From positions 227,816 to 291,815 of the forward strand of contig NZ_WTUY01000005.1 in NCBI RefSeq assembly GCF_009882945.1: DNA of 64,000 nucleotides. The letters run 5' to 3'. Positions 1 through 64,000 of the stretch are shown in pieces; position 1 is the stretch's first letter; the number at the start of each line of letters is the position of its first letter. Below the pieces are notes generated by a model. That model was not told the origin of the DNA. It saw only the letters and a program-made list of their open reading frames with translations, and did no database searches. This DNA comes from Alcanivorax sp. DP30. Its GTDB lineage: Bacteria; Pseudomonadota; Gammaproteobacteria; Pseudomonadales; Alcanivoracaceae. The translations under genes and the position numbers were made by a program.

Positions 1-606
1 TGGAAGTGGCTGTTTATCTATCCGGAGCAGGGCATCGCCACCGTGAACGAGCTGGCGGCGCCGGTGGATCACCCGATCCGCTTCAAGATCACTGCGTCTA
101 CCATGATGAATTCCTTCTTCATTCCTGCCCTGGCCGGGCAGATCTATGCCATGGCGGGCATGGAAACCAAGCTGCATGGCGTGATTAACGAGCCGGGTGT
201 CTACAAGGGCTTCTCCGCCAATTACAGCGGTGCCGGCTATTCGCAGATGAAATTTGAATTCCACGGGCTCTCCGAGGCGGATTTTGATGCCTGGGTTGCC
301 CGGGTGAAAGCCAGCGAGGCAAACCTGGACCGGGCCGAGTACCTGGAGCTGGAGGTGCCAAGCATCGATGATCCGGTGAGCTTTTATGGCCAGGTCGACC
401 CGACGTTGTATCACGCCATCTTCAACCGTTGTGTGGAGCCGGGCCAAACCTGCATGGAAGACCTGATGTACCACAGTGGCATGGGCCAGCACGGCGGCCA
501 TCACGGTGACGAAGAGGCCGGCCATGAAGGCCACCAGAGCCATGAAACTCATGAGGGTCATCAAGGTCATGCCGACCATGCTCAGCATGGAGCCCACCAT
601 GACTAA
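1..606 (+). CDS. cyoA: Cytochrome bo3 ubiquinol oxidase subunit II, 5' end cut off by the window
   Basis: Open from the first base in frame 1, so this is the C-terminal 201 residues of CyoA. The visible part starts in the periplasmic cupredoxin-like domain ([20 protein letters not shown]-type segment [19 protein letters not shown]) that docks on subunit I. In the bo3 family this domain has lost the CuA ligands. Followed 38 bases later by cyoB in a cyoABCD operon. The last 44 or so residues are odd: they form a Gly/Glu/His-rich tail with 14 histidines ([17 protein letters not shown]) that E. coli CyoA lacks as far as I recall, and that may bind metal. Identity is secure from motifs and neighbours. 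Confidence 0.95.
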
Positions 607-644
607 GACCGAATTCCAGACCGCATACGCAACAGGTGCTGCCC

Positions 645-2645
645 ATGTTTGAGAACCTGGACCTGACCAAGCTGATCTTTGGTCGCCTGACCTGGGACGC
701 GATCCCGTTTCATGATCCGATCATCCTCGGCACCTTCGCGGTGGTGGCGGTGGGCGGTGTGGCCATGCTGGCTGCCATTACCCGCTACAAACTGTGGGGT
801 TACCTGTGGAACGAGTGGTTCACCACCATCGACCACAAGAAGATCGGCATCATGTACATCATCCTCGGCCTGGTGATGCTGCTGCGCGGCTTTGCCGACG
901 CCATCATGATGCGTCTGCATCAGGCCATGGCCTTCGGTGATGCCACCGGCTACCTGCCGCCCCACCACTACGACCAGATCTTCACCGCCCACGGCGTGAT
1001 CATGATTTTCTTCGTGGCCATGCCGCTGGTCACCGGGATCATGAACTACCTGATTCCGTTGCAGATCGGCACCCGTGATGTGGCCTTCCCGTTCCTGAAC
1101 AACTTCAGCTTCTGGATGACCACCGGTGGTGCCGTGCTGATGATGGCATCACTGTTTGTGGGTGAGTTTGCCAAGACCGGCTGGTTGGCCTATCCGCCGC
1201 TATCGGGCATCTTGCAGAGCCCCGGGGTGGGGGTGGATTACTACATCTGGGCCCTGCAGATTGCCGGTGTCGGTACCCTGTTGTCGGGTGTGAACCTGCT
1301 GGTGACCATCGTCAAGATGCGTGCTCCGGGCATGACCCTGATGAAGATGCCGGTATTCACCTGGACATCCCTGTGCACCAACGTATTGATCGTGGCGGCG
1401 TTCCCGGTACTGACCGCGGTGCTGGGCATGCTGACCATGGACCGCTACCTGGATACGGCTTTCTTCACCAATGATCTGGGCGGTAACGCCATGATGTACG
1501 TGAACCTGATCTGGATCTGGGGCCACCCGGAGGTGTACATCCTGATCCTGCCGGTGTTCGGTATCTTCTCCGAGATCGTGGCCACCTACAGCCGCAAGCC
1601 GCTGTTCGGTTACACCTCCATGGTCTATGCCACCGTGGTGATTACCGTGCTGTCTTACCTGGTCTGGCTGCATCACTTTTTCACCATGGGCTCGGGGGCC
1701 AGCGTGAACTCGTTCTTCGGGATCACCACCATGATTATCTCGATTCCGACAGGTGCGAAGATCTTCAACTGGCTGTTCACCATGTTCCGTGGCCGCATCC
1801 GCTTTGATGTGCCGATGCTGTGGACCTTGGGCTTCATGGTCACCTTCGTGATCGGTGGCATGACCGGGGTGTTGCTGGCGGTGCCGCCGGTGGATTTCGT
1901 GCTGCACAACAGCCTGTTCCTGATTGCCCACTTCCATAACGTGATCATCGGTGGTGTGCTGTTCGGTCTGTTTGCCGGCATCACCTACTGGTTCCCCAAG
2001 GCCACCGGTTACAAGCTGGACGAGTTCTGGGGCAAGATGTCGTTCTGGTTCTGGTTGATCGGTTTTTACTTCGCCTTCATGCCGCTGTATGTGCTTGGCC
2101 TGATGGGCGTGACCCGTCGTGTCAGCCACTTCGAGGATCAGTCCCTGCAGATCTGGTTCCAGATCGCCGCCTTCGGTGCGGTATTGATTGCCGTGGGTAT
2201 CGCTGCCTTCATCATTCAGCTGGTGGTGAGCTTCAAGCGCCGCGAAGCCCTGAAGGATGAAACCGGTGATCCGTGGGATGGCCGTACCCTGGAGTGGTCC
2301 ACGTCGTCACCGCCGCCGCCGTACAACTTTGCGTTCACCCCGCAGGTGCACGATCTGGATGCCTGGTGGCAGATGAAGCAACACGGCTTCCAGCGTCCTG
2401 AATCCGGCTTTATCCCGATTCACATGCCCAAGGGCACCTGGGCCGGCATCGTGCTCTCCGGTATCAGTGTGGTGTGCGGCTTCGCCCTGATCTGGCACAT
2501 GTGGCTGCTGGCTGGCGTGTCCTTCGTGGGCCTGATCGCCACTGCCATTTACCACACCTTCGATTACGACCGTGACTACTACATCCCGGCGGAAGAAGTA
2601 GAGCGGATTGAAGCGGAACGTACACGGGTGCTTGCCAATGTCTGA
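645..2645 (+). CDS. cyoB: Cytochrome bo3 ubiquinol oxidase subunit I
   Basis: Subunit I of the heme-copper quinol oxidase: reduces O2 at the heme o3-CuB centre and pumps protons across the inner membrane. 666 residues with about 15 hydrophobic segments. Visible family marks include [13 protein letters not shown] near the N terminus, the low-spin heme ligand region [11 protein letters not shown], the CuB ligand helix [12 protein letters not shown] and the heme ligand region [12 protein letters not shown] at 645 is chosen because E. coli CyoB starts at the equivalent place; an in-frame GTG at 636 would add three residues. It overlaps cyoC by 8 bases. Confidence 0.96.
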
Positions 2646-3267
2646 TAACACCATGACTGCCAACACGCAGAAGGCCCCGCTGGAATTTCTCGTGAAGGGG
2701 GATCACCACCCCCAGAACGGCACCTTGCTGGGCTTCTGGATCTACCTGATGAGCGACTGCCTGATCTTCGCTTGTCTGTTTGCCACCTACGGGGTGCTCG
2801 GCCGCAGCTATGCGGGCGGGCCCACCGGCATGGAACTGTTTGACCTGAACCTGATCGCCATCAGTACCTCGCTGCTGCTGGTGTCATCCATCACCTATGG
2901 CTTTGCCATGCTGCAGATGCAGGCCAACAAGGTGAAAGGCACCATGTTCTGGCTGGCCGTTACCGGTCTGTTGGGCGCGGGCTTCCTGGGGCTGGAAGTG
3001 TATGAATTCCATCACCTGATTCATGCGGGCGCCGGTCCGCAGACCAGTGGTTTCTGGACGGCGTTCTTTGCGCTGGTGGGCACCCATGGTCTGCACGTGT
3101 TCTTTGGCATCGTGTGGCTGGTGACCCTGCTGTTCCAGCTGAAGAAGCATGGCCTGATTCCGGCCAACAAGCGTCGCGTATTCTGCCTGTCCATGTTCTG
3201 GCATTTCCTGGATGTGGTCTGGATCGGCGTCTTCACCTTCGTTTACCTGATGGGAGTGCTGCCATGA
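2638..3267 (+). CDS. cyoC: Cytochrome bo3 ubiquinol oxidase subunit III
   Basis: 209 residues with five predicted membrane helices, the usual size for CyoC. Subunit III does not bind redox centres and stabilises the complex. Typical segments are [20 protein letters not shown] near the N terminus, [13 protein letters not shown] and the final [18 protein letters not shown]. The start at 2638 lies inside the end of cyoB and gives translational coupling; ATG 2653 is an alternative five codons later. The stop codon overlaps the cyoD start (ATGA at 3264). Confidence 0.95.
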
Positions 3268-3620
3268 GTGAGCATACACACGATCATGACCACCACGAGG
3301 CGGAAGGTCCCCACGTTTCCCTGAAGGAATACGTTACCGGCTTTGTGTTGGCGGTGTTTCTTACCGTGATCCCGTTCTGGGTGGTGATGGGCAATGTATT
3401 CGAAAGCTCCACCACCACTGCTATCGTGATCCTGGCGTTTGCATTGGTGCAGATCATCGTCCACATGGTGTATTTCCTGCACATGAACTTCCATTCGGAA
3501 GGCGGCTGGAACATGCTGGCGCTGATATTCACCCTGATCCTGGTGTTCATCACCCTCGCCGGCTCCCTGTGGGTGATGCACAACCTGAACGTGAACATGA
3601 TGCCGGGCATGATGAACTAG
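3264..3620 (+). CDS. cyoD: Cytochrome bo3 ubiquinol oxidase subunit IV
   Basis: 118 residues with three membrane helices, as in the CyoD family (PF03626-type), which helps assemble CuB and subunit I. The start ATG overlaps the cyoC stop by four bases, so translation is probably coupled. The N terminus before the first helix is His-rich (EHTHDHDHHEAEGPH), which pairs oddly with the His-rich tail of CyoA in the same complex. The helix VQIIVHMVYFLHM is typical of the family. It is the last oxidase gene; an inverted repeat follows at 3638-3708. Confidence 0.93.
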   Translation: MSEHTHDHDHHEAEGPHVSLKEYVTGFVLAVFLTVIPFWVVMGNVFESSTTTAIVILAFALVQIIVHMVYFLHMNFHSEGGWNMLALIFTLILVFITLAGSLWVMHNLNVNMMPGMMN

Positions 3621-3637
3621 GGTTCCGGTTGTTCCCG

Positions 3638-3708
3638 CTGTGGGAGCTTGCCTGCAAGCGATTGTCTACCTTGCCAGGTAAGTATCGCTTGCAGGCAAGC
3701 TCCCACAG
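3638..3708. repeat. Pair of inverted REP-like elements, perfect 25-bp arms
   Basis: Arms 3638-3662 and 3684-3708 are exact reverse complements over 25 bases, separated by 21 bases. Each arm also contains its own palindrome, GCTTGC-CT-GCAAGC, as expected for REP elements, so the pair resembles a REPIN/BIME. The spacer holds a small ACCT-TGCC-AGGT hairpin. It sits between cyoD and the SURF1 gene and could act as a processing or partial termination site. Related single copies lie near 6481 and 7734. No RAYT transposase gene is in the window. Confidence 0.8.
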
Positions 3709-3752
3709 GTTCTTAACAGCTTCCTTCCCCCCACGTTTGAAGAGGCATGACC

Positions 3753-4454
3753 ATGGCTCGTCGGCGTTTTCTCTCTTTCCTGTTTCTGTTACTGGCGGCC
3801 GTGGCGTTTGCCGGCTTTATGGCGTTGGGCGTGTGGCAGGTGAAGCGACTGGCCTGGAAGGAAGACCTGATTGCCCGGGTGGACGCGCGGGTGCATGCCG
3901 AGCCGGTCGCGGCGCCTGTGCAGCGGGGCTGGCCTGAGGTCAGTGAAGCAACCCATGAATATCTGCATGTCCTTGTCCGTGGTGAGTATCGCGCGGATGC
4001 CGTGTCATTGGTGGCGGCGGCGACGGAGGAAGGCCAGGGCTATTGGGTGATGGCGCCGCTACAGCAGGAGGACGGAAGCTGGGTGTACATCAACCAGGGG
4101 TTTGTGCCGCAGGCGCAGCGCGAGGCCGCCCAGTCGGGTACGTTCACTCCTGAGGGTGTGCTTACTGTGACCGGTCTGCTGCGTCTCGGTCATCCCGGTG
4201 GTGGTGTGCTGCGTGACAATGTGCCGGCAGAAAATCGCTGGTATTCCCGGGATGTGGAGGCCATGGCCGCCACGCAAGGGCTGTCCCCGGTGGCGCCGTA
4301 TTTCATTGATGCATCAGCGACGCAGGCCCCGCTTCCTGTCGGTGGCCTCACCGTGATTCGTTTTCCCAACAACCATCTGGTGTATGCGATTACCTGGTTT
4401 GCCCTGGCGCTGGGTGTGGTGCTGGCGGTGGTGCTGGTGTTTCGCCATCGCTGA
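3753..4454 (+). CDS. SURF1 family cytochrome oxidase biogenesis protein
   Basis: 233 residues with the SURF1 layout: one N-terminal membrane helix (about residues 8-27), the family motif MALGVWQVKRLAWKEDLI directly after it, a periplasmic domain, and a second helix at the C terminus (FALALGVVLAVVLVF). SURF1 proteins help insert heme a or o into subunit I of heme-copper oxidases. Its place right after cyoABCD suggests it serves the bo3 oxidase. GAAGAGG at 3739-3745 is well spaced for ATG 3753; ATG 3747 is too close, so the later start is preferred. Confidence 0.88.
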   Translation: MARRRFLSFLFLLLAAVAFAGFMALGVWQVKRLAWKEDLIARVDARVHAEPVAAPVQRGWPEVSEATHEYLHVLVRGEYRADAVSLVAAATEEGQGYWVMAPLQQEDGSWVYINQGFVPQAQREAAQSGTFTPEGVLTVTGLLRLGHPGGGVLRDNVPAENRWYSRDVEAMAATQGLSPVAPYFIDASATQAPLPVGGLTVIRFPNNHLVYAITWFALALGVVLAVVLVFRHR

Positions 4455-4486
4455 CGCTTTCACGTTGAAGCCGTTACACTGGATGC

Positions 4487-5827
4487 ATGGATATGAGCAC
4501 AACCACTGACTCCGCCAGCCGGCACCCGCTCTCTGCCCTGCGCAATGCGTTGGGTAGCGGCAGCGATGATGCTGCCGGTCGCAAGAACCTGCAGCTGCTG
4601 ATCCAGCTACGCTGGATCGCCATGTTTGGCCAGTTCGCCACCATTCTGGTGGTGCACTTCGGTCTGGGCGTTGCCCTGCCGGTATTCAACATGCTCATCG
4701 TGTTGTTCGGCCTGTTGCTGTTCAACGCCCTGAGTATGCTGCGTTTGCGGGTTCGTCGCCCCATTGGCAACACTGAACTGTTCCTGTCTCTGCTGGTGGA
4801 TGTGGGCACCCTTACCATGCTGCTGTTCCTCAGTGGTGGCGCCACCAATCCCTTTGTGTTCCTGTTTCTGTTGCAGGTGATTCTCGGTGCGGTGCTGCTG
4901 GAAGCCTGGTCCACCTGGGTGATCCTGATCGTCACTAGCTTGTGCTTCGGCTGGCTGGCCTGGTACGGGCATCCGCTGCCCATGCCGCTGGATCATTCCA
5001 AGGGGCTGTTCAGTCTCTACATCGAAGGCATGTTGATCTGCTTTGTGCTTAACGGTGGCCTGCTGGTGATCTTTATCAACCGCATCAACCGTAACAAGCG
5101 TCAGCGGGATGAGCGTCTGGCGGAGCTGCGTCAGCGTGCTGCGGAGGAAGAGCACATTGTCCGTATGGGGCTGCTGGCGTCTGGGGCCGCCCATGAGCTG
5201 GGTACGCCGCTGGCGACGTTGTCGGTGATTCTGGGTGACTGGAAGCACATGGCGCCGTTCAAGAATGATCCGGACATGGCCCAGGAAATTGCCGAGATGC
5301 AGACCCAGGTGCTGCGCTGCAAATCCATCGTCAGCGGTATCCTGCTCTCTGCCGGGGAGACCCGTGGTGAAGCCTCGGAAGAAACCACGGTGCGAGAATT
5401 CCTGGATGCGCTGGTGGAGGAATGGCGCGATACCCGTCCGGTGAAGGACTTCATCTACATGAATGACTTCGGAGCGGATCTGCGGATTGTCTCCGACGAT
5501 GCGCTCAAGCAGAGCATTCATAACGTACTGGATAATGCCCTGGAGGCGTCGCCGAACTGGGTGCGGCTGGATGTGCACCGGGAAGACGATACCTTGCTGA
5601 TTTCGGTGACGGATCGTGGTCCCGGTTTCCCGGAGGATATGCTCGACAGCATCGGTCGGCCGTATCAGTCCACCAAGGGGCGACCCGGTAGCGGCCTTGG
5701 TCTGTTTTTGGTGATGAATGTATTGCGGACCCTGGGCGGCAATCTGCGTGCCCGTAACCTGGTGCAGGGTGGTGCACTGGTGACATTGTCATTGCCGCTG
5801 AACACGGTAACGCTGGAACAGGAGTGA
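4487..5827 (+). CDS. regB: RegB/PrrB/RoxS-family redox sensor histidine kinase
   Basis: 446 residues. Six or so membrane helices in residues 35-200 carry the quinone-binding signature GGATNPF (117-123) that marks the RegB family. The dimerization helix has the H-box GAAHELGTPLATL with His236. A cysteine at about 278 (VLRCKSIV) sits where RegB has its redox-active cysteine. N, G1 and G2 boxes are intact (NVLDNALEAS, DRGPGF, GSGLGLFL). RegB senses the quinone pool and controls oxidases and other redox genes. It overlaps the response regulator frame at its stop and follows the bo3 oxidase, a likely target. It could equally be called prrB or roxS. Confidence 0.9.
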   Translation: MDMSTTTDSASRHPLSALRNALGSGSDDAAGRKNLQLLIQLRWIAMFGQFATILVVHFGLGVALPVFNMLIVLFGLLLFNALSMLRLRVRRPIGNTELFLSLLVDVGTLTMLLFLSGGATNPFVFLFLLQVILGAVLLEAWSTWVILIVTSLCFGWLAWYGHPLPMPLDHSKGLFSLYIEGMLICFVLNGGLLVIFINRINRNKRQRDERLAELRQRAAEEEHIVRMGLLASGAAHELGTPLATLSVILGDWKHMAPFKNDPDMAQEIAEMQTQVLRCKSIVSGILLSAGETRGEASEETTVREFLDALVEEWRDTRPVKDFIYMNDFGADLRIVSDDALKQSIHNVLDNALEASPNWVRLDVHREDDTLLISVTDRGPGFPEDMLDSIGRPYQSTKGRPGSGLGLFLVMNVLRTLGGNLRARNLVQGGALVTLSLPLNTVTLEQE

Positions 5828-5829
5828 AC

Positions 5830-6381
5830 ATGTCTGATCCCATCGAGAACGAAGAACGCCTGTTGCTCATCGTTGAAGATGATGAAGCCTTTGCCCGCAC
5901 TCTGGGGCGCTCTTTCGAGCGTCGCGGTTACACCGTGGTCACGGCGGACAGTCATGAGGCGATGGAAGCGGTGCTCAAGACACATAATCCCGGTTATGCG
6001 GTGGTGGATCTCAAGATCAAGGGTGAGGCGTCTGGCCTTGCCTGCGTGCAGACCCTGCACCAGCATAATGAAGAGACACTGATCGTGGTACTCACCGGCT
6101 ACGCCAGCATTGCCACGGCGGTGGAAGCGGTGAAGCTGGGCGCCTGTCATTACCTGGCCAAGCCTTCCAACACGGATGATATTGAGGATGCCTTTCTGCG
6201 TGCAGAAGGGAGCACGGATGTGGCGCTCACCGCGCGCTCATCGGACCTGAAAACCCTTGAATGGGAACGAATTCACGAAACTCTGGCCGAAACCGGTTTT
6301 AATATTTCCGAAACCGCCCGCCGGTTGGGCATGCACCGCCGCACTCTGGCCCGCAAGCTGGAAAAACAGCGGGTCAAGTAA
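5830..6381 (+). CDS. regA: RegA/PrrA/RoxR-family response regulator
   Basis: 183 residues: receiver domain with acidic pocket VEDDEAF and phospho-acceptor Asp60 (VVDLKIKGEASGL), the linker typical of RegA, and a short Fis-like HTH at the C terminus (NISETARRLGMHRRTLARKL). The partner kinase is directly upstream. ATG 5830 is chosen because AGGAG at 5819-5823 is spaced six bases from it; a GTG at 5824 overlaps the kinase stop. RegA activates or represses terminal oxidase, carbon and nitrogen genes according to redox state in proteobacteria. Convergent with the DUF3301 gene across a repeat-rich gap. Confidence 0.9.
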   Translation: MSDPIENEERLLLIVEDDEAFARTLGRSFERRGYTVVTADSHEAMEAVLKTHNPGYAVVDLKIKGEASGLACVQTLHQHNEETLIVVLTGYASIATAVEAVKLGACHYLAKPSNTDDIEDAFLRAEGSTDVALTARSSDLKTLEWERIHETLAETGFNISETARRLGMHRRTLARKLEKQRVK

Positions 6382-6384
6382 AGC

Positions 6385-6660
6385 AATTAATAGTTAACAG
6401 TGAATAATTAATAGCTAAATTCAGAATCAAATTCCTTTTTTGCGTGCAGGCACGCACCCACAATTGGCAGGATGTTCTTCTGTAGGAGGTTGCCTGCAAG
6501 CGATCCGAGCGACAGCGAGGGACAGGGTTCGAGTTTCGAGTAGCGAGTTCGAAAGGCAAATCTCGAACCTGGACAGGCCAGGTTATCGCAACTCGAAACT
6601 CCTGCCTCGCTGCTGACGTTGGCAATCGCGCCGCCAGCGACGCTCCTACGGCGGAGGCGT
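6385..6660. repeat. Repeat-rich gap: AT-rich arm plus REP-like and GAGTTTCGAG mosaics
   Basis: 6385-6416 is a copy of the AT-rich arm family in its A-rich variant (AATTAATAGTTAACAGTG, then AATAATTAATAG), four bases after the regA stop. From 6481 a REP-like sequence (GTTGCCTGCAAGCGAT) begins; 6528-6600 holds TTCGAGTTTCGAG words in both orientations; 6613-6655 carries a distantly inverted end (CGCTCCTACG). No gene is visible here. Function unknown; the GAGTTTCGAG words recur near 7780, 32795, 43100 and 63315. Confidence 0.6.
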
Positions 6661-6671
6661 TCGTATGGGAG

Positions 6672-7013
6672 TCAGTGCAACCGTTCCGGTGGCGGGGTGT
6701 AGCGGTGGGGTGGCAGGTCAACGCGCTGGACGATGCCACCCATGACGATGGTGTGGCCCTGATAGCGCTCGCCACCGGTGACGGTAAATTCGAACCGGTA
6801 AATTCGGGTCACGCGCAGTTTGTCGTTGCCATCGCGCTGTAGTGTGAGTTTCACCAGCCCCACGGTCTCGTCGAGGAATTCCACCTGTTCCCGCTCGCAG
6901 TATTTGCGGGTGTAGACCAGCGCCCGTTCGCGAATGCCGTGGGCGCGCCAGAACAGGGCGGCGATGATGACCAGGGTGGTCACCATCAAGATGTCGCTTA
7001 AATCCAGATTCAC
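6672..7013 (-). CDS. DUF3301 family protein, single-pass membrane
   Basis: 113 residues. One N-terminal membrane helix (DILMVTTLVIIAALFW) followed by a soluble domain with YTRKYCEREQVEFLD and YRFEFTVTG, the DUF3301 pattern. GTG at 7013 overlaps the stop of the upstream DUF1415 gene (GTGA), which supports coupling and gives the usual N terminus (MNLDLSDIL). Function unknown. The two-gene order DUF1415-DUF3301 is, as I recall, common in gammaproteobacteria. Confidence 0.8.
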   Translation of the reverse strand: MNLDLSDILMVTTLVIIAALFWRAHGIRERALVYTRKYCEREQVEFLDETVGLVKLTLQRDGNDKLRVTRIYRFEFTVTGGERYQGHTIVMGGIVQRVDLPPHRYTPPPERLH

Positions 7014-7576
7014 CGCGTTGCTCCCGGCAGGCCGCCGAACAGGCTGACCCACTGCGTTTCGGTCAGGTTTTCCAGGGTATCCATGTTGCGCTCGGGGATG
7101 GCTTGCGGATCTGGATAGCTGGCCAGCCCTTGCTCAAGGCTGTCTTCGCGAAGCAGGTGGAGAATGGGGAAAGGGGCGCGGTTGGTGTAGTTGCCCGGGT
7201 CATCCGCTTCGGTGTCGGCAAACTGGTAGGCCGGGTGGAAACTGGCGATCTGGAAGGTGCCCACCCATTCCTGTTGTTCCAGCAGGGCGTCGGCCAGATC
7301 CAGTACATCGTTGTAGTCGTAAAAGTCGTCCAGTTGGTCCGGGATGATCAGCAGGGTGGTGTCGATGGTACTGGCCGGGGTGTTGGCGAGTTTTTCCAGT
7401 TCGTCGTAGAGGTCCTGGAGCAGGGTTTCCACGTTGCGGCTGTCGCTGACTGCAAAGCGCACCTGTCCTTTCTGGAACGGCTTGCGGGCAAACGGACACA
7501 GGTTAAGGCCGATCACTACCTGTTCCAGCCACTGGCGGGTCTGGTTGATATAGCGGTTTTTTTCTACGTCGTTCAT
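7010..7576 (-). CDS. DUF1415 family protein
   Basis: 188 residues, full length for DUF1415. Recognised from VVIGLNLCPFARKPF near the N terminus, FHPAYQFADTEADDPGNYTN in the middle and NRAPFPILHLLRE. No membrane segment or signal peptide, so cytosolic. Function unknown; the conserved Cys in LNLCPFA is the only obvious candidate catalytic residue. Probably transcribed together with the DUF3301 gene that overlaps its end. Confidence 0.85.
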   Translation of the reverse strand: MNDVEKNRYINQTRQWLEQVVIGLNLCPFARKPFQKGQVRFAVSDSRNVETLLQDLYDELEKLANTPASTIDTTLLIIPDQLDDFYDYNDVLDLADALLEQQEWVGTFQIASFHPAYQFADTEADDPGNYTNRAPFPILHLLREDSLEQGLASYPDPQAIPERNMDTLENLTETQWVSLFGGLPGATR

Positions 7577-7976
7577 TCAGTGAAACGCTCTAAAAGTGTC
7601 GTAGGGCGGAAACTCCCTAAGGGGATCTCCGCCGCTGGGTGTTAACGGCGGAGATTGGCTGACGCCAATATCCACCCTGCGGGCAGTCGGTATGCCCGGT
7701 TTTGTGGGGGCTCTCTGTGCCCTTCAGGGTATACCTGCAAGCGATCCGAGCGACAGCGAGGCAAACAAGACGCGAGTTTCGAGTGACGAGTTTTGAAAGG
7801 CAAAACCCGGAACGTCCTGGTTGTTCAGGTTTTCCAACTCGTACCCGGTTACTCGCTTCTCTGGAATCCATACCTCGCCGAGGCCCGGATCGCGAGCAGG
7901 CTCGTTATTCGCTTCGCTCACCCTTCGGGCCGCACTACGTGCGTTTCTCCGCTACGCTACGTTCCTACAGTAAGCG
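7577..7976. other. 400-bp gap of mosaic repeats between MOSC and DUF1415 genes
   Basis: No gene seen. 7625-7655 forms a hairpin (ATCTCCGCCG against CGGCGGAGAT) followed by TTGGC-TGAC-GCCAA, resembling widespread GGCGGA-type palindromic repeats. 7734-7760 has a REP-like fragment (CCTGCAAGCGATCCGAGCGA) also present near 6490. 7780-7800 has GAGTTTCGAG words. 7838-7905 (ending in CTCTGGAATCCATACCTCGC) is related to the reverse complement of 43058-43110. The gap seems assembled from pieces of several dispersed families. Confidence 0.6.
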
Positions 7977-8432
7977 TTAGTCCGGTATTTCGATATCGTC
8001 GCCCACGCGCACCACCCCGGTGGACAGGATCTCACAACGCAGCCCGCCACGGCCCATAAAGGACTGGATAATGCGGGTGGGTGTCAGTTCGCCGGCCAGC
8101 AGTTTGCCGACCACGGAGCAGGGCTCACACAATTCGATACCGCGTACTCTCACCGGACCTACCATGAATTCGCGCCCTTCCAGGGCATTGAGATCCACCC
8201 CTTTGGTGACGATGTTGCGGCGCAGCTGATGCGGCTGGACTTCCTGGCCGAATTCATCGTTGAAGGCGTCCACGGCTTCGTGCTCGATCAGGGTCAGCTG
8301 TTCCTCAGGCTTGGTGTTGCGCTTGTAATGGCGGTCGCCGACGATGCCGCAGCCGGCACGCAGTTGCACGGCTTCATGGCCGGTCATGGGCCCGCGGGAT
8401 TCGTCAGCAGTGTAGAGGGCGACAATGTTCAT
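7977..8432 (-). CDS. MOSC domain-containing protein
   Basis: 151 residues forming a stand-alone MOSC domain. Marks are GCGIVGDRHY near residue 30, QLTLIEHEAVDAF, RRNIVTKGVDLNAL and the conserved cysteine in GIELCEPCSVVGKLL. MOSC domains come from the molybdenum cofactor sulfurase C-terminal domain and handle sulfur or Moco in sulfur-carrier or reductase roles. The substrate of this one cannot be told. Transcribed alone, away from trpE. Confidence 0.85.
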   Translation of the reverse strand: MNIVALYTADESRGPMTGHEAVQLRAGCGIVGDRHYKRNTKPEEQLTLIEHEAVDAFNDEFGQEVQPHQLRRNIVTKGVDLNALEGREFMVGPVRVRGIELCEPCSVVGKLLAGELTPTRIIQSFMGRGGLRCEILSTGVVRVGDDIEIPD

Positions 8433-8813
8433 GGTTTGGCATGCCTGACGCCGGAAGTCCGACGTCGGACGATCAATCTGTCCGGATGGTTGGTTATGAT
8501 TGTAGTCTACATGAGTGTGCGGGCGGTGAATTCAATCCTGCCTGCGAAAATCCCGTCAGGCATCCCGTGTCTGGCGCCGAGCGTTCACATTGACTACAAT
8601 TTTAGGCATCTTCCTGATGTGAGAAAGGACGTCCCCCCTTGGACTGTGCCCTGATCAACAGCTTTGCTTTCCTGTCCGCACCCGCCAGCTGGCGATGGTG
8701 ACGCTCCCCTGTGTCTGCGCTGATGCACTGACACGCCCCTTTTGCTCCATTTTTCTCTACAATCTGCGTTCTCGATATCGACCTGCCTGAAAAAGGTCGG
8801 ATAAGGAAAAAGC
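8433..8813. other. Gap between MOSC gene and trpE with trp leader region
   Basis: 381 bases without a convincing gene. 8455-8474 contains GTCCGACGTCGGAC, a copy of the GACGTCGGACG palindrome family found in the purD-purH gap. TACAAT at 8758-8763 resembles a -10 box in front of trpE, but I see no well-spaced -35 box. AAGGA at 8803-8807 is the trpE ribosome binding site. No attenuator with tandem Trp codons was found. Confidence 0.5.
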
Positions 8814-10307
8814 ATGTCACCACAAGAACTGGATCGTTACGCCCAAGAGGGCTACACCCGTGTTCCGATGGTCCGCGAGGTATTGGCGGATCTGGACACG
8901 CCGTTAACGGCATACCGCAAGCTGGCCCAGGGGCCCTACAGCTATCTGTTTGAATCTGTGCAGGGCGGCGAGCGCTGGGGGCGTTACTCCATTCTCGGTT
9001 TGCCAGCCCGCGAGGTGATTCGCATCACCGGGCAGAAGGTTCAGGTGAGCAATGCAGATGGCGAAACCCTGCTCGACGTGGAGGATCCGATTCGCTGGAT
9101 CGAGAGCTACCGGCAGCAGTATCGCTCCCCGGAACTGCCGGATCTGCCCCGTTTCAACGGTGGGCTGGTGGGCTACTTCGGCTATGACAGCGTACGGTAT
9201 TTCGAACCGCGTCTTGGCCCGGCCCCGGGCAAGGATGTACTCGGCGTGCCGGATATCCTGCTGATGCGTTCCGAGGAAGTGGTGGTGTTCGACAACCTGC
9301 GCGGTGCCCTTTATCTGATCGTGCATGTGGACCCCACCGCGCCAGGGGCGGCGGAAGAGGCTGACTCACGGCTGGATGCACTGGAAAAGCAGCTGCGCGC
9401 CCCGCTGCCCGAGCCCGAGCATACGGTCTATGGTGACCCGGTGGATGAGAGCGATTTCCAGAGTGAATTCCCGGAGGAGCAGTTCAAGGCCGGCGTAGAG
9501 AAGGTGCGTGAGTACATTCTTGCCGGCGATGTGATGCAGGTGGTGCCGGCTCAGCGCATGAGCTGCCCCTTCAAGGCGCCTGCTCTGGATCTGTACCGCG
9601 CCTTGCGTTACCTGAATCCGTCTCCCTACATGTTCTATCTGGATCTGGACGACTTCCATATTGCGGGCTCATCGCCGGAAATTCTGGCTCGGGCCGAGCA
9701 GGGAGCGGTAACCGTGCGTCCCATCGCGGGTACGCGAAAACGCGGCGCTACCGCAGAAGAAGACAGAGCTCTGGAGGCCGATCTGCTGGCGGACCCCAAG
9801 GAAATCGCCGAGCACCTGATGCTGATCGATCTGGGCCGTAATGATGTGGGACGGGTGGCCAAACCGGGCAAGGTAAACCTTACTGACAAGATGGTGGTGG
9901 AACGCTATTCCCACGTGATGCATATCGTCTCCAACGTGGAGGGTGAGCTGAAAGAGGGGCAGGGGCCGCTGGAGGTCCTCAGCGCTACCTTCCCGGCCGG
10001 TACCCTCAGTGGTGCTCCGAAGATCCGTGCCATGGAAATCATTGATGAGCTGGAGCCCACCAAGCGTGGCGTCTATGGCGGCGCGGTAGGGTATATCGGC
10101 TTTAACGGAGATATGGACACGGCCATCGCCATTCGCACGGCGGTGGTGAAGGACGAGCGGCTTTACGTGCAGGCGGGTGCCGGCATCGTGGCTGACTCCG
10201 TGCCCCAGTCGGAATGGGACGAGACCATGAACAAGGCCCGGGCAGTGTTCCGCGCGGTAAACCTGGCATTGGGTGGCCTCAACCTGGCAGACGGAGGGCA
10301 GCGGTAA
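8814..10307 (+). CDS. trpE: Anthranilate synthase component I
   Basis: 497 residues, full length. TrpE makes anthranilate from chorismate using ammonia delivered by TrpG, the first committed step to tryptophan. N-terminal region has [17 protein letters not shown], part of the tryptophan feedback site. The chorismate-binding domain shows [36 protein letters not shown] and [20 protein letters not shown]. Its TAA stop overlaps the trpG start by one base, so both subunits are made from one message. Unlike in Pseudomonas as I recall it, trpE is directly joined to trpG here. Confidence 0.96.
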
Positions 10308-10900
10308 TGCGTGTCTTGATGATCGACAACTACGACAGTTTTACCTACAACCTGGTGCAGTACCTCCAGGAGCTGGGCGCCGAGGTGCTGGTACACCGCA
10401 ATGACCAGATCACCCTTGAAGAGATCGAGGCGCTCAATCCTGACCGGTTGATGGTATCGCCGGGGCCATGCACGCCCAACGAAGCGGGTGTCTCCATCGC
10501 TGCCATCAAGCACTTTGCTGGCAAGCTGCCGATTCTTGGTGTGTGTCTGGGTCACCAGAGTATTGGCCAGGCGTTTGGCGGCAAGGTGGTGCGGGCCCGT
10601 CAGGTGATGCACGGCAAGACCTCGCCGATTTATCACAGTGGCGCCGGCATCTTCCGGGATTTGCCGTCGCCCTACATCGCCACCCGCTATCACTCCCTGG
10701 TCGTGGAAAAGGACAGCCTGCCGGATTGTCTGGAGATCACCGCCTGGACCCAGCTTGAGGATGGCAGCATGGATGAGATCATGGGCATGCGGCACAAGAC
10801 CTTGCCCATCGAAGGCGTGCAGTACCATCCCGAGTCCATCCTGAGTGAGCATGGTCATGCCCTGCTCGACAATTTTCTGAAAGGGGAGCAAGGCGCATGA
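10307..10900 (+). CDS. trpG: Anthranilate synthase component II (glutamine amidotransferase)
   Basis: 197 residues, class I glutamine amidotransferase. Shows [16 protein letters not shown] at the N terminus, nucleophile Cys in [13 protein letters not shown] and the His-Glu pair in [13 protein letters not shown]. It releases ammonia from glutamine for TrpE; homologues may also serve p-aminobenzoate synthesis (pabA). Start ATG 10307 shares one base with the trpE stop, and its TGA overlaps the trpD ATG, so trpE-G-D are tightly coupled. Confidence 0.95.
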
Positions 10901-11940
10901 ATATTCAGGAAGCCCTGGCCAAGGTGGTTGAGCAGATCGATCTGAGCGTGGACGAGATGCAGGACGTGATGCGCCAGATCATGACCGGCGGTGCCACCGA
11001 TGCCCAGATTGGCGGGTTCCTGGTGGCCCTGCGCATGAAGAGCGAATCCCTGGATGAAATTACCGGTGGCGTGCAGGTGATGCGCGAGCTGGTCACCGCG
11101 GTGCCAGTGGAGAACCGCCAGTATCTGGTGGATATCGTGGGCACCGGTGGCGATGGCGCCAACCTGTTCAATGTGTCTTCTGCCAGTGCCTTTGTGGCGG
11201 CCGCTGCTGGCGCCCATGTGGCCAAACACGGTGGCCGTTCGGTGAGCTCCAAAAGTGGCTCTGCCGACCTGCTGGAAACCGCCGGCATCGCCCTGGATCT
11301 GACCCCGGAACAGATCGGTAGCTGTGTGGACAATGTGGGCGTGGGCTTCATGTTTGCCCCCAATCACCACAAGGCCATGAAATACGCGGTGGGCCCGCGC
11401 AAGGAACTGGGCATGCGTACCCTGTTCAATATCCTCGGCCCCATGACCAACCCGGCGGGTGTGCAGCGCCTGGTGCTGGGTGTGTTCAGTGAAAAGCTGT
11501 GTCGGCCCATGGCGGAAGTGATGGGGCGTCTGGGCGCGGAGCACGTGATGGTGGTGCACAGCAAGGACGGGCTGGATGAGATTACCCTTGCCACTCGTAC
11601 CCACGTGGCTGAGTTCAAGGACGGTGCCGTCAGCGAATATGACGTGACGCCGGAAGATCTGGGGCTGGAGTCCGCTTCCCTGGTGGGGCTGGATGTGACC
11701 GATTCGGACAGCTCCCTGGCGCTGATCAAGGATGCACTGGGCAAGCGCAGCAGTGATGCGGCCAACAAGGCGGCAGACATGATTGCACTGAATGCCGGTG
11801 CAGCCATTTATGTGAGCGGGATTACCCGTAGTCACAAAGAGGGGGTACGCATGGCGGAAGACCTGATACACAATGGAGAAGCTGCCGAACGGATGCGTGA
11901 GCTTGCCCAGTTCAGCACCGCCCTCACGGCGGCCGATTAG
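10897..11940 (+). CDS. trpD: Anthranilate phosphoribosyltransferase
   Basis: 347 residues. Transfers phosphoribose from PRPP to anthranilate. Family marks are the glycine-rich PRPP loop [52 protein letters not shown] and [12 protein letters not shown]. Overlaps trpG by four bases. Followed 27 bases later by trpC with an AGGAG site before the next ATG. Confidence 0.96.
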
Positions 11941-11967
11941 GGTGAACAGGCCCTCAGGAGAGCCAAT

Positions 11968-12765
11968 ATGAGTACAGGGACCATCCTCGACAAGATTATC
12001 GCCCGCAAGCAGGAAGAGATTGCGGTGGGCAAGAACAACTACACTCTCGGTGATCTGCAATCCATGGCAGAGAATCAGGGTAAGCCCCGTGGTTTTGCCC
12101 GTGCCCTGTTTGACCGGGTGCGTGACAAGCAGCCGGCAGTGATTGCCGAAATCAAGAAGGCTTCACCCAGCAAGGGTGTGATCCGGGATGATTTTGATCC
12201 GGTGGCCATTGCCCGCAGTTATGAAAAGAACGGCGCGGCCTGCCTGTCGGTGCTGACCGACCAGGATTTCTTCCAGGGCCACGAAGACTATCTGCGTGCA
12301 GCCCGCAATGCGGTAAGCCTGCCGGTGATCCGCAAGGATTTCATGGTGGATCCTTGGCAGATCTTCGAATCTCGCGCCATGGGTGCCGATGCGGTTCTGC
12401 TGATCGTGGCCGCCTTGTCCGATGCCCAGCTGGATGAGCTGAATCACGCTGCCCAGCAGGCAGGCTGTGATGTGCTGGTGGAAGTGCATACCCAGGACGA
12501 GCTGGAGCGGGCAGTTGCCATGAATGCCGAGCTGATCGGCATCAACAACCGCGATCTGCATACCTTCGAAACCAGCCTCAGCACCACCCTGTCCCTGGCC
12601 GAGCAGGCCCCGGCAGATCGTCTGATCATCACTGAGAGTGGCATCAATAGCGCCGCTGACGTAAAACTGATGCGCAGCAATGGCATCAACAGCTTCCTGG
12701 TGGGTGAGGCCTTCATGCGGGAGGAGGATCCGGGGGTGGCGTTGAAGGCGCTGTTTTTTAATTGA
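11968..12765 (+). CDS. trpC: Indole-3-glycerol phosphate synthase
   Basis: 265 residues, single-function TrpC (no fused TrpF). A TIM barrel that closes the indole ring. Visible: [19 protein letters not shown] (catalytic Lys region), [38 protein letters not shown] and ITESGI. The last codons are unusual: the protein ends LFFN and its TGA stop lies inside the AT-rich repeat arm that starts at 12760, so the repeat has supplied or replaced the gene end. Confidence 0.95.
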
Positions 12766-12796
12766 TAGTTGATAATGGATAATTGATAACTGCGCG
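12760..12796 (+). repeat. AT-rich arm repeat, forward copy over the trpC stop codon
   Basis: Forward copy of the arm family AATTGATAGTTGATAATGG then ATAATTGATAACTGCGCG. The trpC TGA (12763-12765) is part of it. Its inverted partner is at 13273-13309, on the far side of the PchB-like gene and two terminators. Confidence 0.85.
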
Positions 12797-12822
12797 ATCA
12801 GCCTGGGTCGCGGCAGAATGCA

Positions 12823-12856
12823 AAGAGGCCGCGCCCGCACGGGGGCGGCCTTCTGT
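12823..12856 (+). terminator. Intrinsic terminator after the trp operon
   Basis: GC-rich hairpin (AGAGGCCGCGCCC, loop, GGGGGCGGCCTT) followed by CTGTT. It belongs to the same terminator family as those at 13210, 15651 and 40830, all of which are enclosed by the AT-rich arm repeats. Confidence 0.7.
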
Positions 12857-12873
12857 TATGAAAGAGGGAAGAA

Positions 12874-13194
12874 ATGGTCGTTAAGCCCCCGGCTGAGTGC
12901 ACTGGGATGGAAGATATTCGTTCTGAGATCGACAGGATTGATCGCCAGGTCATTGCATTGCTAGGTGAGCGGGCGGGCTATGTGCATGCGGCAGCGGCAT
13001 TCAAGCGCAGTGAGGATGGGGTTCGAGCGCCGGAGCGGTTTCGGACCATGTTGAAATCCCGGCGGGATTGGGCAGAACAGGTAGGGCTGGACGGGGATAT
13101 GGTTGAAAAGCTCTACCGGGACCTGGTGGAGTTCTTCATCCAGAAGGAACTGGGCCAATTCAGGGACAATGGCTCACCACGAGATCGCGGCTAG
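12874..13194 (+). CDS. AroQ-class chorismate mutase family protein, PchB-like
   Basis: 106 residues, all-helical AroQ fold. The N terminus KPPAECTGMEDIRSEIDRID, then QVIALLGERAGYVHAAAAFK and APERFRTMLKSRRDWAE follow the pattern of PchB (isochorismate pyruvate lyase with chorismate mutase activity). No pchA-like isochorismate synthase is nearby, so either chorismate mutase or isochorismate lyase activity is possible. GAGGG precedes ATG 12874. The gene stands alone, with a terminator on each side and AT-rich arm repeats outside those, between trpC and vfr, which are neighbours in Pseudomonas. That arrangement suggests a late insertion. Confidence 0.8.
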   Translation: MVVKPPAECTGMEDIRSEIDRIDRQVIALLGERAGYVHAAAAFKRSEDGVRAPERFRTMLKSRRDWAEQVGLDGDMVEKLYRDLVEFFIQKELGQFRDNGSPRDRG

Positions 13195-13209
13195 TACCGC
13201 TTTAAAACA

Positions 13210-13246
13210 AGGAGGCCGCGCCCAAATCCATGGGCACGGCCTCCTG
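13210..13246. terminator. Bidirectional terminator hairpin after the PchB-like gene
   Basis: Stem GGAGGCCG-C-GCCCA against TGGGC-A-CGGCCTCC with a short loop. It lies between the convergent PchB-like gene and vfr and is a second copy of the hairpin at 12823. Confidence 0.65.
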
Positions 13247-13272
13247 TGCTGTGGGCCTCCATAAAGCCGGCC

Positions 13273-13309
13273 CGCGCAGTTATCAATTATCCATTATCAA
13301 CTATCAATT
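13273..13309 (-). repeat. AT-rich arm repeat, inverted copy next to the vfr stop
   Basis: Exact reverse-complement form (CGCGCAGTTATCAATTATCC, then ATTATCAACTATCAATT) of the arm at 12760. It begins a few bases beyond the vfr stop codon. Confidence 0.85.
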
Positions 13310-13311
13310 GC

Positions 13312-13941
13312 TTACCGGGTGCCGTAAACCACCATGGTCTTGCCCTTCACGGACACCAGACCCTGCTCTTCCAGGTTCTTGAGTACCCGCCCCACCATTT
13401 CCCGGGAGCAGCCGACGATGCGGCCGATTTCCTGGCGGGTGACCTTGATCTGCATGCCGTCCGGGTGGGTCATGGCATCGGGTTGCTTGCACAGGTCCAG
13501 CAGGGTGCCTGCCACTCGGCCGGTCACGTCCAGGAATGCCAGGTCGCCTACCTTGCGGGTAGTCGCGCGCAGGCGGCCGGCGATCTGGGCGGAGACGGCG
13601 AACAGGATGTCAGCGTCTTCCCTGGCCAGTTGCTTGAACTTGGCGTAGCTGACTTCAGCTACTTCGCATTCGGTCTTGGCCTTTACCCAGGCGGAACGGG
13701 ATGGATCGTTTTCAAACAACCCCATCTCGCCAAAGAAGTCCCCCTCATTGAGGTAGGCCATGATCATTTCGCGGCCGTCATCATCCTCAATCATGACGGT
13801 CACAGACCCCTTCAGAATGTAATACAGTGCATCTGACTCATCCCCGGCATAGATAATTGTGCTTTTCGCCGGATATTTGCGACGGTGACAATTGGCCAGG
13901 AAATGGTCCAGATTTGGAATAATTTTGTTGCCTTCAGTCAT
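13312..13941 (-). CDS. vfr: Vfr/CRP-type cAMP-responsive transcription regulator
   Basis: 209 residues, close to CRP and Pseudomonas Vfr in size. N-terminal cyclic-nucleotide-binding beta roll with the phosphate-binding cassette [20 protein letters not shown], long dimer helix, then the [23 protein letters not shown]. Neighbours trpC, osmC and speD match the vfr locus of Pseudomonas. It is transcribed divergently from osmC. CRP-family regulators bind DNA with cAMP; targets here are not visible. Confidence 0.93.
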
Positions 13942-14218
13942 GGGCGCTCAGTCTTAAGCCAGAAGAATGTCTTAGCCAATAAGACCATGGATATTGCCTG
14001 TTTTTCTGAGGTATGCCAAGGGAACTGGCTCTCACTCTCGGTTTTCGCGGGCCCAGTGGCAGTAAAGGCAGGATAAACCCCTTCGAAAGAGGGGGCGCCT
14101 GTTGCGCAGAACGGTTGTCGGTGGTGGCGAAAAGGGGGTGGCTAAGCCACGCCGCTATGGTACTCTGCGCGCCTTTTTACGGGGTTGCTCCCCGGACGAA
14201 CAGACTCAGGAGACGGCC

Positions 14219-14635
14219 ATGAAAGCAGTGGTGCAGTGGCAGGGAGAAGCCTGCTACGAAGGGCAGACAGAAAGCGGCCATACGGTGCTGATGGATGGCC
14301 CTCCGGATCATGGCGGCCAGAACCGCGGTCCCCGGCCCATGGAGACCCTGTTGCTGGGCGTCGGTGGTTGTTCGTCCTTTGATGTGGTGCATATCCTGAA
14401 GAAGTCCCGCCAGGACGTCACCGACTGCCGCTGTGAGATCAGCGCGGAGCGTGTGGATGAAGTGCCGGCAGTGTTCAGCAAGATTCATCTGCACTTCGTT
14501 GTCAGCGGAAATAACCTGAAAGAGAATCAGGTCAAGCGTGCCGTTGAGCTGTCTGCCGAGAAGTATTGCTCCGCGAGCATTATGCTGGGCCGTGCTGGTG
14601 TTGAGATCACCCATAGTTATACCATTGACGCCTGA
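14219..14635 (+). CDS. OsmC family peroxiredoxin-like protein
   Basis: 138 residues. OsmC/YhfA-type fold with the expected two cysteines: one in LLLGVGGCSSFDVVHIL and one in SAEKYCSASIML, which reduce organic hydroperoxides in active members. ATG 14219 is chosen since the family begins MKAVVQW-like and a GGAGACGG site precedes it. The order vfr-osmC-speD is conserved in Pseudomonas as I recall. It lacks any signal peptide. Confidence 0.88.
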   Translation: MKAVVQWQGEACYEGQTESGHTVLMDGPPDHGGQNRGPRPMETLLLGVGGCSSFDVVHILKKSRQDVTDCRCEISAERVDEVPAVFSKIHLHFVVSGNNLKENQVKRAVELSAEKYCSASIMLGRAGVEITHSYTIDA

Positions 14636-14744
14636 CGGAAAACGGTCAGGATACAGTTTCCCGGCAATCGCCGGGGCAAGGACGAGATGACAGTTGTCTC
14701 GTGACCAGGTCGCCGCCGTGGGGCGGTAATGTGTTAGTTCTAAT

Positions 14745-15581
14745 GTGGCGGTGAAACGCCCGTGGGGTACGGCTGTGGTGAAAGATCCCAATCCCAAGAT
14801 TACGGTTCACGGTTTCAATAACCTGACCAAATCCTTGAGCTTCAATATTTTTGATATTGCTTACGCGAAGACCGAGCAGCACCGTAAGGAATACATCGAA
14901 TATATTGATGAGCTGTATAACGCTGAGCGTCTTACAGAGATTCTCACCAATGTGACCAAGATCATTGGCGCCAATATTCTCAATGTGGCTCGTCAGGATT
15001 ACGACCCGCAGGGTGCCAGCGTGACCATGCTGATCGCCGAGCACGAGACACCGCCGGACGGTACCGACTGGGATGAGGAAGCTCCCGGTCCGTTGCCGGA
15101 TACCGTGGTGGCCCACCTGGACAAGAGCCATGTGACCGTGCACACCTATCCGGAATCCCATCCGGACAACGGCATTTCCACCTTCCGGGTGGATGTGGAT
15201 GTGTCCACCTGTGGGGTGATTTCACCGCTGCGCGCGCTGAACTACCTGATCCACAGTTTTGATTCCGACATCGTGACCGTGGACTACCGGGTGCGTGGTA
15301 TGACCCGTGATCTGGACGGCACCAAGCACTACATTGATCACGACATCAACTCGATCCAGAACTTCCTGACCGAAGATACCCAGAACGCCTATCAGATGAT
15401 CGACGTGAACGTCTATCAGGAGAACATCTTCCATACCAAGATGTTGCTGAAGGATTTCGACATCGATAACTATCTGTTTGGTGCCGGTAGCGACGAATTC
15501 GAACAGGATGAGCTGGATCAGATCGAAGAGCGCCTCAAGACCGAGATGCTGGAGATCTTTTACAGCCGTAATCTGGGCTGA
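14745..15581 (+). CDS. speD: S-adenosylmethionine decarboxylase proenzyme
   Basis: E. coli-type AdoMetDC (about 265-280 residues). It decarboxylates AdoMet to supply aminopropyl groups for spermidine and uses a pyruvoyl cofactor made by self-cleavage, here probably in [20 protein letters not shown]. Other marks: [18 protein letters not shown] and [16 protein letters not shown]. The start is uncertain: only GTG codons are available (14745, 14751, 14775, 14778); the latest best matches the family length. Convergent with coq7 across a nested palindrome. Confidence 0.93.
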
Positions 15582-15587
15582 ATGAAG

Positions 15588-15748
15588 AATTGATAGTTGA
15601 TAATGGATAATTGATAACGTCGCTGGCCAGACCCGTGGTTACTAAAACGCAAGAGGCCGCGCCCAGAGATTGGGCGCGGCCTCTTTGTTTTCTGCTACAA
15701 CCCATTCTGATCGCGCAGTTATCAATTATCCATTATCAACTATCAATT
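15588..15748. repeat. Nested palindrome between speD and coq7: two inverted AT-rich arms around a terminator
   Basis: Forward arm 15588-15618 and inverted arm 15712-15748 enclose a 15-bp perfect hairpin (15651-15665 with 15671-15685). The inverted arm runs into the coq7 stop codon, which shares bases with it. It is the cleanest example of the composite element that also occurs at 12760-13309 and 40767-40923. Confidence 0.85.
15651..15692. terminator. Strong bidirectional terminator between speD and coq7
   Basis: Perfect 15-bp stem AAGAGGCCGCGCCCA / TGGGCGCGGCCTCTT with a 5-base loop, followed by TGTTTTC on the + strand and preceded by AAAACG, which gives a T-run on the other strand. Confidence 0.85.
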
Positions 15749-16410
15749 CAGATTCTATAGGTTGTAAACGTCATCACCTTGCTCATCAATGTCATGGCGT
15801 GGCGGATGGGTGGGGGCAGGTCGGCGCCGCCAGCGTCTTTGGCGGTGACAGCGTGTTTGAGCTCGTCGGTTTTCATCTGTTCGAGGATAGCGCGGGTGCG
15901 CAGATCGCTTTCCGGGACCTGGTAAAGATGGGCTTCCAGGTGTTTCACCACCTGGTTTTCCGTCTCTGAGACAAAGCCCAGGCTCCAGCGATCACCGATC
16001 AGCCCGGCAGTGGCACCCATGGCGTAGCTCATGGCATAGAAGATCGGATTAAGTTTGCTGGGTGCGCCGCCCAATTCGCGAATTCGCTCCTCACACCAGG
16101 CCAGATGATCTTCTTCTTCCCTGGCCGCTTCTTCCATCGAGTGACGGATATGCGGCAGGCTGGCGGTGCTGGCCTGGCCCTGATACAGCGCCTGGGCACA
16201 GACTTCCCCGGTGTGGTTGATGCGCATCAGACCCATGACATGGCGGCGCTGCTCCGAGGGCAGGGTGCCGGGCTGTTCGACACTGCCGGGGCTGTTCGGT
16301 GTCGCAGTGGGTGCACGTTCGGCCTGAATGGTGCCCGGTGTCAGGGTACGCAAGGCATTGTCGGCACGGGCCAGCAGGCGATCAATGGGGGTAAGTCGGC
16401 GTTCAGTCAT
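15748..16410 (-). CDS. coq7: 2-nonaprenyl-3-methyl-6-methoxy-1,4-benzoquinol hydroxylase (Coq7/UbiF-type)
   Basis: 220 residues. Di-iron carboxylate hydroxylase that adds the C6 hydroxyl in ubiquinone synthesis. Iron ligands are visible in RINHTGEVCAQALYQGQ, EEAAREEEDHLAWCEERI and the C-terminal QMKTDELKHA. ATG 16410 (MTERRLTPIDRLLARAD) is preferred over an upstream codon because the family starts there. The gene order speD-coq7 matches Pseudomonas. Its stop overlaps the AT-rich arm at 15748. Confidence 0.92.
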   Translation of the reverse strand: MTERRLTPIDRLLARADNALRTLTPGTIQAERAPTATPNSPGSVEQPGTLPSEQRRHVMGLMRINHTGEVCAQALYQGQASTASLPHIRHSMEEAAREEEDHLAWCEERIRELGGAPSKLNPIFYAMSYAMGATAGLIGDRWSLGFVSETENQVVKHLEAHLYQVPESDLRTRAILEQMKTDELKHAVTAKDAGGADLPPPIRHAMTLMSKVMTFTTYRI

Positions 16411-16566
16411 GGGGTCCGCAGCATGCAACACGCATGAAAGTGGGTGGAGTTCTAGTGTAGCCTAAGAGCTTCCGATGAAGCACCCTTTGCACTTGATCCT
16501 GAACAATAACAAAAGGATATTGCTGTCCCGCGTGAAGGCCTGTTGCGTGCAGCGTAAAGCAAAACC

Positions 16567-18042
16567 ATGAGTGATCTTAACGACCTGAGAATGTTGCTGG
16601 ATTCCCGCTATCCCATTGTGGTGATCGAGACCTGGGAAGAATTGCGGGCACTGGATCTGATCCGACGGCTGGGGATGAAAGAAGGGCGACCGGTGTTCGC
16701 CTGGACGTCGGTGGATGGCATGCGGCGGCTGGAATTTGATGACGTGCCCAGTCAGAAACACACGGTGGAACCGGACGCAGTACTGGGACAGATACGAGGG
16801 ACCAACCAGCCGGGCATTTATGCGCTTTGTGATATTCATCCTTTTTTGAAAGACGAACCCAAGAACGTGCGTCTGCTCAAGGAGATCGCGCTTCATCACG
16901 AGCGGCTGCAGCATTCGCTGGTGCTGATCAGCCACCAGTTCGATATTCCCCCGGAAATTCGCCGCTACTCGGCGCGCTTCACCCTGTCCATGCCGGATGA
17001 AAAGCAGCTTGAACATATCGTTCAGGATGAGGCGCGACGCTTCAAGCAGGAGAAAGGGGAGCGGGTACGAGCGGATCGGGAATCCCTGGATCGACTGATC
17101 CGCAACCTGCGAGGCTTGAGTGTGGAAGATGCGCGCAAGCTGGCCCGTGGGGCGATTCTGCATGATGGCGCCATTACGGAGGCAGACCTGCCGGAGGTGA
17201 ACAAGGCCAAGTTTGCCCTGATGGAAATGGATGGCGTGCTTAGCTACGAGTATGACACCGAGAGTTTTGCCAATGTGGGTGGCTTGCAGGGGCTCAAACG
17301 TTGGTTGGGCAAACGCGAGAAGGCCTTCCATGGTGAAAGCGATATTGATTCTCCCCGCGGCGTGATGCTGGTGGGGGTGCAGGGCGGCGGCAAGAGCCTG
17401 GCGGCCAAATCCGTGGCCGGCCTGTGGGGGTTGCCGTTGCTGCGCCTGGACATGGGGGCCATCTACAACAAGTTCTTCGGTGAATCCGAGCGCAATGTAC
17501 GCGAAGCCCTGAAGATGGCCGAAACCATGTCGCCCTGTGTGCTGTGGATCGACGAGATTGAAAAGGGTATCGCCGTGGGGGACAACGACGGCGGGACTTC
17601 CCGTCGGGTGCTGGGCACCCTGTTGACCTGGATGGCGGAAAACCAGAGCAAGGTATTCATGGTGGCCACCGCCAACGATATTGAACGGCTGCCGCCAGAG
17701 CTGATCCGCAAGGGGCGCCTGGATGAGATTTTCTTTGTGGACCTGCCTGATGCGCAGGTGCGTGAGGTGATTTTCCGGATCCACCTGGGCAAGCGTGGAC
17801 AGCGGCCAGAGCAGTTCGATTTGCCGGCACTGGCGGTGGCCAGTGATGGGTTTACCGGTGCCGAAATTGAGCAGGCGGTGGTGGCCGGATTGTACAGCGC
17901 CGGGGCTGCCGAGCAGTCTCTTGATCAGGCGCTGCTGGAGGCCGAACTGGCGGCGACCGTGCCGCTGTCGGTGACCATGGCCGAGCCGTTGGCAAGACTG
18001 CGGCACTGGTGTCAGGGCAGGGCCGTCAATGCCGGTGCTTGA
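16567..18042 (+). CDS. AAA family ATPase, Ycf46-like
   Basis: 491 residues. An N-terminal domain of about 220 residues begins LNDLRMLLDSRYPIVVIET, the typical start of Ycf46-type ATPases. The AAA module has Walker A GVQGGGKSLAAK, Walker B CVLWIDEIEKG, a sensor-1 region MVATANDIERLPPELIRKGR with the arginine finger motif, and a C-terminal lid GFTGAEIEQAVVAG. In cyanobacteria Ycf46 has been linked to CO2 uptake; in gammaproteobacteria its job is not known. The downstream AraC gene overlaps its end by 14 bases. Confidence 0.82.
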   Translation: MSDLNDLRMLLDSRYPIVVIETWEELRALDLIRRLGMKEGRPVFAWTSVDGMRRLEFDDVPSQKHTVEPDAVLGQIRGTNQPGIYALCDIHPFLKDEPKNVRLLKEIALHHERLQHSLVLISHQFDIPPEIRRYSARFTLSMPDEKQLEHIVQDEARRFKQEKGERVRADRESLDRLIRNLRGLSVEDARKLARGAILHDGAITEADLPEVNKAKFALMEMDGVLSYEYDTESFANVGGLQGLKRWLGKREKAFHGESDIDSPRGVMLVGVQGGGKSLAAKSVAGLWGLPLLRLDMGAIYNKFFGESERNVREALKMAETMSPCVLWIDEIEKGIAVGDNDGGTSRRVLGTLLTWMAENQSKVFMVATANDIERLPPELIRKGRLDEIFFVDLPDAQVREVIFRIHLGKRGQRPEQFDLPALAVASDGFTGAEIEQAVVAGLYSAGAAEQSLDQALLEAELAATVPLSVTMAEPLARLRHWCQGRAVNAGA

Positions 18043-19060
18043 TCCAGCCCTGGCCGGTTCGGACCAGAGCCTGTCTGCGGCCTATGTGGATTCCGTATTG
18101 CCGGAAGTGCTGGCCCATTACCGGCTATCCCGGGAGGAGGTGCTGGCCCGGGCGGGGATTGCGGAAAGCAGTTTTGCCCGACCGGAACAACTGTTGCCGC
18201 TGGTGGATGTGCTGCGCCTGTTCCTGGTGATCATGCAAGCCTGTGGGGATTCGGGGTTGGGATTCGAGATTGGTCGCAGGGTCAAGCCGCGTTCCTATCA
18301 GGTGTTGGGGTATGTGATTCTCGCCAGCAGCAACCTCGGTGAGGCCATTGATCGTCTTGTTCGTTTTGAAAGCCTGTCCGGCAAATTGGGAGAAACCCGC
18401 ATTGAGCGTGGAGATGACCAAATTCGGCTGGAGTGGCTGTGCCCGTTGAGTGGTGAGCCGGCGCGCTATCTGGTGGAAGCGGCGATTACGGGCTGGGTGG
18501 CCTTCATGCGACCCTTGCTGGCGGATCAGCTGGCGCCCAGGGCGGTCTGCTTTCGTCATGCAGCACCGCCGGACGTGGCCCGCTACGAGGCCTATTTCCA
18601 GGCGCCTGTGCAGTTTGATGCCTCGTTTGATGGCGTCTTGCTGGCGCCGGCTCTATTGTCAGCGCCCCTGGATACGGCTGACCCGGGGTTGGCCGGGATG
18701 ATGGAACGGGAAGCCCGGGAGTTGCTGGCGGACTTTGATGTGAACACCAACCTGGCCAGTGCGGTGCGGGCGGAAATCTATCGCCAGATGGTGGGGGGCG
18801 AGCCTTCACTGGACAGCGTGGCGGAGGCGCTGGGTTTTAGCGGTCGGGCGCTGAGCAAGCGGCTTACGGCACAGTCTCTGCGTTTCCCCGACATGCTGGA
18901 CAGCCTGCGCAAGACGCTGGCCGAGCTGTATATGCAGGACGAATCCCTTTCGCTGACAGACATCGCCCTGCTGCTGGGCTTTGCCGAGTCCAGTTCTTTC
19001 AGTCGAGCGTTTCGCCGTTGGCGAGGGGTGAGCCCGAATCAGTACCGTCATCGCGAGTAA
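18029..19060 (+). CDS. AraC family transcription regulator
   Basis: 343 residues. N-terminal about 220 residues match the arabinose-binding-like domain of the OruR/ArgR-type AraC regulators (VDVLRLFLVIMQACGDSGLGFEIG, RRVKPRSYQVLGYVILAS). C-terminal HTH_18 with ALGFSGRALSKRL and the AraC signature LSLTDIALLLGFAESSSFSR then RRWRGVSPNQYR. ATG 18029 lies within the end of the AAA gene, so it is probably co-transcribed. Its last 62 bases overlap the 3' end of the convergent retS-like gene. Confidence 0.88.
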   Translation: MPVLDPALAGSDQSLSAAYVDSVLPEVLAHYRLSREEVLARAGIAESSFARPEQLLPLVDVLRLFLVIMQACGDSGLGFEIGRRVKPRSYQVLGYVILASSNLGEAIDRLVRFESLSGKLGETRIERGDDQIRLEWLCPLSGEPARYLVEAAITGWVAFMRPLLADQLAPRAVCFRHAAPPDVARYEAYFQAPVQFDASFDGVLLAPALLSAPLDTADPGLAGMMEREARELLADFDVNTNLASAVRAEIYRQMVGGEPSLDSVAEALGFSGRALSKRLTAQSLRFPDMLDSLRKTLAELYMQDESLSLTDIALLLGFAESSSFSRAFRRWRGVSPNQYRHRE

Positions 19061-21800
19061 AGCGCAGTATGGTTTCCCGCAGGGTATTCAGCTCCACGGG
19101 TTTGGGTAGGTGGGCATTCATGCCAGCGGCAAAACTGCGATCCTTGTGTTCCTTGAGAATGTGCGCGGTGAGCGCCACGATGGGCGTGGACGGCAGTGCG
19201 TGGCGTTGCTCATGCTGGCGAATGCGACGGGTCGCTTCGAAGCCGTCCATCTCAGGCATTTCGCAGTCCATCAGAATCAGGTCGTAACGTTGTTTTTCTG
19301 CCAGCGCCAGGGCTTCCTGGCCATCGCTGGCGATGTCTGCCTGCAGCCCCAGTTTGCCCAGCATGCCGCGAATTACCTTCTGGCTCAGGTAGTGATCTTC
19401 CGCGACCAGAATACGCAAATCCGGGTTGGGTTTGGCGTCTACGGTTTCGGGTGTTGGCCGCACGTCACTGCATAATTCTTCGGCCAGTACCTGACGCAAT
19501 CGTGGCGCGGAAACGGGTTTGGACAAGACCCGGTGAATGCCCACGTTGCGTGCCTGGGTGGCGCTGGGTGCGTGCTGAATACCGGTGAGCATGACCAGCA
19601 CAGTAGGGTGAACGATGACCGGATCTTCATGGATACGGGCAGCCAGTTGCATGCCATCCATGCCTGGCATTTGCTGATCCAGGACCACCACATCAAAGGG
19701 TTCGTTGATGTTGGCCTGGGTGCGCAGGGAGGCAAGGGCCTCACGGGGGTCATGACAGGCAGTGACCCGCATTCCCCAGGACAGTGCATGGTGACGCAGT
19801 ACGCGAGTGACCGTACTGGAATCATCCACGACCAGCAGGCTGCGCCCTTCGAGACTGGATGTATCTACCCTCGGCGCCTTGGGCGGCGCGGCATGATCGG
19901 CAGGCAGGGGGACCACAAACCAGTAATGGGTACCACGCTGGTCCTGCAGGTTACCCATGCGGCCATGGAGGGCGTCCACCAGTTGCTCGGCAATCACCAG
20001 GCTGAGATGGCTGCTTTCGCTCTGGCGCTGGGTATCCTGGAGTCGCTTCAGGGCCTCTTCGCTGAGGGCACTACCGGAAAACCCGAAGCGTACCCGGTCG
20101 GCCTGGCCGGTGGGTTCCAGTGACACATCAATGATCAGTTCACCCGGGGTGCCATGGCGGATCAGGGCGCCGGTGAGGTTGGTGAGCACCTGACGCAAAC
20201 GTCCGGCATCGCCCAACACCCGTGGTGGTACATTGGTGTGAACGTGGGTGATCAACTCAATCTGTTTTTCTTCGGCCCGTTCCTTGAACAGGTCGATGGC
20301 TTCCATCAGCAGTTCATGCACATCCAGGGATGCCTGGTTCACATTGCCGCTGCTGGTGGAGAGCTGGGAGTGCTCGAGAACGTCGTTGATGATGCGTAGC
20401 AGGTTATCCCCCGCATTCTGGATGGCACTGACGCATTCGCGTTGGTTGGGGGTCAACGGGGTGTCGACGAGAATTTCTGACATGCCAAGGATGCCGCTGA
20501 GGGGCGTGCGAATGTCATGGCCGATCCGCGCAAGGGTTTCCCGGCGCGTGCTGTCCACGGTGTCGGCGATGGCCTGTGAACGCTGATGCTCAATGCGTAT
20601 TTGGGCGCGGTGTGCAAACCGTACCCGCAGGCCAATACCCAGGGTCAGGGCTTCGACCACAGTGGAGACCATCAGCCATTGCGGTAGTTCGGCGCTGGTT
20701 TGCAGCAGTCCCAGATAGGCCAGTCCCAGAACCAGGGCCGGTAAGCTGACAAACAGTGTGGTGATAAGGAACAAGCCGCCGCCGTTTTGCTCGCGGTGCC
20801 AGGTGGCATAGCCCATGGCAATAAGCAGTAATGCGGACAAGCTCACCAGGGAAAAGCACAGATAGGCGGTGAGGGTGATCGGCAGCAACTGGGTCAGGGG
20901 CAGGCTGATGATGGTGAGAATCAGCAGTACCCGGGTAGTGTGATTCAGCCAGCTATGGTCCTGATTCAGGCGGAAATAACTGCGGGTGACCCCGGCCGCT
21001 GAGCCCATTGCGATCAGCATCAGGGGAAACAGGATCCGTGGTTGCAGTTGGTTGCCGTCGGTAAAGCGATGGGGCAGGAAGTCCGCCAGTAGCAGGCTGA
21101 TCAGGGTGATACAGGTGAGAAAGCCAGCGTGATACCAGTAGGGGCCCCCGCCTCGCATGGTGCCGGCAATCAGGTTGTAGATGATCAGGATCAACAGGGC
21201 GCCGGTCAGCACCATATAGATGGCATTCTGCCGTTGTTGTCCGGCCAGGTGATCGTTCAGGGTGGAGAGGCTGAGGCCATAGGTCAGATACCCTCTGGGC
21301 TGAAGCCGCAGATACAGCAATTGCTGCTCACCCACCGGCAGGTGGACACGAAAACTGGCATCGCGGCCGGGAATGCGGGCGCTGGGTGGCGCCAGAGTAT
21401 AGCCTTGCCCATTCGCGGCGGGCTGGTACAGGCTGGCATTGGGGTTGCCACGCAGCTGCAGGGCAAACGTACTATGCTCACGAAATTCGTTCTTGATGGC
21501 CAGACGCACCCACCAGGGATTCTGCTGAATACCGAGACGCTCCACGTAGCGGGTGGCGGGCTGGAATCGCTCAGCGGAGGTCGGGCTGCTGACCTGCTGA
21601 ATGGTCAGGGTGCCTTCGTCATCACGCAGGTACTCCGAGTAGATGGTAACCCGGGCATCATCTGGCAAGCTGTGAATGATGTACGGGGGCGGTGGTTCCG
21701 CTGCGCCCCTTGCCATGCTGCTCAGAAGCAGCAGGGCAATCATCAGCAGCCCGAAAAGGTATTCAGGCTTGTTCGGCCATGTTGTTGTGTTGCTCTGCAT
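18999..21800 (-). CDS. retS: RetS-like hybrid sensor histidine kinase with degenerate ATPase domain
   Basis: 933 residues. Signal peptide, periplasmic 7TMR-DISMED2 domain (about 35-190), seven membrane helices (195-400), HisKA with RIGHDIRTPLSGILG (His428), a HATPase-like region, then two receivers with Asp708 (VVVLDQQMPGMDG) and Asp845 (LILMDCEMPEMDG). This is the RetS layout, and purD nearby matches the Pseudomonas retS locus. The ATPase region lacks the usual N, G1 and G2 residues (NLTGALIRHG, FGFSGSALSEEA, SSHLSLVIAEQ), so autophosphorylation is unlikely. RetS inhibits GacS in Pseudomonas. Start ATG 21800 is the first before the signal peptide; it overlaps the upstream gene by 38 bases. 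Confidence 0.82.
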   Translation of the reverse strand: MQSNTTTWPNKPEYLFGLLMIALLLLSSMARGAAEPPPPYIIHSLPDDARVTIYSEYLRDDEGTLTIQQVSSPTSAERFQPATRYVERLGIQQNPWWVRLAIKNEFREHSTFALQLRGNPNASLYQPAANGQGYTLAPPSARIPGRDASFRVHLPVGEQQLLYLRLQPRGYLTYGLSLSTLNDHLAGQQRQNAIYMVLTGALLILIIYNLIAGTMRGGGPYWYHAGFLTCITLISLLLADFLPHRFTDGNQLQPRILFPLMLIAMGSAAGVTRSYFRLNQDHSWLNHTTRVLLILTIISLPLTQLLPITLTAYLCFSLVSLSALLLIAMGYATWHREQNGGGLFLITTLFVSLPALVLGLAYLGLLQTSAELPQWLMVSTVVEALTLGIGLRVRFAHRAQIRIEHQRSQAIADTVDSTRRETLARIGHDIRTPLSGILGMSEILVDTPLTPNQRECVSAIQNAGDNLLRIINDVLEHSQLSTSSGNVNQASLDVHELLMEAIDLFKERAEEKQIELITHVHTNVPPRVLGDAGRLRQVLTNLTGALIRHGTPGELIIDVSLEPTGQADRVRFGFSGSALSEEALKRLQDTQRQSESSHLSLVIAEQLVDALHGRMGNLQDQRGTHYWFVVPLPADHAAPPKAPRVDTSSLEGRSLLVVDDSSTVTRVLRHHALSWGMRVTACHDPREALASLRTQANINEPFDVVVLDQQMPGMDGMQLAARIHEDPVIVHPTVLVMLTGIQHAPSATQARNVGIHRVLSKPVSAPRLRQVLAEELCSDVRPTPETVDAKPNPDLRILVAEDHYLSQKVIRGMLGKLGLQADIASDGQEALALAEKQRYDLILMDCEMPEMDGFEATRRIRQHEQRHALPSTPIVALTAHILKEHKDRSFAAGMNAHLPKPVELNTLRETILRFTRDDGTDSGSPLANGETLD

Positions 21801-22827
21801 CCGCTGGTTGTCCCCGGTCAAGCACATAGGCATTCAGCCCGGCTTCGGAGAGGATATAGGCTCCGAGCTCACTGCGTCGACCGTCTCCGCATACCACATA
21901 GAAAAAATCCTTTTCCAGGTTGTGCACTTCCCTGCGCAATTCGTTGAGTGGAATGTTACGGGCGCCGGGGGTGCGATCGTGGCGGAACTCCATGGGCAGG
22001 CGCACGTCCACCAGTATGCAGGCAGTGTCGGCTTCCAGCACCATGGTATCCAGTTCATCCTCGCTAAGATGGCGAATCACGGAATCCTGCAGGATAGCCT
22101 GAAAATCCTTTTTGCCCAGACACATGATCACGCCGTCACTGGTCATGGTGACGGTGGCATTGCGCGGACTGTCGCTGATCAGCGCATCTTCACCAAAGAA
22201 GCGGCCCGCTGACAGGGCTGCCAGGGTTTCCTGCTTGGCGCCCTTGGTGCGGCTGACCATGGCCTTGCCCTGTTTGATTACAAAGAAGGTGTTGCCATCT
22301 TCCCCTTCGTTGACGATGGTTTCGCCAAGCTGTACTTCCCGTTCTTCGAACTTCACGAACAGGGTGTGGATCATGGCCGGCGGCACAGCGGCAAACAGTT
22401 CCGAAGAGAGCAGGGCATCCATCCAGTCCCTCTCGCTTTCATCATCGCCTTCGTCGAGCATGGATTCTGCCGCCTGGGTCCAGGTCATCAGCAGATCGAG
22501 CTTGTTGCGATCGATGGCGTATAGCGTGGTGGGTTCTGCGGTGATTGCGTTGATGGTGTGCTCGGGATAATTGTCCAGCGCGAGATAGTTTTCGTCGTCA
22601 TCGGCGCCGAAGTGACGTACCTGAAAGCTGGCATCGGTGAGATCCAGGGACCCCTCCACCAGAAAATAGGCCTTGTCGGTGCGCTGGCCGCGTTTGAACA
22701 GTAACCGGCCTGGCGCCAGTTTGATCACTTCGATCTGGCCCTGAATTTCCTGGAGGTGGGATTCGCTCAGACAATCGAAGGGAATGAAGTTCTCAAGGCG
22801 GGACATTTCCGCCGCTGTTGTAGACAT
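21763..22827 (-). CDS. Tandem cNMP-binding domain protein fused to a rhodanese domain
   Basis: 354 residues. First cyclic-nucleotide-binding fold (about 12-115) is degenerate, lacking the FGE cassette. The second (about 135-245) has GRFFGEDALISDSPRNATV, a good phosphate-binding cassette. A C-terminal rhodanese domain (about 255-345) shows ILVDVRLPMEFRHDRTPGA and a catalytic Cys loop CGDGRRSE. AGGGG precedes ATG 22827. Cytosolic; no HTH, so not a classic CRP regulator. The fusion could link cyclic nucleotide levels to sulfur transfer or to the neighbouring RetS-like protein; that is inference. Confidence 0.85.
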   Translation of the reverse strand: MSTTAAEMSRLENFIPFDCLSESHLQEIQGQIEVIKLAPGRLLFKRGQRTDKAYFLVEGSLDLTDASFQVRHFGADDDENYLALDNYPEHTINAITAEPTTLYAIDRNKLDLLMTWTQAAESMLDEGDDESERDWMDALLSSELFAAVPPAMIHTLFVKFEEREVQLGETIVNEGEDGNTFFVIKQGKAMVSRTKGAKQETLAALSAGRFFGEDALISDSPRNATVTMTSDGVIMCLGKKDFQAILQDSVIRHLSEDELDTMVLEADTACILVDVRLPMEFRHDRTPGARNIPLNELRREVHNLEKDFFYVVCGDGRRSELGAYILSEAGLNAYVLDRGQPADAEQHNNMAEQA

Positions 22828-22907
22828 GGCAACCCCTTGAATTCGGGTAAAAGTGGCTGTGCCAGCAGAGTGTGCTGGCTCAGCCTTAATTATTAGTTGC
22901 CTTAACT

Positions 22908-24194
22908 TTATGCCTTTTCGCGGGCGACTGCACGGTAGCCGATGTCGGTGCGGTACTGGGCCTCGCGCCATGTGATCTGCTTCACACCCTGATAAGCATT
23001 TGCCTGGGCTTCGCTGACCGTGCTGCCGACGCCGGTGACGCAAAGCACGCGTCCGCCGCTGGTGACCACATTGCCATCTTTCTCAGCGGTGCCGGCATGG
23101 AACACCTTCACAGTATCCGAATCTGCCTGGTCCAGGCCTTCGATCACGTCGCCCTTGGCATAGCTGTCCGGGTAACCGCCGGCGGCCATGACCACGCCCA
23201 GGGTGGGGCGCGGATCCCAGTGGATCTCGGTCTGGTCCAGTTTGCCGTCCAGCGCTGACAGGCACAGGGCGGCCAGGTCGGACTGCAGGCGCATCATGAT
23301 CGGCTGAGTCTCCGGATCGCCAAAGCGGCAGTTGTACTCGATGACCTTGGGAGCGCCTTCCGGGCTGATCATCAGGCCGGCGTACAGGAAGCCGGTGTAG
23401 GGCATGCCTTCGTTGGCCATGCCTTCCACGGTGGGGGTGATGACCTCGTCCATGATGCGCTGGTAGACCGCATCGGTAACCACCGGTGCCGGGGAGTAGG
23501 CCCCCATGCCGCCAGTATTGGGGCCAGTGTCGCCGTTGCCCACACGCTTGTGGTCCTGGCTGGTGGCCATGGGCAGCACATTTTTGCCGTCCACCATGAC
23601 AATAAAGCTGGCTTCTTCGCCTTCCAGGAACTCTTCCACCACCACGCGGTGACCGGCATCGCCAAACTTGTTGCCGTCCAGCATATCGCGCACGGCTTCC
23701 TCGGCTTCTTCCAGGGTCATGGCGACAATTACGCCTTTACCGGCGGCCAGGCCGTCGGCCTTGATCACGATGGGGGCGCCCTGTTCACGGACATAGGCCA
23801 GCGCCTCGTCCATGTCGGTGAAGTTGCCATAGGCGGCAGTGGGAATATTCTGGCGGGCCAGAAAATCCTTGGTGAAGGCCTTGGAGCCTTCCAGCTGGGC
23901 GGCGGCCTTGCTGGGGCCGAAACACTTCAGGCCGTTGTCCATGAAGGTATCCACCAGGCCTTCCACCAGCGGCGCTTCCGGGCCAACGATGGTCAGGTCG
24001 ATGCCGTTGTCTTTGGCGAACGCCAGCAGGGCCGGCTGATCGAGCACGTCGATGGCCACGTTTTCCAGCTTGGCTTCCCGGGCAGTACCGGCATTACCCG
24101 GCGCCACGAACACCTTCTCTACCTGCTCGGCCTGAGCCACTTTCCATGCCAGCGCATGCTCGCGGCCACCGCCGCCAATGATCAGAACTTTCAT
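22908..24194 (-). CDS. purD: Phosphoribosylamine-glycine ligase
   Basis: 428 residues, ATP-grasp enzyme of purine synthesis that joins phosphoribosylamine to glycine. Visible: [19 protein letters not shown] at the N terminus, [43 protein letters not shown] and [13 protein letters not shown]. It lies downstream of purH in the same direction, separated by a 284-bp gap packed with palindromic repeats. The pair purH-purD is conserved next to fis-dusB in Pseudomonas. Confidence 0.96.
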
Positions 24195-24206
24195 TGAGGT
24201 TACTGC

Positions 24207-24478
24207 CTCTTCTGACGTTGTCTCTATTGGAGACGGGTCAGACGTCCGACGTCGGACGCTAACCCGGTTTTGTCGTCAGACGTCCGACTTCAGACGTCCG
24301 ACGGTTCATTGCCCACTTTACCATTGGTGCTGGTGAAACGTGGCTGCCAACGGTCCCATTGAGACTGTTGTCTCTTCTGACGTTGTCTCTATGGGAGACG
24401 GGTCAGAGGTCGGACGTCGGACGTCGGACGCTAACCCGGGTTTTGTCGTCAGACGTCCGACCTCAGACGTCCGACGTC
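24207..24478. repeat. Duplicated ~100-bp repeat with GACGTCGGACG palindromes in the purH-purD gap
   Basis: 24207-24304 and 24370-24478 are direct copies: both contain TCTTCTGACGTTGTCTCTAT, GGAGACGGGTCAGA, then CGCTAACCCGG, TTTTGTCGTCAGACGTCCGA and end in CAGACGTCCGACG. Within each copy GTCTC-GAGAC and GACGTCC-GGACGTC pairs can form hairpins. The copies differ in the number of GTCGGAC units, as if they expand or contract. Related words are at 8455 and 44041-44170. Confidence 0.75.
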
Positions 24479-26047
24479 TTAATGCCTGAAATGACGCATG
24501 CCGGTGAAGACCATGGCCATGCCGGCTTCGTCGGCGGCGGCGATGACTTCTTCGTCGCGGATGGAACCACCGGGCTGGATCACACAGCTGATGCCCACCT
24601 TGGCGGCATTGTCGATGCCGTCGCGGAACGGGAAGAAGGCGTCGGAGGCCATCACCGAGCCTTCCACCTGCAGACCGGCATGCTCGGCCTTGATGGCGGC
24701 AATACGGGCAGAGTTCACGCGGCTCATCTGGCCGGCGCCCACGCCCACGGTCTGACGATTTTTGGCATAGACAATGGCGTTGGATTTCACGAACTTGGCC
24801 ACTTTCCAGGCGAAGATCAGGTCGTGCATCTCGGCTTCGGTGGGGGCGCGCTTGGTCACTACCTTCAGGTCGCCTTCGGTGATCATGCCGATGTCACGGT
24901 CCTGCACCAGCAGGCCGCCGTTGACGCGCTTGTAGTCCAGGCCGCCTTCGGTCGGCCCTTCGATATCGCCACATACCAGCACGCGCACGTTTTTCTTGGC
25001 GGCGGTGATGGCCAGGGCTTCGTCAGTGGCGCTGGGGGCGATGATCACTTCCACGAATTGACGATCCACGATGGCTTGGGCGGTGGCTGCATCCAGCTCG
25101 CGGTTGAAGGCGATGATGCCGCCAAAGGCGGATTCGGTATCGGTTTCGAAGGCCAGGTCGTAGGCTTTGCCGATGCCGTCCAGGCTTACGGCCACGCCAC
25201 AGGGGTTGGCGTGCTTGACGATGACACAGGCGGGCTTGGTAAAGCCTTTCACGCACTCCAGAGCGGCGTCGGTGTCGGCAATGTTGTTGTAGCTCAGTTC
25301 CTTGCCCTGCAGCTGCTTCGCGGTGGCGATGGAGGCGGGGGCCGGGTTGCGCTCGGTGTAGAAGGCCGCTTTCTGGTGCGGGTTCTCGCCGTAGCGCATG
25401 TTCTGGGTTTTTTCGAAGTTCAGGTTGATGGTGCGCGGGAAGTCGTCATTGTTCTCGCCCACCTTCTTGCCGAAGTAGTTGGCAATGGCGCTGTCGTAGG
25501 CCGCGGTGTGCTCGAAGGCCTTGATGGCCAGGTCGAAGCGCAGGGTGTCGGAGAGGGCGCCGCCGTTGGCGTCCATGTCATCCAGTACACGCTGGTAATC
25601 CCCGGCGGCGGTGACGATGCCCACGTGGGCATTGTTCTTCGCTGCAGAGCGCACCATGGTGGGGCCGCCGATATCTATGTTCTCGATGGCGTCCTCCAGG
25701 GAGCAATCCGGGTTGGCCACGGTGGCTTCGAACGGGTACAGGTTCACCACCACCAGGTCGATGCGGCTGATGGCGTTATCGGCCATCACCTGATCGTCCT
25801 GGCCGCGACGACCAAGGATACCGCCGTGCACTTTCGGGTGCAGGGTTTTCACCCGGCCATCCATCATTTCCGGGAAACCGGTGTAGTCGGAGACTTCACG
25901 CACCGCGATGCCGGCCTCCTGCAGTTTCTTGAAGGTACCGCCAGTGGACAGCAGTTCCACGCCCTTGTCGGCCAGGGCCTGGGCAAATTCAACGATACCA
26001 GTCTTGTCGGAAACACTGATCAGTGCACGTTCAACGGCGTTGCTCAT
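24479..26047 (-). CDS. purH: Bifunctional AICAR formyltransferase / IMP cyclohydrolase
   Basis: 522 residues, full length. N-terminal IMP cyclohydrolase domain ([49 protein letters not shown]) and C-terminal AICAR formyltransferase domain with the catalytic [10 protein letters not shown] region and the terminal [15 protein letters not shown]. It carries out the last two steps to IMP. A terminator at 26095-26124 separates it from dusB-fis upstream. Confidence 0.96.
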
Positions 26048-26094
26048 GGGATTTCACCAAGTTGCGTAGTCTTAAGTAAATCGAGGTCCAGAAA

Positions 26095-26124
26095 CAAAAA
26101 AAGGGCAGTGTGGTCACTGCCCTT
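26095..26124 (-). terminator. Intrinsic terminator after dusB-fis
   Basis: Stem AAGGGCAGTG / CACTGCCCTT with a 4-base loop. On the minus strand the stem is followed by a run of seven T, so it ends the dusB-fis transcript before purH. Confidence 0.9.
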
Positions 26125-26141
26125 GATGTAGCAGGTCTGTA

Positions 26142-26474
26142 TTACAGCAGACCGTACTGCTTGAGTTTCTTGCGCAGGGTACCGCGGTTCAGGCCCAGCA
26201 GCTCGGCGGCTTTGGTCTGGTTGCCACGGGTGTATTCCAGCACTTTTTCAAGCAGCGGAATTTCCATCTCCGCCAGTACCATCTGGTACAGCTCGCTGAC
26301 CGGCTCGCCGTCCAGCTGGTTGAAATAATCGTTTAACGAACGGCGCACACAATTACGCAGGGTGTCGTGGGTTTCACTCCGCGCAATAGTGAGATGCGGC
26401 TGCTTTCGTGCTTCTGCGGTGTTCATTTCAGTAAGTGTCCGTGCAGCGGCTGTGTTAACTGAAGAAAGGGTCAT
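26142..26474 (-). CDS. fis: Fis family nucleoid-associated DNA-binding protein
   Basis: 110 residues. C-terminal [23 protein letters not shown] then KQYGLL is the classic Fis end. The N-terminal 35 residues vary, as usual. ATGA overlap with the dusB stop at 26471-26474 supports the 26474 start and translation coupling, the same dusB-fis operon as in enterics and Pseudomonas. Fis bends DNA and controls rRNA promoters, recombination and growth-phase genes. Confidence 0.94.
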
Positions 26475-27511
26475 GCGGCCAAGGCTCCGTTTTTCTTCCG
26501 GGCAGACACTTCGCCATAGCGACCGAAGCGAACCCGGTCGGTATTGGCGTTGATCTGTTGGAAAAACTGCTCGATCGCCACGCGTTGGTCGGTGGCATTT
26601 TCCAGTGTGTTAAATCCACGCCGGAAGTCTTCCCCACCGGGCAGGTTCTGTGTGTACCAACCCAGATGTTTGCGCGCGATACGTAACCCCATGAACTCAC
26701 CGTAAAACTGGTGAAGTTCAGCAAGGTGCTGTTGCACGCAATCATGGACTTCCGTTACTAACGGCGCTGCAGGCAGCGAGCCGTGCTCGAGGTAATGCAG
26801 GGTGTCCCGGAAGATCCACGGGTTACCCTGTGCAGCGCGGCCGATCATGATACCACCGGCTCCGGTGGATTCCAGTACCAGTTTGGCTTTTTCCGGGCTA
26901 TCCACGTCACCGTTAGCCATGATCGGAATATTCACGGCCTTCACAACCTCGGCGATGGTGGCGTATTCCGCCTCACCGTTGAACTTGTCGGCGCGGGTGC
27001 GGCCGTGGATGGCCAGCGCCTGGATCCCGGCGGCTTCGGCGATTTTGGCAATGTTGATGGCATTGCGATGTTCGCGGTCAGGACCGGTACGGATCTTCAG
27101 GGTGACGGGGACATCAACGGCCGAGACCACGGCATCGAGAATGCGGGCGACCAGGTCTTCGTCGGCCAACAGGGCGGAGCCGGCGGCGCGTTTACACACC
27201 TTCTTGGCAGGACATCCCATGTTGATGTCGATGATCTGGGCGCCGTGCTCCACATTGGCGCGTGCGGCCTCGGCGAGCATCTGCGGTTCACCGCCGGCAA
27301 TCTGCACCGAGATCGGGCCGGGCTCGCCGCTATGATCGAGACGTTGGCGTGACTTTCGAGAGTTCCACAGACGGGTGTCTGAGGTCACCATCTCGGAGAC
27401 CAGCAGACCCGCACCCAGGTCACGGCAAAGGCGCCGGAACGGCCGATCGGTGACGCCGGCCATGGGGGCCAGGATCAACGAGTTGGGCAGTGTGTAGGGT
27501 CCGATCTGCAT
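26471..27511 (-). CDS. dusB: tRNA-dihydrouridine synthase B
   Basis: 346 residues. FMN enzyme that reduces uridines in the tRNA D loop. Marks are [18 protein letters not shown], the catalytic Cys in [33 protein letters not shown] and [19 protein letters not shown] 27511 matches the E. coli DusB start; a GTG two codons upstream is possible. Translationally coupled to fis. Confidence 0.94.
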
Positions 27512-27686
27512 GATCACGAGAGGGTAGCTGGTTAAAAAGGGAGCTAATGATAGAGATCGGGACAGGGGGATGAAAGGGCAGAGCGGGACTTTTCGCCCCC
27601 GTCCGTCAGCTGGGCTCCGATCGTGCCGGGGAAGGCGTGGTCTTGATGCCTTGCCCGGCCCATCATCCTTTTTGACGTCAGGCGTC

Positions 27687-28898
27687 TTATCGTTGGCTGA
27701 TCTGGTCCGGGTTTTTCAGGCTGGGCAGCAGGCGCAGGTTGTAATTGACGGCACTGTCGCCGGGGTCAACGATTTCCAGAGAAACGTGCAGGGGGGTGTT
27801 GGTCGGCATGCTGTCCATGCCTTTGAGATCTCCCTGCAGGTACTCTTCAGGTTTGAAGCGGCGGCTGGCAACGGCTTTGCCGTCCAGAGCGCTAAAGCGC
27901 AGCTCCAGATCAGGAAATGGCTGGGGATAGCGGGCTTCATTGAACAGGATGGCGTCCACGATCAGGGCGTTGCTGTATTCCGGGTGGCTTCGCACCACCA
28001 GGTTGGCGCCGCGCAGCTTGCTGATGTCGCTGCGGCTGGGCAATTTGCAGCCCAGAGCCTCGCAAGCCTGCTGGTAGGCCGGACGCCACTGGGGGCTGCG
28101 GGCCAGATGATCGAAGTTGAACCAGGCATATTGCCCAACCAGAATGATGGCCGCGAAGGCGGAGAGCAGGGTCCACTTGACCAGTCCCTGCCAGTCATAG
28201 CTTGGCTTGAAAGCCAGGTCCCGTTCCCTGACCGGCTTCGAGGGGAAGGCCACGGGTTCGTCGTTGAGGTCATCGCCAAACAGGTCAAGCCCGCCAAACA
28301 GGGAATCGCTTTCGGGTTCGGGGGCCGGTTTGCTGGCTGTGCGCTGCGCAGGTGCGGGCGTTGCCGATTGTGATGAAGGTTGCTGTTCGTCCTGGGGTGC
28401 AAAGTTGGCTCGGGGCGGGGTTGCGGGTTCCTGTGTTTCGGGCTCGTCCTCATCCTCAAGTTCATTCAGCAAGGCTTCCGCCCAGGATTCATCGGCGCCT
28501 TCGTTATGGGTGGAGCGGCCTGCGCCAGCCATGTCGGAAAAGTCTTCACCCAGCCCCTCTTCGCTGCTCCCTTCTTCCAGATTCATGAAGGAATCGCTGA
28601 GCTCCATGCCTTCCATGCTCAGGTTGTCAGCATCCGGTTCCGGCTCTTCTTCAAGCCGGGGCTTGCTGTCCCTGGGAGTCGGGGGCGGGGTGGTGGCGTT
28701 AGTGTCCAGGGCGCCGGCCCAGCGGTCCGCAGAGGTGTTGGTGTCTGCGGCTGGCGGGTCTACCAGGTGATCCGTGGCCTGAAAGATCTGCAGGCAAGAG
28801 CCACAACGCACGGCGCCGTTGGCTTGCTTGAGATGTTCTTCAGTGATCTTGAACTGTGCTGCACAGTGGGGGCAGCGCGTCTTGAACTGGGTGGCCAT
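27687..28898 (-). CDS. MJ0042-type zinc-ribbon and DUF3426 domain protein
   Basis: 403 residues. The N-terminal zinc ribbon has two CxxC pairs (KTRCPHCAAQFKI and AVRCGSCLQIFQA), followed by a long acidic, Pro/Ser-rich disordered stretch (about 50-230), one membrane helix (WTLLSAFAAIILVGQYAWF) and a periplasmic DUF3426 domain. ATG 28898 immediately precedes the zinc ribbon. Found next to prmA in many gammaproteobacteria; function unknown. Related proteins have been suggested to sense or regulate at the membrane, which cannot be tested here. Confidence 0.85.
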   Translation of the reverse strand: MATQFKTRCPHCAAQFKITEEHLKQANGAVRCGSCLQIFQATDHLVDPPAADTNTSADRWAGALDTNATTPPPTPRDSKPRLEEEPEPDADNLSMEGMELSDSFMNLEEGSSEEGLGEDFSDMAGAGRSTHNEGADESWAEALLNELEDEDEPETQEPATPPRANFAPQDEQQPSSQSATPAPAQRTASKPAPEPESDSLFGGLDLFGDDLNDEPVAFPSKPVRERDLAFKPSYDWQGLVKWTLLSAFAAIILVGQYAWFNFDHLARSPQWRPAYQQACEALGCKLPSRSDISKLRGANLVVRSHPEYSNALIVDAILFNEARYPQPFPDLELRFSALDGKAVASRRFKPEEYLQGDLKGMDSMPTNTPLHVSLEIVDPGDSAVNYNLRLLPSLKNPDQISQR

Positions 28899-29043
28899 GA
28901 AGATCGCCTGGTTGTTATTGGTTAAACCCGCTACATGTGGTGTGCACCACGCTTCCCGCACCCCTTGACGCGATCAGGTATGTAGCTGACTGGTGTTCTT
29001 TTTACAGAAAAAACGGCTTTTGCCGCAAGGACCTGGGCCGCAT

Positions 29044-29925
29044 TTATCCATCCCGGCGTACGCCATCGATTCTTACCCAGTCTCCCTTCCGGGTGGTGGG
29101 GGTGAGGTCGAACCAGGGCTGGTAGGCTTCACGGACAGACTCGGCCTGCTCGGCCAGAATGCCGGAAAGTGCCAGGCGACTGCCCGGACGGCAGTAACTG
29201 GCCAGCAACCCGGACAGCTCTACCAGTGGGCCAGCCAGAATATTGGCTACCAGCACATCGCACTGAAAGGGTTGCGGCATGTCTTCGGGTAGATACAGGC
29301 TCAGGTGTTCAGCAACGCCGTTGTTGCCGGCATTGTCTTTGCTGGCAATCAGGGCCTGGGGGTCAATGTCGGTACCAATGGCCTTATCGGCACCCAGCAG
29401 CAGGGCGGCAATGGCCAGCACCCCGGAGCCGCAGCCGAAATCCAGTACGGTCTGGCCGCTCAGGTCGCTGCCATCCAGCCATTCCAGACAAAGGGCAGTG
29501 GTCTCATGGGTGCCAGTACCGAAGGCGAGGCCAGGATCAAGCTTGAGATTGATGCCCTGGGTGTCCGGGGCGTCGGTCCAGCTGGGCACGATCCATAATC
29601 GTTCGCCAAACTGCATCGGCGCGAAGTCGTCCATCCAGGCCCGTTCCCAGGCCTGATCTTCCAGCATTTCATGATGCATGGCGTCGGCGTTGAGTCCCTG
29701 CAGCTCCAGGGCCGCCTTGATCAGCGCCGGGTCGTGGTCAGCATCAAACAGGGCGGTGACCACGGTGTTTTGCCACAGCGGGCGCGTTCCTGGTGGTGGC
29801 TCGAAAACAGGCTGGTCAGCACCATCGGTAAGACTGACCGCGCAGGCACCCAGATTTTCCAGGGCTGCCTGAAAGGCATCCGCATGTTGTTCGGTGGTGG
29901 CAAGATGGAGTTGCAGCCAGGCCAT
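29044..29925 (-). CDS. prmA: Ribosomal protein L11 methyltransferase
   Basis: 293 residues. Trimethylates ribosomal protein L11 using AdoMet. N-terminal substrate domain starts [13 protein letters not shown]; the methyltransferase domain shows [20 protein letters not shown], motif [21 protein letters not shown] and [15 protein letters not shown] 29925 is preferred over a TTG five codons upstream. The AT-rich arm repeat at 29942 starts 17 bases before it, so the promoter or leader is made of repeat DNA. Confidence 0.95.
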
Positions 29926-29941
29926 TTTCACTTCGCTCAAG

Positions 29942-30192
29942 TTAATAATTAATAGTGAATAGTTAATAGCTGCGCGGGAGGGGCTTGATTAGCTCAAACT
30001 CCGAGCGCCGCGCACGCACTTTTGGTGCAATTTGGCAGGAATGATAACAGCTAAGACGTGCTGGATGGTTATGGGGGGCTTTTATTGGTGTTAAAAGCAC
30101 GAAGCCGCGCACAGAGTCTGTGTGCGGCTTCGGTGATGGGGGAATAGCAACCAGCAATAATCGCGAGCTATTAATTATTAACTATTAATTGC
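29942..30192. repeat. Nested palindrome upstream of prmA, A-rich arm variant
   Basis: Forward arm 29942-29976 (TTAATAATTAATAGTG, AATAGTTAATAGCTGCGCG) and inverted arm 30162-30192 (CGCGAGCTATTAATTATTAA, CTATTAATTGC) enclose a terminator at 30101. This variant has A where the 12760 type has G. Unlike the other loci, the flanking genes accC and prmA point the same way. Confidence 0.8.
30101..30131 (-). terminator. Terminator after accC
   Basis: GAAGCCGCGCACA / TGTGTGCGGCTTC stem with one mismatch and a 5-base loop; on the minus strand it is followed by GTGCTTTTAA. It closes the aroQ-accB-accC transcript. Confidence 0.75.
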
Positions 30193-30194
30193 TT

Positions 30195-31541
30195 CTAGTT
30201 CGACCCCAGCTTCTTCTCCAGATGGTGAATATCCACCCCGCCTTCCAGGAACGCCTTGTCCTTGAAGATTTTGCCGCGGTGCAGGTCCACATTGGTCTTG
30301 ATGCCTTCCACGACAATTTCGTCCAGGGCATTGCGCATGCGTGCCAGGGCAATGTCGCGTGTCTCTCCCCAGGTGATCAGCTTGCCGATCAGGGAGTCGT
30401 AGTAGGGAGGTACGGTGTAGCCACTGTAGATGTGGGAATCCACGCGGATGCCGTTGCCGCCGGGGGCGTGGAAGTAGGTGACTTTGCCCGGAGACGGGGT
30501 AAAGCGTACCGGATCTTCGGCATTCACCCGCACTTCAATGGCGTGGCCCTGGAACTTCACATCGGATTGCTGGATCTGGAGGCCTTCGCCACCGGCAATA
30601 CGCAGCTGCTCTTTGACGATATCCACCCCGGTGATCATCTCGGTAACCGGATGCTCAACCTGTACCCGGGTGTTCATCTCGATGAAGTAGAACCCTTCAT
30701 TTTCGTAGAGAAACTCGAAGGTGCCGGCGCCGCGGTAGTTGATCTCCTTACACGCATTGACGCAGCGCATGGCGACTTCGTCTTTCAGATGCTGGGGGAT
30801 CATCGGAGCAGGGGCTTCTTCCACGACTTTCTGGTGACGGCGTTGGAGGGAGCAGTCGCGGTCGCCCAGATGGATGGCGTGACCGGCGCCGTCGGCCAGC
30901 ACCTGCACTTCCACGTGACGCGGCTTTTGCAGGAACTTTTCCATGTACACAGTGGAATCGCCAAAGGCGTTCTTGGCTTCGGAGCGGGTCAGGGTGATGG
31001 CGTTGAGCAGGGTGCGCTCTTCTTCCACGACGCGCATGCCACGCCCGCCGCCGCCGGCGGCGGCCTTGATAATGACCGGATAGCCGATTTCACGGGCCAT
31101 CTTCAGGGCAGCTTCGTCATCATCACCCACCGGGCCGTTGGAGCCGGGCACGGTAGGAACGCCCGCCTTTTTCATGGCTTCAATGGCGGCAACCTTGTTG
31201 CCCATCAGGCGGATGGTTTCTGCCTTGGGGCCGATGAAGGTGAAGCCGGAACGCTCAACGCTCTCAGCAAAATCAGCGTTCTCGGCCAGGAAACCGTAAC
31301 CCGGATGGATGGCGTCTGCATCGGTGACTTCGGCAGCGCTGATGATCGCCGGGATGTTCAGGTAAGAGTCCACTGAGGGGGCGGGGCCGATACATACGGC
31401 TTCGTCAGCCAGACGAACGTGCATCAGGTCCCGGTCAGCCTTGGAGTAGACGGCTACCGTTCGGATGCCCAGTTCCTTGCAGGCGCGCAGGATACGCAGG
31501 GCAATTTCGCCACGGTTGGCAATGACAACCTTTTCCAGCAT
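30195..31541 (-). CDS. accC: Acetyl-CoA carboxylase biotin carboxylase subunit
   Basis: 448 residues. ATP-grasp enzyme that carboxylates biotin on AccB with bicarbonate. N terminus [20 protein letters not shown], glycine-rich ATP loop [48 protein letters not shown] and [16 protein letters not shown] are all intact. It follows accB by 14 bases, the usual accBC pair, here preceded by aroQ. Confidence 0.97.
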
Positions 31542-31555
31542 GAGAGGTGCCTCCC

Positions 31556-32008
31556 TTAAACGATGGAGAAGAGAGGCTGATCAAACTCAACCGGTTCGCC
31601 GTCTTCAACGAGGATGGCATCAATGGTGCCGGACTTGTCCGCTTCAATCTGGTTCATCATCTTCATGGCTTCAACGATGCACAGGACATCGCCGGCCTGA
31701 ACCTTCTTGCCCACTTCGGCAAACATCGGGGCACCCGGTGCCGGGGAGCGATAGAAGGTGCCTACCATGGGAGAGCGAACCATGTGACCGCTGGGGGCTT
31801 CGGCGGCAGCAGGGGCTGCGGGTTCGGCGGGCGCGGCCGGTGCAGGTGCCGGTGCTGCCTGCGGCGCAGCAACATACTGGGTCGGGGCGGCTGCCTGGCG
31901 GCTGCCACGACTGATGCGTACAGATTCTTCGCCTTCGCAGATTTCCAGCTCTTCAATGCCGGACTCTTCCAGCAGCTCAATCAGTTTCTTGATCTTGCGA
32001 ATATCCAT
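31556..32008 (-). CDS. accB: Acetyl-CoA carboxylase biotin carboxyl carrier protein
   Basis: 150 residues. The C-terminal biotinyl domain has the biotinylated lysine in [18 protein letters not shown]; the thumb region is also present. An Ala/Pro-rich linker (about 40-75) joins it to the N-terminal [20 protein letters not shown], the standard AccB start. Located 5 bases after aroQ, as in E. coli and Pseudomonas regions of this kind. Confidence 0.96.
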
Positions 32009-32013
32009 GTCTG

Positions 32014-32469
32014 TTAACCATCCAGTTGTTCGGGGGGCAGTTGTTCAAGCGCAGCGGTCAATGCCAGTCGGTAGCCAATGGCGCCGAGGCCGCAGATCAC
32101 GCCGCTCGCGATATCGGAAAAATAGGAGTGGTGGCGAAACGTTTCCCTGGCGTGCACGTTGGACAGGTGCACTTCGATAAAGGGAATCGCCACGGCCAGC
32201 AGGGCATCACGCAGGGCCACGCTCGTGTGGGTGAATGCTGCCGGGTTGATCACAATAAAGTCGATGCCTTCGGTGCGGGCATCGTGGATCCGCTCAATCA
32301 GCTCGTACTCCGCGTTGCTTTGCAGGTGTTGCAGGTGGTGGCCGGCCTGGCTGGCCTGATCCTGCAGTTGCTGATTAATGTCGGCCAGGGTGGTGTGCCC
32401 ATACTTCTCCGGCTCGCGGGTGCCGAGCAGGTTCAGATTGGGGCCATGTAAGACCAGTATAGAGGCCAA
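32014..32469 (-). CDS. aroQ: Type II 3-dehydroquinate dehydratase
   Basis: 151 residues. Dodecameric dehydroquinase of the shikimate pathway. Shows [18 protein letters not shown] with the catalytic Tyr, [33 protein letters not shown] and [20 protein letters not shown]. First gene of aroQ-accB-accC. The 366-bp region upstream separates it from dsbD. Confidence 0.96.
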
Positions 32470-32835
32470 AACGGGTCTCCCTGGGGAAAATTGTCGTTAT
32501 TTGTCGTGAACGTGCAAGAAAAACACGGTTATGCCGATGCTTTCTCGCACTCATGCAATACTAGGGGGAAAAGATGACAGAGAAAAGGGCTTTACAACAT
32601 TCGTTACAAGTTGCCGGAAGATGCCGGTCAATCGGTACTGTTTCACGTTTTTTGTTTAGGGCGCAAGCTTCAAGCTGCAAGGCGCGGGATGGGGTGGTGT
32701 GGGCTGGCAGGCTGTGCCCGCGGAAGTAGAGTTGAAAGTTCAACGTTTAAAGTTGAAAGGGAAAAGCAGCGGCATCGTGTCGGGTTGGCCTTTCGCAACT
32801 CGTAACTCGAAACTCGCTGCTGTCTTTCCAGGGGC
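32470..32835. other. Gap between dsbD and aroQ with dispersed repeats
   Basis: 366 bases without a gene. 32666-32690 carries the AAGCTTCAAGCTGCAAGGCG word of the AGCTTGAAGC family with GTGCCCGCG at 32714-32722. 32740-32762 has GTTGAAAGTTCAACGTTTAA in mirrored words. 32793-32820 holds GCAACTCGTAACTCGAAACT, the GAGTTTCGAG family. The aroQ promoter should be in 32470-32600, but I cannot place it with confidence. Confidence 0.5.
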
Positions 32836-34695
32836 TTACAGGTGCGGCGCGACCTTGGCGTTGAGATGCTGGATGAAGCGGTCCGGGCCCATTTCACCCA
32901 GTACCCGGGCGTTGGGGACTTCATTACTGGTCGTGTCGAAGAAAACCAGTGCCGGCAGGCCGAGGATGTTGTAGTGCTCCATGATGGCCTGGCTGTCGGC
33001 GTTGATCTCGGTGATGTCCACCCGATAGAGGTCGAAGCCGGTCATTTCCGTCAGTACAGCCTCGTTGCTCAGCGTTTCTTCTTCCAGCACCCTGCAGGCC
33101 ACACACCATTCAGCAAAGAAATCCACCAGCACTGGTTTGTCGGCCCGGCGGGAGGCAGCGAGAGCCTGCTCCAGGGAGGCCTTGCCAATGAGGGTCTGCC
33201 AGGGACCATGATCTTGAGGCGCCGTGTTGTTGGTCTGGTTAACCACCTGCGGTTGCTGGGTCAGCGGCTGGAGCGGCTGTAGTGGATCGCTGCCGCCGCT
33301 CAGGGCGCCGACAATCATGACCGAACCGTAGAGCGCCAGCACCAGCGCCAGACCACGTTTGAGGCGGGCGAGTCCTTCGCCGGCCGCTTCCAGCGCGCCC
33401 AGCTGAACGCCATAGACGGCAAACAGCAAGCCATAGAGTCCCAGAGCGATGGTGTCGTCAATGATGCGACTCAGCAGCCAGATAGCCACGCCAAGCATGA
33501 CTACGCCGAAGAACCTTTTAATCTCCTCCATCCACATACCGGCTCGGGGCAGCAGACTGCCGCCACCAGTGCCGACGATGATCAGCGGAATACCCATGCC
33601 AATGGACAGGGCAAACAGTGAGGCGGCACCGGTGGCGGCGTCCCCGCTGGCGGCCACATAGATCAAGGCGCCGGCAAGAATCGGGGTAACGCAGGGCGAT
33701 ACCACCAGTGCAGAGATGGCACCCATGATCGCGGCACCAATCAGGCTGCCACGTTTTTCCTCGCCGGGTTGATGCAGTTTGTCGCGCAGGAAATGAGGCA
33801 GCTGAAGTTCGTACAGGCCGAACATGGACAGCGCCAGCACGACAAAAATGACCGCTGAGGTAATGATGGCGGCGGGTTGCTGAAGCAGAAACTGCAGATT
33901 GAGTCCGGCGCCGAACAGGGCGACCAGCAAGCCGGCCAGGGTGTAGGGCACAGCCATGCCCAGCACATAGGCGCTGCTGAGTACAAAGCCACGGCTGGCG
34001 CTGGGGTTTTCCTCACCGGCAATGATGCCGGACAGGATCGGCACCATGGGAAACACGCAGGGGGTAAAGGCCAGCAACAGGCCGCCAACGAAGAAAAGTC
34101 CGATGATCAGGCCGATGGACTGATTTTCCATCCACTGGTTGAAGGCGTTGGCGTCTTCGGATTGCAGGGTGTCGAGAAATCCATTGCCGTTACTGACGGG
34201 GCTGGCCGCGCTCGCGGCTGGCGACTTTTTTGTCGGCTGTGGACTGCTGAATTCAAAGGTCTTTTTGGTGGGCGGGTAACAGAGGGTGTCTTCAATGCAG
34301 CCCTGGTAGCGTACTTCCAGGACGGTATCCACCAACGGCACGCTTTTGACCGGTAGTGTCACTCCCACACGATGAAAGTAGACGATCACGTCGCCGAAGA
34401 TCTCGTCGGTCTTGGCCTTGCCTTCCGGCAGGGTAAGGTCTTTGAAGTCGTCCAGTACGTTGCCGTTGGTGTCCTTCAGGGTAAAGCCAAAGCGGTGCTG
34501 ATAAAGGTAAACGTCATCAATTAGCTCAAAATCCAGCAGCAGCTGCTGGTTGTCCCAATCGGCGTCGGTCACCAGCTGGATAGCTTCATCCACGGTAGGC
34601 AGCGGTTCCTCGCCAAAAAAATCCTGTGCCATGGTTGCGGACCATGCCAGCAGTAGTGCTAGTGCGAGCCCCAGTCGTTGCCAGGTTGTATGCAT
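32836..34695 (-). CDS. dsbD: Thiol:disulfide interchange protein DsbD
   Basis: 619 residues. Signal peptide, N-terminal periplasmic domain with the redox pair in YQGCIEDTLCYPP, eight-helix membrane domain with Cys in FTPCVFPMVPI and VVSPCVTPILAG, and C-terminal thioredoxin domain with FAEWCVACRVLEEE. It carries electrons from cytosolic thioredoxin to periplasmic partners. ATG 34695 has GGAGAAGG in front and starts the signal peptide. Divergent from a TlpA-like gene, a plausible electron acceptor. Confidence 0.94.
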   Translation of the reverse strand: MHTTWQRLGLALALLLAWSATMAQDFFGEEPLPTVDEAIQLVTDADWDNQQLLLDFELIDDVYLYQHRFGFTLKDTNGNVLDDFKDLTLPEGKAKTDEIFGDVIVYFHRVGVTLPVKSVPLVDTVLEVRYQGCIEDTLCYPPTKKTFEFSSPQPTKKSPAASAASPVSNGNGFLDTLQSEDANAFNQWMENQSIGLIIGLFFVGGLLLAFTPCVFPMVPILSGIIAGEENPSASRGFVLSSAYVLGMAVPYTLAGLLVALFGAGLNLQFLLQQPAAIITSAVIFVVLALSMFGLYELQLPHFLRDKLHQPGEEKRGSLIGAAIMGAISALVVSPCVTPILAGALIYVAASGDAATGAASLFALSIGMGIPLIIVGTGGGSLLPRAGMWMEEIKRFFGVVMLGVAIWLLSRIIDDTIALGLYGLLFAVYGVQLGALEAAGEGLARLKRGLALVLALYGSVMIVGALSGGSDPLQPLQPLTQQPQVVNQTNNTAPQDHGPWQTLIGKASLEQALAASRRADKPVLVDFFAEWCVACRVLEEETLSNEAVLTEMTGFDLYRVDITEINADSQAIMEHYNILGLPALVFFDTTSNEVPNARVLGEMGPDRFIQHLNAKVAPHL

Positions 34696-34787
34696 TACCT
34701 TCTCCTCAGTCCCCGAACGCATCAAAAAGCGGCACCGCTTTGATGCCTGTATGGCGGATAAGTTTCAGGGCCGATTATTAACTGTGC

Positions 34788-34804
34788 CTTAAGGTTGCTT
34801 TAAG
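34788..34804 (+). promoter_or_regulatory. CTTAAG-N5-TTTAAG direct-repeat box, QseB/PmrA type
   Basis: The two six-base half sites at 34788-34793 and 34799-34804 have the spacing of the PmrA/QseB box (CTTAAG-N5-CTTAAG). They also lie within the dyad TGCCTTAA-N7-TTAAGGCA (34785-34807). It is 43 bases before the TlpA-like start codon, in the gap shared with dsbD. The operon encodes an OmpR-type regulator of this class at 37723. Confidence 0.55.
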
Positions 34805-34846
34805 GCATCCGTAGGAAGCTGTGTTCTCTATTACAAGGAGAACCTC

Positions 34847-35293
34847 ATGCGCTTTCTTCGGGTGCTTGTCCTGCTGGCCATCCCCTGGCTGGCCCACGCT
34901 GAGCCGCTACCATTTTCCCAAGAGGCGGTGGCAGAAGCAAAAGTGATTTATGTGGACTTTTGGGCCAGCTGGTGCGGCCCTTGTCGTCGTTCCTTTCCCT
35001 GGCTGAATCATATGCAAGCCAAATACGGGGACAAAGGCTTCACCGTTATTGGTGTCAACGTGGACCCAGACCGTGAAGACGCCCAGATGTTCCTGGACAG
35101 GTACCCCGCTACCTTCCCCCTGGTATATGACCCGGAAGGGGAGCTGGCTAACCGTTATGCCCTTCAGGGTATGCCCAGTTCGATTCTATTGGGGGCCGAT
35201 GGGGAGGAATTGTCACGGCATATCGGCTTTTCCGAGAAGCACAGGGATGACTACGAGCAGGAAATTGTTCGATTACTGGAGGCGAAACAATGA
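34847..35293 (+). CDS. TlpA-like periplasmic thioredoxin
   Basis: 148 residues. Signal peptide (about 1-18, cleavage near AHA-EP), then a thioredoxin fold with DFWASWCGPCRRSFPW (Cys43, Cys46), GVNVDPDREDAQMFLD and the cis-Pro loop QGMPSSILLG. The CGPC motif and TlpA-style insert indicate a reductant for specific partners rather than a Dsb oxidase. A strong AAGGAGA site precedes ATG 34847. First gene of the DUF4266-DUF3570-ApbE operon, divergent from dsbD, its likely electron donor. Confidence 0.88.
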   Translation: MRFLRVLVLLAIPWLAHAEPLPFSQEAVAEAKVIYVDFWASWCGPCRRSFPWLNHMQAKYGDKGFTVIGVNVDPDREDAQMFLDRYPATFPLVYDPEGELANRYALQGMPSSILLGADGEELSRHIGFSEKHRDDYEQEIVRLLEAKQ

Positions 35294-35517
35294 AAAGTCT
35301 AATCAGTCTTTTGGGCGTGATGACAGTCTTGGGCGCCCTTGCCGGCTGCCAGAATCTGGGGGTACAGCCCTGGGAGCGCGATTTGCTGGCCAAACCGGTG
35401 ATGACACCGGGGGCGGCAGACGGGCTCGACGATGCGCTGGATGACCATATCTATTTCAGCAAGGAAGCGTCCAGTGGCGGGCGCGGTTTTGGCGGCGGCG
35501 GCTGCGGCTGCAACTGA
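35290..35517 (+). CDS. DUF4266 small lipoprotein with C-terminal Cys-x-Cys
   Basis: 75 residues. Lipobox LGALAGC with Cys20, so a 56-residue mature lipoprotein. It contains PWERDLLAKP and DDALDDHIYFSKEASSGG, both typical of DUF4266, and ends GRGFGGGGCGCN. The two cysteines at 72 and 74 next to a glycine run could bind metal or act as a dithiol. Start overlaps the TlpA stop (ATGA), and the DUF3570 gene follows after 10 bases. Function unknown. Confidence 0.85.
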   Translation: MKSLISLLGVMTVLGALAGCQNLGVQPWERDLLAKPVMTPGAADGLDDALDDHIYFSKEASSGGRGFGGGGCGCN

Positions 35518-35527
35518 GGGACGAACC

Positions 35528-36796
35528 ATGAAAAAAATGTTAGACGGAAAGAAGATTGGTGCGGGCCTGGCAGCGGCAACGTGTTCCCTGCTGGGGCAAC
35601 CAGCCATGGCTCAGGATAGCACCGATGCGTGGCAATTTGATTCTGCCGTGCTGTATTACAGTGAGCAGGACAGGGTGACGGCAGTGGAGCCCGTGGTTCG
35701 TGCCAAAAAGCAGTTCCAGGACGAGAGTGAACTGGAAATGAAATTGACCCTGGATACACTTACCGGGGCCTCTCATAACGGCGCCATCACTTCTGACAAA
35801 CCGCAGACCTTTACTTCTCCTTCCGGGAACAGTTCCTATCAAGTGACCAATGAGGTTCCCCTGGATGATGCCTTCAAGGACACCCGGGTAGCCGCCAACA
35901 TGCAATATACCCGTCCGTTCACCCGCAACCTGCGCTGGACCGGCGGTCTCAACTTTTCCAATGAGTATGACTTTACCTCCCTGGGGCTGAATGCCGGTCT
36001 GTTGTGGGACCTGAACAACAAGAACACCACGCTGACGTTTGGGGTGGCCCATGAGGCGGACACCATTGACCCGGTGGGTGGTTCGCCGGTCGGGCTGACG
36101 TTCCAGAGTGACGAGGACAAGACCGATGGCAGTGAAGACAAGTCGATCAATGACTTTCTGATCGGCATGACGCAGGTGATCAACCGCCGCTGGATCATGC
36201 AGTTGAACTACAACCTGTCCGTATCAGATGGGTATCACACCGACCCGTACAAGATTGTCACGGTGGTGGATGCCAACGGCGATCCGCTGGAAGCGGAAAG
36301 TTTCGGCGCCAACGATATTGGTGCCGGCGACGCACAGGTTTTCGAGTTGCGACCGGATTCGCGGACCAAGAATGCCTTGTACTGGGAGAACCGTTATCAC
36401 TTCAACCGGGATGTGCTGGCGGTGGGCTATCGCTTCATGTCCGATGACTGGGGTATCACGTCCCATACCCTGGATGTGAAGTACCGTTTCCAGTTCGATA
36501 ACGGCTGGTACCTGCAGCCCCATGTGCGCTGGTACGATCAGAGCGAGGCAGACTTCTATAAGGAATCCATTACGGCTTCCGAGCTGACATCACTGCAGAA
36601 CAGCCAGGGCGAAGTTTCGGCGGATTACCGTTTGGGTAACCTCACGGATACCACCTATGGGTTCAAGGTCGGCAAGGAGTGGGCCAACAACCAGCAGCTG
36701 AGCCTGCGGGTGGAGAGCTTCACCCAGAGTGGCGACAGCGATGCCTCGGAACTGGATGCACTCATCACTCAGGTCGGGTATACCTTCTACTGGTAA
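35528..36796 (+). CDS. DUF3570 outer-membrane beta-barrel protein with candidate flavinylation motif
   Basis: 422 residues. Signal peptide (cleavage near AMA-QD), then alternating polar/nonpolar strands throughout and a final aromatic residue (VGYTFYW), the mark of an outer-membrane barrel. Residues 76-82 read DTLTGAS, a match to the ApbE flavinylation consensus D-x-x-(S/T)-G-A-(S/T), which would place FMN on Ser82 near the N terminus. A GAGGG site precedes ATG 35528. Lies between the DUF4266 lipoprotein and apbE. The motif match and context are seen; covalent flavin is inferred. Confidence 0.85.
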   Translation: MKKMLDGKKIGAGLAAATCSLLGQPAMAQDSTDAWQFDSAVLYYSEQDRVTAVEPVVRAKKQFQDESELEMKLTLDTLTGASHNGAITSDKPQTFTSPSGNSSYQVTNEVPLDDAFKDTRVAANMQYTRPFTRNLRWTGGLNFSNEYDFTSLGLNAGLLWDLNNKNTTLTFGVAHEADTIDPVGGSPVGLTFQSDEDKTDGSEDKSINDFLIGMTQVINRRWIMQLNYNLSVSDGYHTDPYKIVTVVDANGDPLEAESFGANDIGAGDAQVFELRPDSRTKNALYWENRYHFNRDVLAVGYRFMSDDWGITSHTLDVKYRFQFDNGWYLQPHVRWYDQSEADFYKESITASELTSLQNSQGEVSADYRLGNLTDTTYGFKVGKEWANNQQLSLRVESFTQSGDSDASELDALITQVGYTFYW

Positions 36797-36821
36797 CCGA
36801 TTTGACGATGGTGGAGCCCGG

Positions 36822-37742
36822 ATGAAACAGGGCAGAGATGAAATGTACAAGGCTCTTACCCTGGAGCAGGACGGCCCCCTTTGGCGGGGCCGTTTTGTTG
36901 CCATGGCCAGCCCCTGTGAATGTCTGGTCAGGGGTGTTGATGAAAGCCTGGCACGTGAGGTGGCGGAGTCTGTGGCTGCGGAAGCCTGGCGCATTGAACA
37001 CAAGTATTCCCGCTATCGTGACGACAATCTGGTGGCGGCAATCAATGCCGGTGATCAACAATGGGTGACGCTCGACGAGGAGACGGTCAGGTTGCTGGAT
37101 TTTGCTGACCAGTGCTGGCGTCTCAGTGATGGCGCCTTTGACATCACCTCCGGGGTTCTGCGTCGCGCCTGGCGGTTTGATGGTTCTGATCAAGTGCCCC
37201 AGCCGGAACAGGTGCATGCCCTGTTGCCACTGGTGGGTTGGGACAAGGTGGAGCGGGAGGCCGGCTGTATTCGGTTGCAAAAAGGCATGGAGCTGGATCT
37301 GGGCGGTATCGGCAAGGAATATGCCGTGGACAGTGCTTTTCAGCAGGCAGGTAAACTGACTGATGCCGATCTGCTGGTGAACTTCGGCGGTGATCTGGTG
37401 GCTCGTGCTGCCACATCTCCCTGGCAGGTGGGTATGGAAGGTACCGCAAGGCCCATGGCCGGCCAGTTACAGTTCACCACCGGGGCACTGGCCACCAGTG
37501 GTGACAGCCGGCGTTATCTGCTGCGTAATGGTATTCGATACAGCCATGTGCTGGATCCGCGCAGCGGTTGGCCTGTGGCCGATGCGCCGCGTGCAGTCAC
37601 TGTGTTTGGGCAGCAATGTACCCAGGCGGGGTTATTGTCCACGCTGGCCTTGCTGCAAGGCCGGGATGCGGAAACCATGCTGGGCGACGCTGGTGTACAG
37701 TACTGGATTCAATGGGGGGATGATGCGGCTGTTACTGGTTGA
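36822..37742 (+). CDS. apbE: FAD:protein FMN transferase (ApbE)
   Basis: 306 residues. Transfers FMN from FAD to Ser or Thr of target proteins. Visible: FVAMASPCECLV (AMGT-like start), YSRYRDDNLVAAIN, SDGAFDITSGVL, LDLGGIGKEYAVD, LVNFGGDLVARA and YSHVLDPRSGWPV. Oddly I see no signal peptide or lipobox; ApbE is normally a periplasmic lipoprotein. GGAG before ATG 36822 fixes the start; upstream in-frame codons do not add a signal. A terminator-like hairpin lies inside codons 17-24. Overlaps the regulator gene by 20 bases. Confidence 0.9.
   Translation: MKQGRDEMYKALTLEQDGPLWRGRFVAMASPCECLVRGVDESLAREVAESVAAEAWRIEHKYSRYRDDNLVAAINAGDQQWVTLDEETVRLLDFADQCWRLSDGAFDITSGVLRRAWRFDGSDQVPQPEQVHALLPLVGWDKVEREAGCIRLQKGMELDLGGIGKEYAVDSAFQQAGKLTDADLLVNFGGDLVARAATSPWQVGMEGTARPMAGQLQFTTGALATSGDSRRYLLRNGIRYSHVLDPRSGWPVADAPRAVTVFGQQCTQAGLLSTLALLQGRDAETMLGDAGVQYWIQWGDDAAVTG
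36871..36900 (+). terminator. Terminator-like hairpin inside the start of apbE
   Basis: ACGGCCCC / GGGGCCGT stem with a 7-base loop followed by TTTGTTG, 50 bases into the apbE coding sequence. It has the shape of an intrinsic terminator and could set less transcription of apbE-regulator-kinase than of the upstream genes. Confidence 0.5.
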
Positions 37743-38388
37743 AGATGATGCGCTGCTGGCGGATGGCTTGCAGCGTGCCCTCCGCGCGGAGGGGTATACC
37801 GTCGATCTGGTCGACCGTGGCGACCTGGTCTTGCCTGCGTTGGCTGCAGGCGGGTTTGAGCTGGTGCTCCTTGATTTGGGGTTGCCAGGGCTGGATGGCA
37901 TGGCTGCATTACGTGCCTTGCGTCAGCAAGACAAACAGATTCCCGTGATCATCATCAGTGCCCGGGATGCGCTTGATGACCGCATTACAGGCCTGGATAG
38001 CGGAGCAGACGACTATCTGGTGAAGCCGTTTTCCGCGGTGGAGCTGATTGCCCGTATTCGTGCCCGGCTGCGTCGTCGGGAAGCTCCAGGCAGTGAAATA
38101 CTGACGGTGGGGGATTTGGCGATTGACGCAGCCCGCTTCAGCGTGACCCGTGGTGGAGAGCCGGTCAATCTATCCCGGCGTGAAATGAGCGTGTTGCTGC
38201 AACTGGTGCGTCACCGTGGCCGAGTGCTTACCCGTGATCAGCTCGAACAAGGGCTATATGGCTGGAATGAGGATGTGGAGAGCAATGCGCTGGAAGTGCA
38301 TATCCATCACTTGCGCAAAAAGCTCGGCAGCGGTCTTATCCGCACGGTAAGAGGCGTTGGCTACAGTCTCAGCGGAGATCAGGAATGA
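37723..38388 (+). CDS. OmpR-family response regulator, QseB/PmrA-like
   Basis: 221 residues. Receiver with acidic pair VEDDALL, phospho-acceptor Asp51 (LVLLDLGLPGLDGM), Lys in DYLVKPFSAVEL; C-terminal winged helix with NLSRREMSVLLQLVRHRG, SNALEVHIHHLRKKLG and RTVRGVGYSL. Closest in pattern to QseB/PmrA. ATG 37723 follows GGGGGA and overlaps the end of apbE; its TGA overlaps the kinase ATG. A CTTAAG-type box in front of the operon suggests autoregulation. Confidence 0.9.
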   Translation: MRLLLVEDDALLADGLQRALRAEGYTVDLVDRGDLVLPALAAGGFELVLLDLGLPGLDGMAALRALRQQDKQIPVIIISARDALDDRITGLDSGADDYLVKPFSAVELIARIRARLRRREAPGSEILTVGDLAIDAARFSVTRGGEPVNLSRREMSVLLQLVRHRGRVLTRDQLEQGLYGWNEDVESNALEVHIHHLRKKLGSGLIRTVRGVGYSLSGDQE

Positions 38389-39725
38389 CTTTCTCCATTC
38401 GTCGTTTTCTGGTTGCTTCCATCTTGATCGTGATCCTCGGTGGAGGACTGCTGCTGGGGATTCTTACCTATCGCACGATCTATCATGAACTGGATGAACA
38501 GTACGATGCTGAACTGGTGCAGAGTGCTCACTTGCTGGCGGGTTTCTGGCAGGATGGTCATCCACCGGAGGCCTCCCTTTCTGCGCTGGATAGTCAGGAA
38601 TCCCGCTATCTGCGCTATTTTATCTACCAGCTATGGCAGAGCGGCAAACTGGTTTCTGCCAGTGAAGGCTCTCCTGAATCTCCCCTGGTTGCGCTCAATG
38701 AGCGGCCCCATTATGAGGAAACCAAAGGCTGGCACGCCTATTCGTTACCCCTTTCGAATAATCGCTGGCTGATCCTGGCAGAGAGTGACTATGCCCGCCA
38801 TTCCATGGTGAAAAATGTGGCGGGTTCTCTGCTCGCCCCGTACTTGATCAGTGTGCCTTTCGTGATGTTGCTGGTGTGGCTGGCGATTCGTCTTGGTCTG
38901 TCGCCGTTGTCGGATCTTGCCCGCTCGGTGAGCCGCCGATCCACGGATAACCTGACGCCGTTAACGGGGGGCAAGCAGGTACGTGAATTGGAACCGGTGA
39001 AAGAGGCGATCAATGCCTTGTTGCAACGCCTGGACGCTGGTATCGAGCGTGAAAAGCGGTTTACTGCAGATGCTGCCCATGAGTTAAGGACCTTGCTGAT
39101 GGTGCTGCGATTGCACGCTGAGAACGCCCGCTCCCTGTCGGATCCGCAACTACGGGACGAATCCCTGCAAGGGCTGCAGGAAGCGGTAGGGCGCGCTGAG
39201 CGAATGCTTGAGCAGTTGCTGGTGCTGGCGCGGCTTGATCCTGCTCAGGGCCCACCTGAGCAGGGTGCCTGTGCAGATATCCTCAGGGTGGCAAGGGATA
39301 CGTTGGCCTCGCTGGTGCCCCTGGGGGATCGTTTCAACCAGCAGCTTGTGTTGTGTCTGGAGGAATCCCTTCTGGTGGCAATGCCTGAGGAAGCCCTGCA
39401 GCTGGTGCTGCGTAACCTGATCGACAACGCCTGCCGCTATGCCTCGCCTGGCGTGATACAGGTGAATGCGGAGCGGCAGGGCCGTCAGGTCTCTATTGAA
39501 ATCTCAGACAGTGGTGAGGGGTTGAGCGAAGAGCAATGGCAGCGCTATCGGGAACGTTTCAGTCGGGGGCATTCGGATAGCGATGGAGCCGGGCTGGGTT
39601 TGTCCATCGTCAATGGTCTGCTCTCTCTTTATGGCGGTAGTCTGACTTACCGTAAACGGTGTGCGCAGACTCCCGCAGCTGCTATCGTGTTACTCCCTGC
39701 CGCAACTCAGAAGCCTGGGCTATAG
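38385..39725 (+). CDS. QseC/PmrB-like sensor histidine kinase with altered H-box
   Basis: 446 residues. Two membrane helices (about 9-30 and 150-172) flank a periplasmic sensor of about 115 residues; HAMP-like linker; HisKA with His232; HATPase with NLIDNACRYA, ISDSGEGL and GAGLGLSIV intact. The H-box reads AAHELRTLLMVLRLHAE: the nearly invariant Pro five residues after His is Leu237 (TTG, 39093-39095). That proline matters for phosphatase/kinase balance in related kinases. Coupled to the regulator by an ATGA overlap. Signal unknown. Confidence 0.88.
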   Translation: MTFSIRRFLVASILIVILGGGLLLGILTYRTIYHELDEQYDAELVQSAHLLAGFWQDGHPPEASLSALDSQESRYLRYFIYQLWQSGKLVSASEGSPESPLVALNERPHYEETKGWHAYSLPLSNNRWLILAESDYARHSMVKNVAGSLLAPYLISVPFVMLLVWLAIRLGLSPLSDLARSVSRRSTDNLTPLTGGKQVRELEPVKEAINALLQRLDAGIEREKRFTADAAHELRTLLMVLRLHAENARSLSDPQLRDESLQGLQEAVGRAERMLEQLLVLARLDPAQGPPEQGACADILRVARDTLASLVPLGDRFNQQLVLCLEESLLVAMPEEALQLVLRNLIDNACRYASPGVIQVNAERQGRQVSIEISDSGEGLSEEQWQRYRERFSRGHSDSDGAGLGLSIVNGLLSLYGGSLTYRKRCAQTPAAAIVLLPAATQKPGL

Positions 39726-39753
39726 TAGCGGTTCGTCGATCTTGGGAGTGATC

Positions 39754-40761
39754 ATGAGTAACGATAAATTCAGCGAACGGGTCGGAGACGCCATGCTGGA
39801 TCCGCGCAACAACCGCGTCTGGAAAGGTTTTCTCTGGTTGTTGGTGTTGCTGCTGTTGGTGGATGTCCTGCTCAGCTGGTACTGGAGTCAGGAGCCGGAT
39901 CTGCGTCCGGTGGTGGCAAAACCGGATGCGGTCGTTGGTGAGACCACTGCCCGCGAACTGATTTTTGTGGCCAATACCCTGCTGGACAAGCCCGGTGGCT
40001 ATCTCAGTAATGATGTGCTCCCCCATCGCCTGTGGATGGATAACATGCCCAACTGGGAATATGGCGTACTGGTTCAGGTGCGTGATTTTTCCCGGGTGCT
40101 GCGCCGCGACATGAGCCGCTCCCAGTCCCAGAGCCAGGAAGACAAGGATCTGGCCATTGCCGAGCCGCAGTTCAACTTCGATGCCAAAAGCTGGGCCATG
40201 CCCGCCACGGAGAATGAATACCGTCGTGGCATCAAGGCACTGGAGCGTTACCTGGACCGGCTGACGGACGCTAACGAAAATGACGGCCAATTCTACGCCC
40301 GTTCCGACAATCTTAATTACTGGCTGAACGAAGTGCAGAACCGACTTGGCTCGCTCAGCCTCAAGCTCAGCCAGAGTGTAGGCCGCAGCCAGCTCAACGT
40401 GGACCAGGATGGTGCCCTGGCGGTGGCAAAGTCCTCGGAAGATGAGGAGTTTGTGAAAACCCCGTGGCTGAAAATCGACGATGCATTCTATGAAGCTCGT
40501 GGGGCGACCTGGGCGCTGGCACAGTTGATGAGAGCTGCCGAGGTGGACTTTGCGGAAGTGCTACGCAAGAAAAACGCGACTATCAGTTTCCGCCAAATGG
40601 TTCGTGAACTGGAGGCTACCCAGGAAACCCTGTGGAGCCCGGTGATTCTCAATGGCGATGGCTTCGGTATGCTGGCGAACCATTCCCTGGTAATGGCCAA
40701 CTACGTGTCCCGTGCCAATGCGGCGTTGATTGATCTGCGGAAATTGCTGCAGGAAGGGTGA
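39754..40761 (+). CDS. DUF2333 family membrane-anchored protein
   Basis: 335 residues. Short cytosolic N terminus, one membrane helix (VWKGFLWLLVLLLLVDVLL), then a long periplasmic domain with PGGYLSNDVLPHRLWMDNM, NWEYGVLVQVRDFSRVLRRD and DDAFYEARGATWALAQLM, the DUF2333 pattern. GGGAG precedes ATG 39754. Common in Pseudomonas and relatives; function unknown. Not obviously part of the two-component operon, since it has its own ribosome site 28 bases after the kinase, but read-through is possible. Confidence 0.85.
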   Translation: MSNDKFSERVGDAMLDPRNNRVWKGFLWLLVLLLLVDVLLSWYWSQEPDLRPVVAKPDAVVGETTARELIFVANTLLDKPGGYLSNDVLPHRLWMDNMPNWEYGVLVQVRDFSRVLRRDMSRSQSQSQEDKDLAIAEPQFNFDAKSWAMPATENEYRRGIKALERYLDRLTDANENDGQFYARSDNLNYWLNEVQNRLGSLSLKLSQSVGRSQLNVDQDGALAVAKSSEDEEFVKTPWLKIDDAFYEARGATWALAQLMRAAEVDFAEVLRKKNATISFRQMVRELEATQETLWSPVILNGDGFGMLANHSLVMANYVSRANAALIDLRKLLQEG

Positions 40762-40766
40762 AAGGC

Positions 40767-40923
40767 AATTGATAGTTGATAATGGATAATTGATAACTGC
40801 GCGAGCGAGGCTCGCAATAGTTTGAACGCAAGAGGCCGCGCCCAAAGGTTGGACGCGGCCTCTTTGCTTTCTGATAAGGACCGCGCTTGAACGCGCAGTT
40901 ATCCATTATCAATTCTCAATTAT
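40767..40923. repeat. Nested palindrome between DUF2333 and Metal_hydrol genes
   Basis: Forward arm 40767-40803 (AATTGATAGTTGATAATGG, ATAATTGATAACTGCGCG) and inverted arm 40892-40923 enclose a terminator (40830-40864). The forward arm starts five bases after the DUF2333 stop; the inverted arm starts a few bases after the convergent stop. Confidence 0.85.
40830..40870. terminator. Bidirectional terminator between DUF2333 and Metal_hydrol genes
   Basis: AAGAGGCCGCG-C-CCAA / TTGG-A-CGCGGCCTCTT stem with one mismatch and TTGCTTTC after it. Same family as 15651. Confidence 0.8.
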
Positions 40924-40927
40924 TCAC

Positions 40928-41791
40928 CTACGCTGCGTTCTTGCCCTTCGGCTTGGGCAACGTCTTGCGCCACTCTTCGATCAGGGCGCTGTTATCGTCG
41001 TCCCAGGGATGGAAGCCGGGTTTCAGGTAGGTGAACCAGTCTGGAATGATGCTGCTGATCACACCTTTGTAACCAAAGCCTTTCCAGAGACCTTTCGCCA
41101 GGGTCAGCGGTTTTTTGTGGATATTGTCGCGCTTGAGCATTTGCCAGGTGAAGTAGCTGGAAAAGCCAATCAAGTAGGCTGTGCTGGACAGGAACAGGCG
41201 CTGACGCTCGAGATAGGTGCCGCCCACATCCTTGTAAAGGTCATAGGCCACCGCCTTGTGCTCGGTTTCCTCAATGGCATGCCATACCCACAGGTCGCGA
41301 ACCGCCGGATCCATTTTGTTGATGAGCTCCGGACGACGCAGGATGGCGTCGGCGAGGATGGCGGTGAAGTGTTCCAGCCCGGCGGTCGCCGCCAGCTGCT
41401 GGCGTTTGCTCATATACTGGCGGGCCCCGTCAAGCAGTTTGTTGGTCACCGCCAGGGCATGCTTGACGATATCGTCGTATTTGCCTTCGGCAATCAGGTC
41501 ATTAAAAGCCTGGTGCTCCAGGGAATGCATGGCTTCCTGGCCAATAAAGCCGGAGATGTCCTTCTGGCGAGCAGGGTCTTCAACCTGGTCACGCATGGCG
41601 CGCACAGAGTCTACGAAGAAACGCTCACCGTCCGGGAAGGTCAGCGAGAGCATATTCAGCAGGTGGGTCAGTACCGGGTCGTTGTCGAACCAGTAGTCAG
41701 TGTTGCGAATACCGGAAAAGTCGAAGCCCATCCGGCGCGGTGTAATGGGCACCACCGGGGCCTTTTTTTGCTTTTTCAGAGACAGCTTCAT
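40928..41791 (-). CDS. Metal-dependent hydrolase family protein (PF10118-type)
   Basis: 287 residues. Ferritin-like helical metal protein recognised by GFIGQEAMHSLEHQAFNDL and VWHAIEETEHKAVAYDLYKD, which supply Glu/His ligands for a di-metal site, and by the N-terminal PRRMGFDFSGI. Annotated widely as predicted metal-dependent hydrolase, though the ligand pattern resembles di-iron oxygenases. AGGAG precedes ATG 41791. Divergent from an AraC regulator, which probably controls it. Substrate unknown; lipid or hydrocarbon metabolism is only a guess. Confidence 0.85.
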   Translation of the reverse strand: MKLSLKKQKKAPVVPITPRRMGFDFSGIRNTDYWFDNDPVLTHLLNMLSLTFPDGERFFVDSVRAMRDQVEDPARQKDISGFIGQEAMHSLEHQAFNDLIAEGKYDDIVKHALAVTNKLLDGARQYMSKRQQLAATAGLEHFTAILADAILRRPELINKMDPAVRDLWVWHAIEETEHKAVAYDLYKDVGGTYLERQRLFLSSTAYLIGFSSYFTWQMLKRDNIHKKPLTLAKGLWKGFGYKGVISSIIPDWFTYLKPGFHPWDDDNSALIEEWRKTLPKPKGKNAA

Positions 41792-41811
41792 GTTTGCTCC
41801 TGTTCGAATGC

Positions 41812-41843
41812 CATTGATGACATTGCTCAATGACAACTACTAT
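41812..41843 (+). promoter_or_regulatory. Dyad CATTGA-N9-TCAATG and candidate promoter of the araC-type gene
   Basis: CATTGA (41812-41817) and TCAATG (41827-41832) form a perfect dyad in the divergent gap. TTGATG (41814-41819) and TACTAT (41838-41843) with an 18-base spacer could be the -35 and -10 boxes for the + strand gene, so a bound regulator would block it. Predicted by eye only. Confidence 0.4.
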
Positions 41844-41886
41844 GCGGTGTCTTGCAGTTAATGGTCTTGTCGTGGAGGGCCAACAA

Positions 41887-42915
41887 ATGGTGAATTCGGG
41901 CCGTCCCTGGGGGAATACCGGTGTGCCGGGCATCTATGTGGTGTTGTTGTATGACCTGCTGGTGTCCCTGGAGCTGGATGCTCCGGCCCTGCTGGCAGGG
42001 CTGGGCGTTAGCCGTGACGAGCTGCTGGCGCCGGATCGGCGGGTATCCATGTCTCTGGCGCAGACGGTGGCGGAGCGTGGTGTGGCCATGGTTGGGGAGC
42101 GCGGGCTGGGCTTCCGCTATGCCCGCGCCATGAGTATTACCCTGCATGGCCCGGTTGGTCTGCTGGCTCTGTCCAGTGCCAGTGCCCAGGATGCCCTGGA
42201 AGCGGCCTGCCGCTTTCTGGGTTTGCGCGCCCCCTTTCTGGAGATTCAACAGGCCAGGCAGGGTGATATGGCCTTCCTGCAGCTGCGCAGCACCGTGTCG
42301 CTGGGGGTGGCACAGGACTTTGTGATTGAGGCCATGCTGGTAGGGCTGGCGTTCATGATTGAGCAGTTACTGGAAGTGCTGCCGGAGGGCCTGGAAATTC
42401 ATCGGCGCGGGCCTGCCCCGGCGTACCTGGATGCCCTCAAGCGGGATGTGGGTGTCAGGGTGCTGTTTGACCAGGATGATGATGCGCTGGTGTTTCCGGT
42501 GTCGGCCCTGGAGGCCCGGCCAAGGCTTGCGGACCCGCAGGTTGCTGCCATTGCCCGTGAGCAGTGTGAAATGCAGTTTCGCCAGTGGCGTACCGGGGAA
42601 GAGGGCGTCATGGCGGAGCGAATCCGCGCTTCCCTGCTGGATCACCCCGCGCCGTTGCCGTCGCTGGAAGCCATGGCGGACAAGCTGGCGGTCTCCGCCC
42701 GTACCCTGAAGCGGCACTTGCAACAGGCGGGGTTGAGTTACCGGCAATTACAGGATGAGGAGCGTTACCGCCAGGCCCGGCGCCTGCTGGGCAATCGGGA
42801 AAACAGCATCAGCGAAGTGGCGTATTCCCTGGGCTACAGCGATGTGGCGAATTTCTCCAAGGCGTTCAAACGCTGGAGTGGCCTGACTCCGAAGGGGTAT
42901 CGGGAGCAGCATTGA
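41887..42915 (+). CDS. AraC family transcription regulator
   Basis: 342 residues. N-terminal Arabinose_bd-type domain (VSMSLAQTVAERG, MSITLHGPVGLLALSS) and C-terminal HTH_18 with KLAVSARTLKRHLQQAGLSY and the signature ISEVAYSLGYSDVANFSKAF then KRWSGLTPKGYR. GGAGGG at 41874-41879 favours ATG 41887 over ATG 41830. Of the same OruR-like class as the gene at 18029. Its divergent partner is a Metal_hydrol protein gene; such pairs are frequent next to lipid or alkane-related enzymes, but the effector is unknown. Confidence 0.87.
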   Translation: MVNSGRPWGNTGVPGIYVVLLYDLLVSLELDAPALLAGLGVSRDELLAPDRRVSMSLAQTVAERGVAMVGERGLGFRYARAMSITLHGPVGLLALSSASAQDALEAACRFLGLRAPFLEIQQARQGDMAFLQLRSTVSLGVAQDFVIEAMLVGLAFMIEQLLEVLPEGLEIHRRGPAPAYLDALKRDVGVRVLFDQDDDALVFPVSALEARPRLADPQVAAIAREQCEMQFRQWRTGEEGVMAERIRASLLDHPAPLPSLEAMADKLAVSARTLKRHLQQAGLSYRQLQDEERYRQARRLLGNRENSISEVAYSLGYSDVANFSKAFKRWSGLTPKGYREQH

Positions 42916-43343
42916 TCGGGTATCAGCTACAAGCTACGCTTGGATAGACAAACTCAGAAAAGTTCCCCGGGTTTTTCCGAAGAACGGAAACGCCTTCCAG
43001 ATCGTTGAGTTTGGCGCAACCGGATAATCTATGACCCAGTAAGAGCTCATGCTTGCATGGCGATCCTGGCCCCGGCGAGGTAAAGATTCCAGAGACGGTT
43101 TCGAGTTGCAGAGAGAATGATCTCCCTTCGGTCGCCTCGCTGCGCTCGGTTCGTCCCCTGGAAGGGAACTCCTGCAAAGCGCACCTCGTGTATGGGGCTG
43201 TCTGCCGGGTGTTCTAAACGTGAAGCAAAAAAAAACCGCACCCATGGGTGCGGTTTTTGTCGGCTGGCAGCGCGGGGCGAGGTGCCCGATTCCGGAACGG
43301 CCCTGGCCCGCGTTGCAGCTTGAGGCTTGTAGCTGCCTTTCGC
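42916..43343. other. 428-bp gap with mosaic repeats and a terminator
   Basis: 42925-42966 (GCTACAAGCTACGCTTGGAT, AGACAAACTC, AAAAGTTCC) is a near copy of 61375-61416. 43058-43110 is related in inverse orientation to 7838-7905 (CTCTGGAATC, CCTCGCCG). 43308-43332 has the TTGCAGCTTGAGGCTTGTAG word. A terminator lies at 43231-43258. No gene seen. Confidence 0.55.
43231..43258. terminator. Bidirectional terminator between AraC gene and ppa
   Basis: Perfect palindrome CCGCACCCATGGGTGCGG bounded by A-run and T-run (AAAAA before, TTTTT after), so it works on both strands. It serves the convergent araC-type gene and ppa. Confidence 0.9.
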
Positions 43344-43877
43344 TTACTTGCCGTTTTCGAACGCTTCAATGGACTTCACGATCTCGGCCTTGGCAGCCTC
43401 AACGCCGTCCCAGCCATCGACCTTCACCCATTTGCCCGCTTCGAGATCCTTGTAGTTCTCGAAGAAGTGCTTGATCTGGGCCAGCAGCAGCTCGGGCAAG
43501 TCGTTAATGTCCTGGACGTTGTCGTAGGACTTGGTCAGCTTGCTGTGCGGTACGGCAACCAGCTTGGCATCTTTACCGGCTTCGTCGGTCATGTTCAGGA
43601 TGCCCACCGGGCGACAACGGATCACGGAACCGGGAACCACCGGGTAGGGGGTCACTACCAGTACGTCCAGCGGGTCGCCGTCTTCGGACAGGGTGTTGGG
43701 GATGTAGCCATAGTTGGCCGGATAGAACATGGGGGTCGCCATGAAGCGGTCCACGAAGATCGCGTGGCTGTCCTTGTCGATCTCGTACTTGATCGGGCTG
43801 GCATTGGCCGGGATCTCGATGGCCACGTAGATATCGTTAGGGACGTCTTTCCCGGCGGGAACCTTATCAAAATCCAT
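43344..43877 (-). CDS. ppa: Inorganic pyrophosphatase, family I
   Basis: 177 residues, full length. Hydrolyses PPi with Mg2+. Family I signature [15 protein letters not shown] with the metal-binding aspartates, plus [17 protein letters not shown] and [22 protein letters not shown] on the minus strand (43915-43920) lies about 40 bases before the start. It competes for PPi with the PPi-dependent phosphofructokinase at 47946, worth noting for energy balance. Confidence 0.96.
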
Positions 43878-44212
43878 GGTCTGTCCTTCTCAACAGGGTT
43901 GGTGGTGGGCGCGGATTATAGCAACGGCAGGGCCTCGCGGCTAATGGCCGAAGGTCGAAGGGACTTAAAGAATGGGAATAAGCTTATTCTGGAGCCAGAA
44001 AACGTCTTGGGAGTTAGGGAAACAGGATTTATTGAAGGCGGCCAGACGTCGGAAGACGGACGTCTGATCCAAAATCAAGCGGAACAGGCGCTTCCGCTCT
44101 CTTGAGATTCGGTCCAGGCGGGTTTGTTGTCTTTGGCGTCAGACCTTCGAGGTCAGACGTCTGACAGTCGGTTTCTGGCTTCCGGTTTCTGGCAGCCTAC
44201 CCAAACCCCGTT
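43878..44212. other. Gap upstream of ppa with promoter and GACGTCGGACG-type repeats
   Basis: 335 bases. TATAAT (minus strand, 43915-43920) with TTAGCC 18 bases upstream is a candidate ppa promoter with a weak -35. 44041-44070 (GCCAGACGTCGGAAGACGGA, CGTCTGATCC) and 44137-44170 (GCGTCAGACC, GGTCAGACGTCTGACAG) are copies of the GACGTC palindrome family, arranged as an inverted pair. No gene seen. Confidence 0.5.
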
Positions 44213-44578
44213 TTACTGGACTGCTTGCCAGGCCGGGTAGTTGCCTTCCAGCAGGCGCACCTTCTTGAACCCGGCATTTTCCAGGGCGGTGGCAGCGGCG
44301 CTGGCGCGGCGCCCGGACACGCAATACAACACAATCTCGTCCTTTTTGTACTGCTCCAGCATGTCCAGATGGTGCTCGATATTCTTGGCCGGGACCATGA
44401 TGGCGCCGGGAATGTGTCCTGCCAGATATTCGTCTTCATCACGGACATCAATGACAATCGGGCCCTTGTTGCTGGCCATTTCCTGTTTCAGTTGTTCAGC
44501 GGAGATGCTGTCGGCCGCCCACAATGGGGTGCTGAAGATGGTGAGCAGTAATACAAACGTGCTGATCAAGGCTTTCAT
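44213..44578 (-). CDS. Periplasmic rhodanese-like protein
   Basis: 121 residues. Signal peptide (cleavage near LWA-AD), then a single rhodanese domain with VIDVRDEDEYLAGHIPGA and the active-site loop LYCVSGRRASAAA with the catalytic Cys. Presumably a thiosulfate or persulfide sulfurtransferase in the periplasm. AGGAG precedes ATG 44578, which overlaps the stop of the small gene upstream (ATGA), so the two are co-translated. Confidence 0.87.
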   Translation of the reverse strand: MKALISTFVLLLTIFSTPLWAADSISAEQLKQEMASNKGPIVIDVRDEDEYLAGHIPGAIMVPAKNIEHHLDMLEQYKKDEIVLYCVSGRRASAAATALENAGFKKVRLLEGNYPAWQAVQ

Positions 44579-44760
44579 GGCGATGACTCCTGTCGGGTAT
44601 TGTTCCATTCTTCCAGCTCATCCCAAAGCTTGTCGGCATCACGCACCATGCTGGCAATGGACGGTTTGGCCGCTGGGTTGGAGAAACTGGCGGCCAGCGC
44701 ACGGCTGGCACACTCATATACAAACTCTTTTCGGCTCATTTCGGCAAGGGACTTGGTCAC
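44575..44760 (-). CDS. Small conserved-looking cytosolic protein of 61 residues
   Basis: Begins with GTG 44760 behind a near-perfect AAGGAGA site and ends overlapping the rhodanese start, which makes it a real gene. Sequence is charged, no signal or membrane segment: MTKSLAEMSRKEFVYECASR, then NPAAKPSIASMVRDADKLWD and a terminal ELEEWNNTRQESSP. I do not recognise a family. Coupling to the rhodanese gene suggests linked roles. Confidence 0.65.
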   Translation of the reverse strand: MTKSLAEMSRKEFVYECASRALAASFSNPAAKPSIASMVRDADKLWDELEEWNNTRQESSP

Positions 44761-44900
44761 GCTATCTCCTTGTTGTTGTTTCCTCTGAAGGTAGCACCGC
44801 CTGACTGCCGGGAACAGGGCGAGAGTCTAATCGGTGACATTTGCCCCGTAACGGGCACAATTGGCACTGTTGTCCGTTGAGTCTGCAAGGAGACCCTTCC

Positions 44901-45527
44901 ATGTCGGTATATGAAGTCCGCCACCCTCTGGTTAAACACAAACTCGGTCTGTTGCGACAACAGAGTCTGAGTACCCGCAGCTTTCGTCAGCTGACTTCGG
45001 AGATCGGAAGCCTGCTGACCTATGAAGCGACCGGGGATCTGGAGCTTGAGGATTGCAGCGTGGATACCTGGATGGGCCCTGCACCCGCACAGCGCATCAA
45101 GGGTAAGAAGGTTACCGTGGTGCCGATCCTCCGCGCAGGCCTGGGGATGCTTGATGGGGTGCTGGAGCTGATTCCCAGCGCCAAGGTGAGCGTGGTAGGG
45201 GTGTACCGGGATGAAGAAACTCTTGAGCCCGTGGCCTACTTCGAAAAGCTTGCCCATGATATTGATGAGCGGTTGGCGCTGGTCATTGATCCCATGCTGG
45301 CCACCGGTGGCTCTCTGGTCGCCTGTATCGACATGCTGAAGAAATCCGGCTGCAAGCAGATCCGGGCCCTGGTGCTGGTGGCCGCCCCTGAGGGCATCGA
45401 AAAGGTCAGGGCAGCCCACCCGGATGTGGATATTTATACCGCTTCGGTGGACCAGGGGCTCAACGAGAAAGGCTATATCGTGCCAGGTCTTGGTGATGCC
45501 GGTGACAAGATTTTCGGGACTCGCTAG
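44901..45527 (+). CDS. upp: Uracil phosphoribosyltransferase
   Basis: 208 residues, full length. Makes UMP from uracil and PRPP. Visible: [16 protein letters not shown] at the start, [30 protein letters not shown] and the PRPP loop [26 protein letters not shown] before ATG 44901. Followed 48 bases later by uraA, the usual salvage pair of uptake and conversion. Confidence 0.96.
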
Positions 45528-45575
45528 GGTGGATCTGCGGCCTGGGTGTCGCAAAAACAAATAGGGGAGTGGTGC

Positions 45576-46889
45576 ATGATTCAGCCGGGTTTCTGGAACT
45601 GGAAAATCATTCTGATTGGCGCGCAGATGCTGTTCGTGGCCTTTGGGGCCATGGTCCTGATGCCATTGCTTACCGGGCTCGATCCCAGTGTCGCGCTGTT
45701 TACCGCCGGGTTGGGAACATTGCTTTTTCAGTGGATCACCCGCCGCTCCATTCCCGTCTTTCTGGCCTCTTCATTTGTGTTTGTGGCGCCGATATCCCAT
45801 GCAGTGAAACAGTGGGGGGTGCCCGCCACCATGGGCGCGTTGTTCTGCACGGCAATTGTCTATGTGTTGCTTGGGGCGTTGGTGAAATGGCGAGGGCCGG
45901 GTTTCCTGCACCGGCTGATGCCACCGGTGGTCACCGGTCCGATCATCATGGTGATCGGTCTGAGCCTGGCGCCCACCGCCGTGAACTTTGCCATGGGGCT
46001 GGGCGGCAATGGTGAAATGCGGCTGTTTCCCTATGGTGATGCTCTGCTGGTGTCCATGGTCGCCATGTTGACCACCTTGCTGGTGGCCACACTCGGGCAT
46101 GGCCTGTTTCGGTTACTGCCGATTCTGTGCGGCGTCCTGGTGGGGTATCTGACGGCGCTGGGCATGGGCATGGTCGACTTCTCCACGGTGAAGCAGTCCG
46201 GTTGGCTGGAGGTGCCTGCGTTCATTGCACCTACTTTCTATTGGCCGGCGATCCTGTTCATGGTGCCGGTGGCACTGGCGCCGGCCATCGAGCATGTGGG
46301 TGATGTGCTGGCGATCAGCAATGTCACGGGTAAGGATTATATCCGCAAGCCGGGACTGCACCGTACCCTGACGGGTGATGGGGTAGCGAGTATGGCCGCC
46401 GCCCTGTTCGGGGGGCCACCGAATACCACCTATTCAGAAGTCACCGGCGCGGTGATGTTGACGCGTGTGTTTAATCCGGTGGTGATGACCTGGACGGCCA
46501 TCTTTGCCATCGGCCTCGCCTTTATCGGCAAGTTTGGACAGCTGCTGCAAAGCATCCCGACCCCGGTGATGGGCGGCATCCTGATTCTCATGTTTGGCTC
46601 CATCGCCAGCGTGGGCATGAATACCCTGATCAAGGCCCGGGTGGATCTGCATGCCCAGCGCAATCTGGTGATTGTCGCCGTGACGCTGATCTTTGGTATT
46701 GGCGGCATGGTGGTGGGCAATGGTGATTTCACCCTGCAGGGCATCAGCCTGTGCGGACTGGTGGCAGTGATTCTCAACCAGGTGTTACCTGACGCCCCTG
46801 ATACAGCCAACGATCTCCGTGAAGAGAAGGAATACGTTGACGATCTTGTTGAGCATTCTCGTGGCAACAAGCCCGGCGACGAGATATGA
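45576..46889 (+). CDS. uraA: Uracil permease (NCS2 family)
   Basis: 437 residues, about 12-14 membrane helices. NCS2 nucleobase:cation symporter with AFGAMVLMPLLTGLDPSVAL, the helix-3 region SSFVFVAPISHAV, VALAPAIEHVGDVLAIS (motif with key Glu) and GGPPNTTYSEVTGAV. GGGGAG precedes ATG 45576. Works with upp in uracil salvage. Confidence 0.92.
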   Translation: MIQPGFWNWKIILIGAQMLFVAFGAMVLMPLLTGLDPSVALFTAGLGTLLFQWITRRSIPVFLASSFVFVAPISHAVKQWGVPATMGALFCTAIVYVLLGALVKWRGPGFLHRLMPPVVTGPIIMVIGLSLAPTAVNFAMGLGGNGEMRLFPYGDALLVSMVAMLTTLLVATLGHGLFRLLPILCGVLVGYLTALGMGMVDFSTVKQSGWLEVPAFIAPTFYWPAILFMVPVALAPAIEHVGDVLAISNVTGKDYIRKPGLHRTLTGDGVASMAAALFGGPPNTTYSEVTGAVMLTRVFNPVVMTWTAIFAIGLAFIGKFGQLLQSIPTPVMGGILILMFGSIASVGMNTLIKARVDLHAQRNLVIVAVTLIFGIGGMVVGNGDFTLQGISLCGLVAVILNQVLPDAPDTANDLREEKEYVDDLVEHSRGNKPGDEI

Positions 46890-46992
46890 GTCAGCTTGTT
46901 GATTGCGCCAAAAGAGCCTTGTCTTCTGCGGCTGAGGTGAAGGTTGCAGTACAATGACCCGCTTGTGATGGTTTTGATTGAATAGTGGCGCC

Positions 46993-47784
46993 ATGAACCT
47001 GTCTTCCCCTATCGGCATTTTTGACTCCGGCATTGGCGGCCTCTCCGTGGCCAGGGCAGTGCGTGAGCAGCTGCCGGGGGAAGATATTCTCTATGTGGCG
47101 GACAGCTTGCATGCCCCCTATGGAGACAAGTCGGACAGTTTTATCCGTGAACGCATGCATGTGATTACGGACTTTCTTCTGAGTCAGGGTGCCAGGGCGG
47201 TTGTGGTGGCATGTAACACGGCAACCACCGCTGCCATCGCCCAGCTTCGCCAGACCTATTCTGTCCCCATTATCGGGGTAGAGCCGGGGGTAAAGCCTGC
47301 GGTGCTGGCAACCCGAAGTGGGGTCGTAGGCGTAATGGCGACGCCCAGGACCCTGCAAACCCATTCATTCGAATCCCTGGCGGCGCGGTTCAGCAGCAAA
47401 GTCAGACTGTTGGTGCAGCCTTGCCCCAATCTGGTCCATCAGATCGAGGGGCTGGACTTTGACAGTGAGGCCACCCAGGCGCTGGTGAGGGAATACGTGA
47501 TGCCGTTGCTGGAGGAAGGGGCGGATACTATCGTGTTGGGCTGTACCCACTATAACTATCTGTCCGCGCTTATCGCCCGGGTAGCGGGCCCTGAGATCTC
47601 CATCATCAGCACGGAAGATGCCGTGGCGCGGGAAGTGGTGCGACGGCTGGAAAGCTCATCGCGGGGCGAATCAGCGGCAGGTTCCGGTCGCGCTGCCTTT
47701 TATACCAGTGGTGATCCGGCAATCTTCAGTAAGCAGCTTGCGCACGTATGGGGGCCAGGGGAAGCGGTGTCTTCGCTCCGATAA
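46993..47784 (+). CDS. murI: Glutamate racemase
   Basis: 263 residues. Supplies D-glutamate for peptidoglycan. Two catalytic cysteines are visible in VVACNTATTAAI and VLGCTHYNYLSALI; N-terminal GIFDSGIGGLSVARAV is standard. ATG 46993 is chosen; a TTG at 46978 is an alternative. Stands alone between uraA and the convergent phosphofructokinase gene. Confidence 0.95.
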   Translation: MNLSSPIGIFDSGIGGLSVARAVREQLPGEDILYVADSLHAPYGDKSDSFIRERMHVITDFLLSQGARAVVVACNTATTAAIAQLRQTYSVPIIGVEPGVKPAVLATRSGVVGVMATPRTLQTHSFESLAARFSSKVRLLVQPCPNLVHQIEGLDFDSEATQALVREYVMPLLEEGADTIVLGCTHYNYLSALIARVAGPEISIISTEDAVAREVVRRLESSSRGESAAGSGRAAFYTSGDPAIFSKQLAHVWGPGEAVSSLR

Positions 47785-47904
47785 TAGGCCTCAGCTATGA
47801 TGTGGGGATGTTTTTCAGTGGTTGTCGAAATGGGCATGTCGAGTTCGATTGAAAAGAACCGCAAGCGATGTTCGCCCGGCTTCACCAAGCCCTGGCGCAA
47901 ACAA

Positions 47905-47936
47905 AAAACGCCCCGCATTGCGGGGCGTTCTTGTTT
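47905..47936 (-). terminator. Terminator after the PPi-phosphofructokinase gene
   Basis: Stem AACGCCCCGC / GCGGGGCGTT with a 3-base loop; on the minus strand followed by TTTTTTGT. Convergent side also has TTGTTT, so it may serve murI too. Confidence 0.88.
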
Positions 47937-47945
47937 CGGGATGGC

Positions 47946-49208
47946 TTAGATCTCGAACACGTCGTTCAGCTTCTTCGCCACCGGCACGAGCTTGAGCTTG
48001 GCGAACTGGGGCAGGCCATCCTTGTAGGGAGGGTAGGATTCGCCGCCGATCAGCGGGGCCAGGTATTCGCGGGCAGACGGGGTGATGCCAAAGCCATCCT
48101 TGCTGATGAACTTGCGCGGCATGGCCTTTTCCACGTTGGCCACTTTTTTCAACGGCGCTTCACCGATGGTCCAGCTATACTTCTTGGTTTTCTTGCGCTC
48201 GATGGTAGGCATCACCGCGTTCTTGCCGGCCACGGCAAACTCCACGGCGGCGCGACCCACCGCATAGGCCTGCTCCATGTCGGTGGCAGAGCCGATGTGG
48301 CGAGCGGCACGCTGGAGGTAATCGCTGACCGCCCAGTGGTACTTGTAGCCCAGCTCGTCTTTTACCATCTGGGCAATCACCGGTGCCACGCCACCCAGTT
48401 GCTTGTGACCGAAGGCGTCGGTGGTGCCGGCGTCAGCCAGGAAGGTACCGTCTTCGTAACGGGCGCCTTCAGAGACCACGATGACGCAGTAGCCGACTTT
48501 CTTCACGGTGGCTTCCACCTTCTTCATGAAGGCGGCCTTGTCGAAGGCGATTTCCGGGAACAGGATCAGATGCGGGGCATCGTCATTCTCTTCCTTGGCC
48601 AGACCCGCAGCGGCGGCAATCCAGCCCGCGTGGCGGCCCATTACTTCCATGACGAACACCTTGGTGGACGTGGCGCACATGCTGGCCACGTCCAGCGCCG
48701 CCTCGCGGCAGCTCACGGCGGTGTACTTGGCCACGGAACCGAAGCCTGGGGATACGTCGGTAAAGGGCAGGTCGTTGTCCACGGTCTTGGGCACGTGGAT
48801 CGCCTGGATCGGGTAGCCCATTTTCTCGGACAGCTGGGAGACCTTCAGGCAGGTGTCAGCGGAGTCGCCGCCACCGTTGTAGAAGAAGTAACCGATGTTG
48901 TGGGCCTTGAACACTTCAATAAGACGCTCGTACTGGCGTTGGGAAGTCTGCAGATCCTTGAGCTTGTAGCGGCAGGAGCCGAAGGCGCCACCTGGGGTGT
49001 ACTTTAGCGCTTCGATGGCGCTTTTGCTTTCTTTGCTGGTGTCGATCAGTTCTTCAGTGAGTGCACCGATGATGCCGTTACGGCCGGCATACACCTTGCC
49101 GATCACATCCTTGTTCTCGCGGGCGGCTTCGATAACGCCGGCAGCGGAAGCATTGATGACGGCGGTAACACCACCGGACTGAGCGTAGAAAGCATTTTTA
49201 CGCGCCAT
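47946..49208 (-). CDS. pfp: Pyrophosphate-dependent 6-phosphofructokinase
   Basis: 420 residues. Substrate motifs NGGGDSADTCLKVSQL, VPKTVDNDLPFTD and VFVMEVMGRHAGWIAAAAGL belong to the PPi-using group rather than ATP-PfkA (N terminus YAQSGGVTAVINASAAGV). PPi-PFK is reversible, so it can run toward fructose 6-phosphate in cells growing on lipids. The helical insertion region includes RYEDGTFLADAGTTDAFGH. Convergent with murI. Cofactor assignment rests on motifs, not assay. Confidence 0.85.
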   Translation of the reverse strand: MARKNAFYAQSGGVTAVINASAAGVIEAARENKDVIGKVYAGRNGIIGALTEELIDTSKESKSAIEALKYTPGGAFGSCRYKLKDLQTSQRQYERLIEVFKAHNIGYFFYNGGGDSADTCLKVSQLSEKMGYPIQAIHVPKTVDNDLPFTDVSPGFGSVAKYTAVSCREAALDVASMCATSTKVFVMEVMGRHAGWIAAAAGLAKEENDDAPHLILFPEIAFDKAAFMKKVEATVKKVGYCVIVVSEGARYEDGTFLADAGTTDAFGHKQLGGVAPVIAQMVKDELGYKYHWAVSDYLQRAARHIGSATDMEQAYAVGRAAVEFAVAGKNAVMPTIERKKTKKYSWTIGEAPLKKVANVEKAMPRKFISKDGFGITPSAREYLAPLIGGESYPPYKDGLPQFAKLKLVPVAKKLNDVFEI

Positions 49209-49484
49209 GACAGACCCCTTGATTCAATTTGCGTGCATTCTAGCGAAGGCGCGCGGGAAACACACCTGATGTTGTCTGACGAGGCAGCTACAAGCTTCAA
49301 GCTTCAAGCTACAAGGCGCGGGCTGATGCAGGGATGAGAGCCAATGCCGTGCCCGCGACTGGAGATTATGGTTCGCGGGGAAAGCGTTAAAAGAGTGGCG
49401 ATGTATGTTCTCGTGTTGCAGCTTGAAGCTTGTAGCTTGCTCATCCGCTTGCCTTTCCCTCCCGCTCTGGAAGAATAGCCCCCC
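49209..49484. repeat. AGCTTGAAGC-family element upstream of the 49485 gene
   Basis: 49286-49316 (AGCTACAAGCTTCAAGCTTC, AAGCTACAAGG) and 49416-49442 (TTGCAGCTTGAAGCTTGTAG, CTTGC) are inverted arms about 150 bp apart. The interior has GTGCCCGCGACTGG and GGTTCGCGGGGAAAGCGTT. A second copy with the same interior order is at 50018-50163, so the small membrane gene is flanked by both. Confidence 0.7.
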
Positions 49485-50009
49485 ATGAAAGCATTGATGA
49501 CACTGTTCTGGCGGCTGGCGATTTTTCGGGCCGGGCCGGAAGATACGCCTTACTCTCCGTCTATCATGGCCATGGTGCTGATGATTTGGACGGTCCTGCA
49601 GCTGATGGTTGGGCTGAGCCAGGATAGTGTGCCGGTGGGCCTGCTGCTGGTTAGCCAGTGGCTGGCCCTGTCCATTTTGCTGTTCGGCACTCTGGTGTTG
49701 CTGTCCTTCAAAGGGCTCAAGGGCCGATGGCTGCAGACGGCTACGGCCCTGGTGGGGGTCGATGTGGTGTTGTCACTGGTGAATCTGCCGTTGCTTGCGG
49801 CAGGAGTGTTGCTGGGGACGGGAGCCGGAGGCTTGCAGGTTTTCTACCTGCTGCTGGTCAGCTGGCAATTGGCTGCCCAGGCTTTCATCTTCCATCGCGC
49901 TCTTAACGTGGGGCCTTTTCTGGGTCTGGCCATTTCCATGATGTTGCTGGTGGTCAGCTACGGCACCATCGCTACCGTGTTGCCCTCGGTGCTGGTGCCG
50001 GCGGGCTAG
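49485..50009 (+). CDS. Hypothetical four-helix inner membrane protein
   Basis: 174 residues with four or five hydrophobic helices (about 28-45, 50-75, 82-115, 120-135, 145-168) and a short cytosolic N terminus MTLFWRLAIFRAGPEDTPYS. It resembles Yip1-like or PilN-unrelated small membrane proteins only in layout; I do not recognise a family. Located upstream of mpl but separated by repeat DNA. Bounded on both sides by copies of the same dispersed element. Confidence 0.7.
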   Translation: MKALMTLFWRLAIFRAGPEDTPYSPSIMAMVLMIWTVLQLMVGLSQDSVPVGLLLVSQWLALSILLFGTLVLLSFKGLKGRWLQTATALVGVDVVLSLVNLPLLAAGVLLGTGAGGLQVFYLLLVSWQLAAQAFIFHRALNVGPFLGLAISMMLLVVSYGTIATVLPSVLVPAG

Positions 50010-50324
50010 AACCGCAGATACAAGCTGCAAGGCACGGCTTCAGGCTATCGGTTCGACGATGCTGTGTCCGCGACCATGACGTTGTGGTTTGCGGGGAAAG
50101 CGTTCAACGTTTGGCGAAACAGTCTCTCGTGTTGCAGCTTGAAGCTTGTGGCTTGCAGCTGCCTTTAATACCGCGTCAGAGACGGAGCCTGCATCGCCCG
50201 GGTGTGGTAATCACCACTCGATTCACGAAACTCATCCCTGTATCTCTCATTCTCACCACCGGGCTCTTCACCTGACGCGGGGGAGCCGTTAAGGTTCAGG
50301 GATTCAAAGACAGGCGCGATCTCC
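50010..50324. other. Gap before mpl with a second AGCTTGAAGC element
   Basis: 315 bases. 50018-50163 is a copy of the 49286-49442 element: ATACAAGCTGCAAGGC start, TGTCCGCGACC and GGTTTGCGGGGAAAGCGTT interior, CTCGTGTTGCAGCTTGAAGC then TTGTGGCTTGC end. 50164-50324 holds the mpl leader; no clear promoter was placed. Confidence 0.6.
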
Positions 50325-51680
50325 ATGCATATTCATATTCTCGGCATTTGTGGCACCTTCATGGGCTCTTTGGCCCAGCTGGCAAAGGCCCAGGGGCACC
50401 GGGTCACCGGTAGCGACCAGAACGTCTACCCGCCCATGAGTGACCAGCTGGAGGCCGCCGGTATCGAACTGATTCAGGGCTATGATCCGGCCCAGCTGGA
50501 CCCGGCACCGGATCTGGTAGTGATCGGCAATGCACTGAGTCGTGGCAATCCGGCGGTGGAAGCGGTGCTCGACAAGGGCCTGGCCTACACCTCCGGTGCC
50601 CAGCTGCTGGAAGAGGTGGTGCTGCCCGGTCGCTGGGTACTGGCAGTGGCCGGCACCCACGGCAAGACCACCACCAGTTCCATGCTGGCCTGGATACTGG
50701 AACATGCCGGTCTTAACCCGGGTTATCTGATTGGCGGCGTGCCCGGCAATTTCGGCGTATCGGCCCGTCTGGGCGAAACGCCGTTCTTTGTGGTGGAAGC
50801 TGACGAATACGACACCGCTTTCTTCGACAAGCGCAGCAAGTTTGTTCACTACCGGCCGCGTACCGTGATTCTTAATAATCTGGAATTTGATCACGCGGAC
50901 ATCTTCGCGGATCTGGCGGCGATCCAGACCCAGTTCCATCATCTGATTCGCACGGTGCCGTCCACCGGCCGTCTGATTCTCCCCCACGGTGAAGTGGCGC
51001 TGGAAGAGACTCTGGAGAAAGGGTGCTGGAGTGAAGTGGAGCGGTTCGGCGAAGAGGACGCCTTGGGGTATCGACTCGACAAGGCCGACGGTTCCCTCTT
51101 CACCGTGCTGGAAAATTCTCAGCCAGTGGCTCAGGTGAACTGGGGTCAGACCGGTCGCCACAGCGTCAATAACGGCATGGCCGCCTTGCTGGCTGCTCGC
51201 CATGTGGGCGTGACCCTGGCCGATGGCGCCGCGGCCTTGAGTGAGTTTGTTGGTGTAAAACGGCGCATGGAACTGCGCGGCGAAGTGGACGGTGTGCGCA
51301 TCTACGATGACTTTGCCCATCACCCCACAGCCATCGCCACTACCCTGGAAGGTTTGCGCCGCAAGGTGGGCGAGGGGCGCATTCTGGCCATCATTGAACC
51401 CCGCTCCAACACCATGCGCATGGGAAGCCACAAGGCCGCGCTGGCTGGCAGCACGGTGTCTGCCGATGAAGTGATCTGGTATCAGCCGCCGGGACTGGAC
51501 TGGTCACTGGATTCGGTCCTGGAAGAGTCCACGGTGACGTCATCGGTGAGTGAATCCCTGGATGACATTATTGCCCGGGTGGTCGCTCACAAGGGTGAGT
51601 CACTGGATGTGGTGGTGATGAGTAACGGCGGCTTTGGCGGGATTCATCAGAAGTTGCTGGATGCGTTGGCGCAGGGGTAG
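50325..51680 (+). CDS. mpl: UDP-N-acetylmuramate:L-alanyl-gamma-D-glutamyl-meso-diaminopimelate ligase
   Basis: 451 residues. Recycles murein tripeptide by ligating it to UDP-MurNAc. MurC-like Mur ligase with HILGICGTFMGSLAQLAKA at the N terminus, ATP loop VAGTHGKTTTSSMLAWIL, VEADEYDTAFFDKRSKFVHY and YDDFAHHPTAIATTLEGL. The G-T-F-M-G start instead of MurC GIGG separates it from MurC. In Pseudomonas mpl is next to ubiX, as here with one gene between. Confidence 0.94.
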   Translation: MHIHILGICGTFMGSLAQLAKAQGHRVTGSDQNVYPPMSDQLEAAGIELIQGYDPAQLDPAPDLVVIGNALSRGNPAVEAVLDKGLAYTSGAQLLEEVVLPGRWVLAVAGTHGKTTTSSMLAWILEHAGLNPGYLIGGVPGNFGVSARLGETPFFVVEADEYDTAFFDKRSKFVHYRPRTVILNNLEFDHADIFADLAAIQTQFHHLIRTVPSTGRLILPHGEVALEETLEKGCWSEVERFGEEDALGYRLDKADGSLFTVLENSQPVAQVNWGQTGRHSVNNGMAALLAARHVGVTLADGAAALSEFVGVKRRMELRGEVDGVRIYDDFAHHPTAIATTLEGLRRKVGEGRILAIIEPRSNTMRMGSHKAALAGSTVSADEVIWYQPPGLDWSLDSVLEESTVTSSVSESLDDIIARVVAHKGESLDVVVMSNGGFGGIHQKLLDALAQG

Positions 51681-51956
51681 CTACAAGCTTCAAGCTAAAA
51701 CGCGGGCGGATTTGTCGTACCCTTCCAGGTCGTGCCTGCGGGGGATGAGTGCAAAAAATATTTGTGCTGATCTGCATCATGTTTTCTGGCTGAGTGGGAC
51801 ATAAATTAAAGGGTCAATTGGCTCGGTGCGAGAAGGATGGGTTATACATCTTCAGGTTTTTACTCCCACTGTTATCGTCAATCGCGGGCACGGCATTGAA
51901 GCAAACTCAGCCTTTCCCGCGTTGCAGCTTGAAGCTGTCTTTTCAAGGGGTTCTTC
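51681..51956. repeat. AGCTTGAAGC-family element between mpl and the DUF2214 gene
   Basis: 51681-51698 (CTACAAGCTTCAAGCTAA) and 51917-51938 (CGTTGCAGCTTGAAGCTGTC) form inverted ends about 255 bp apart, with CGCGGGCACGGCATTG inside. A more divergent member of the family at 49286 and 50018. No gene seen between. Confidence 0.55.
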
Positions 51957-52412
51957 ATGTTCTGGTCAGTTGTCTGGGCATCGACCCATTATCTGAGCAT
52001 CCTGGTGCTGTTCGGCTGCGTGTACGGCATGTTGCTGTTCTGGCGTACCGAGGTGAACGGGTACAATTTCCGTACCCTGTTATGGCTGCATGTGGCCTAC
52101 TGGGTATCGCTGGTGTTGGTGCTGGTCAGTGGTCTGGCGCGGGCCGGGTGGACCGAGAAGGGGATGGCATTCTATATGGCCAATCCCTGGTTTCACGCCA
52201 AGGTGACCGTGTTTGTGTTGATAATATTGATCAGTCTTTACCCGGTGAAGGTCATGCGTGCCTGGCGTCACAGTGCGGTTGGCGGAGCGGTCCCGCCGGT
52301 GACACCTGAATTGCAGAAGACCCTGCGCCGGACCCTGGTGGCAGAAATACATTTGATTTCACTGATGCCGATCTTTGCAGTGTTGATGGCACGCGGTGTA
52401 GGAATGGGATGA
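51957..52412 (+). CDS. DUF2214 family membrane protein
   Basis: 151 residues, four membrane helices. Matches the DUF2214 pattern with [40 protein letters not shown] and [21 protein letters not shown]. Function unknown; distantly similar to CopD-type membrane proteins with conserved His. Overlaps ubiX by four bases, so probably co-translated with it. Confidence 0.8.
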
Positions 52413-53014
52413 TGAGCAAACGCGTTACACTTGCGTTTACCGGTGCGTCCGGTGCGCCCTATGGATTGCGGTTACTTCAGTGTCTGCTGCAGGCAGACTG
52501 CGAAGTGTTCGTGATCCTGTCCAAGGCTGCACGCATCGTGATCGGCACGGAAACCGAACTCACCTTGCCAGCGGGGACCGGCAAGGCAGAGGAGGCGCTT
52601 CGGGGTTGGGTCGACACGGATAAAGGCAAACTGGTGGTCTGTGGGCTTGAGCAGTGGACGGCGCCCGTGGCCTCTGGCAGTGGCGCCCCGGCCGTCATGG
52701 TGGTGTGCCCCTGTTCCACCGGCACGCTCTCGGCCATTGCCAGCGGCGCCAGCGACAACTTGATTGAACGTGCCGCGGACGTGGCCATCAAGGAAGGCCG
52801 CAAACTGATTCTGGTTCCTCGCGAATCCCCGTTCTCTGCCATCCATCTGGAAAATATGCTCAAGCTGGCGCGCCTCGGCGTGACCATCATGCCCGCCGCC
52901 CCCGGTTTCTATCACCAGCCAGACAGTGTCTCGGACCTGGTGGATTTCATGGTGGCCCGTTTGCTGGATCATCTGGGCATTGAACAGAAACTGGTGAAGC
53001 GCTGGGGTGAATAG
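52409..53014 (+). CDS. ubiX: UbiX flavin prenyltransferase
   Basis: 201 residues. Attaches a dimethylallyl group to FMN to make prenyl-FMN for the UbiD decarboxylase of ubiquinone synthesis. N terminus [20 protein letters not shown] binds [43 protein letters not shown] and [10 protein letters not shown] are diagnostic. Linked to mpl as in Pseudomonas. Confidence 0.95.
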
Positions 53015-53173
53015 AATAGCTATGTGCTAGACGCGCGAAGCGCCGTCTTCGTGCCGCCTCACCCCCACGGCAAAATCTCCCCAAACCCAGAGCAAATCCA
53101 GCCCTGTCACTTTGTGAGGCGTCCCTTGGACGGCCAAGCCCGGTCGATATGTTGTTTGACGGCAGGCAAAGGA

Positions 53174-53896
53174 TCAACTGTTGTTCAGGTTGTAGCTCAC
53201 CGGAACGGTGATACTGACCGGGATGGTTTTCAACTCCCGGGGTGGCGCTTCGAAGCGCAGCCGGGAGAGCAGTTCCAGGGTGGCGCGGTCGAGAATACGG
53301 CTGCCAGAGCTGTCTGCCAGCTCGACCTGTTCGGCGAGGCCTTTGGCGTTGATGGCAAAACTGATCTTCACGGTGCCTTCCTGCCTGCGCATACGCGCAC
53401 GGTGAGGATACTGTTTGTTGTCCTCGATGGTATTGCGCACCGTGGCAAGATAACGTTTCAGCAGGGTGTCATTGTCGCCGCTTTGATCTGCTCCCTTGCC
53501 AGGATCGCCAGCAATACCCTTCGCGCCCTGCTGCTGGTTCTGGGAGGCAGTCTGCTGCGCAGTTTCCAGCTGTTCATCAACGGGTGTGGTGGTTTCCTCT
53601 ACCACTTCCTCAACCGGTACCGGTTTGGGTTCCGGTTTGGGCTCGGGTCTTTTCACCACCGGCTTTGGTTTCGGCTTGGGTTTGGCCTTTGGCTTCGGTT
53701 TGGGTTTCGGCTCAGGGGCCGCTTGCGGGGTAACCTTGGGTGCCGGCGCGGGTGGCGCAGAGAGATTAATGGCAATCTCGGTAACACCGGGTTGCGCTGG
53801 ACGGCCGCCCGCCAGGGTCAGTACACCGACAGACACCAGTACGCTGGCATGGACAACGATGGACAGGCCCCAGGCCAGTAGCGTTCGTTTGTTCAT
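53174..53896 (-). CDS. tonB: TonB-family energy transducer
   Basis: 240 residues. N-terminal membrane anchor (LLAWGLSIVVHASVLVSVG, with the conserved His in the helix), a long Pro-Lys spacer (PEPKPKPKPKAKPKPKPK) spanning the periplasm, and a C-terminal TonB domain YPHRARMRRQEGTVKISFAI, LDRATLELLSRLRFEAPP. Energises outer-membrane transport. Stop-start overlap (ATGA) with exbD. Last gene of exbB-exbD-exbD-tonB. Confidence 0.92.
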   Translation of the reverse strand: MNKRTLLAWGLSIVVHASVLVSVGVLTLAGGRPAQPGVTEIAINLSAPPAPAPKVTPQAAPEPKPKPKPKAKPKPKPKPVVKRPEPKPEPKPVPVEEVVEETTTPVDEQLETAQQTASQNQQQGAKGIAGDPGKGADQSGDNDTLLKRYLATVRNTIEDNKQYPHRARMRRQEGTVKISFAINAKGLAEQVELADSSGSRILDRATLELLSRLRFEAPPRELKTIPVSITVPVSYNLNNS

Positions 53897-54357
53897 GGTT
53901 GCTGGTTGCCCCCGTTGCTGGCGGGATCGCTCTGTGTCACCAGACGTACCTGTTCGACGCCCATGTCCTGTAGTACGGCGAGGCGCTCGCGCAATGACGC
54001 CATGGTGATGCTGGCATCGGCCAGCAGACGTATTTCGGCATCTTTTACTGTTTTACCCGTGTTTGCATCAGTAACCGAGGGCAGATCCTGGATCAGGGTT
54101 GCCAGGGTTTCTCCGGTGAGCGGGATGTCGCTGTCTTCAGCAAACCATTGGCCGTCGGGTTTGAGCACCAACAGCAGTTTCTCCTGTGCTTCCTGGCCGT
54201 TGGCAACCTGGCTGACCGGGGTGTCCACGGCCACCGTAGGACGCTTGGCCAGCTGCCCTGCCAGCATGAAAAAAATCAGCAGCAGGAACACCACATTGAT
54301 CAGTGGCAGCACAGGTTCCAGTGGTGGCCGACGGCTGTTGTCTTCCATGATCATCAT
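53893..54357 (-). CDS. ExbD-like protein with Asn in place of the channel Asp
   Basis: 154 residues. Single N-terminal membrane helix and periplasmic domain, as in ExbD/TolR. The helix reads LPLINVVFLLLIFFMLAG: the proton-channel Asp (Asp25 in E. coli ExbD) is Asn21 here. The codon is AAT (54295-54297 on the + strand is ATT). The neighbour ExbD at 54354 keeps the Asp. Starts overlap by ATGA, so both are made together and may form a mixed ExbD pair. Confidence 0.88.
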   Translation of the reverse strand: MMIMEDNSRRPPLEPVLPLINVVFLLLIFFMLAGQLAKRPTVAVDTPVSQVANGQEAQEKLLLVLKPDGQWFAEDSDIPLTGETLATLIQDLPSVTDANTGKTVKDAEIRLLADASITMASLRERLAVLQDMGVEQVRLVTQSDPASNGGNQQP

Positions 54358-54734
54358 GGCAGCAGCTCCAGTTGCACGTCGCGGGCACCGGCCCCCTTGA
54401 TGTCATCCACGGCACGCAGGGCTTGCTGCAGGGTGACGTCAGGGCTCACAGTAACCCATACTTTCTGGCTCTTTTTGTCCAGACGGTCGGCAATGGCAGC
54501 AGGGGTAAAACTGACGCCATTGAGGATAAGGGAGCCGTCGGATTTCACTTCCACCACGAGCCAGTCATCCTGTTGATCGTTGCTGCTGTCCGCAGGCTGT
54601 ACGTTGACGGGCAGGTCGTTGAACTGTCCGAAGCGGGTGGCCAGCATGAAGAACACCAGCAGGATAAACACCACGTCGATGAGTGGTGTCAGGCTGATGA
54701 ACGGTGCGCGATGGCGTTCCGGTTCAATATGCAT
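54354..54734 (-). CDS. exbD: ExbD biopolymer transport protein
   Basis: 126 residues, slightly short for ExbD. Membrane helix SLTPLIDVVFILLVFFMLA with the conserved Asp20, then the periplasmic domain ending VDDIKGAGARDVQLELLP. Couples the proton gradient with ExbB to drive TonB. Overlaps the end of exbB by 11 bases and the second exbD by four. Confidence 0.92.
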   Translation of the reverse strand: MHIEPERHRAPFISLTPLIDVVFILLVFFMLATRFGQFNDLPVNVQPADSSNDQQDDWLVVEVKSDGSLILNGVSFTPAAIADRLDKKSQKVWVTVSPDVTLQQALRAVDDIKGAGARDVQLELLP

Positions 54735-55395
54735 GCGATACCGCCGGCTCGCTGCTGTCGTCTACGGGTTCGGCCTGGGCCTTGATATTGCGGACCACTC
54801 GCAGGCGTGACAGGCGATCCTGCATCTTTTCGCGGCACTGCTCAATGTTGCGATCGGCCCAGTGAAAGGCCGCCAGGGTGGGGATGGCCACTGTCAGGCC
54901 GGCAGCGGTGGTCAGCAGGGCTTCCCAGATGCCGCCGGAGAGAATCGAGGGGTCCACCTGGGAACCCGCCGTTTCGAGGGCCTGAAACGCGCCGATCATG
55001 CCGAATACTGTGCCGAGCAGGCCCAGTAGTGGGGCTATGGCGCTGATCACCTCCAGTACTCGCAGCCCCCCGCGTAGCTCATCCAGCGAGGTGCGTGCCA
55101 GCCGCAGGCTTTCTTCCTGCCAGGCGGCCTCATCCAGGTTGCGGTTGTTCCAGCACTGCCAGATAACCCGGTCTACCGGGCTGGAAAGTTTGCCGGGCCT
55201 GGCCGGTTGCTGGCCCTGGCGCAAGGCGTTGAGAAGCTGATCTGCCAGACGGGTGCTGCCGGGGCGGACACGGGCAAAATGCAGGATTTTGGAAATCAGG
55301 GTGGCAAGGGCAATGACCGAGAGCAGGGCCAGTACCCACATGGTAGCGCCGCCACTGACAAACCATTCCGGTAACTGCATGGAAAGAGGGGGCAT
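54724..55395 (-). CDS. exbB: ExbB/TolQ/MotA-family proton channel protein
   Basis: 223 residues with three membrane helices: WVLALLSVIALATLISKI near residue 20-40, then the MotA/TolQ core VISAIAPLLGLLGTVFGMIG and EALLTTAAGLTVAIPTLAAF. These carry the small-residue signature of the family. AGGAG precedes ATG 55395. First gene of the operon, behind a Fur-box-like promoter (55542-55586), which fits ExbB of a TonB system for iron uptake better than TolQ. Confidence 0.92.
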   Translation of the reverse strand: MPPLSMQLPEWFVSGGATMWVLALLSVIALATLISKILHFARVRPGSTRLADQLLNALRQGQQPARPGKLSSPVDRVIWQCWNNRNLDEAAWQEESLRLARTSLDELRGGLRVLEVISAIAPLLGLLGTVFGMIGAFQALETAGSQVDPSILSGGIWEALLTTAAGLTVAIPTLAAFHWADRNIEQCREKMQDRLSRLRVVRNIKAQAEPVDDSSEPAVSHAY

Positions 55396-55541
55396 GGCGA
55401 ACTCCTGTCGGGACCTGTGCGGATCGTGGCTTGATGAATAGGGGCACGACTTTGCGATAACCACATGACAGTCTTGTGTCAGGGGTGCGAAGGGCTCTGG
55501 GCACCGTGGCTCGGGCAAAGCAGCGTTGAATATGGTTCGCG

Positions 55542-55586
55542 ATAGTAGGCCTGGAATTCTCTTAATGCAAGTCATTCCTATTTGCA
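55542..55586 (-). promoter_or_regulatory. Fur-box-like promoter of exbB-exbD-exbD-tonB
   Basis: On the minus strand TTGCAT (55565-55570) and TACTAT (55542-55547) with a 17-base spacer form a good sigma-70 promoter. A sequence resembling a Fur box (55564-55586, reading TGCAAATAGGAATGACTTGC on the minus strand) overlaps the -35, so iron-loaded Fur would repress it. The exbB start is about 140 bases downstream. Confidence 0.6.
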
Positions 55587-55689
55587 GTAAGACAATCCAG
55601 TCTAAAGCGCGAATGGCTGGCGCGCGGAGGGGGTAATGCGGGTGGGAGCAGGGATACGCTGCGCACGGCAGCGTTATCCCATTGCCGTA

Positions 55690-56136
55690 TTATTTGCGCA
55701 GCAGACGATAGTTCAGGTTGCTTTCGATCAGCTCGCCATTCTGGTCAAGTTGTTCCACGGCATTCACAGCATCACGCAGGTATTGGCGTTTGGCATCCGG
55801 GGTTTCCGGGTTGATGGTATAGAGCTCCATCTGTCGCTCGGACTGAATGCGGGTATCCTGTGACCAGTCGCCACGTTCTACCGCGGTAAGTCCCACCTTG
55901 GAGCCCTCCAGGTACTCTTCACGCAGCTGAAAGCGTGTCGGGGCATCAAACTGGTCACGGTAGAGGGTCAGGGTGGTGCGAATACCGGAACAATCCGCGC
56001 AGGGCAGCATGCCACTGTAAACCACTTTTTGCGCAGTAGGATTGATGACAACCGGTTCTTCTGTCTCTTTTGGCTGGGTTTGGCAGCCGACAAGCAGGGC
56101 TGCACAAGTTAGCCCGGCGAACATGATCTTCTTCAT
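55690..56136 (-). CDS. NlpE-like lipoprotein
   Basis: 148 residues. Lipobox CAALLVGC then a mature N-terminal segment and an NlpE-N type domain with the CxxC motif in GMLPCADCSGIRTTLTLYRD, RFQLREEYLEGSKVG and TLYTINPE-like strands. E. coli NlpE senses copper and surface contact and activates Cpx; this shorter protein has only the N-terminal half, so the role may differ. Transcribed alone. Confidence 0.82.
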   Translation of the reverse strand: MKKIMFAGLTCAALLVGCQTQPKETEEPVVINPTAQKVVYSGMLPCADCSGIRTTLTLYRDQFDAPTRFQLREEYLEGSKVGLTAVERGDWSQDTRIQSERQMELYTINPETPDAKRQYLRDAVNAVEQLDQNGELIESNLNYRLLRK

Positions 56137-56207
56137 GATTTCACTCCCTCGAAAAGTCCGTTTATTGTAAGCCTTCGATGCCGGAGAGCGAGAAAGGTTC
56201 GTGATTT

Positions 56208-56399
56208 TTAACCCTTTTTAGCAATGCCCGGCGGAGCCACTGAGTCGTGGGTATGAGATGCATGGCGGTGCTCGATAAATGCCTGTAGCGGCCGTTCGCG
56301 GTGGGGTCGGGGGGCTTTCCGGTTACGGCCTTGCTGACCAAGGCAGTGAGCGCAGGCCATTACCCCGGAAAAAACCAATAAAAAGTACAGCAGAATCAT
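56208..56399 (-). CDS. Possible small membrane peptide
   Basis: 63 residues with one hydrophobic segment, MILLYFLLVFSGVMACAHC, then a basic tail. No good ribosome binding site is evident (GGATGG about 14 bases ahead). The codon pattern is not clearly coding. Listed because it lies in an otherwise empty stretch; I give it low weight. Confidence 0.3.
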   Translation of the reverse strand: MILLYFLLVFSGVMACAHCLGQQGRNRKAPRPHRERPLQAFIEHRHASHTHDSVAPPGIAKKG

Positions 56400-56469
56400 C
56401 AGGCTGCCATCCAGGAGTCATTGCACAAAAGCCTAGTGAGGCTTGTCAGGATTCGCTGTGGCCAGTTTG

Positions 56470-57186
56470 TTATTGCTTGTTACATTCCTGTTTCAGGGGG
56501 GAAAGATGGATAAGCAGCGATAGCGGCAGGCGGGTTTGCGGGTCCAGGGGTTCTTCCACACGAACCAGCTGGCCAGCCTGGCGTACCAGATTGAGCCAGC
56601 CTGCCAGTGTGCGAAAGTACCAGGGGGGTGCCTCCCCCATGGTCGTGCCTGCCGCGTCCAGCCCTTGCCACTGACTGTCCCGCCAGCCTTCCCGGTAGTC
56701 GCCCTGACAGGCACTCATGGGGTGGAGTGTTTGAATCAGAAGGTGCCCGTCGGGAGCAACCATTGCGAGCAGGGCGGTGATCAACTTGCGCACCGACGCA
56801 TCGCCAAACAGGGAGAAGTTGCATACCGCCAGGTCAAAGTGCTGTTCCGCCAGGGGGCCGGGCAGGGCGTCGTAGTCCAGACAGTGATAGTGGCTGAGGG
56901 GGTCCTGCTGACGGGCCGTGTCTACCAGGCTTGCGACTGCATCAATGCCGGTGACGCTGATGCCTTGTGCGGCCAGCTGTCGCGCCAGCCAACCTTCCCC
57001 GCATCCCACATCCAGTACGGTGGAGGGCTGATGAGAGAGAATGGCGTACTCAATGGCCGGATTGGTAACGACGCGGCTGGGCAGGCGGTTGTGGCTGATC
57101 AGGTGTTGCCAGTGATCAGCACTCTCCCGCCAGCAGTCCAGGACCTTGTGTTCATAATCCGGTGAATCGGCAGGAGAATCAGCCAT
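56470..57186 (-). CDS. Class I SAM-dependent methyltransferase
   Basis: 238 residues. Motif I is VLDVGCGEGWLARQLAAQG, followed by GIDAVASLVDTARQ and FDLAVCNFSLF. Substrate unknown; the C-terminal TLHPMSACQGDYREGW and PPWYFRTLAGWL resemble uncharacterised methyltransferases near UbiG-type families. Cytosolic, 8 bases downstream of the glutathione transferase gene, likely co-transcribed. Confidence 0.85.
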   Translation of the reverse strand: MADSPADSPDYEHKVLDCWRESADHWQHLISHNRLPSRVVTNPAIEYAILSHQPSTVLDVGCGEGWLARQLAAQGISVTGIDAVASLVDTARQQDPLSHYHCLDYDALPGPLAEQHFDLAVCNFSLFGDASVRKLITALLAMVAPDGHLLIQTLHPMSACQGDYREGWRDSQWQGLDAAGTTMGEAPPWYFRTLAGWLNLVRQAGQLVRVEEPLDPQTRLPLSLLIHLSPLKQECNKQ

Positions 57187-57193
57187 GGCAATG

Positions 57194-57862
57194 TCATGCC
57201 ATTGGTGTCAACGGTCCGGCTGACGCCACAGCACGTTGATAGGCCGGGCGAGCCTCCATCTGTTGCAGGAAGCGCGCAATGGAAGGCAGGCTGGCGATGT
57301 CTGCCCGGGCGCTGGCTGCCTGTAGCGGGAAACTCATCATGATATCGGCGCAGCCCGGGGCATCACCGGTGAACCAGGTATGGCTGGCCAGATGCTTTTC
57401 GATGACGTCCAGTTGGGTCTGCAGCTGGGGATTGATGAAAGTGCCAATGACCTTCCCACTGATACCCTTGGCTACCGGTTTGGCAAAGAAGGGCATGGGC
57501 GTGCGGGGGATATGGCTGAATATCAGCTTCATGACCAGCAGCGGCATCAGTGAACCTTCGGCATAGTGCAGCCAGTAGCGCTCCTGCTGCCAGCGCGGGT
57601 CGCTGGCGGGAATGATCCAGTCAGGATCGCCATAGCGATGGGCGAGATATTCAATGATGGCGCCGGACTCGGCGATGACGTTATCACCGTCGGTAATCAC
57701 CGGGGATTTGCCCAATGGATGGATGGCGCGAAGCTCGGCGGGCGCCAGCATGGTTTTGCTATCCCGCTTGTAATGCTTGATCTGGTATTCCACGCCCAGC
57801 TCTTCAAGCATCCAGACGATGCGAAGGGAGCGGGAGTTTTCAAGATGATGGACTGTGATCAT
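57194..57862 (-). CDS. Glutathione S-transferase family protein
   Basis: 222 residues. N-terminal thioredoxin-like domain with NSRSLRIVWMLEELGVEYQI and the SNAIL-like AESGAIIEYLAHRYG; C-terminal helical domain with GDAPGCADIMMSFPLQAA. Ser in SRSLR may be the glutathione activating residue, as in beta or theta class enzymes. Substrate unknown. Starts 22 bases before the dacB stop on the same strand. Confidence 0.88.
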   Translation of the reverse strand: MITVHHLENSRSLRIVWMLEELGVEYQIKHYKRDSKTMLAPAELRAIHPLGKSPVITDGDNVIAESGAIIEYLAHRYGDPDWIIPASDPRWQQERYWLHYAEGSLMPLLVMKLIFSHIPRTPMPFFAKPVAKGISGKVIGTFINPQLQTQLDVIEKHLASHTWFTGDAPGCADIMMSFPLQAASARADIASLPSIARFLQQMEARPAYQRAVASAGPLTPMA

Positions 57863-57883
57863 GGATGCAGCCAGGGTTGCCTG

Positions 57884-59389
57884 TTAGTTGGAGGCAGTGT
57901 GAATGGGCTGGAGCCTGGCAGCAAGGTGTACCTGCTCGATCAGTTCATCCAGCACCGGTTCGGTTTTCCACGCCCGCAGGTCGTTAACCATGGCCACCAC
58001 TGCCCAGGTGGTGTTGTTTTCATCTCGGGTATAACCGGCGATGGAGCGGACATCCTTGAGGGATCCGGTCTTGATGTGGCCCATGCCTGCCATGTCGGCA
58101 TGGCCAAGTCGGCGGCGCATGGTGCCATCCATGGCTACCAGGGGCAGGGAGGCGATCAGCTCTGCGGAAAAACGACTGTTCCACGCATGCTGAAGCAGTT
58201 CGCCCATCTGGCGGGCCGAGATGCGCTCCTTGCGGGATAGTCCGGAGCCATTCTCGAAGACCAGATCACTGCTATCGATACCCTTGCTGGCCATCCATTC
58301 GCGAATGGTACGGTCGGCGGCTGCCAGATCATCGGCATCACTATCGATACGGTTTCTGGCGCCCAGCGTCAGGTACAGCTGGCGCACCATTACGTTGTTG
58401 CTCCACTTGTTGATATCGCGAACCATGGTGACCAGGTCGTGGGAGGACGTGGTGGCCAACAGTTCGGTGCTGCTGTCGCGGGGACGCAGGCCTTCGCGAA
58501 TCTGCCCGGTGAGAGTGCCACCCAGTTGTTGCCACAGACCCACCAGCAAGGCGCCGGTGTAGTCGGCCTGATCAAGGATGGACAGATAGCTCGAGGTGGA
58601 GCAGCCCTCGGGCAATACTCCGGTGAGGGTGATTCTGGTTAGCCCGGTTTCCGTCACGGAGGGGGTGTAATCAAACTGGAACCGGCGGGGACAGGAACCG
58701 TATTTGCGCGTCACGATCTGGTTGTCGAGTTCGACACCAGCCAACTGCGGTTCCATCCAGCTATGTACGCCACGTTGATCAGCGCGGGAGCGAATGCGTA
58801 ACACGTTCAAGTTGGTCAGCAAGCCATTGGGTTCCACCAGAAAGGGGGCGTTGGGGTTGCCCCCGTCGTCGTCGAAATCGGCGATGCCGTTGGGCAGGTT
58901 GAACACGCTGCCGTCCAACACCAGGTCGCCCTGAATATGGGATATGCCCATGGACCGCAATTCACGCAGCAGCAGCCAGAGGCGTTCCTCGGTGAGTTTG
59001 GGGTCTCCGCTGCCGGCGTAGTAAAGGTTGCCGTTCAGGGTGTCGCCTTCAATGGTCCCGTCAGTGTAAAGGCGGGTGTGCCATTGGTAGGTGGGTCCAA
59101 GCAGTTCCAGCGCAGCATAGGTGGTGACCACCTTCATGATGGAACCCGGATTGAACGGCTGGTCGGCGTTCATGAAATGAGCTTCGCCGGGGCCGTTCAG
59201 GGGAACGGCCACCAGGGCCAGATTGTTCTGGTCAAGATTGAGCTTTTGCGCGGTGCCCAGCACGGTTTTCACAATCGGTGTGGGTGTGTCGGCGCTGGCT
59301 GTTGCACACAACAGTGTGGCGGCAAGCATCAGCAATGCCGGGCCAATTTTAGTCTGGAATGTCGTCACCCGGGTGGCGAGTGGCAGCAT
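57884..59389 (-). CDS. dacB: D-alanyl-D-alanine carboxypeptidase/endopeptidase (PBP4 type)
   Basis: 501 residues. Signal peptide (cleavage near ASA-DT), then the S13 peptidase domain: SxxK motif NPGSIMKVVTTYAALEL, SxN in NKWSNNVMVRQLYL and KTG in GHIKTGSLKDVRSIAGYT. The insertion of domains II and III between SxxK and SxN is present. It trims peptidoglycan cross-links. ATG 59389 follows AGGGG with good spacing; an earlier ATG at 59413 is crowded. Confidence 0.92.
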   Translation of the reverse strand: MLPLATRVTTFQTKIGPALLMLAATLLCATASADTPTPIVKTVLGTAQKLNLDQNNLALVAVPLNGPGEAHFMNADQPFNPGSIMKVVTTYAALELLGPTYQWHTRLYTDGTIEGDTLNGNLYYAGSGDPKLTEERLWLLLRELRSMGISHIQGDLVLDGSVFNLPNGIADFDDDGGNPNAPFLVEPNGLLTNLNVLRIRSRADQRGVHSWMEPQLAGVELDNQIVTRKYGSCPRRFQFDYTPSVTETGLTRITLTGVLPEGCSTSSYLSILDQADYTGALLVGLWQQLGGTLTGQIREGLRPRDSSTELLATTSSHDLVTMVRDINKWSNNVMVRQLYLTLGARNRIDSDADDLAAADRTIREWMASKGIDSSDLVFENGSGLSRKERISARQMGELLQHAWNSRFSAELIASLPLVAMDGTMRRRLGHADMAGMGHIKTGSLKDVRSIAGYTRDENNTTWAVVAMVNDLRAWKTEPVLDELIEQVHLAARLQPIHTASN

Positions 59390-59595
59390 AAGAGTACCCC
59401 TGAATTCAAGCATCCTCTGGATGCTCTAGGATGGTCTGTTGTTGTTGCGGATGCCGTTCGGCTGAAGAGGCACAAAAAGGGCTGCGAGAAGAACGGCAAC
59501 GACTGGACTAGCCTACTCCAATCCCCGGGGCAGGTCAGTGTGCCAGTCGATGCATAAATGTAAATTTACACGGACAAAAGTACCGGTTTGTGGGG

Positions 59596-60576
59596 TTAAT
59601 CCGGTTTGTGAATGCCCACATCGACGCCCTTGTGTTGCAGGTCGGCGTGGTAGGAGCTGCGGACCATGGGGCCAGATGCCACGGAGATGAACCCTAATTC
59701 CTCGGCAATCCGCGCATATTCGCGAAACTCGTCGGGATGCACAAAGCGTTCAACCGGCGCATGGTGTTTGCTGGGCTGCAGATATTGGCCAATGGTAATC
59801 ATGTCCACGTCGTGGGCGCGCAGATCCCGGATGGTGCCAATTACCTGATCGAAGGTTTCCCCCAACCCAACCATAATGCCGCTTTTGGTGCTCACGTCCG
59901 GACGGCGCGCCTTGTAGCGTTGTAGCAGATCCAGGGAATGCTGGTAACGGGCCCCGGGACGAATGTGTTTGTACAGCTCCGGTACGGTTTCAATGTTGTG
60001 ATTGAACACATCCGGGGCGGTGGCTCCGAGAGTATCGAGGGCGGTGTCCAGGCAGGGGCGGAAATCCGGGGTGAGAATTTCGATGGTGGTGTCCGGGGTG
60101 CGGCTACGGACCTGGCGAATGCATTCAGCAAAATGCTCGGCGCCACCATCTGCCAGATCATCCCGGTCTACGGAGGTAATCACCACATAGCTGAGTTTCA
60201 GGTTCTCTACAGACTCAGCCAGATGCAGGGGCTCTTCTGCATCCAGTGCATTGGGGCGACCAAAGCCCACGTCACAGAACGCGCATCGACGGGTGCAGAT
60301 GTCACCCATGATCATGAAGGTGGCGGTCCCTCCACCAAAACATTCCGGCAAGTTGGGGCAGGCGGCTTCTTCACAGACGGTATGCAGTTTCTGCTTGCGC
60401 AGCAGGGTCTTGATGCGCTGGATTTCCCCGTTGGCAGGCACCCGCACCCGAATCCAGTCCGGTTTGCGCTGGTAGCTGCCTTCCTCGTTGACCAGGGGAA
60501 TGGTGCGGACCTTGTCTGCGCCACGCAGCTTGTCGCCGATCTGAACCTTGCGCTTGGCCTGTGTCTGCTCGCTCAT
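59596..60576 (-). CDS. lipA: Lipoyl synthase
   Basis: 326 residues, full length. Radical SAM enzyme that adds two sulfurs to octanoyl groups. Both clusters are visible: auxiliary [16 protein letters not shown] and radical [17 protein letters not shown]. Also [19 protein letters not shown] and [11 protein letters not shown]-like region. Follows lipB by 37 bases, so lipB supplies its octanoyl-ACP derived substrate. Confidence 0.96.
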
Positions 60577-60613
60577 GGAATGCCTGTGTTGTGCCTGGTG
60601 GACTGACCGTGGG

Positions 60614-61285
60614 TCAGCCAGTGGGGGTTGAGTTACCGTTATTGTACCAGTCCGGCGCCTGGGCTGTCCGTGGTGTCACACCCAGACGTTTGGCTAAAAC
60701 GGTCACAAGCTGTTGCTCCATAGTCTCTCGGCTCAGCTGGATGCCAAGTGCTTCCAGAGTAGTCATGGGCTGGCCTGCATGACCGCAGGGGTTGATGCGT
60801 TGCCATGGTGCCAGATCCATGGTGCGATTGATGGCCAGGCCATGGTAGGTGGCGCCACGGCGGATTCGCAGACCCAGTGAGGCAATCTTGGCGCCATCCA
60901 CATAGACCCCTGGCGCGTCGTCGCGACTGGTGGCTTTCACCCCCAGGTCAGCAAGAAATGACACAATGCTTTCTTCGATTGCCGTCACCATGCCGCGACT
61001 GCCAAGGCCCAGCCTCTTGATGTCCAGCATCAGATAAATGACGGTCTGACCCGGTCCATGGTAGGTCACCTGTCCGCCGCGATCGGTTTTCACTACCGGA
61101 ATGTCTCCAGCGTTGAGCACATGCTCGGGCTTGCCGGCCTGACCGAGAGTAAAGACAGGAGGGTGTTCCAGCACCCATAGCTCGTCAAGGGTGTCCGCGG
61201 TTCGCTGGTCGGTGAGATCTCGCATGGCTTGCCAGCAGGGCGCATATTCCACGCGGGGGAAGTATCGGATCAGGGCGTCGTTCAT
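60614..61285 (-). CDS. lipB: Octanoyltransferase
   Basis: 223 residues. Moves octanoate from ACP to lipoyl domains. [19 protein letters not shown], catalytic Lys in [20 protein letters not shown] and Cys in [15 protein letters not shown] are all present. ATG 61285 is taken; a TTG two codons earlier is possible. No good ribosome binding site is visible, and a heptanucleotide tandem array starts 27 bases upstream (61312), unusual for a housekeeping gene. Confidence 0.95.
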
Positions 61286-61311
61286 GGCCAAGAGTATAAA
61301 GCAAGGTGTTG

Positions 61312-61388
61312 GCTACGAGCTACGAGCTACGAGCTACAAGCTACAAGCTACAAGCTACAAGCTACAAGCTACAAGCTACAAGCTACGC
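61312..61388. repeat. Heptanucleotide tandem array GCTACRA x 10 upstream of lipB
   Basis: Three GCTACGA and seven GCTACAA units in a row (61312-61381), followed by GCTACGC. It ends inside a longer repeat shared with 42925-42966. Lies 27 bases upstream of the lipB start on the minus strand. Such arrays can change length by slippage. Confidence 0.85.
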
Positions 61389-61478
61389 TTGGATAGACAA
61401 ACTCCCAAAAGTTCCTCAAGTCCTCTGCTTCGCTACGTTCTGCAGCAGTTCCATCTTTGGCGTCAGACGAATAAAAAA

Positions 61479-61501
61479 AGCCCGGTGGGGGTACCGGGCT
61501 T
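61479..61501 (-). terminator. Terminator after the 98-residue hypothetical gene
   Basis: Stem AAGCCCGGT / ACCGGGCTT with a 6-base loop; on the minus strand followed by a run of seven T-rich bases (TTTTTTAT). It ends transcription of the gene at 61550 before lipB. Confidence 0.85.
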
Positions 61502-61549
61502 AAGGCAGACCCCTCTCGGGGTAACAACAGTTAATCATTGTCATGCTAT

Positions 61550-61846
61550 TCAGATCAGTCGGTTTCCGGTTTTCTGGTTGACCAGGTGCAGGTTCAGCTC
61601 CTGAACGCTGACACCATATTCAATACCGTCATCGTCTTTGATGTTGATGGTCTTGAAAGCATCGAAATGTACTGGAGCACCATTCACGCGCTGAAGGATA
61701 TTGGGGCTGCGCGGCATGGCAGGAATGATGTTTTTGGCTGCAGGCATGGTTTGAATTTGTGCCATGGGCTCCGAAGATGGGGTCAGACTGAGCCCCAGCA
61801 TGACGAGCAGGGCGCCAACCAGACTGAGTAGCGTGAGCACTTTCAT
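61550..61846 (-). CDS. Hypothetical secreted or membrane-anchored protein
   Basis: 98 residues. Hydrophobic N-terminal segment (LTLLSLVGALLVMLGLSL) that serves as signal or anchor, then about 75 polar residues with MPRSPNILQRVNGAPVHFDA and YGVSVQELNLHLVNQ. AGGGG before ATG 61846 and a terminator after it indicate a real gene. I do not recognise a family. Lies between ybeD and lipB, which are neighbours in many gammaproteobacteria, so it is an accessory insertion. Confidence 0.7.
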   Translation of the reverse strand: MKVLTLLSLVGALLVMLGLSLTPSSEPMAQIQTMPAAKNIIPAMPRSPNILQRVNGAPVHFDAFKTINIKDDDGIEYGVSVQELNLHLVNQKTGNRLI

Positions 61847-62072
61847 GCAGTATCCCCTAACGTTTTTGTTATTGGATTTACCCTAAGGGCACGGCCGTGC
61901 CAGGCCAATGCAAGGTTAGTGGCGCTTCGGTGTCGGGCTGTGAACTCGAGTTACCGTGTGTAAGAGGTGTATAGATTTAGGCGCATACAAAAGATGACAT
62001 ACGACGCCCGAGTCCCTGGCAGGGCGGTGGAGATAGAGTTCGACTCAAGCGGCCGCCGTCATGCATCCATTG

Positions 62073-62342
62073 TTAGATTGTCATCTTCACGTGGGGGCAT
62101 TCGTTGAGCGCCTTGTAGATGGCTTCCACCTGATCACGGTGACGCATGACCACCTGGGCGGTGTAGGACACAAAGGTCCCCTTGCTGCTCGGCTTGCAGG
62201 TAAGGTGCGCAGTGGCTTCAAAGTCGTCCAGATGGGTGGACAGGATTTCGATCAGCGCTTCTTCCAGGGGCGCATCGGCGGCGCCCATGATCTTAAGCTG
62301 CATGGCGTGGGGAAATTCCCACAGGTGTTCCTGGATAGCCAT
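62073..62342 (-). CDS. ybeD: DUF493 family protein (YbeD)
   Basis: 89 residues, ferredoxin-like fold family DUF493 with WEFPHAMQLKIMGAADAPLE, GTFVSYTAQVVMRHRDQVEA and IYKALNECPHVKMTI. YbeD sits upstream of lipB in E. coli and Pseudomonas, and may act as a small regulatory domain. Three bases after the aminotransferase gene, so the two are probably one transcript. Confidence 0.9.
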   Translation of the reverse strand: MAIQEHLWEFPHAMQLKIMGAADAPLEEALIEILSTHLDDFEATAHLTCKPSSKGTFVSYTAQVVMRHRDQVEAIYKALNECPHVKMTI

Positions 62343-62345
62343 GGG

Positions 62346-63221
62346 TTACTCCTGGTCCTGGTGGCCGCACAGGCGGCGTTTGAAACTGACGTAATGGCGG
62401 GCCACGGTTTTCCACAGAGGGCCGGGTTTGCCGTTGCCCACGGTGACGTTGTTGAGCTGGATCACCGGCACCACTTCCCGGGTGGAGCTGGTAAACCAGA
62501 TTTCGTCTGCCTGACGCAGCTGGCTTTCGGTAATTTCCCGCTCTTCCACCGGTATATGGTGGCTATGGCACAGTTCCACAACCAGATCGCGGGTTATTCC
62601 GCCAAGAATTTCATGGCTCTTGGGCGGAGTGATCACGGTGCCATTGGCGACGATAAACACGTTGCTGGCTGAGCCCTCGGTGACAAAGCCGTCGCGCAGC
62701 AGTATGGCCTCGCTGGCCCCGGCTGCCACCGCCTGTTGGCGAAGCAGGCTGTTGGGGAGTAATGAGACGGATTTGATGTCACAGCGAGCCCAGCGGATGT
62801 CGTCCAGAGTGATGGCTTTGGAACCGGTGGCAGTGTCCGGGCTGTCGGCAGCGGGAACCGCAATGTTACCGGTCATCATGAATACCGTAGGTGTCACCGG
62901 TGGGTTGGGAAAGGCATGGTCCCGTTTCTCTGTCGCGCCACGGGTGATCTGCAGGTAAAGAGACAGGTTGCCGCCACCGTTACGCTCGATCAGTGCTTCG
63001 CAAAGCTCTCGCCACTGCTCGCGACTATGCGGGTTGTCAATTTGGATCTCGCCCAGGGACCGTTCAAGGCGCGCCAGGTGCTCCTCGAAGCGGAACAACA
63101 CACCGTTGTAGGCCGGGATGACTTCGTAAATGCCATCAGCAAACAAAAAACCCCGGTCCATTGGGGATATGTGTGCATCCTGCGGGGCCATGAAGGCGCC
63201 ATTGAGGTAGACCTGGCTCAT
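62346..63221 (-). CDS. D-amino acid aminotransferase (class IV PLP enzyme)
   Basis: 291 residues. Class IV aminotransferase; PLP lysine is in RCDIKSVSLLPNSLLRQQA, and SEAILLRDGFVTEGSASNVF is the class signature. N terminus VYLNGAFMAPQDAHISPMDR, GFLFADGIYEVIPAYNG fits the D-alanine aminotransferase group that makes D-Ala and D-Glu for the wall. Between dacA and ybeD; branched-chain aminotransferase is a less likely alternative. Confidence 0.88.
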   Translation of the reverse strand: MSQVYLNGAFMAPQDAHISPMDRGFLFADGIYEVIPAYNGVLFRFEEHLARLERSLGEIQIDNPHSREQWRELCEALIERNGGGNLSLYLQITRGATEKRDHAFPNPPVTPTVFMMTGNIAVPAADSPDTATGSKAITLDDIRWARCDIKSVSLLPNSLLRQQAVAAGASEAILLRDGFVTEGSASNVFIVANGTVITPPKSHEILGGITRDLVVELCHSHHIPVEEREITESQLRQADEIWFTSSTREVVPVIQLNNVTVGNGKPGPLWKTVARHYVSFKRRLCGHQDQE

Positions 63222-63439
63222 GCGATGCGTGCCTGTGATTGAGCGCCAGCCGCTATATGCGTGACGCTATCTTGCTGGAGGCGCGACCCTTGCGGCGCGC
63301 GACCAAACCCGTAGCGAGTACCGAGTTGCGAGAAGCGAAAACCCTTGTTGAATGTCGAAACATGCTTCTCTTGACTCGATACTCCGGGAGTCGCGGCACT
63401 CCTGCAACCGGGAAAACCCAGCGCGGGAGCTAGCGTCAG

Positions 63440-64000
63440 TTAAAACAAGCCCTGGAAGAACATCAGAATATGGTGCCAGATTTTGGTCAAAAAGCCGGCT
63501 TCTTCGATGCCTTCCAATGCAACCAGTGGTTTTTCAACCAGCAGCTCGTTGTTCAGGCGCACAGTCACGGTCCCGTATTGTTGGCCTGCATTGATAGGCG
63601 CTTGCAACTGCGGTTTAACGGTTACTTCGGCTTTCAGGTTCTGGTGACTTTCCTTGGGAATGGTCAATACCAGATCCTCGGCCAGCCCGAGGCGAACCTC
63701 GCGCTTTTCACCCATCCAAAGTGCTGCGGTGTCGAGAATGTCTCCGGCGCTGTAGGCCTTGTAGGTTTCAAAGAACCGGAAGCCGTAGGTCAGCAGTTTC
63801 TGCGATTCACGGGCCCGCGCACCTTCTGAATCCGTACCCATGACCACCGCGATGAGGCGCATGTCCCCGTCTTTGGCCGAGGAGACCAGGCAGTAGCCGG
63901 CTTCTTCAGTATGGCCGGTCTTGAGACCGTCGACACGCGCGTCACGCCATAGCAGCAGGTTGCGGTTCTGCTGGGTGATGCCGTTATAGGTGAATTCCTT
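63440..64000 (-). CDS. dacA: D-alanyl-D-alanine carboxypeptidase (PBP5/6 type), 5' end outside the window
   Basis: C-terminal 186 residues, open to the right edge (first codon 64000-63998). Contains the KTG motif in VDGLKTGHTEEAGYCLVSSA, DMRLIAVVMGTDSEGARARE and the second domain LGLAEDLVLTIPKE, ending with the amphipathic membrane anchor KIWHHILMFFQGLF. It removes the terminal D-Ala of peptidoglycan stem peptides. The order with the aminotransferase, ybeD, lipB and lipA matches the Pseudomonas cell-wall/lipoate cluster. Confidence 0.92.
   Translation of the reverse strand, partial: KEFTYNGITQQNRNLLLWRDARVDGLKTGHTEEAGYCLVSSAKDGDMRLIAVVMGTDSEGARARESQKLLTYGFRFFETYKAYSAGDILDTAALWMGEKREVRLGLAEDLVLTIPKESHQNLKAEVTVKPQLQAPINAGQQYGTVTVRLNNELLVEKPLVALEGIEEAGFLTKIWHHILMFFQGLF

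Follow-up and report, generated by a model that had tools for sequence, protein, structure and literature searches.

What might a thioredoxin-like protein, a small cysteine lipoprotein, an outer-membrane barrel, a flavin transferase and a two-component pair, all encoded next to dsbD, do together in Alcanivorax sp. DP30, a marine oil-degrading bacterium? The original prediction, made on the 64,000-nucleotide stretch of DNA analyzed here (the window), was that electrons pass from DsbD through the TlpA-like protein and DUF4266 to a flavinylated DUF3570 barrel and so reach the cell surface. Our analysis leads to a modified proposal, namely that a two-component-regulated module would assemble a flavin-based outlet for electrons on the external surface of the outer membrane, and we consider this mechanism, taken as a whole, an evenly balanced proposition. 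The features involved are the following.

32836-34725, minus strand: dsbD, thiol-disulfide interchange protein (Pfam DsbD_N, DsbD_TM and Thioredoxin_7)
34788-34804, plus strand: PmrA-type box YTTAAK-N5-YTTAAK, sequence CTTAAGGTTGCTTTAAG, predicted activator site (motif search)
34847-35293, plus strand: tlpA-like gene, periplasmic redoxin of the TlpA/ResA kind with WCGPC (PF08534, 6.7e-21)
35290-35517, plus strand: DUF4266 lipoprotein, 75 amino acids (PF14086, 1.5e-21)
35528-36796, plus strand: DUF3570 outer-membrane barrel, predicted flavoprotein (PF12094, 8e-121; AlphaFold; Foldseek against outer-membrane barrels)
35528-35611, plus strand: DUF3570 signal peptide, Sec-type, weakly hydrophobic, conserved (cleavage site placed by eye)
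35753-35773, plus strand: ApbE target motif DTLTGAS, DUF3570 residues 76-82, FMN expected on Ser82
36822-37742, plus strand: apbE, FAD:protein FMN transferase (PF02424, 1.4e-60)
37720-38388, plus strand: response regulator of the PmrA/QseB type, ATG at 37720 or 37723 (profile models, search started from 37729)
38385-39725, plus strand: sensor kinase of the PmrB/QseC type (profile models)

Gene calls and Pfam matches bear out the predicted layout, in which dsbD diverges from a tightly packed tlpA-DUF4266-DUF3570-apbE-regulator-kinase set in which no overlap or gap exceeds 25 bases: tlpA overlaps the DUF4266 gene by 4 bases, gaps of 10 and 25 bases precede the DUF3570 gene and apbE, respectively, and overlaps of 20-23 and 4 bases join apbE to the regulator gene and the latter to the kinase gene. 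The neighbourhood is also conserved outside the DP30 genome, as had been anticipated, with DUF4266, TlpA and ApbE all accompanying DUF3570 in 44 of the 55 untruncated named loci (a recognised TlpA is missing in 7 and a recognised ApbE in 4), and this recurrence of the core gene set argues for clustering beyond chance. Among 369 class genomes, DUF3570 is present in 95, about a quarter of the sample, and DUF4266, counted with length and CXC filters or with an independent Pfam profile, in 90, all of them with DUF3570 and none without it; in these genomes, DUF4266 and DUF3570 are an obligate pair. From the class sample, 100 regions were fetched, fewer than the matches found, and 97 DUF3570 sequences were aligned out of the 105 open reading frames (ORFs) in these regions plus the window and L003; the class set shares loci with the named and relatives sets (L040 = L233, L044 = L249, L184 = L269, L185 = L273 and L186 = L272). 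Plasmid carriage of DUF3570 was found in just 3 remote Vibrio records (approximately 1.85 Mb, 28.7% identity). Apparent fusions of DUF4266 to DUF3570 or TlpA were rejected because the profiles had absorbed a remnant ORF, L095, that holds part of DUF3570.

The part of the prediction that did not survive is the inclusion of dsbD in the system. A dsbD match was detected in all 24 family genomes, with or without the operon, and is nearly full length in 22 of these (one with an internal stop), and the DUF2333 gene directly follows dsbD in 8 of 8 congeners that lack the operon. A gene kept where the operon is absent is a resident rather than a module member, and we accordingly ruled out dsbD as part of the module. 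In its own genome, the dsbD at 32836-34725 is the sole near-full-length match. The listed start of this gene is a TTG; ATG codons also occur at 34722 and at 34695, and the second of these precedes a signal-like sequence. The gap to tlpA is 121 bp from the TTG or 151 bp if dsbD starts at 34695. The resident DsbD is the likely electron donor to TlpA.

The AlphaFold model of DUF3570 is confident (pLDDT 94.3, pTM 0.88) and reveals a 16-strand barrel with four long loops of 37, 22, 42 and 33 residues on the side opposite the termini and turns of 2-5 residues on the termini side. The DTLTGAS motif lies on the loop side, where strand 3 ends, and 56 of the 65 positions conserved in at least 95% of 52 sequences fall in the outer half or the outer loops. 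From strand parity and loop lengths in this FMN-free model, we infer that the flavin site is on the extracellular side; Sec and BAM would thus place the barrel with its FMN site at the outer mouth. The ApbE target motif has been defined as [S/T]GA[S/T], and a Chlorobium DUF3570, which has two flavinylation sites, was flavinylated by its own ApbE in Escherichia coli, where the lysate pellet contained most of the protein (PMC8238504). The original statement of a link between DUF3570 and ApbE with no defined function stands, with the addition that flavinylation of a DUF3570 is already published. Two sites of the Chlorobium kind are ruled out for the window protein, which contains a single site of the strict form. 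Among the 80 named relatives, D..[ST]G[AS][ST] is found at the aligned position in 79 and the strict [ST]GA[ST] in 71; within 90 residues, the strict motif occurs once in 69, twice in 2 and not at all in 9. The translation of the mature window DUF3570 contains no cysteine, so FMN would be the only redox group of the barrel. In the type B clusters of DUF3570, the flavin site is altered, with Gly replaced by Ser in most. Two proteins of type B clusters read by eye as DUF1501 had no Pfam match; one Pfam-supported DUF1501 was noticed on the type A side (L087).

The regulators had been described as QseBC-like, and profile models agree, assigning the regulator, which scores best against the PmrA and QseB models, to the PmrA/QseB type and the kinase to the PmrB/QseC type. 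The box, located about 60 bp upstream of tlpA, contains TTAAG-N6-TTAAG, the operator of BqsR, which responds to Fe(II) (PMC4682146), and is composed of YTTAAK, the PmrA half-site (PMC10927774). It is the only match in the 64 kb, where 0.01 is expected; genome-wide, there are 3 matches in 3.6 Mb and 5 for the reversed control. The strict box, on either strand, was identified in 28 of 62 named loci (0.35 in first-order Markov resamples) and its core in 45 of 62 (2.35 in such resamples), with 18 of the 80 named loci left out for want of a recognised tlpA upstream or because of a contig edge. The box is clade-limited: among the distant type A class loci, with the window included, the strict form was found in 6 of 41 and the core in 9 of 41. 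Of 55 untruncated named loci, just 25 encode a window-like regulator (blastp E <= 1e-20 against the window proteins) within 4.5 kb. Across Alcanivorax, the two-component genes and the rest of the operon occupy the dsbD site together or not at all, and the block from tlpA to the kinase gene and the box are jointly missing from that site in 8 of 8 congeners without a type A DUF3570. Given the box and this joint presence and absence, the operon-encoded PmrA/BqsR-type regulator would bind the box and switch the operon on. The notion that the kinases are obvious iron sensors was set aside; among the relatives, whose kinases made up the alignment, the sensor regions are diverse.

The most likely function of such a module is surface reduction of an extracellular acceptor, which is perhaps Fe(III). 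The proposed reduction of this acceptor by FMN, with Fe(III), reduced for assimilation, as the most likely case, is the weakest step of the mechanism. Genes for a cupredoxin, an EfeU-like permease and a probable outer-membrane protein all occur within 5 kb in 10 of 145 loci and are not beside the window operon itself. These iron-linked loci belong mostly to what we take to be related Alteromonadales and are not independent cases. The acceptor could instead be copper, a quinone or humic compound, or hypochlorous or sulfoxide damage, a somewhat unlikely alternative that draws on the MsrPQ-like genes nearby in 5 loci, on the other signals answered by the PmrA/BqsR-type regulator and operator family, and on the lack of an iron gene within 5 kb in most loci. 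Against it, where a transporter recurs, it is the EfeU-like iron permease accompanied by the cupredoxin, and VIT1 ferrous transporters are reported in 25 clusters (Meheust et al. 2021, PMC8238504).

How the electrons would reach the flavin is suggested by the thiol proteins. DUF4266 ends in GGGGCGCN, with a Cys-Gly-Cys of the CXC type at the C-terminus, in keeping with its description as a Cys-x-Cys lipoprotein. All 187 distinct short DUF4266 homologues carry the C-terminal CXC, and in 173 of these it takes the form GGCGCN. The window TlpA is a PF08534 redoxin, and PF13899 is absent from its matches. Under the proposed mechanism, the resident DsbD would reduce TlpA and the latter the C-terminal Cys-Gly-Cys of DUF4266, whose flexible, glycine-rich tail would then reduce FMN. 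The chain originally predicted fits the anatomy, with the motif present, the barrel free of cysteine and the motif predicted to face outward, except that DsbD stands outside the module. Alternatively, TlpA and DUF4266 might aid assembly or quality control of the barrel, with the flavin receiving electrons elsewhere or serving as a sensor. In agreement with this possibility, type B clusters keep both DUF4266 and TlpA with DUF3570 despite the altered flavin site and with ApbE nearby only in some genomes, so these two proteins do not go with a canonical flavin site in every case. We nevertheless consider it unlikely because a mature DUF3570 without cysteine offers no disulfide to a thiol chaperone, and the absolutely C-terminal CXC of DUF4266 suits a mobile redox tail.

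The place of flavin loading in the electron outlet proposed here is indicated by the ApbE itself. No hydrophobic stretch precedes the domain in the window ApbE, which, without a signal peptide, should act in the cytosol. Of the 105 operon ApbEs (104 distinct), 88 could be scored and 17 without the anchor pattern were left unscored; a hydrophobic N-terminal stretch was found in 1 of the 88 as opposed to 29 of 32 comparators, a non-random sample made up of the own-genome pair and the 30 best-scoring loci, most of which, unlike the operon ApbEs, were scored over the first 60 residues. In the lone scored exception, L248, the stretch comes from a long upstream ORF extension. Among the 17 unscored proteins, inspected by eye, 15 have no hydrophobic start, and L252 and L058 are long ORFs with the start unknown. 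The ApbE tree, built from 31 of the 105 operon proteins and 32 others, groups these 31 in a single clade with 100/100 support.

The signal peptide of DUF3570 is unusual as well: its median hydropathy, 1.84 (n=80), is below those of DUF4266 (2.49, n=72, p 7e-22) and TlpA (2.52, n=63, p 8e-21), the windows compared being of unequal length between protein families. Within the class DUF3570 sequences, the values are 1.72 for type A (n=64) and 2.38 for type B (n=32; p 2e-11). The 9 of 80 DUF3570 signal peptides that carry RR may be exported by Tat. The signal-less operon ApbE and the weak, conserved signal peptide of DUF3570 together point to attachment of FMN before export: the cytosolic ApbE would modify Ser82 of DTLTGAS prior to translocation of the barrel. 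That the operon ApbE instead modifies a cytosolic protein, as the cytosolic Klebsiella ApbE does with fumarate reductase (PMC12052999), and leaves DUF3570 to one of the two further, signal peptide-bearing ApbEs of the genome is quite improbable, given that a hydrophobic start is missing from 87 of the 88 scored ApbEs that adjoin type A DUF3570, which ties the cytosolic enzyme to DUF3570, that the Chlorobium cluster ApbE flavinylated its DUF3570 when both were co-expressed in E. coli in signal-truncated form (PMC8238504), and that a periplasmic enzyme would have difficulty reaching a loop destined for the cell exterior once the barrel is inserted. The papers on ApbE consulted here make no mention of Sec export of flavin-bearing chains.

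More tentatively than the mechanism as a whole, we suggest that FMN is fixed on the barrel in the cytosol before Sec export, that the non-exported ApbE clade and the unusually weak, conserved signal peptide co-evolved, and that the product is a heme-free, thiol-fed surface flavin outlet, a flavin counterpart of porin-cytochrome conduits; the type B branch, with an ordinary signal peptide, DxxSSAS and, in some genomes, a neighbouring exported ApbE, would reach the same end through periplasmic loading. If so, flavoproteins would be assembled by an unexpected route in which an outer-membrane protein receives its cofactor ahead of Sec export. The operator and the two-component pair provide a handle for finding the inducing signal and hence the physiological acceptor, and the present results make the function of DUF3570 and the place of flavin attachment directly testable.

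Essentially the same chain, in which DsbD feeds a flavinylated DUF3570 by way of a thioredoxin and DUF4266, had already been proposed (Meheust et al. 2021, eLife, PMC8238504). The window shares with that DsbD-type system the gene families, the flavinylation motif, the adjacent dsbD and the C-terminal CXC of DUF4266 but has one flavinylation site instead of two, a redoxin-type (PF08534) TlpA instead of Thioredoxin_7, an ApbE without a signal peptide, and a dedicated two-component pair with an operator; the latter two features are absent from the sections and passages of Meheust et al. 2021 (PMC8238504) consulted here. What is new here is the DUF3570 model, the signal-less ApbE clade, the operator with its two-component pair, the resident status of dsbD, the obligate DUF4266-DUF3570 pair and the cupredoxin/EfeU-like link. 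The PmrAB, QseBC and BqsRS regulons have in common with the window the regulator family, the BqsR site (PMC4682146) and two PmrA half-sites (PMC10927774), whereas the predicted target in the window is a redox operon, and no paper on these regulons among the matches listed contains ApbE. The Klebsiella ApbE likewise lacks a signal, but its substrate is soluble and cytosolic, whereas that of the window enzyme would be an exported outer-membrane barrel (PMC12052999).

Finally, if the proposed outlet is real, even bacteria that lack multiheme conduits would be able to release electrons at their surface. In porin-cytochrome conduits such as MtrCAB, electrons cross the outer membrane through a barrel by way of hemes. 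The route through a barrel would be common to both, but the TlpA, DUF4266 and DUF3570 translations of the window contain no CxxCH heme site, and flavin and thiols would take the place of the hemes.

All seven genes claimed in the original prediction, dsbD and the divergent tlpA-DUF4266-DUF3570-apbE-response regulator-sensor kinase operon, were found as stated, and so was their tight packing, with the six genes from tlpA to the kinase overlapping or at most 25 bases apart. The operon is real and conserved, and is of a known kind. The features discussed here are:

34847..39725 of the window: the operon, divergent from dsbD
37720 or 37723 of the window: start of the response regulator gene
G000:C23:161-177 kb, about 51 kb outside the window (loci L003 1972-9247 and L170 11448-12455): paralogous cluster of the same genome with a type B DUF3570

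The window occupies G000:C23:227816-291815 of a 3.6 Mb genome, and its DUF3570 is 99% identical to that of Alcanivorax sp. DSM 26293, the closest named record. Near-full-length dsbD matches number one in this genome and are present in 22 of 24 family genomes; a congener (L303, G378:C18:171819-173705) has an in-frame TAA in dsbD next to an intact operon. The expected co-occurrence was borne out among 369 sampled genomes of the class, where DUF4266 is present in 90, every time with DUF3570, itself present in 95. The distinct short DUF4266 homologs from the fetched loci all end in a C-terminal CXC (187/187), as GGCGCN in 173.

Judging from its sequence, the ApbE of the operon is not exported. The genome encodes three ApbEs, two with signal sequences (L004, adjoining an NqrF-looking gene, and L005); a search for one on the operon enzyme found none. 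Next to type A DUF3570 (the window's type, with a DxxTGAS site) we identified 105 ApbEs (104 distinct), 88 of them scorable, and a hydrophobic stretch precedes the domain in only one of these (L248, a long ORF extension), compared with 29 of 32 comparator ApbEs at the same threshold; by eye, 15 of the 17 unscored enzymes lack such a stretch. A tree combining 31 operon ApbEs with 32 other ApbEs places the former in a single clade (100/100). According to parts of a review, cytosolic ApbEs are known and their substrates are cytosolic (PMC12052999).

The signal peptide of the predicted substrate is weak. By the best 12-residue Kyte-Doolittle hydropathy, with stretch lengths searched that differed among families, the median over the named loci (a comparison set of 80) is 1.84 for type A DUF3570 (n=80) versus 2.49 for DUF4266 (n=72; p 7e-22) and 2.52 for TlpA (n=63; p 8e-21), and in the class set type A DUF3570 (1.72, n=64) falls below type B (2.38, n=32; p 2e-11). 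Twin arginines (RR) are present in 9 of 80 type A signal peptides, and L14 (91%), A17 (96%) and L21 (95%) are conserved, which is unusual within a signal peptide. Together with a cytosolic ApbE, this weak but conserved signal peptide suggests that FMN would be attached to DUF3570 ahead of export. The co-expression outcome in the available portion of the survey of Meheust et al. (2021; PMC8238504), with signal-truncated constructs and DUF3570 mostly in the pellet, agrees with such loading.

The window DUF3570 contains a single motif, DTLTGAS (Ser82), and D..[ST]G[AS][ST] is found at the aligned site in 79 of 80 named relatives (strict form in 71). Because the translated mature protein has no cysteine, FMN would be its sole redox group. 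An AlphaFold2 model (52 sequences; pLDDT 94.3, pTM 0.88) has sixteen membrane-length strands, and the 50 matches listed by Foldseek include outer-membrane barrels (Occ/Opd, FadL, AlgE, OmpG; query TM 0.34-0.47), with no close homolog among them. With an even number of strands, both termini lie on the same side, where the turns are of 2-5 residues; the opposite side bears four long loops (37, 22, 42 and 33 residues). In outer-membrane barrels the termini are usually periplasmic and the long loops outside; by this rule the motif, which sits on the long-loop side where strand 3 ends, is predicted to face outward. Positions conserved at ≥95% agree with this placement, being skewed to the outer strand halves (23/102) and outer loops (33/150) over the inner halves (8/107) and inner turns (1/35). 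In three loci (L036, L047, L059) DUF3570 is about 900 residues long and its site reads DTWSGATP; DUF4266 there ends in CGCY.

The paralogous cluster encodes an HZS-alpha-like lipoprotein with two CxxCH motifs, its HZS-alpha-like domain clear and the DUF1585/1588-like domains of the CxxCH proteins weak, along with an exported ApbE, TlpA, DUF4266 and two probable outer-membrane proteins, one an SH3 OMP; L172 and L173 show a comparable arrangement. Its DUF3570 has the altered site DEVSAASIDV (DxxSxAS). A scan for D..[ST][GS]A[ST] over ORFs of at least 100 aa in eight stretches, which cover this cluster plus six from other genomes, matched DUF3570 alone, save one match in L175. By inspection, 14 of 32 genomes have an ApbE no more than about 30 kb away on the same contig, and among these 14, 11 of the 12 with a fetched locus pass the signal-peptide threshold. 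We predict that type B DUF3570 receives its flavin in the periplasm, at a relaxed motif.

Upstream of tlpA, YTTAAK-N5-YTTAAK matches the 64 kb window only once, at 34788-34804 (0.01 expected). The whole genome has 3 matches versus 5 for the reversed pattern, so that the pattern is not enriched across the genome and its position is what matters. This box includes TTAAG-N6-TTAAG, described in the accessible part of one report as the operator for BqsR, a regulator that responds to Fe(II) (PMC4682146), and two copies of YTTAAK, given in part of another as the PmrA half-site (PMC10927774). Where the start of tlpA could be assigned (62 named loci), the strict box was found in 28 on either strand and the core TTAA-N7-TTAA in 45, mostly 45-81 bp upstream of tlpA; Markov resamples gave 0.35 and 2.35. 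The more distant type A class loci, window included, have 6/41 and 9/41, and type B loci 0/29 and 1/29, respectively. By blastp (E ≤ 1e-20 against the window protein), a similar regulator lies within 4.5 kb in 25 of 55 untruncated named loci, with the kinase in 21; where a regulator was matched (30 of 80 named loci), the median identity is 47%. Of 17 Alcanivorax genomes, 8 have an intact type A DUF3570 and one has it broken by a stop codon (L276/L290, G383:C1:2290546-2291708), where tlpA, DUF4266, apbE and the regulators still adjoin. The 8 genomes without it have a DUF2333 gene directly after dsbD and, at that site, no box and no match to tlpA, DUF4266, regulator or kinase. The box, regulators and redox genes thus behave as one accessory module: in Alcanivorax, the two-component pair and operator come and go with the operon. 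In a relative from another genus (L310, G386), a PmrA/QseB-type regulator and kinase are kept beside dsbD and the other module genes, DUF3570 included, are absent, suggesting that there the redox genes alone were lost.

In 10 of 145 loci, which are related, three genes occur jointly within 5 kb: one for a cupredoxin (matching PF13473 in L208), one for an EfeU-like iron permease (NF041756, E 8e-6 in L207 and 0.0017 in L208, both far below the curated cut-off) and one for a protein without a name that is probably in the outer membrane; these neighbors are absent from the window operon. Taken with the family of the operator and with the links to VIT1 in part of the survey (PMC8238504), these loci favor a possible role of the DUF3570 system in reducing Fe(III) for uptake. 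A DUF1501-type protein, an assignment Pfam-tested for L087 only, lies beside type A DUF3570 in L068, L070, L074, L075, L077, L078, L081, L082, L084, L085 and L087, accompanied in 10 of these 11 by a partner of about 550 aa.

In the full-text library searched, DUF3570 and DUF4266 are mentioned by Meheust et al. alone (eLife 2021; PMC8238504). The sections of that survey available describe 285 DsbD flavinylation clusters, with DUF3570 in 227, DUF4266 in 221 and a thioredoxin-like protein in 183; a Chlorobium DUF3570 flavinylated by its own ApbE on two [S/T]GA[S/T] sites; and a proposed thioredoxin/flavin hybrid fed with electrons by DsbD, its function left open. The originally predicted electron chain, from DsbD through TlpA and DUF4266 to a flavinylated DUF3570, is close to this hypothesis. 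A 2024 follow-up presents AlphaFold models of several flavinylated domains, DUF3570 not being among those in its section 5 (PMC11334425). Relative to this known system, the most informative novelties are an ApbE predicted to stay in the cytosol, whose putative substrate carries a weak signal peptide; a flavin site that would face outward; and the operator together with its two-component pair.
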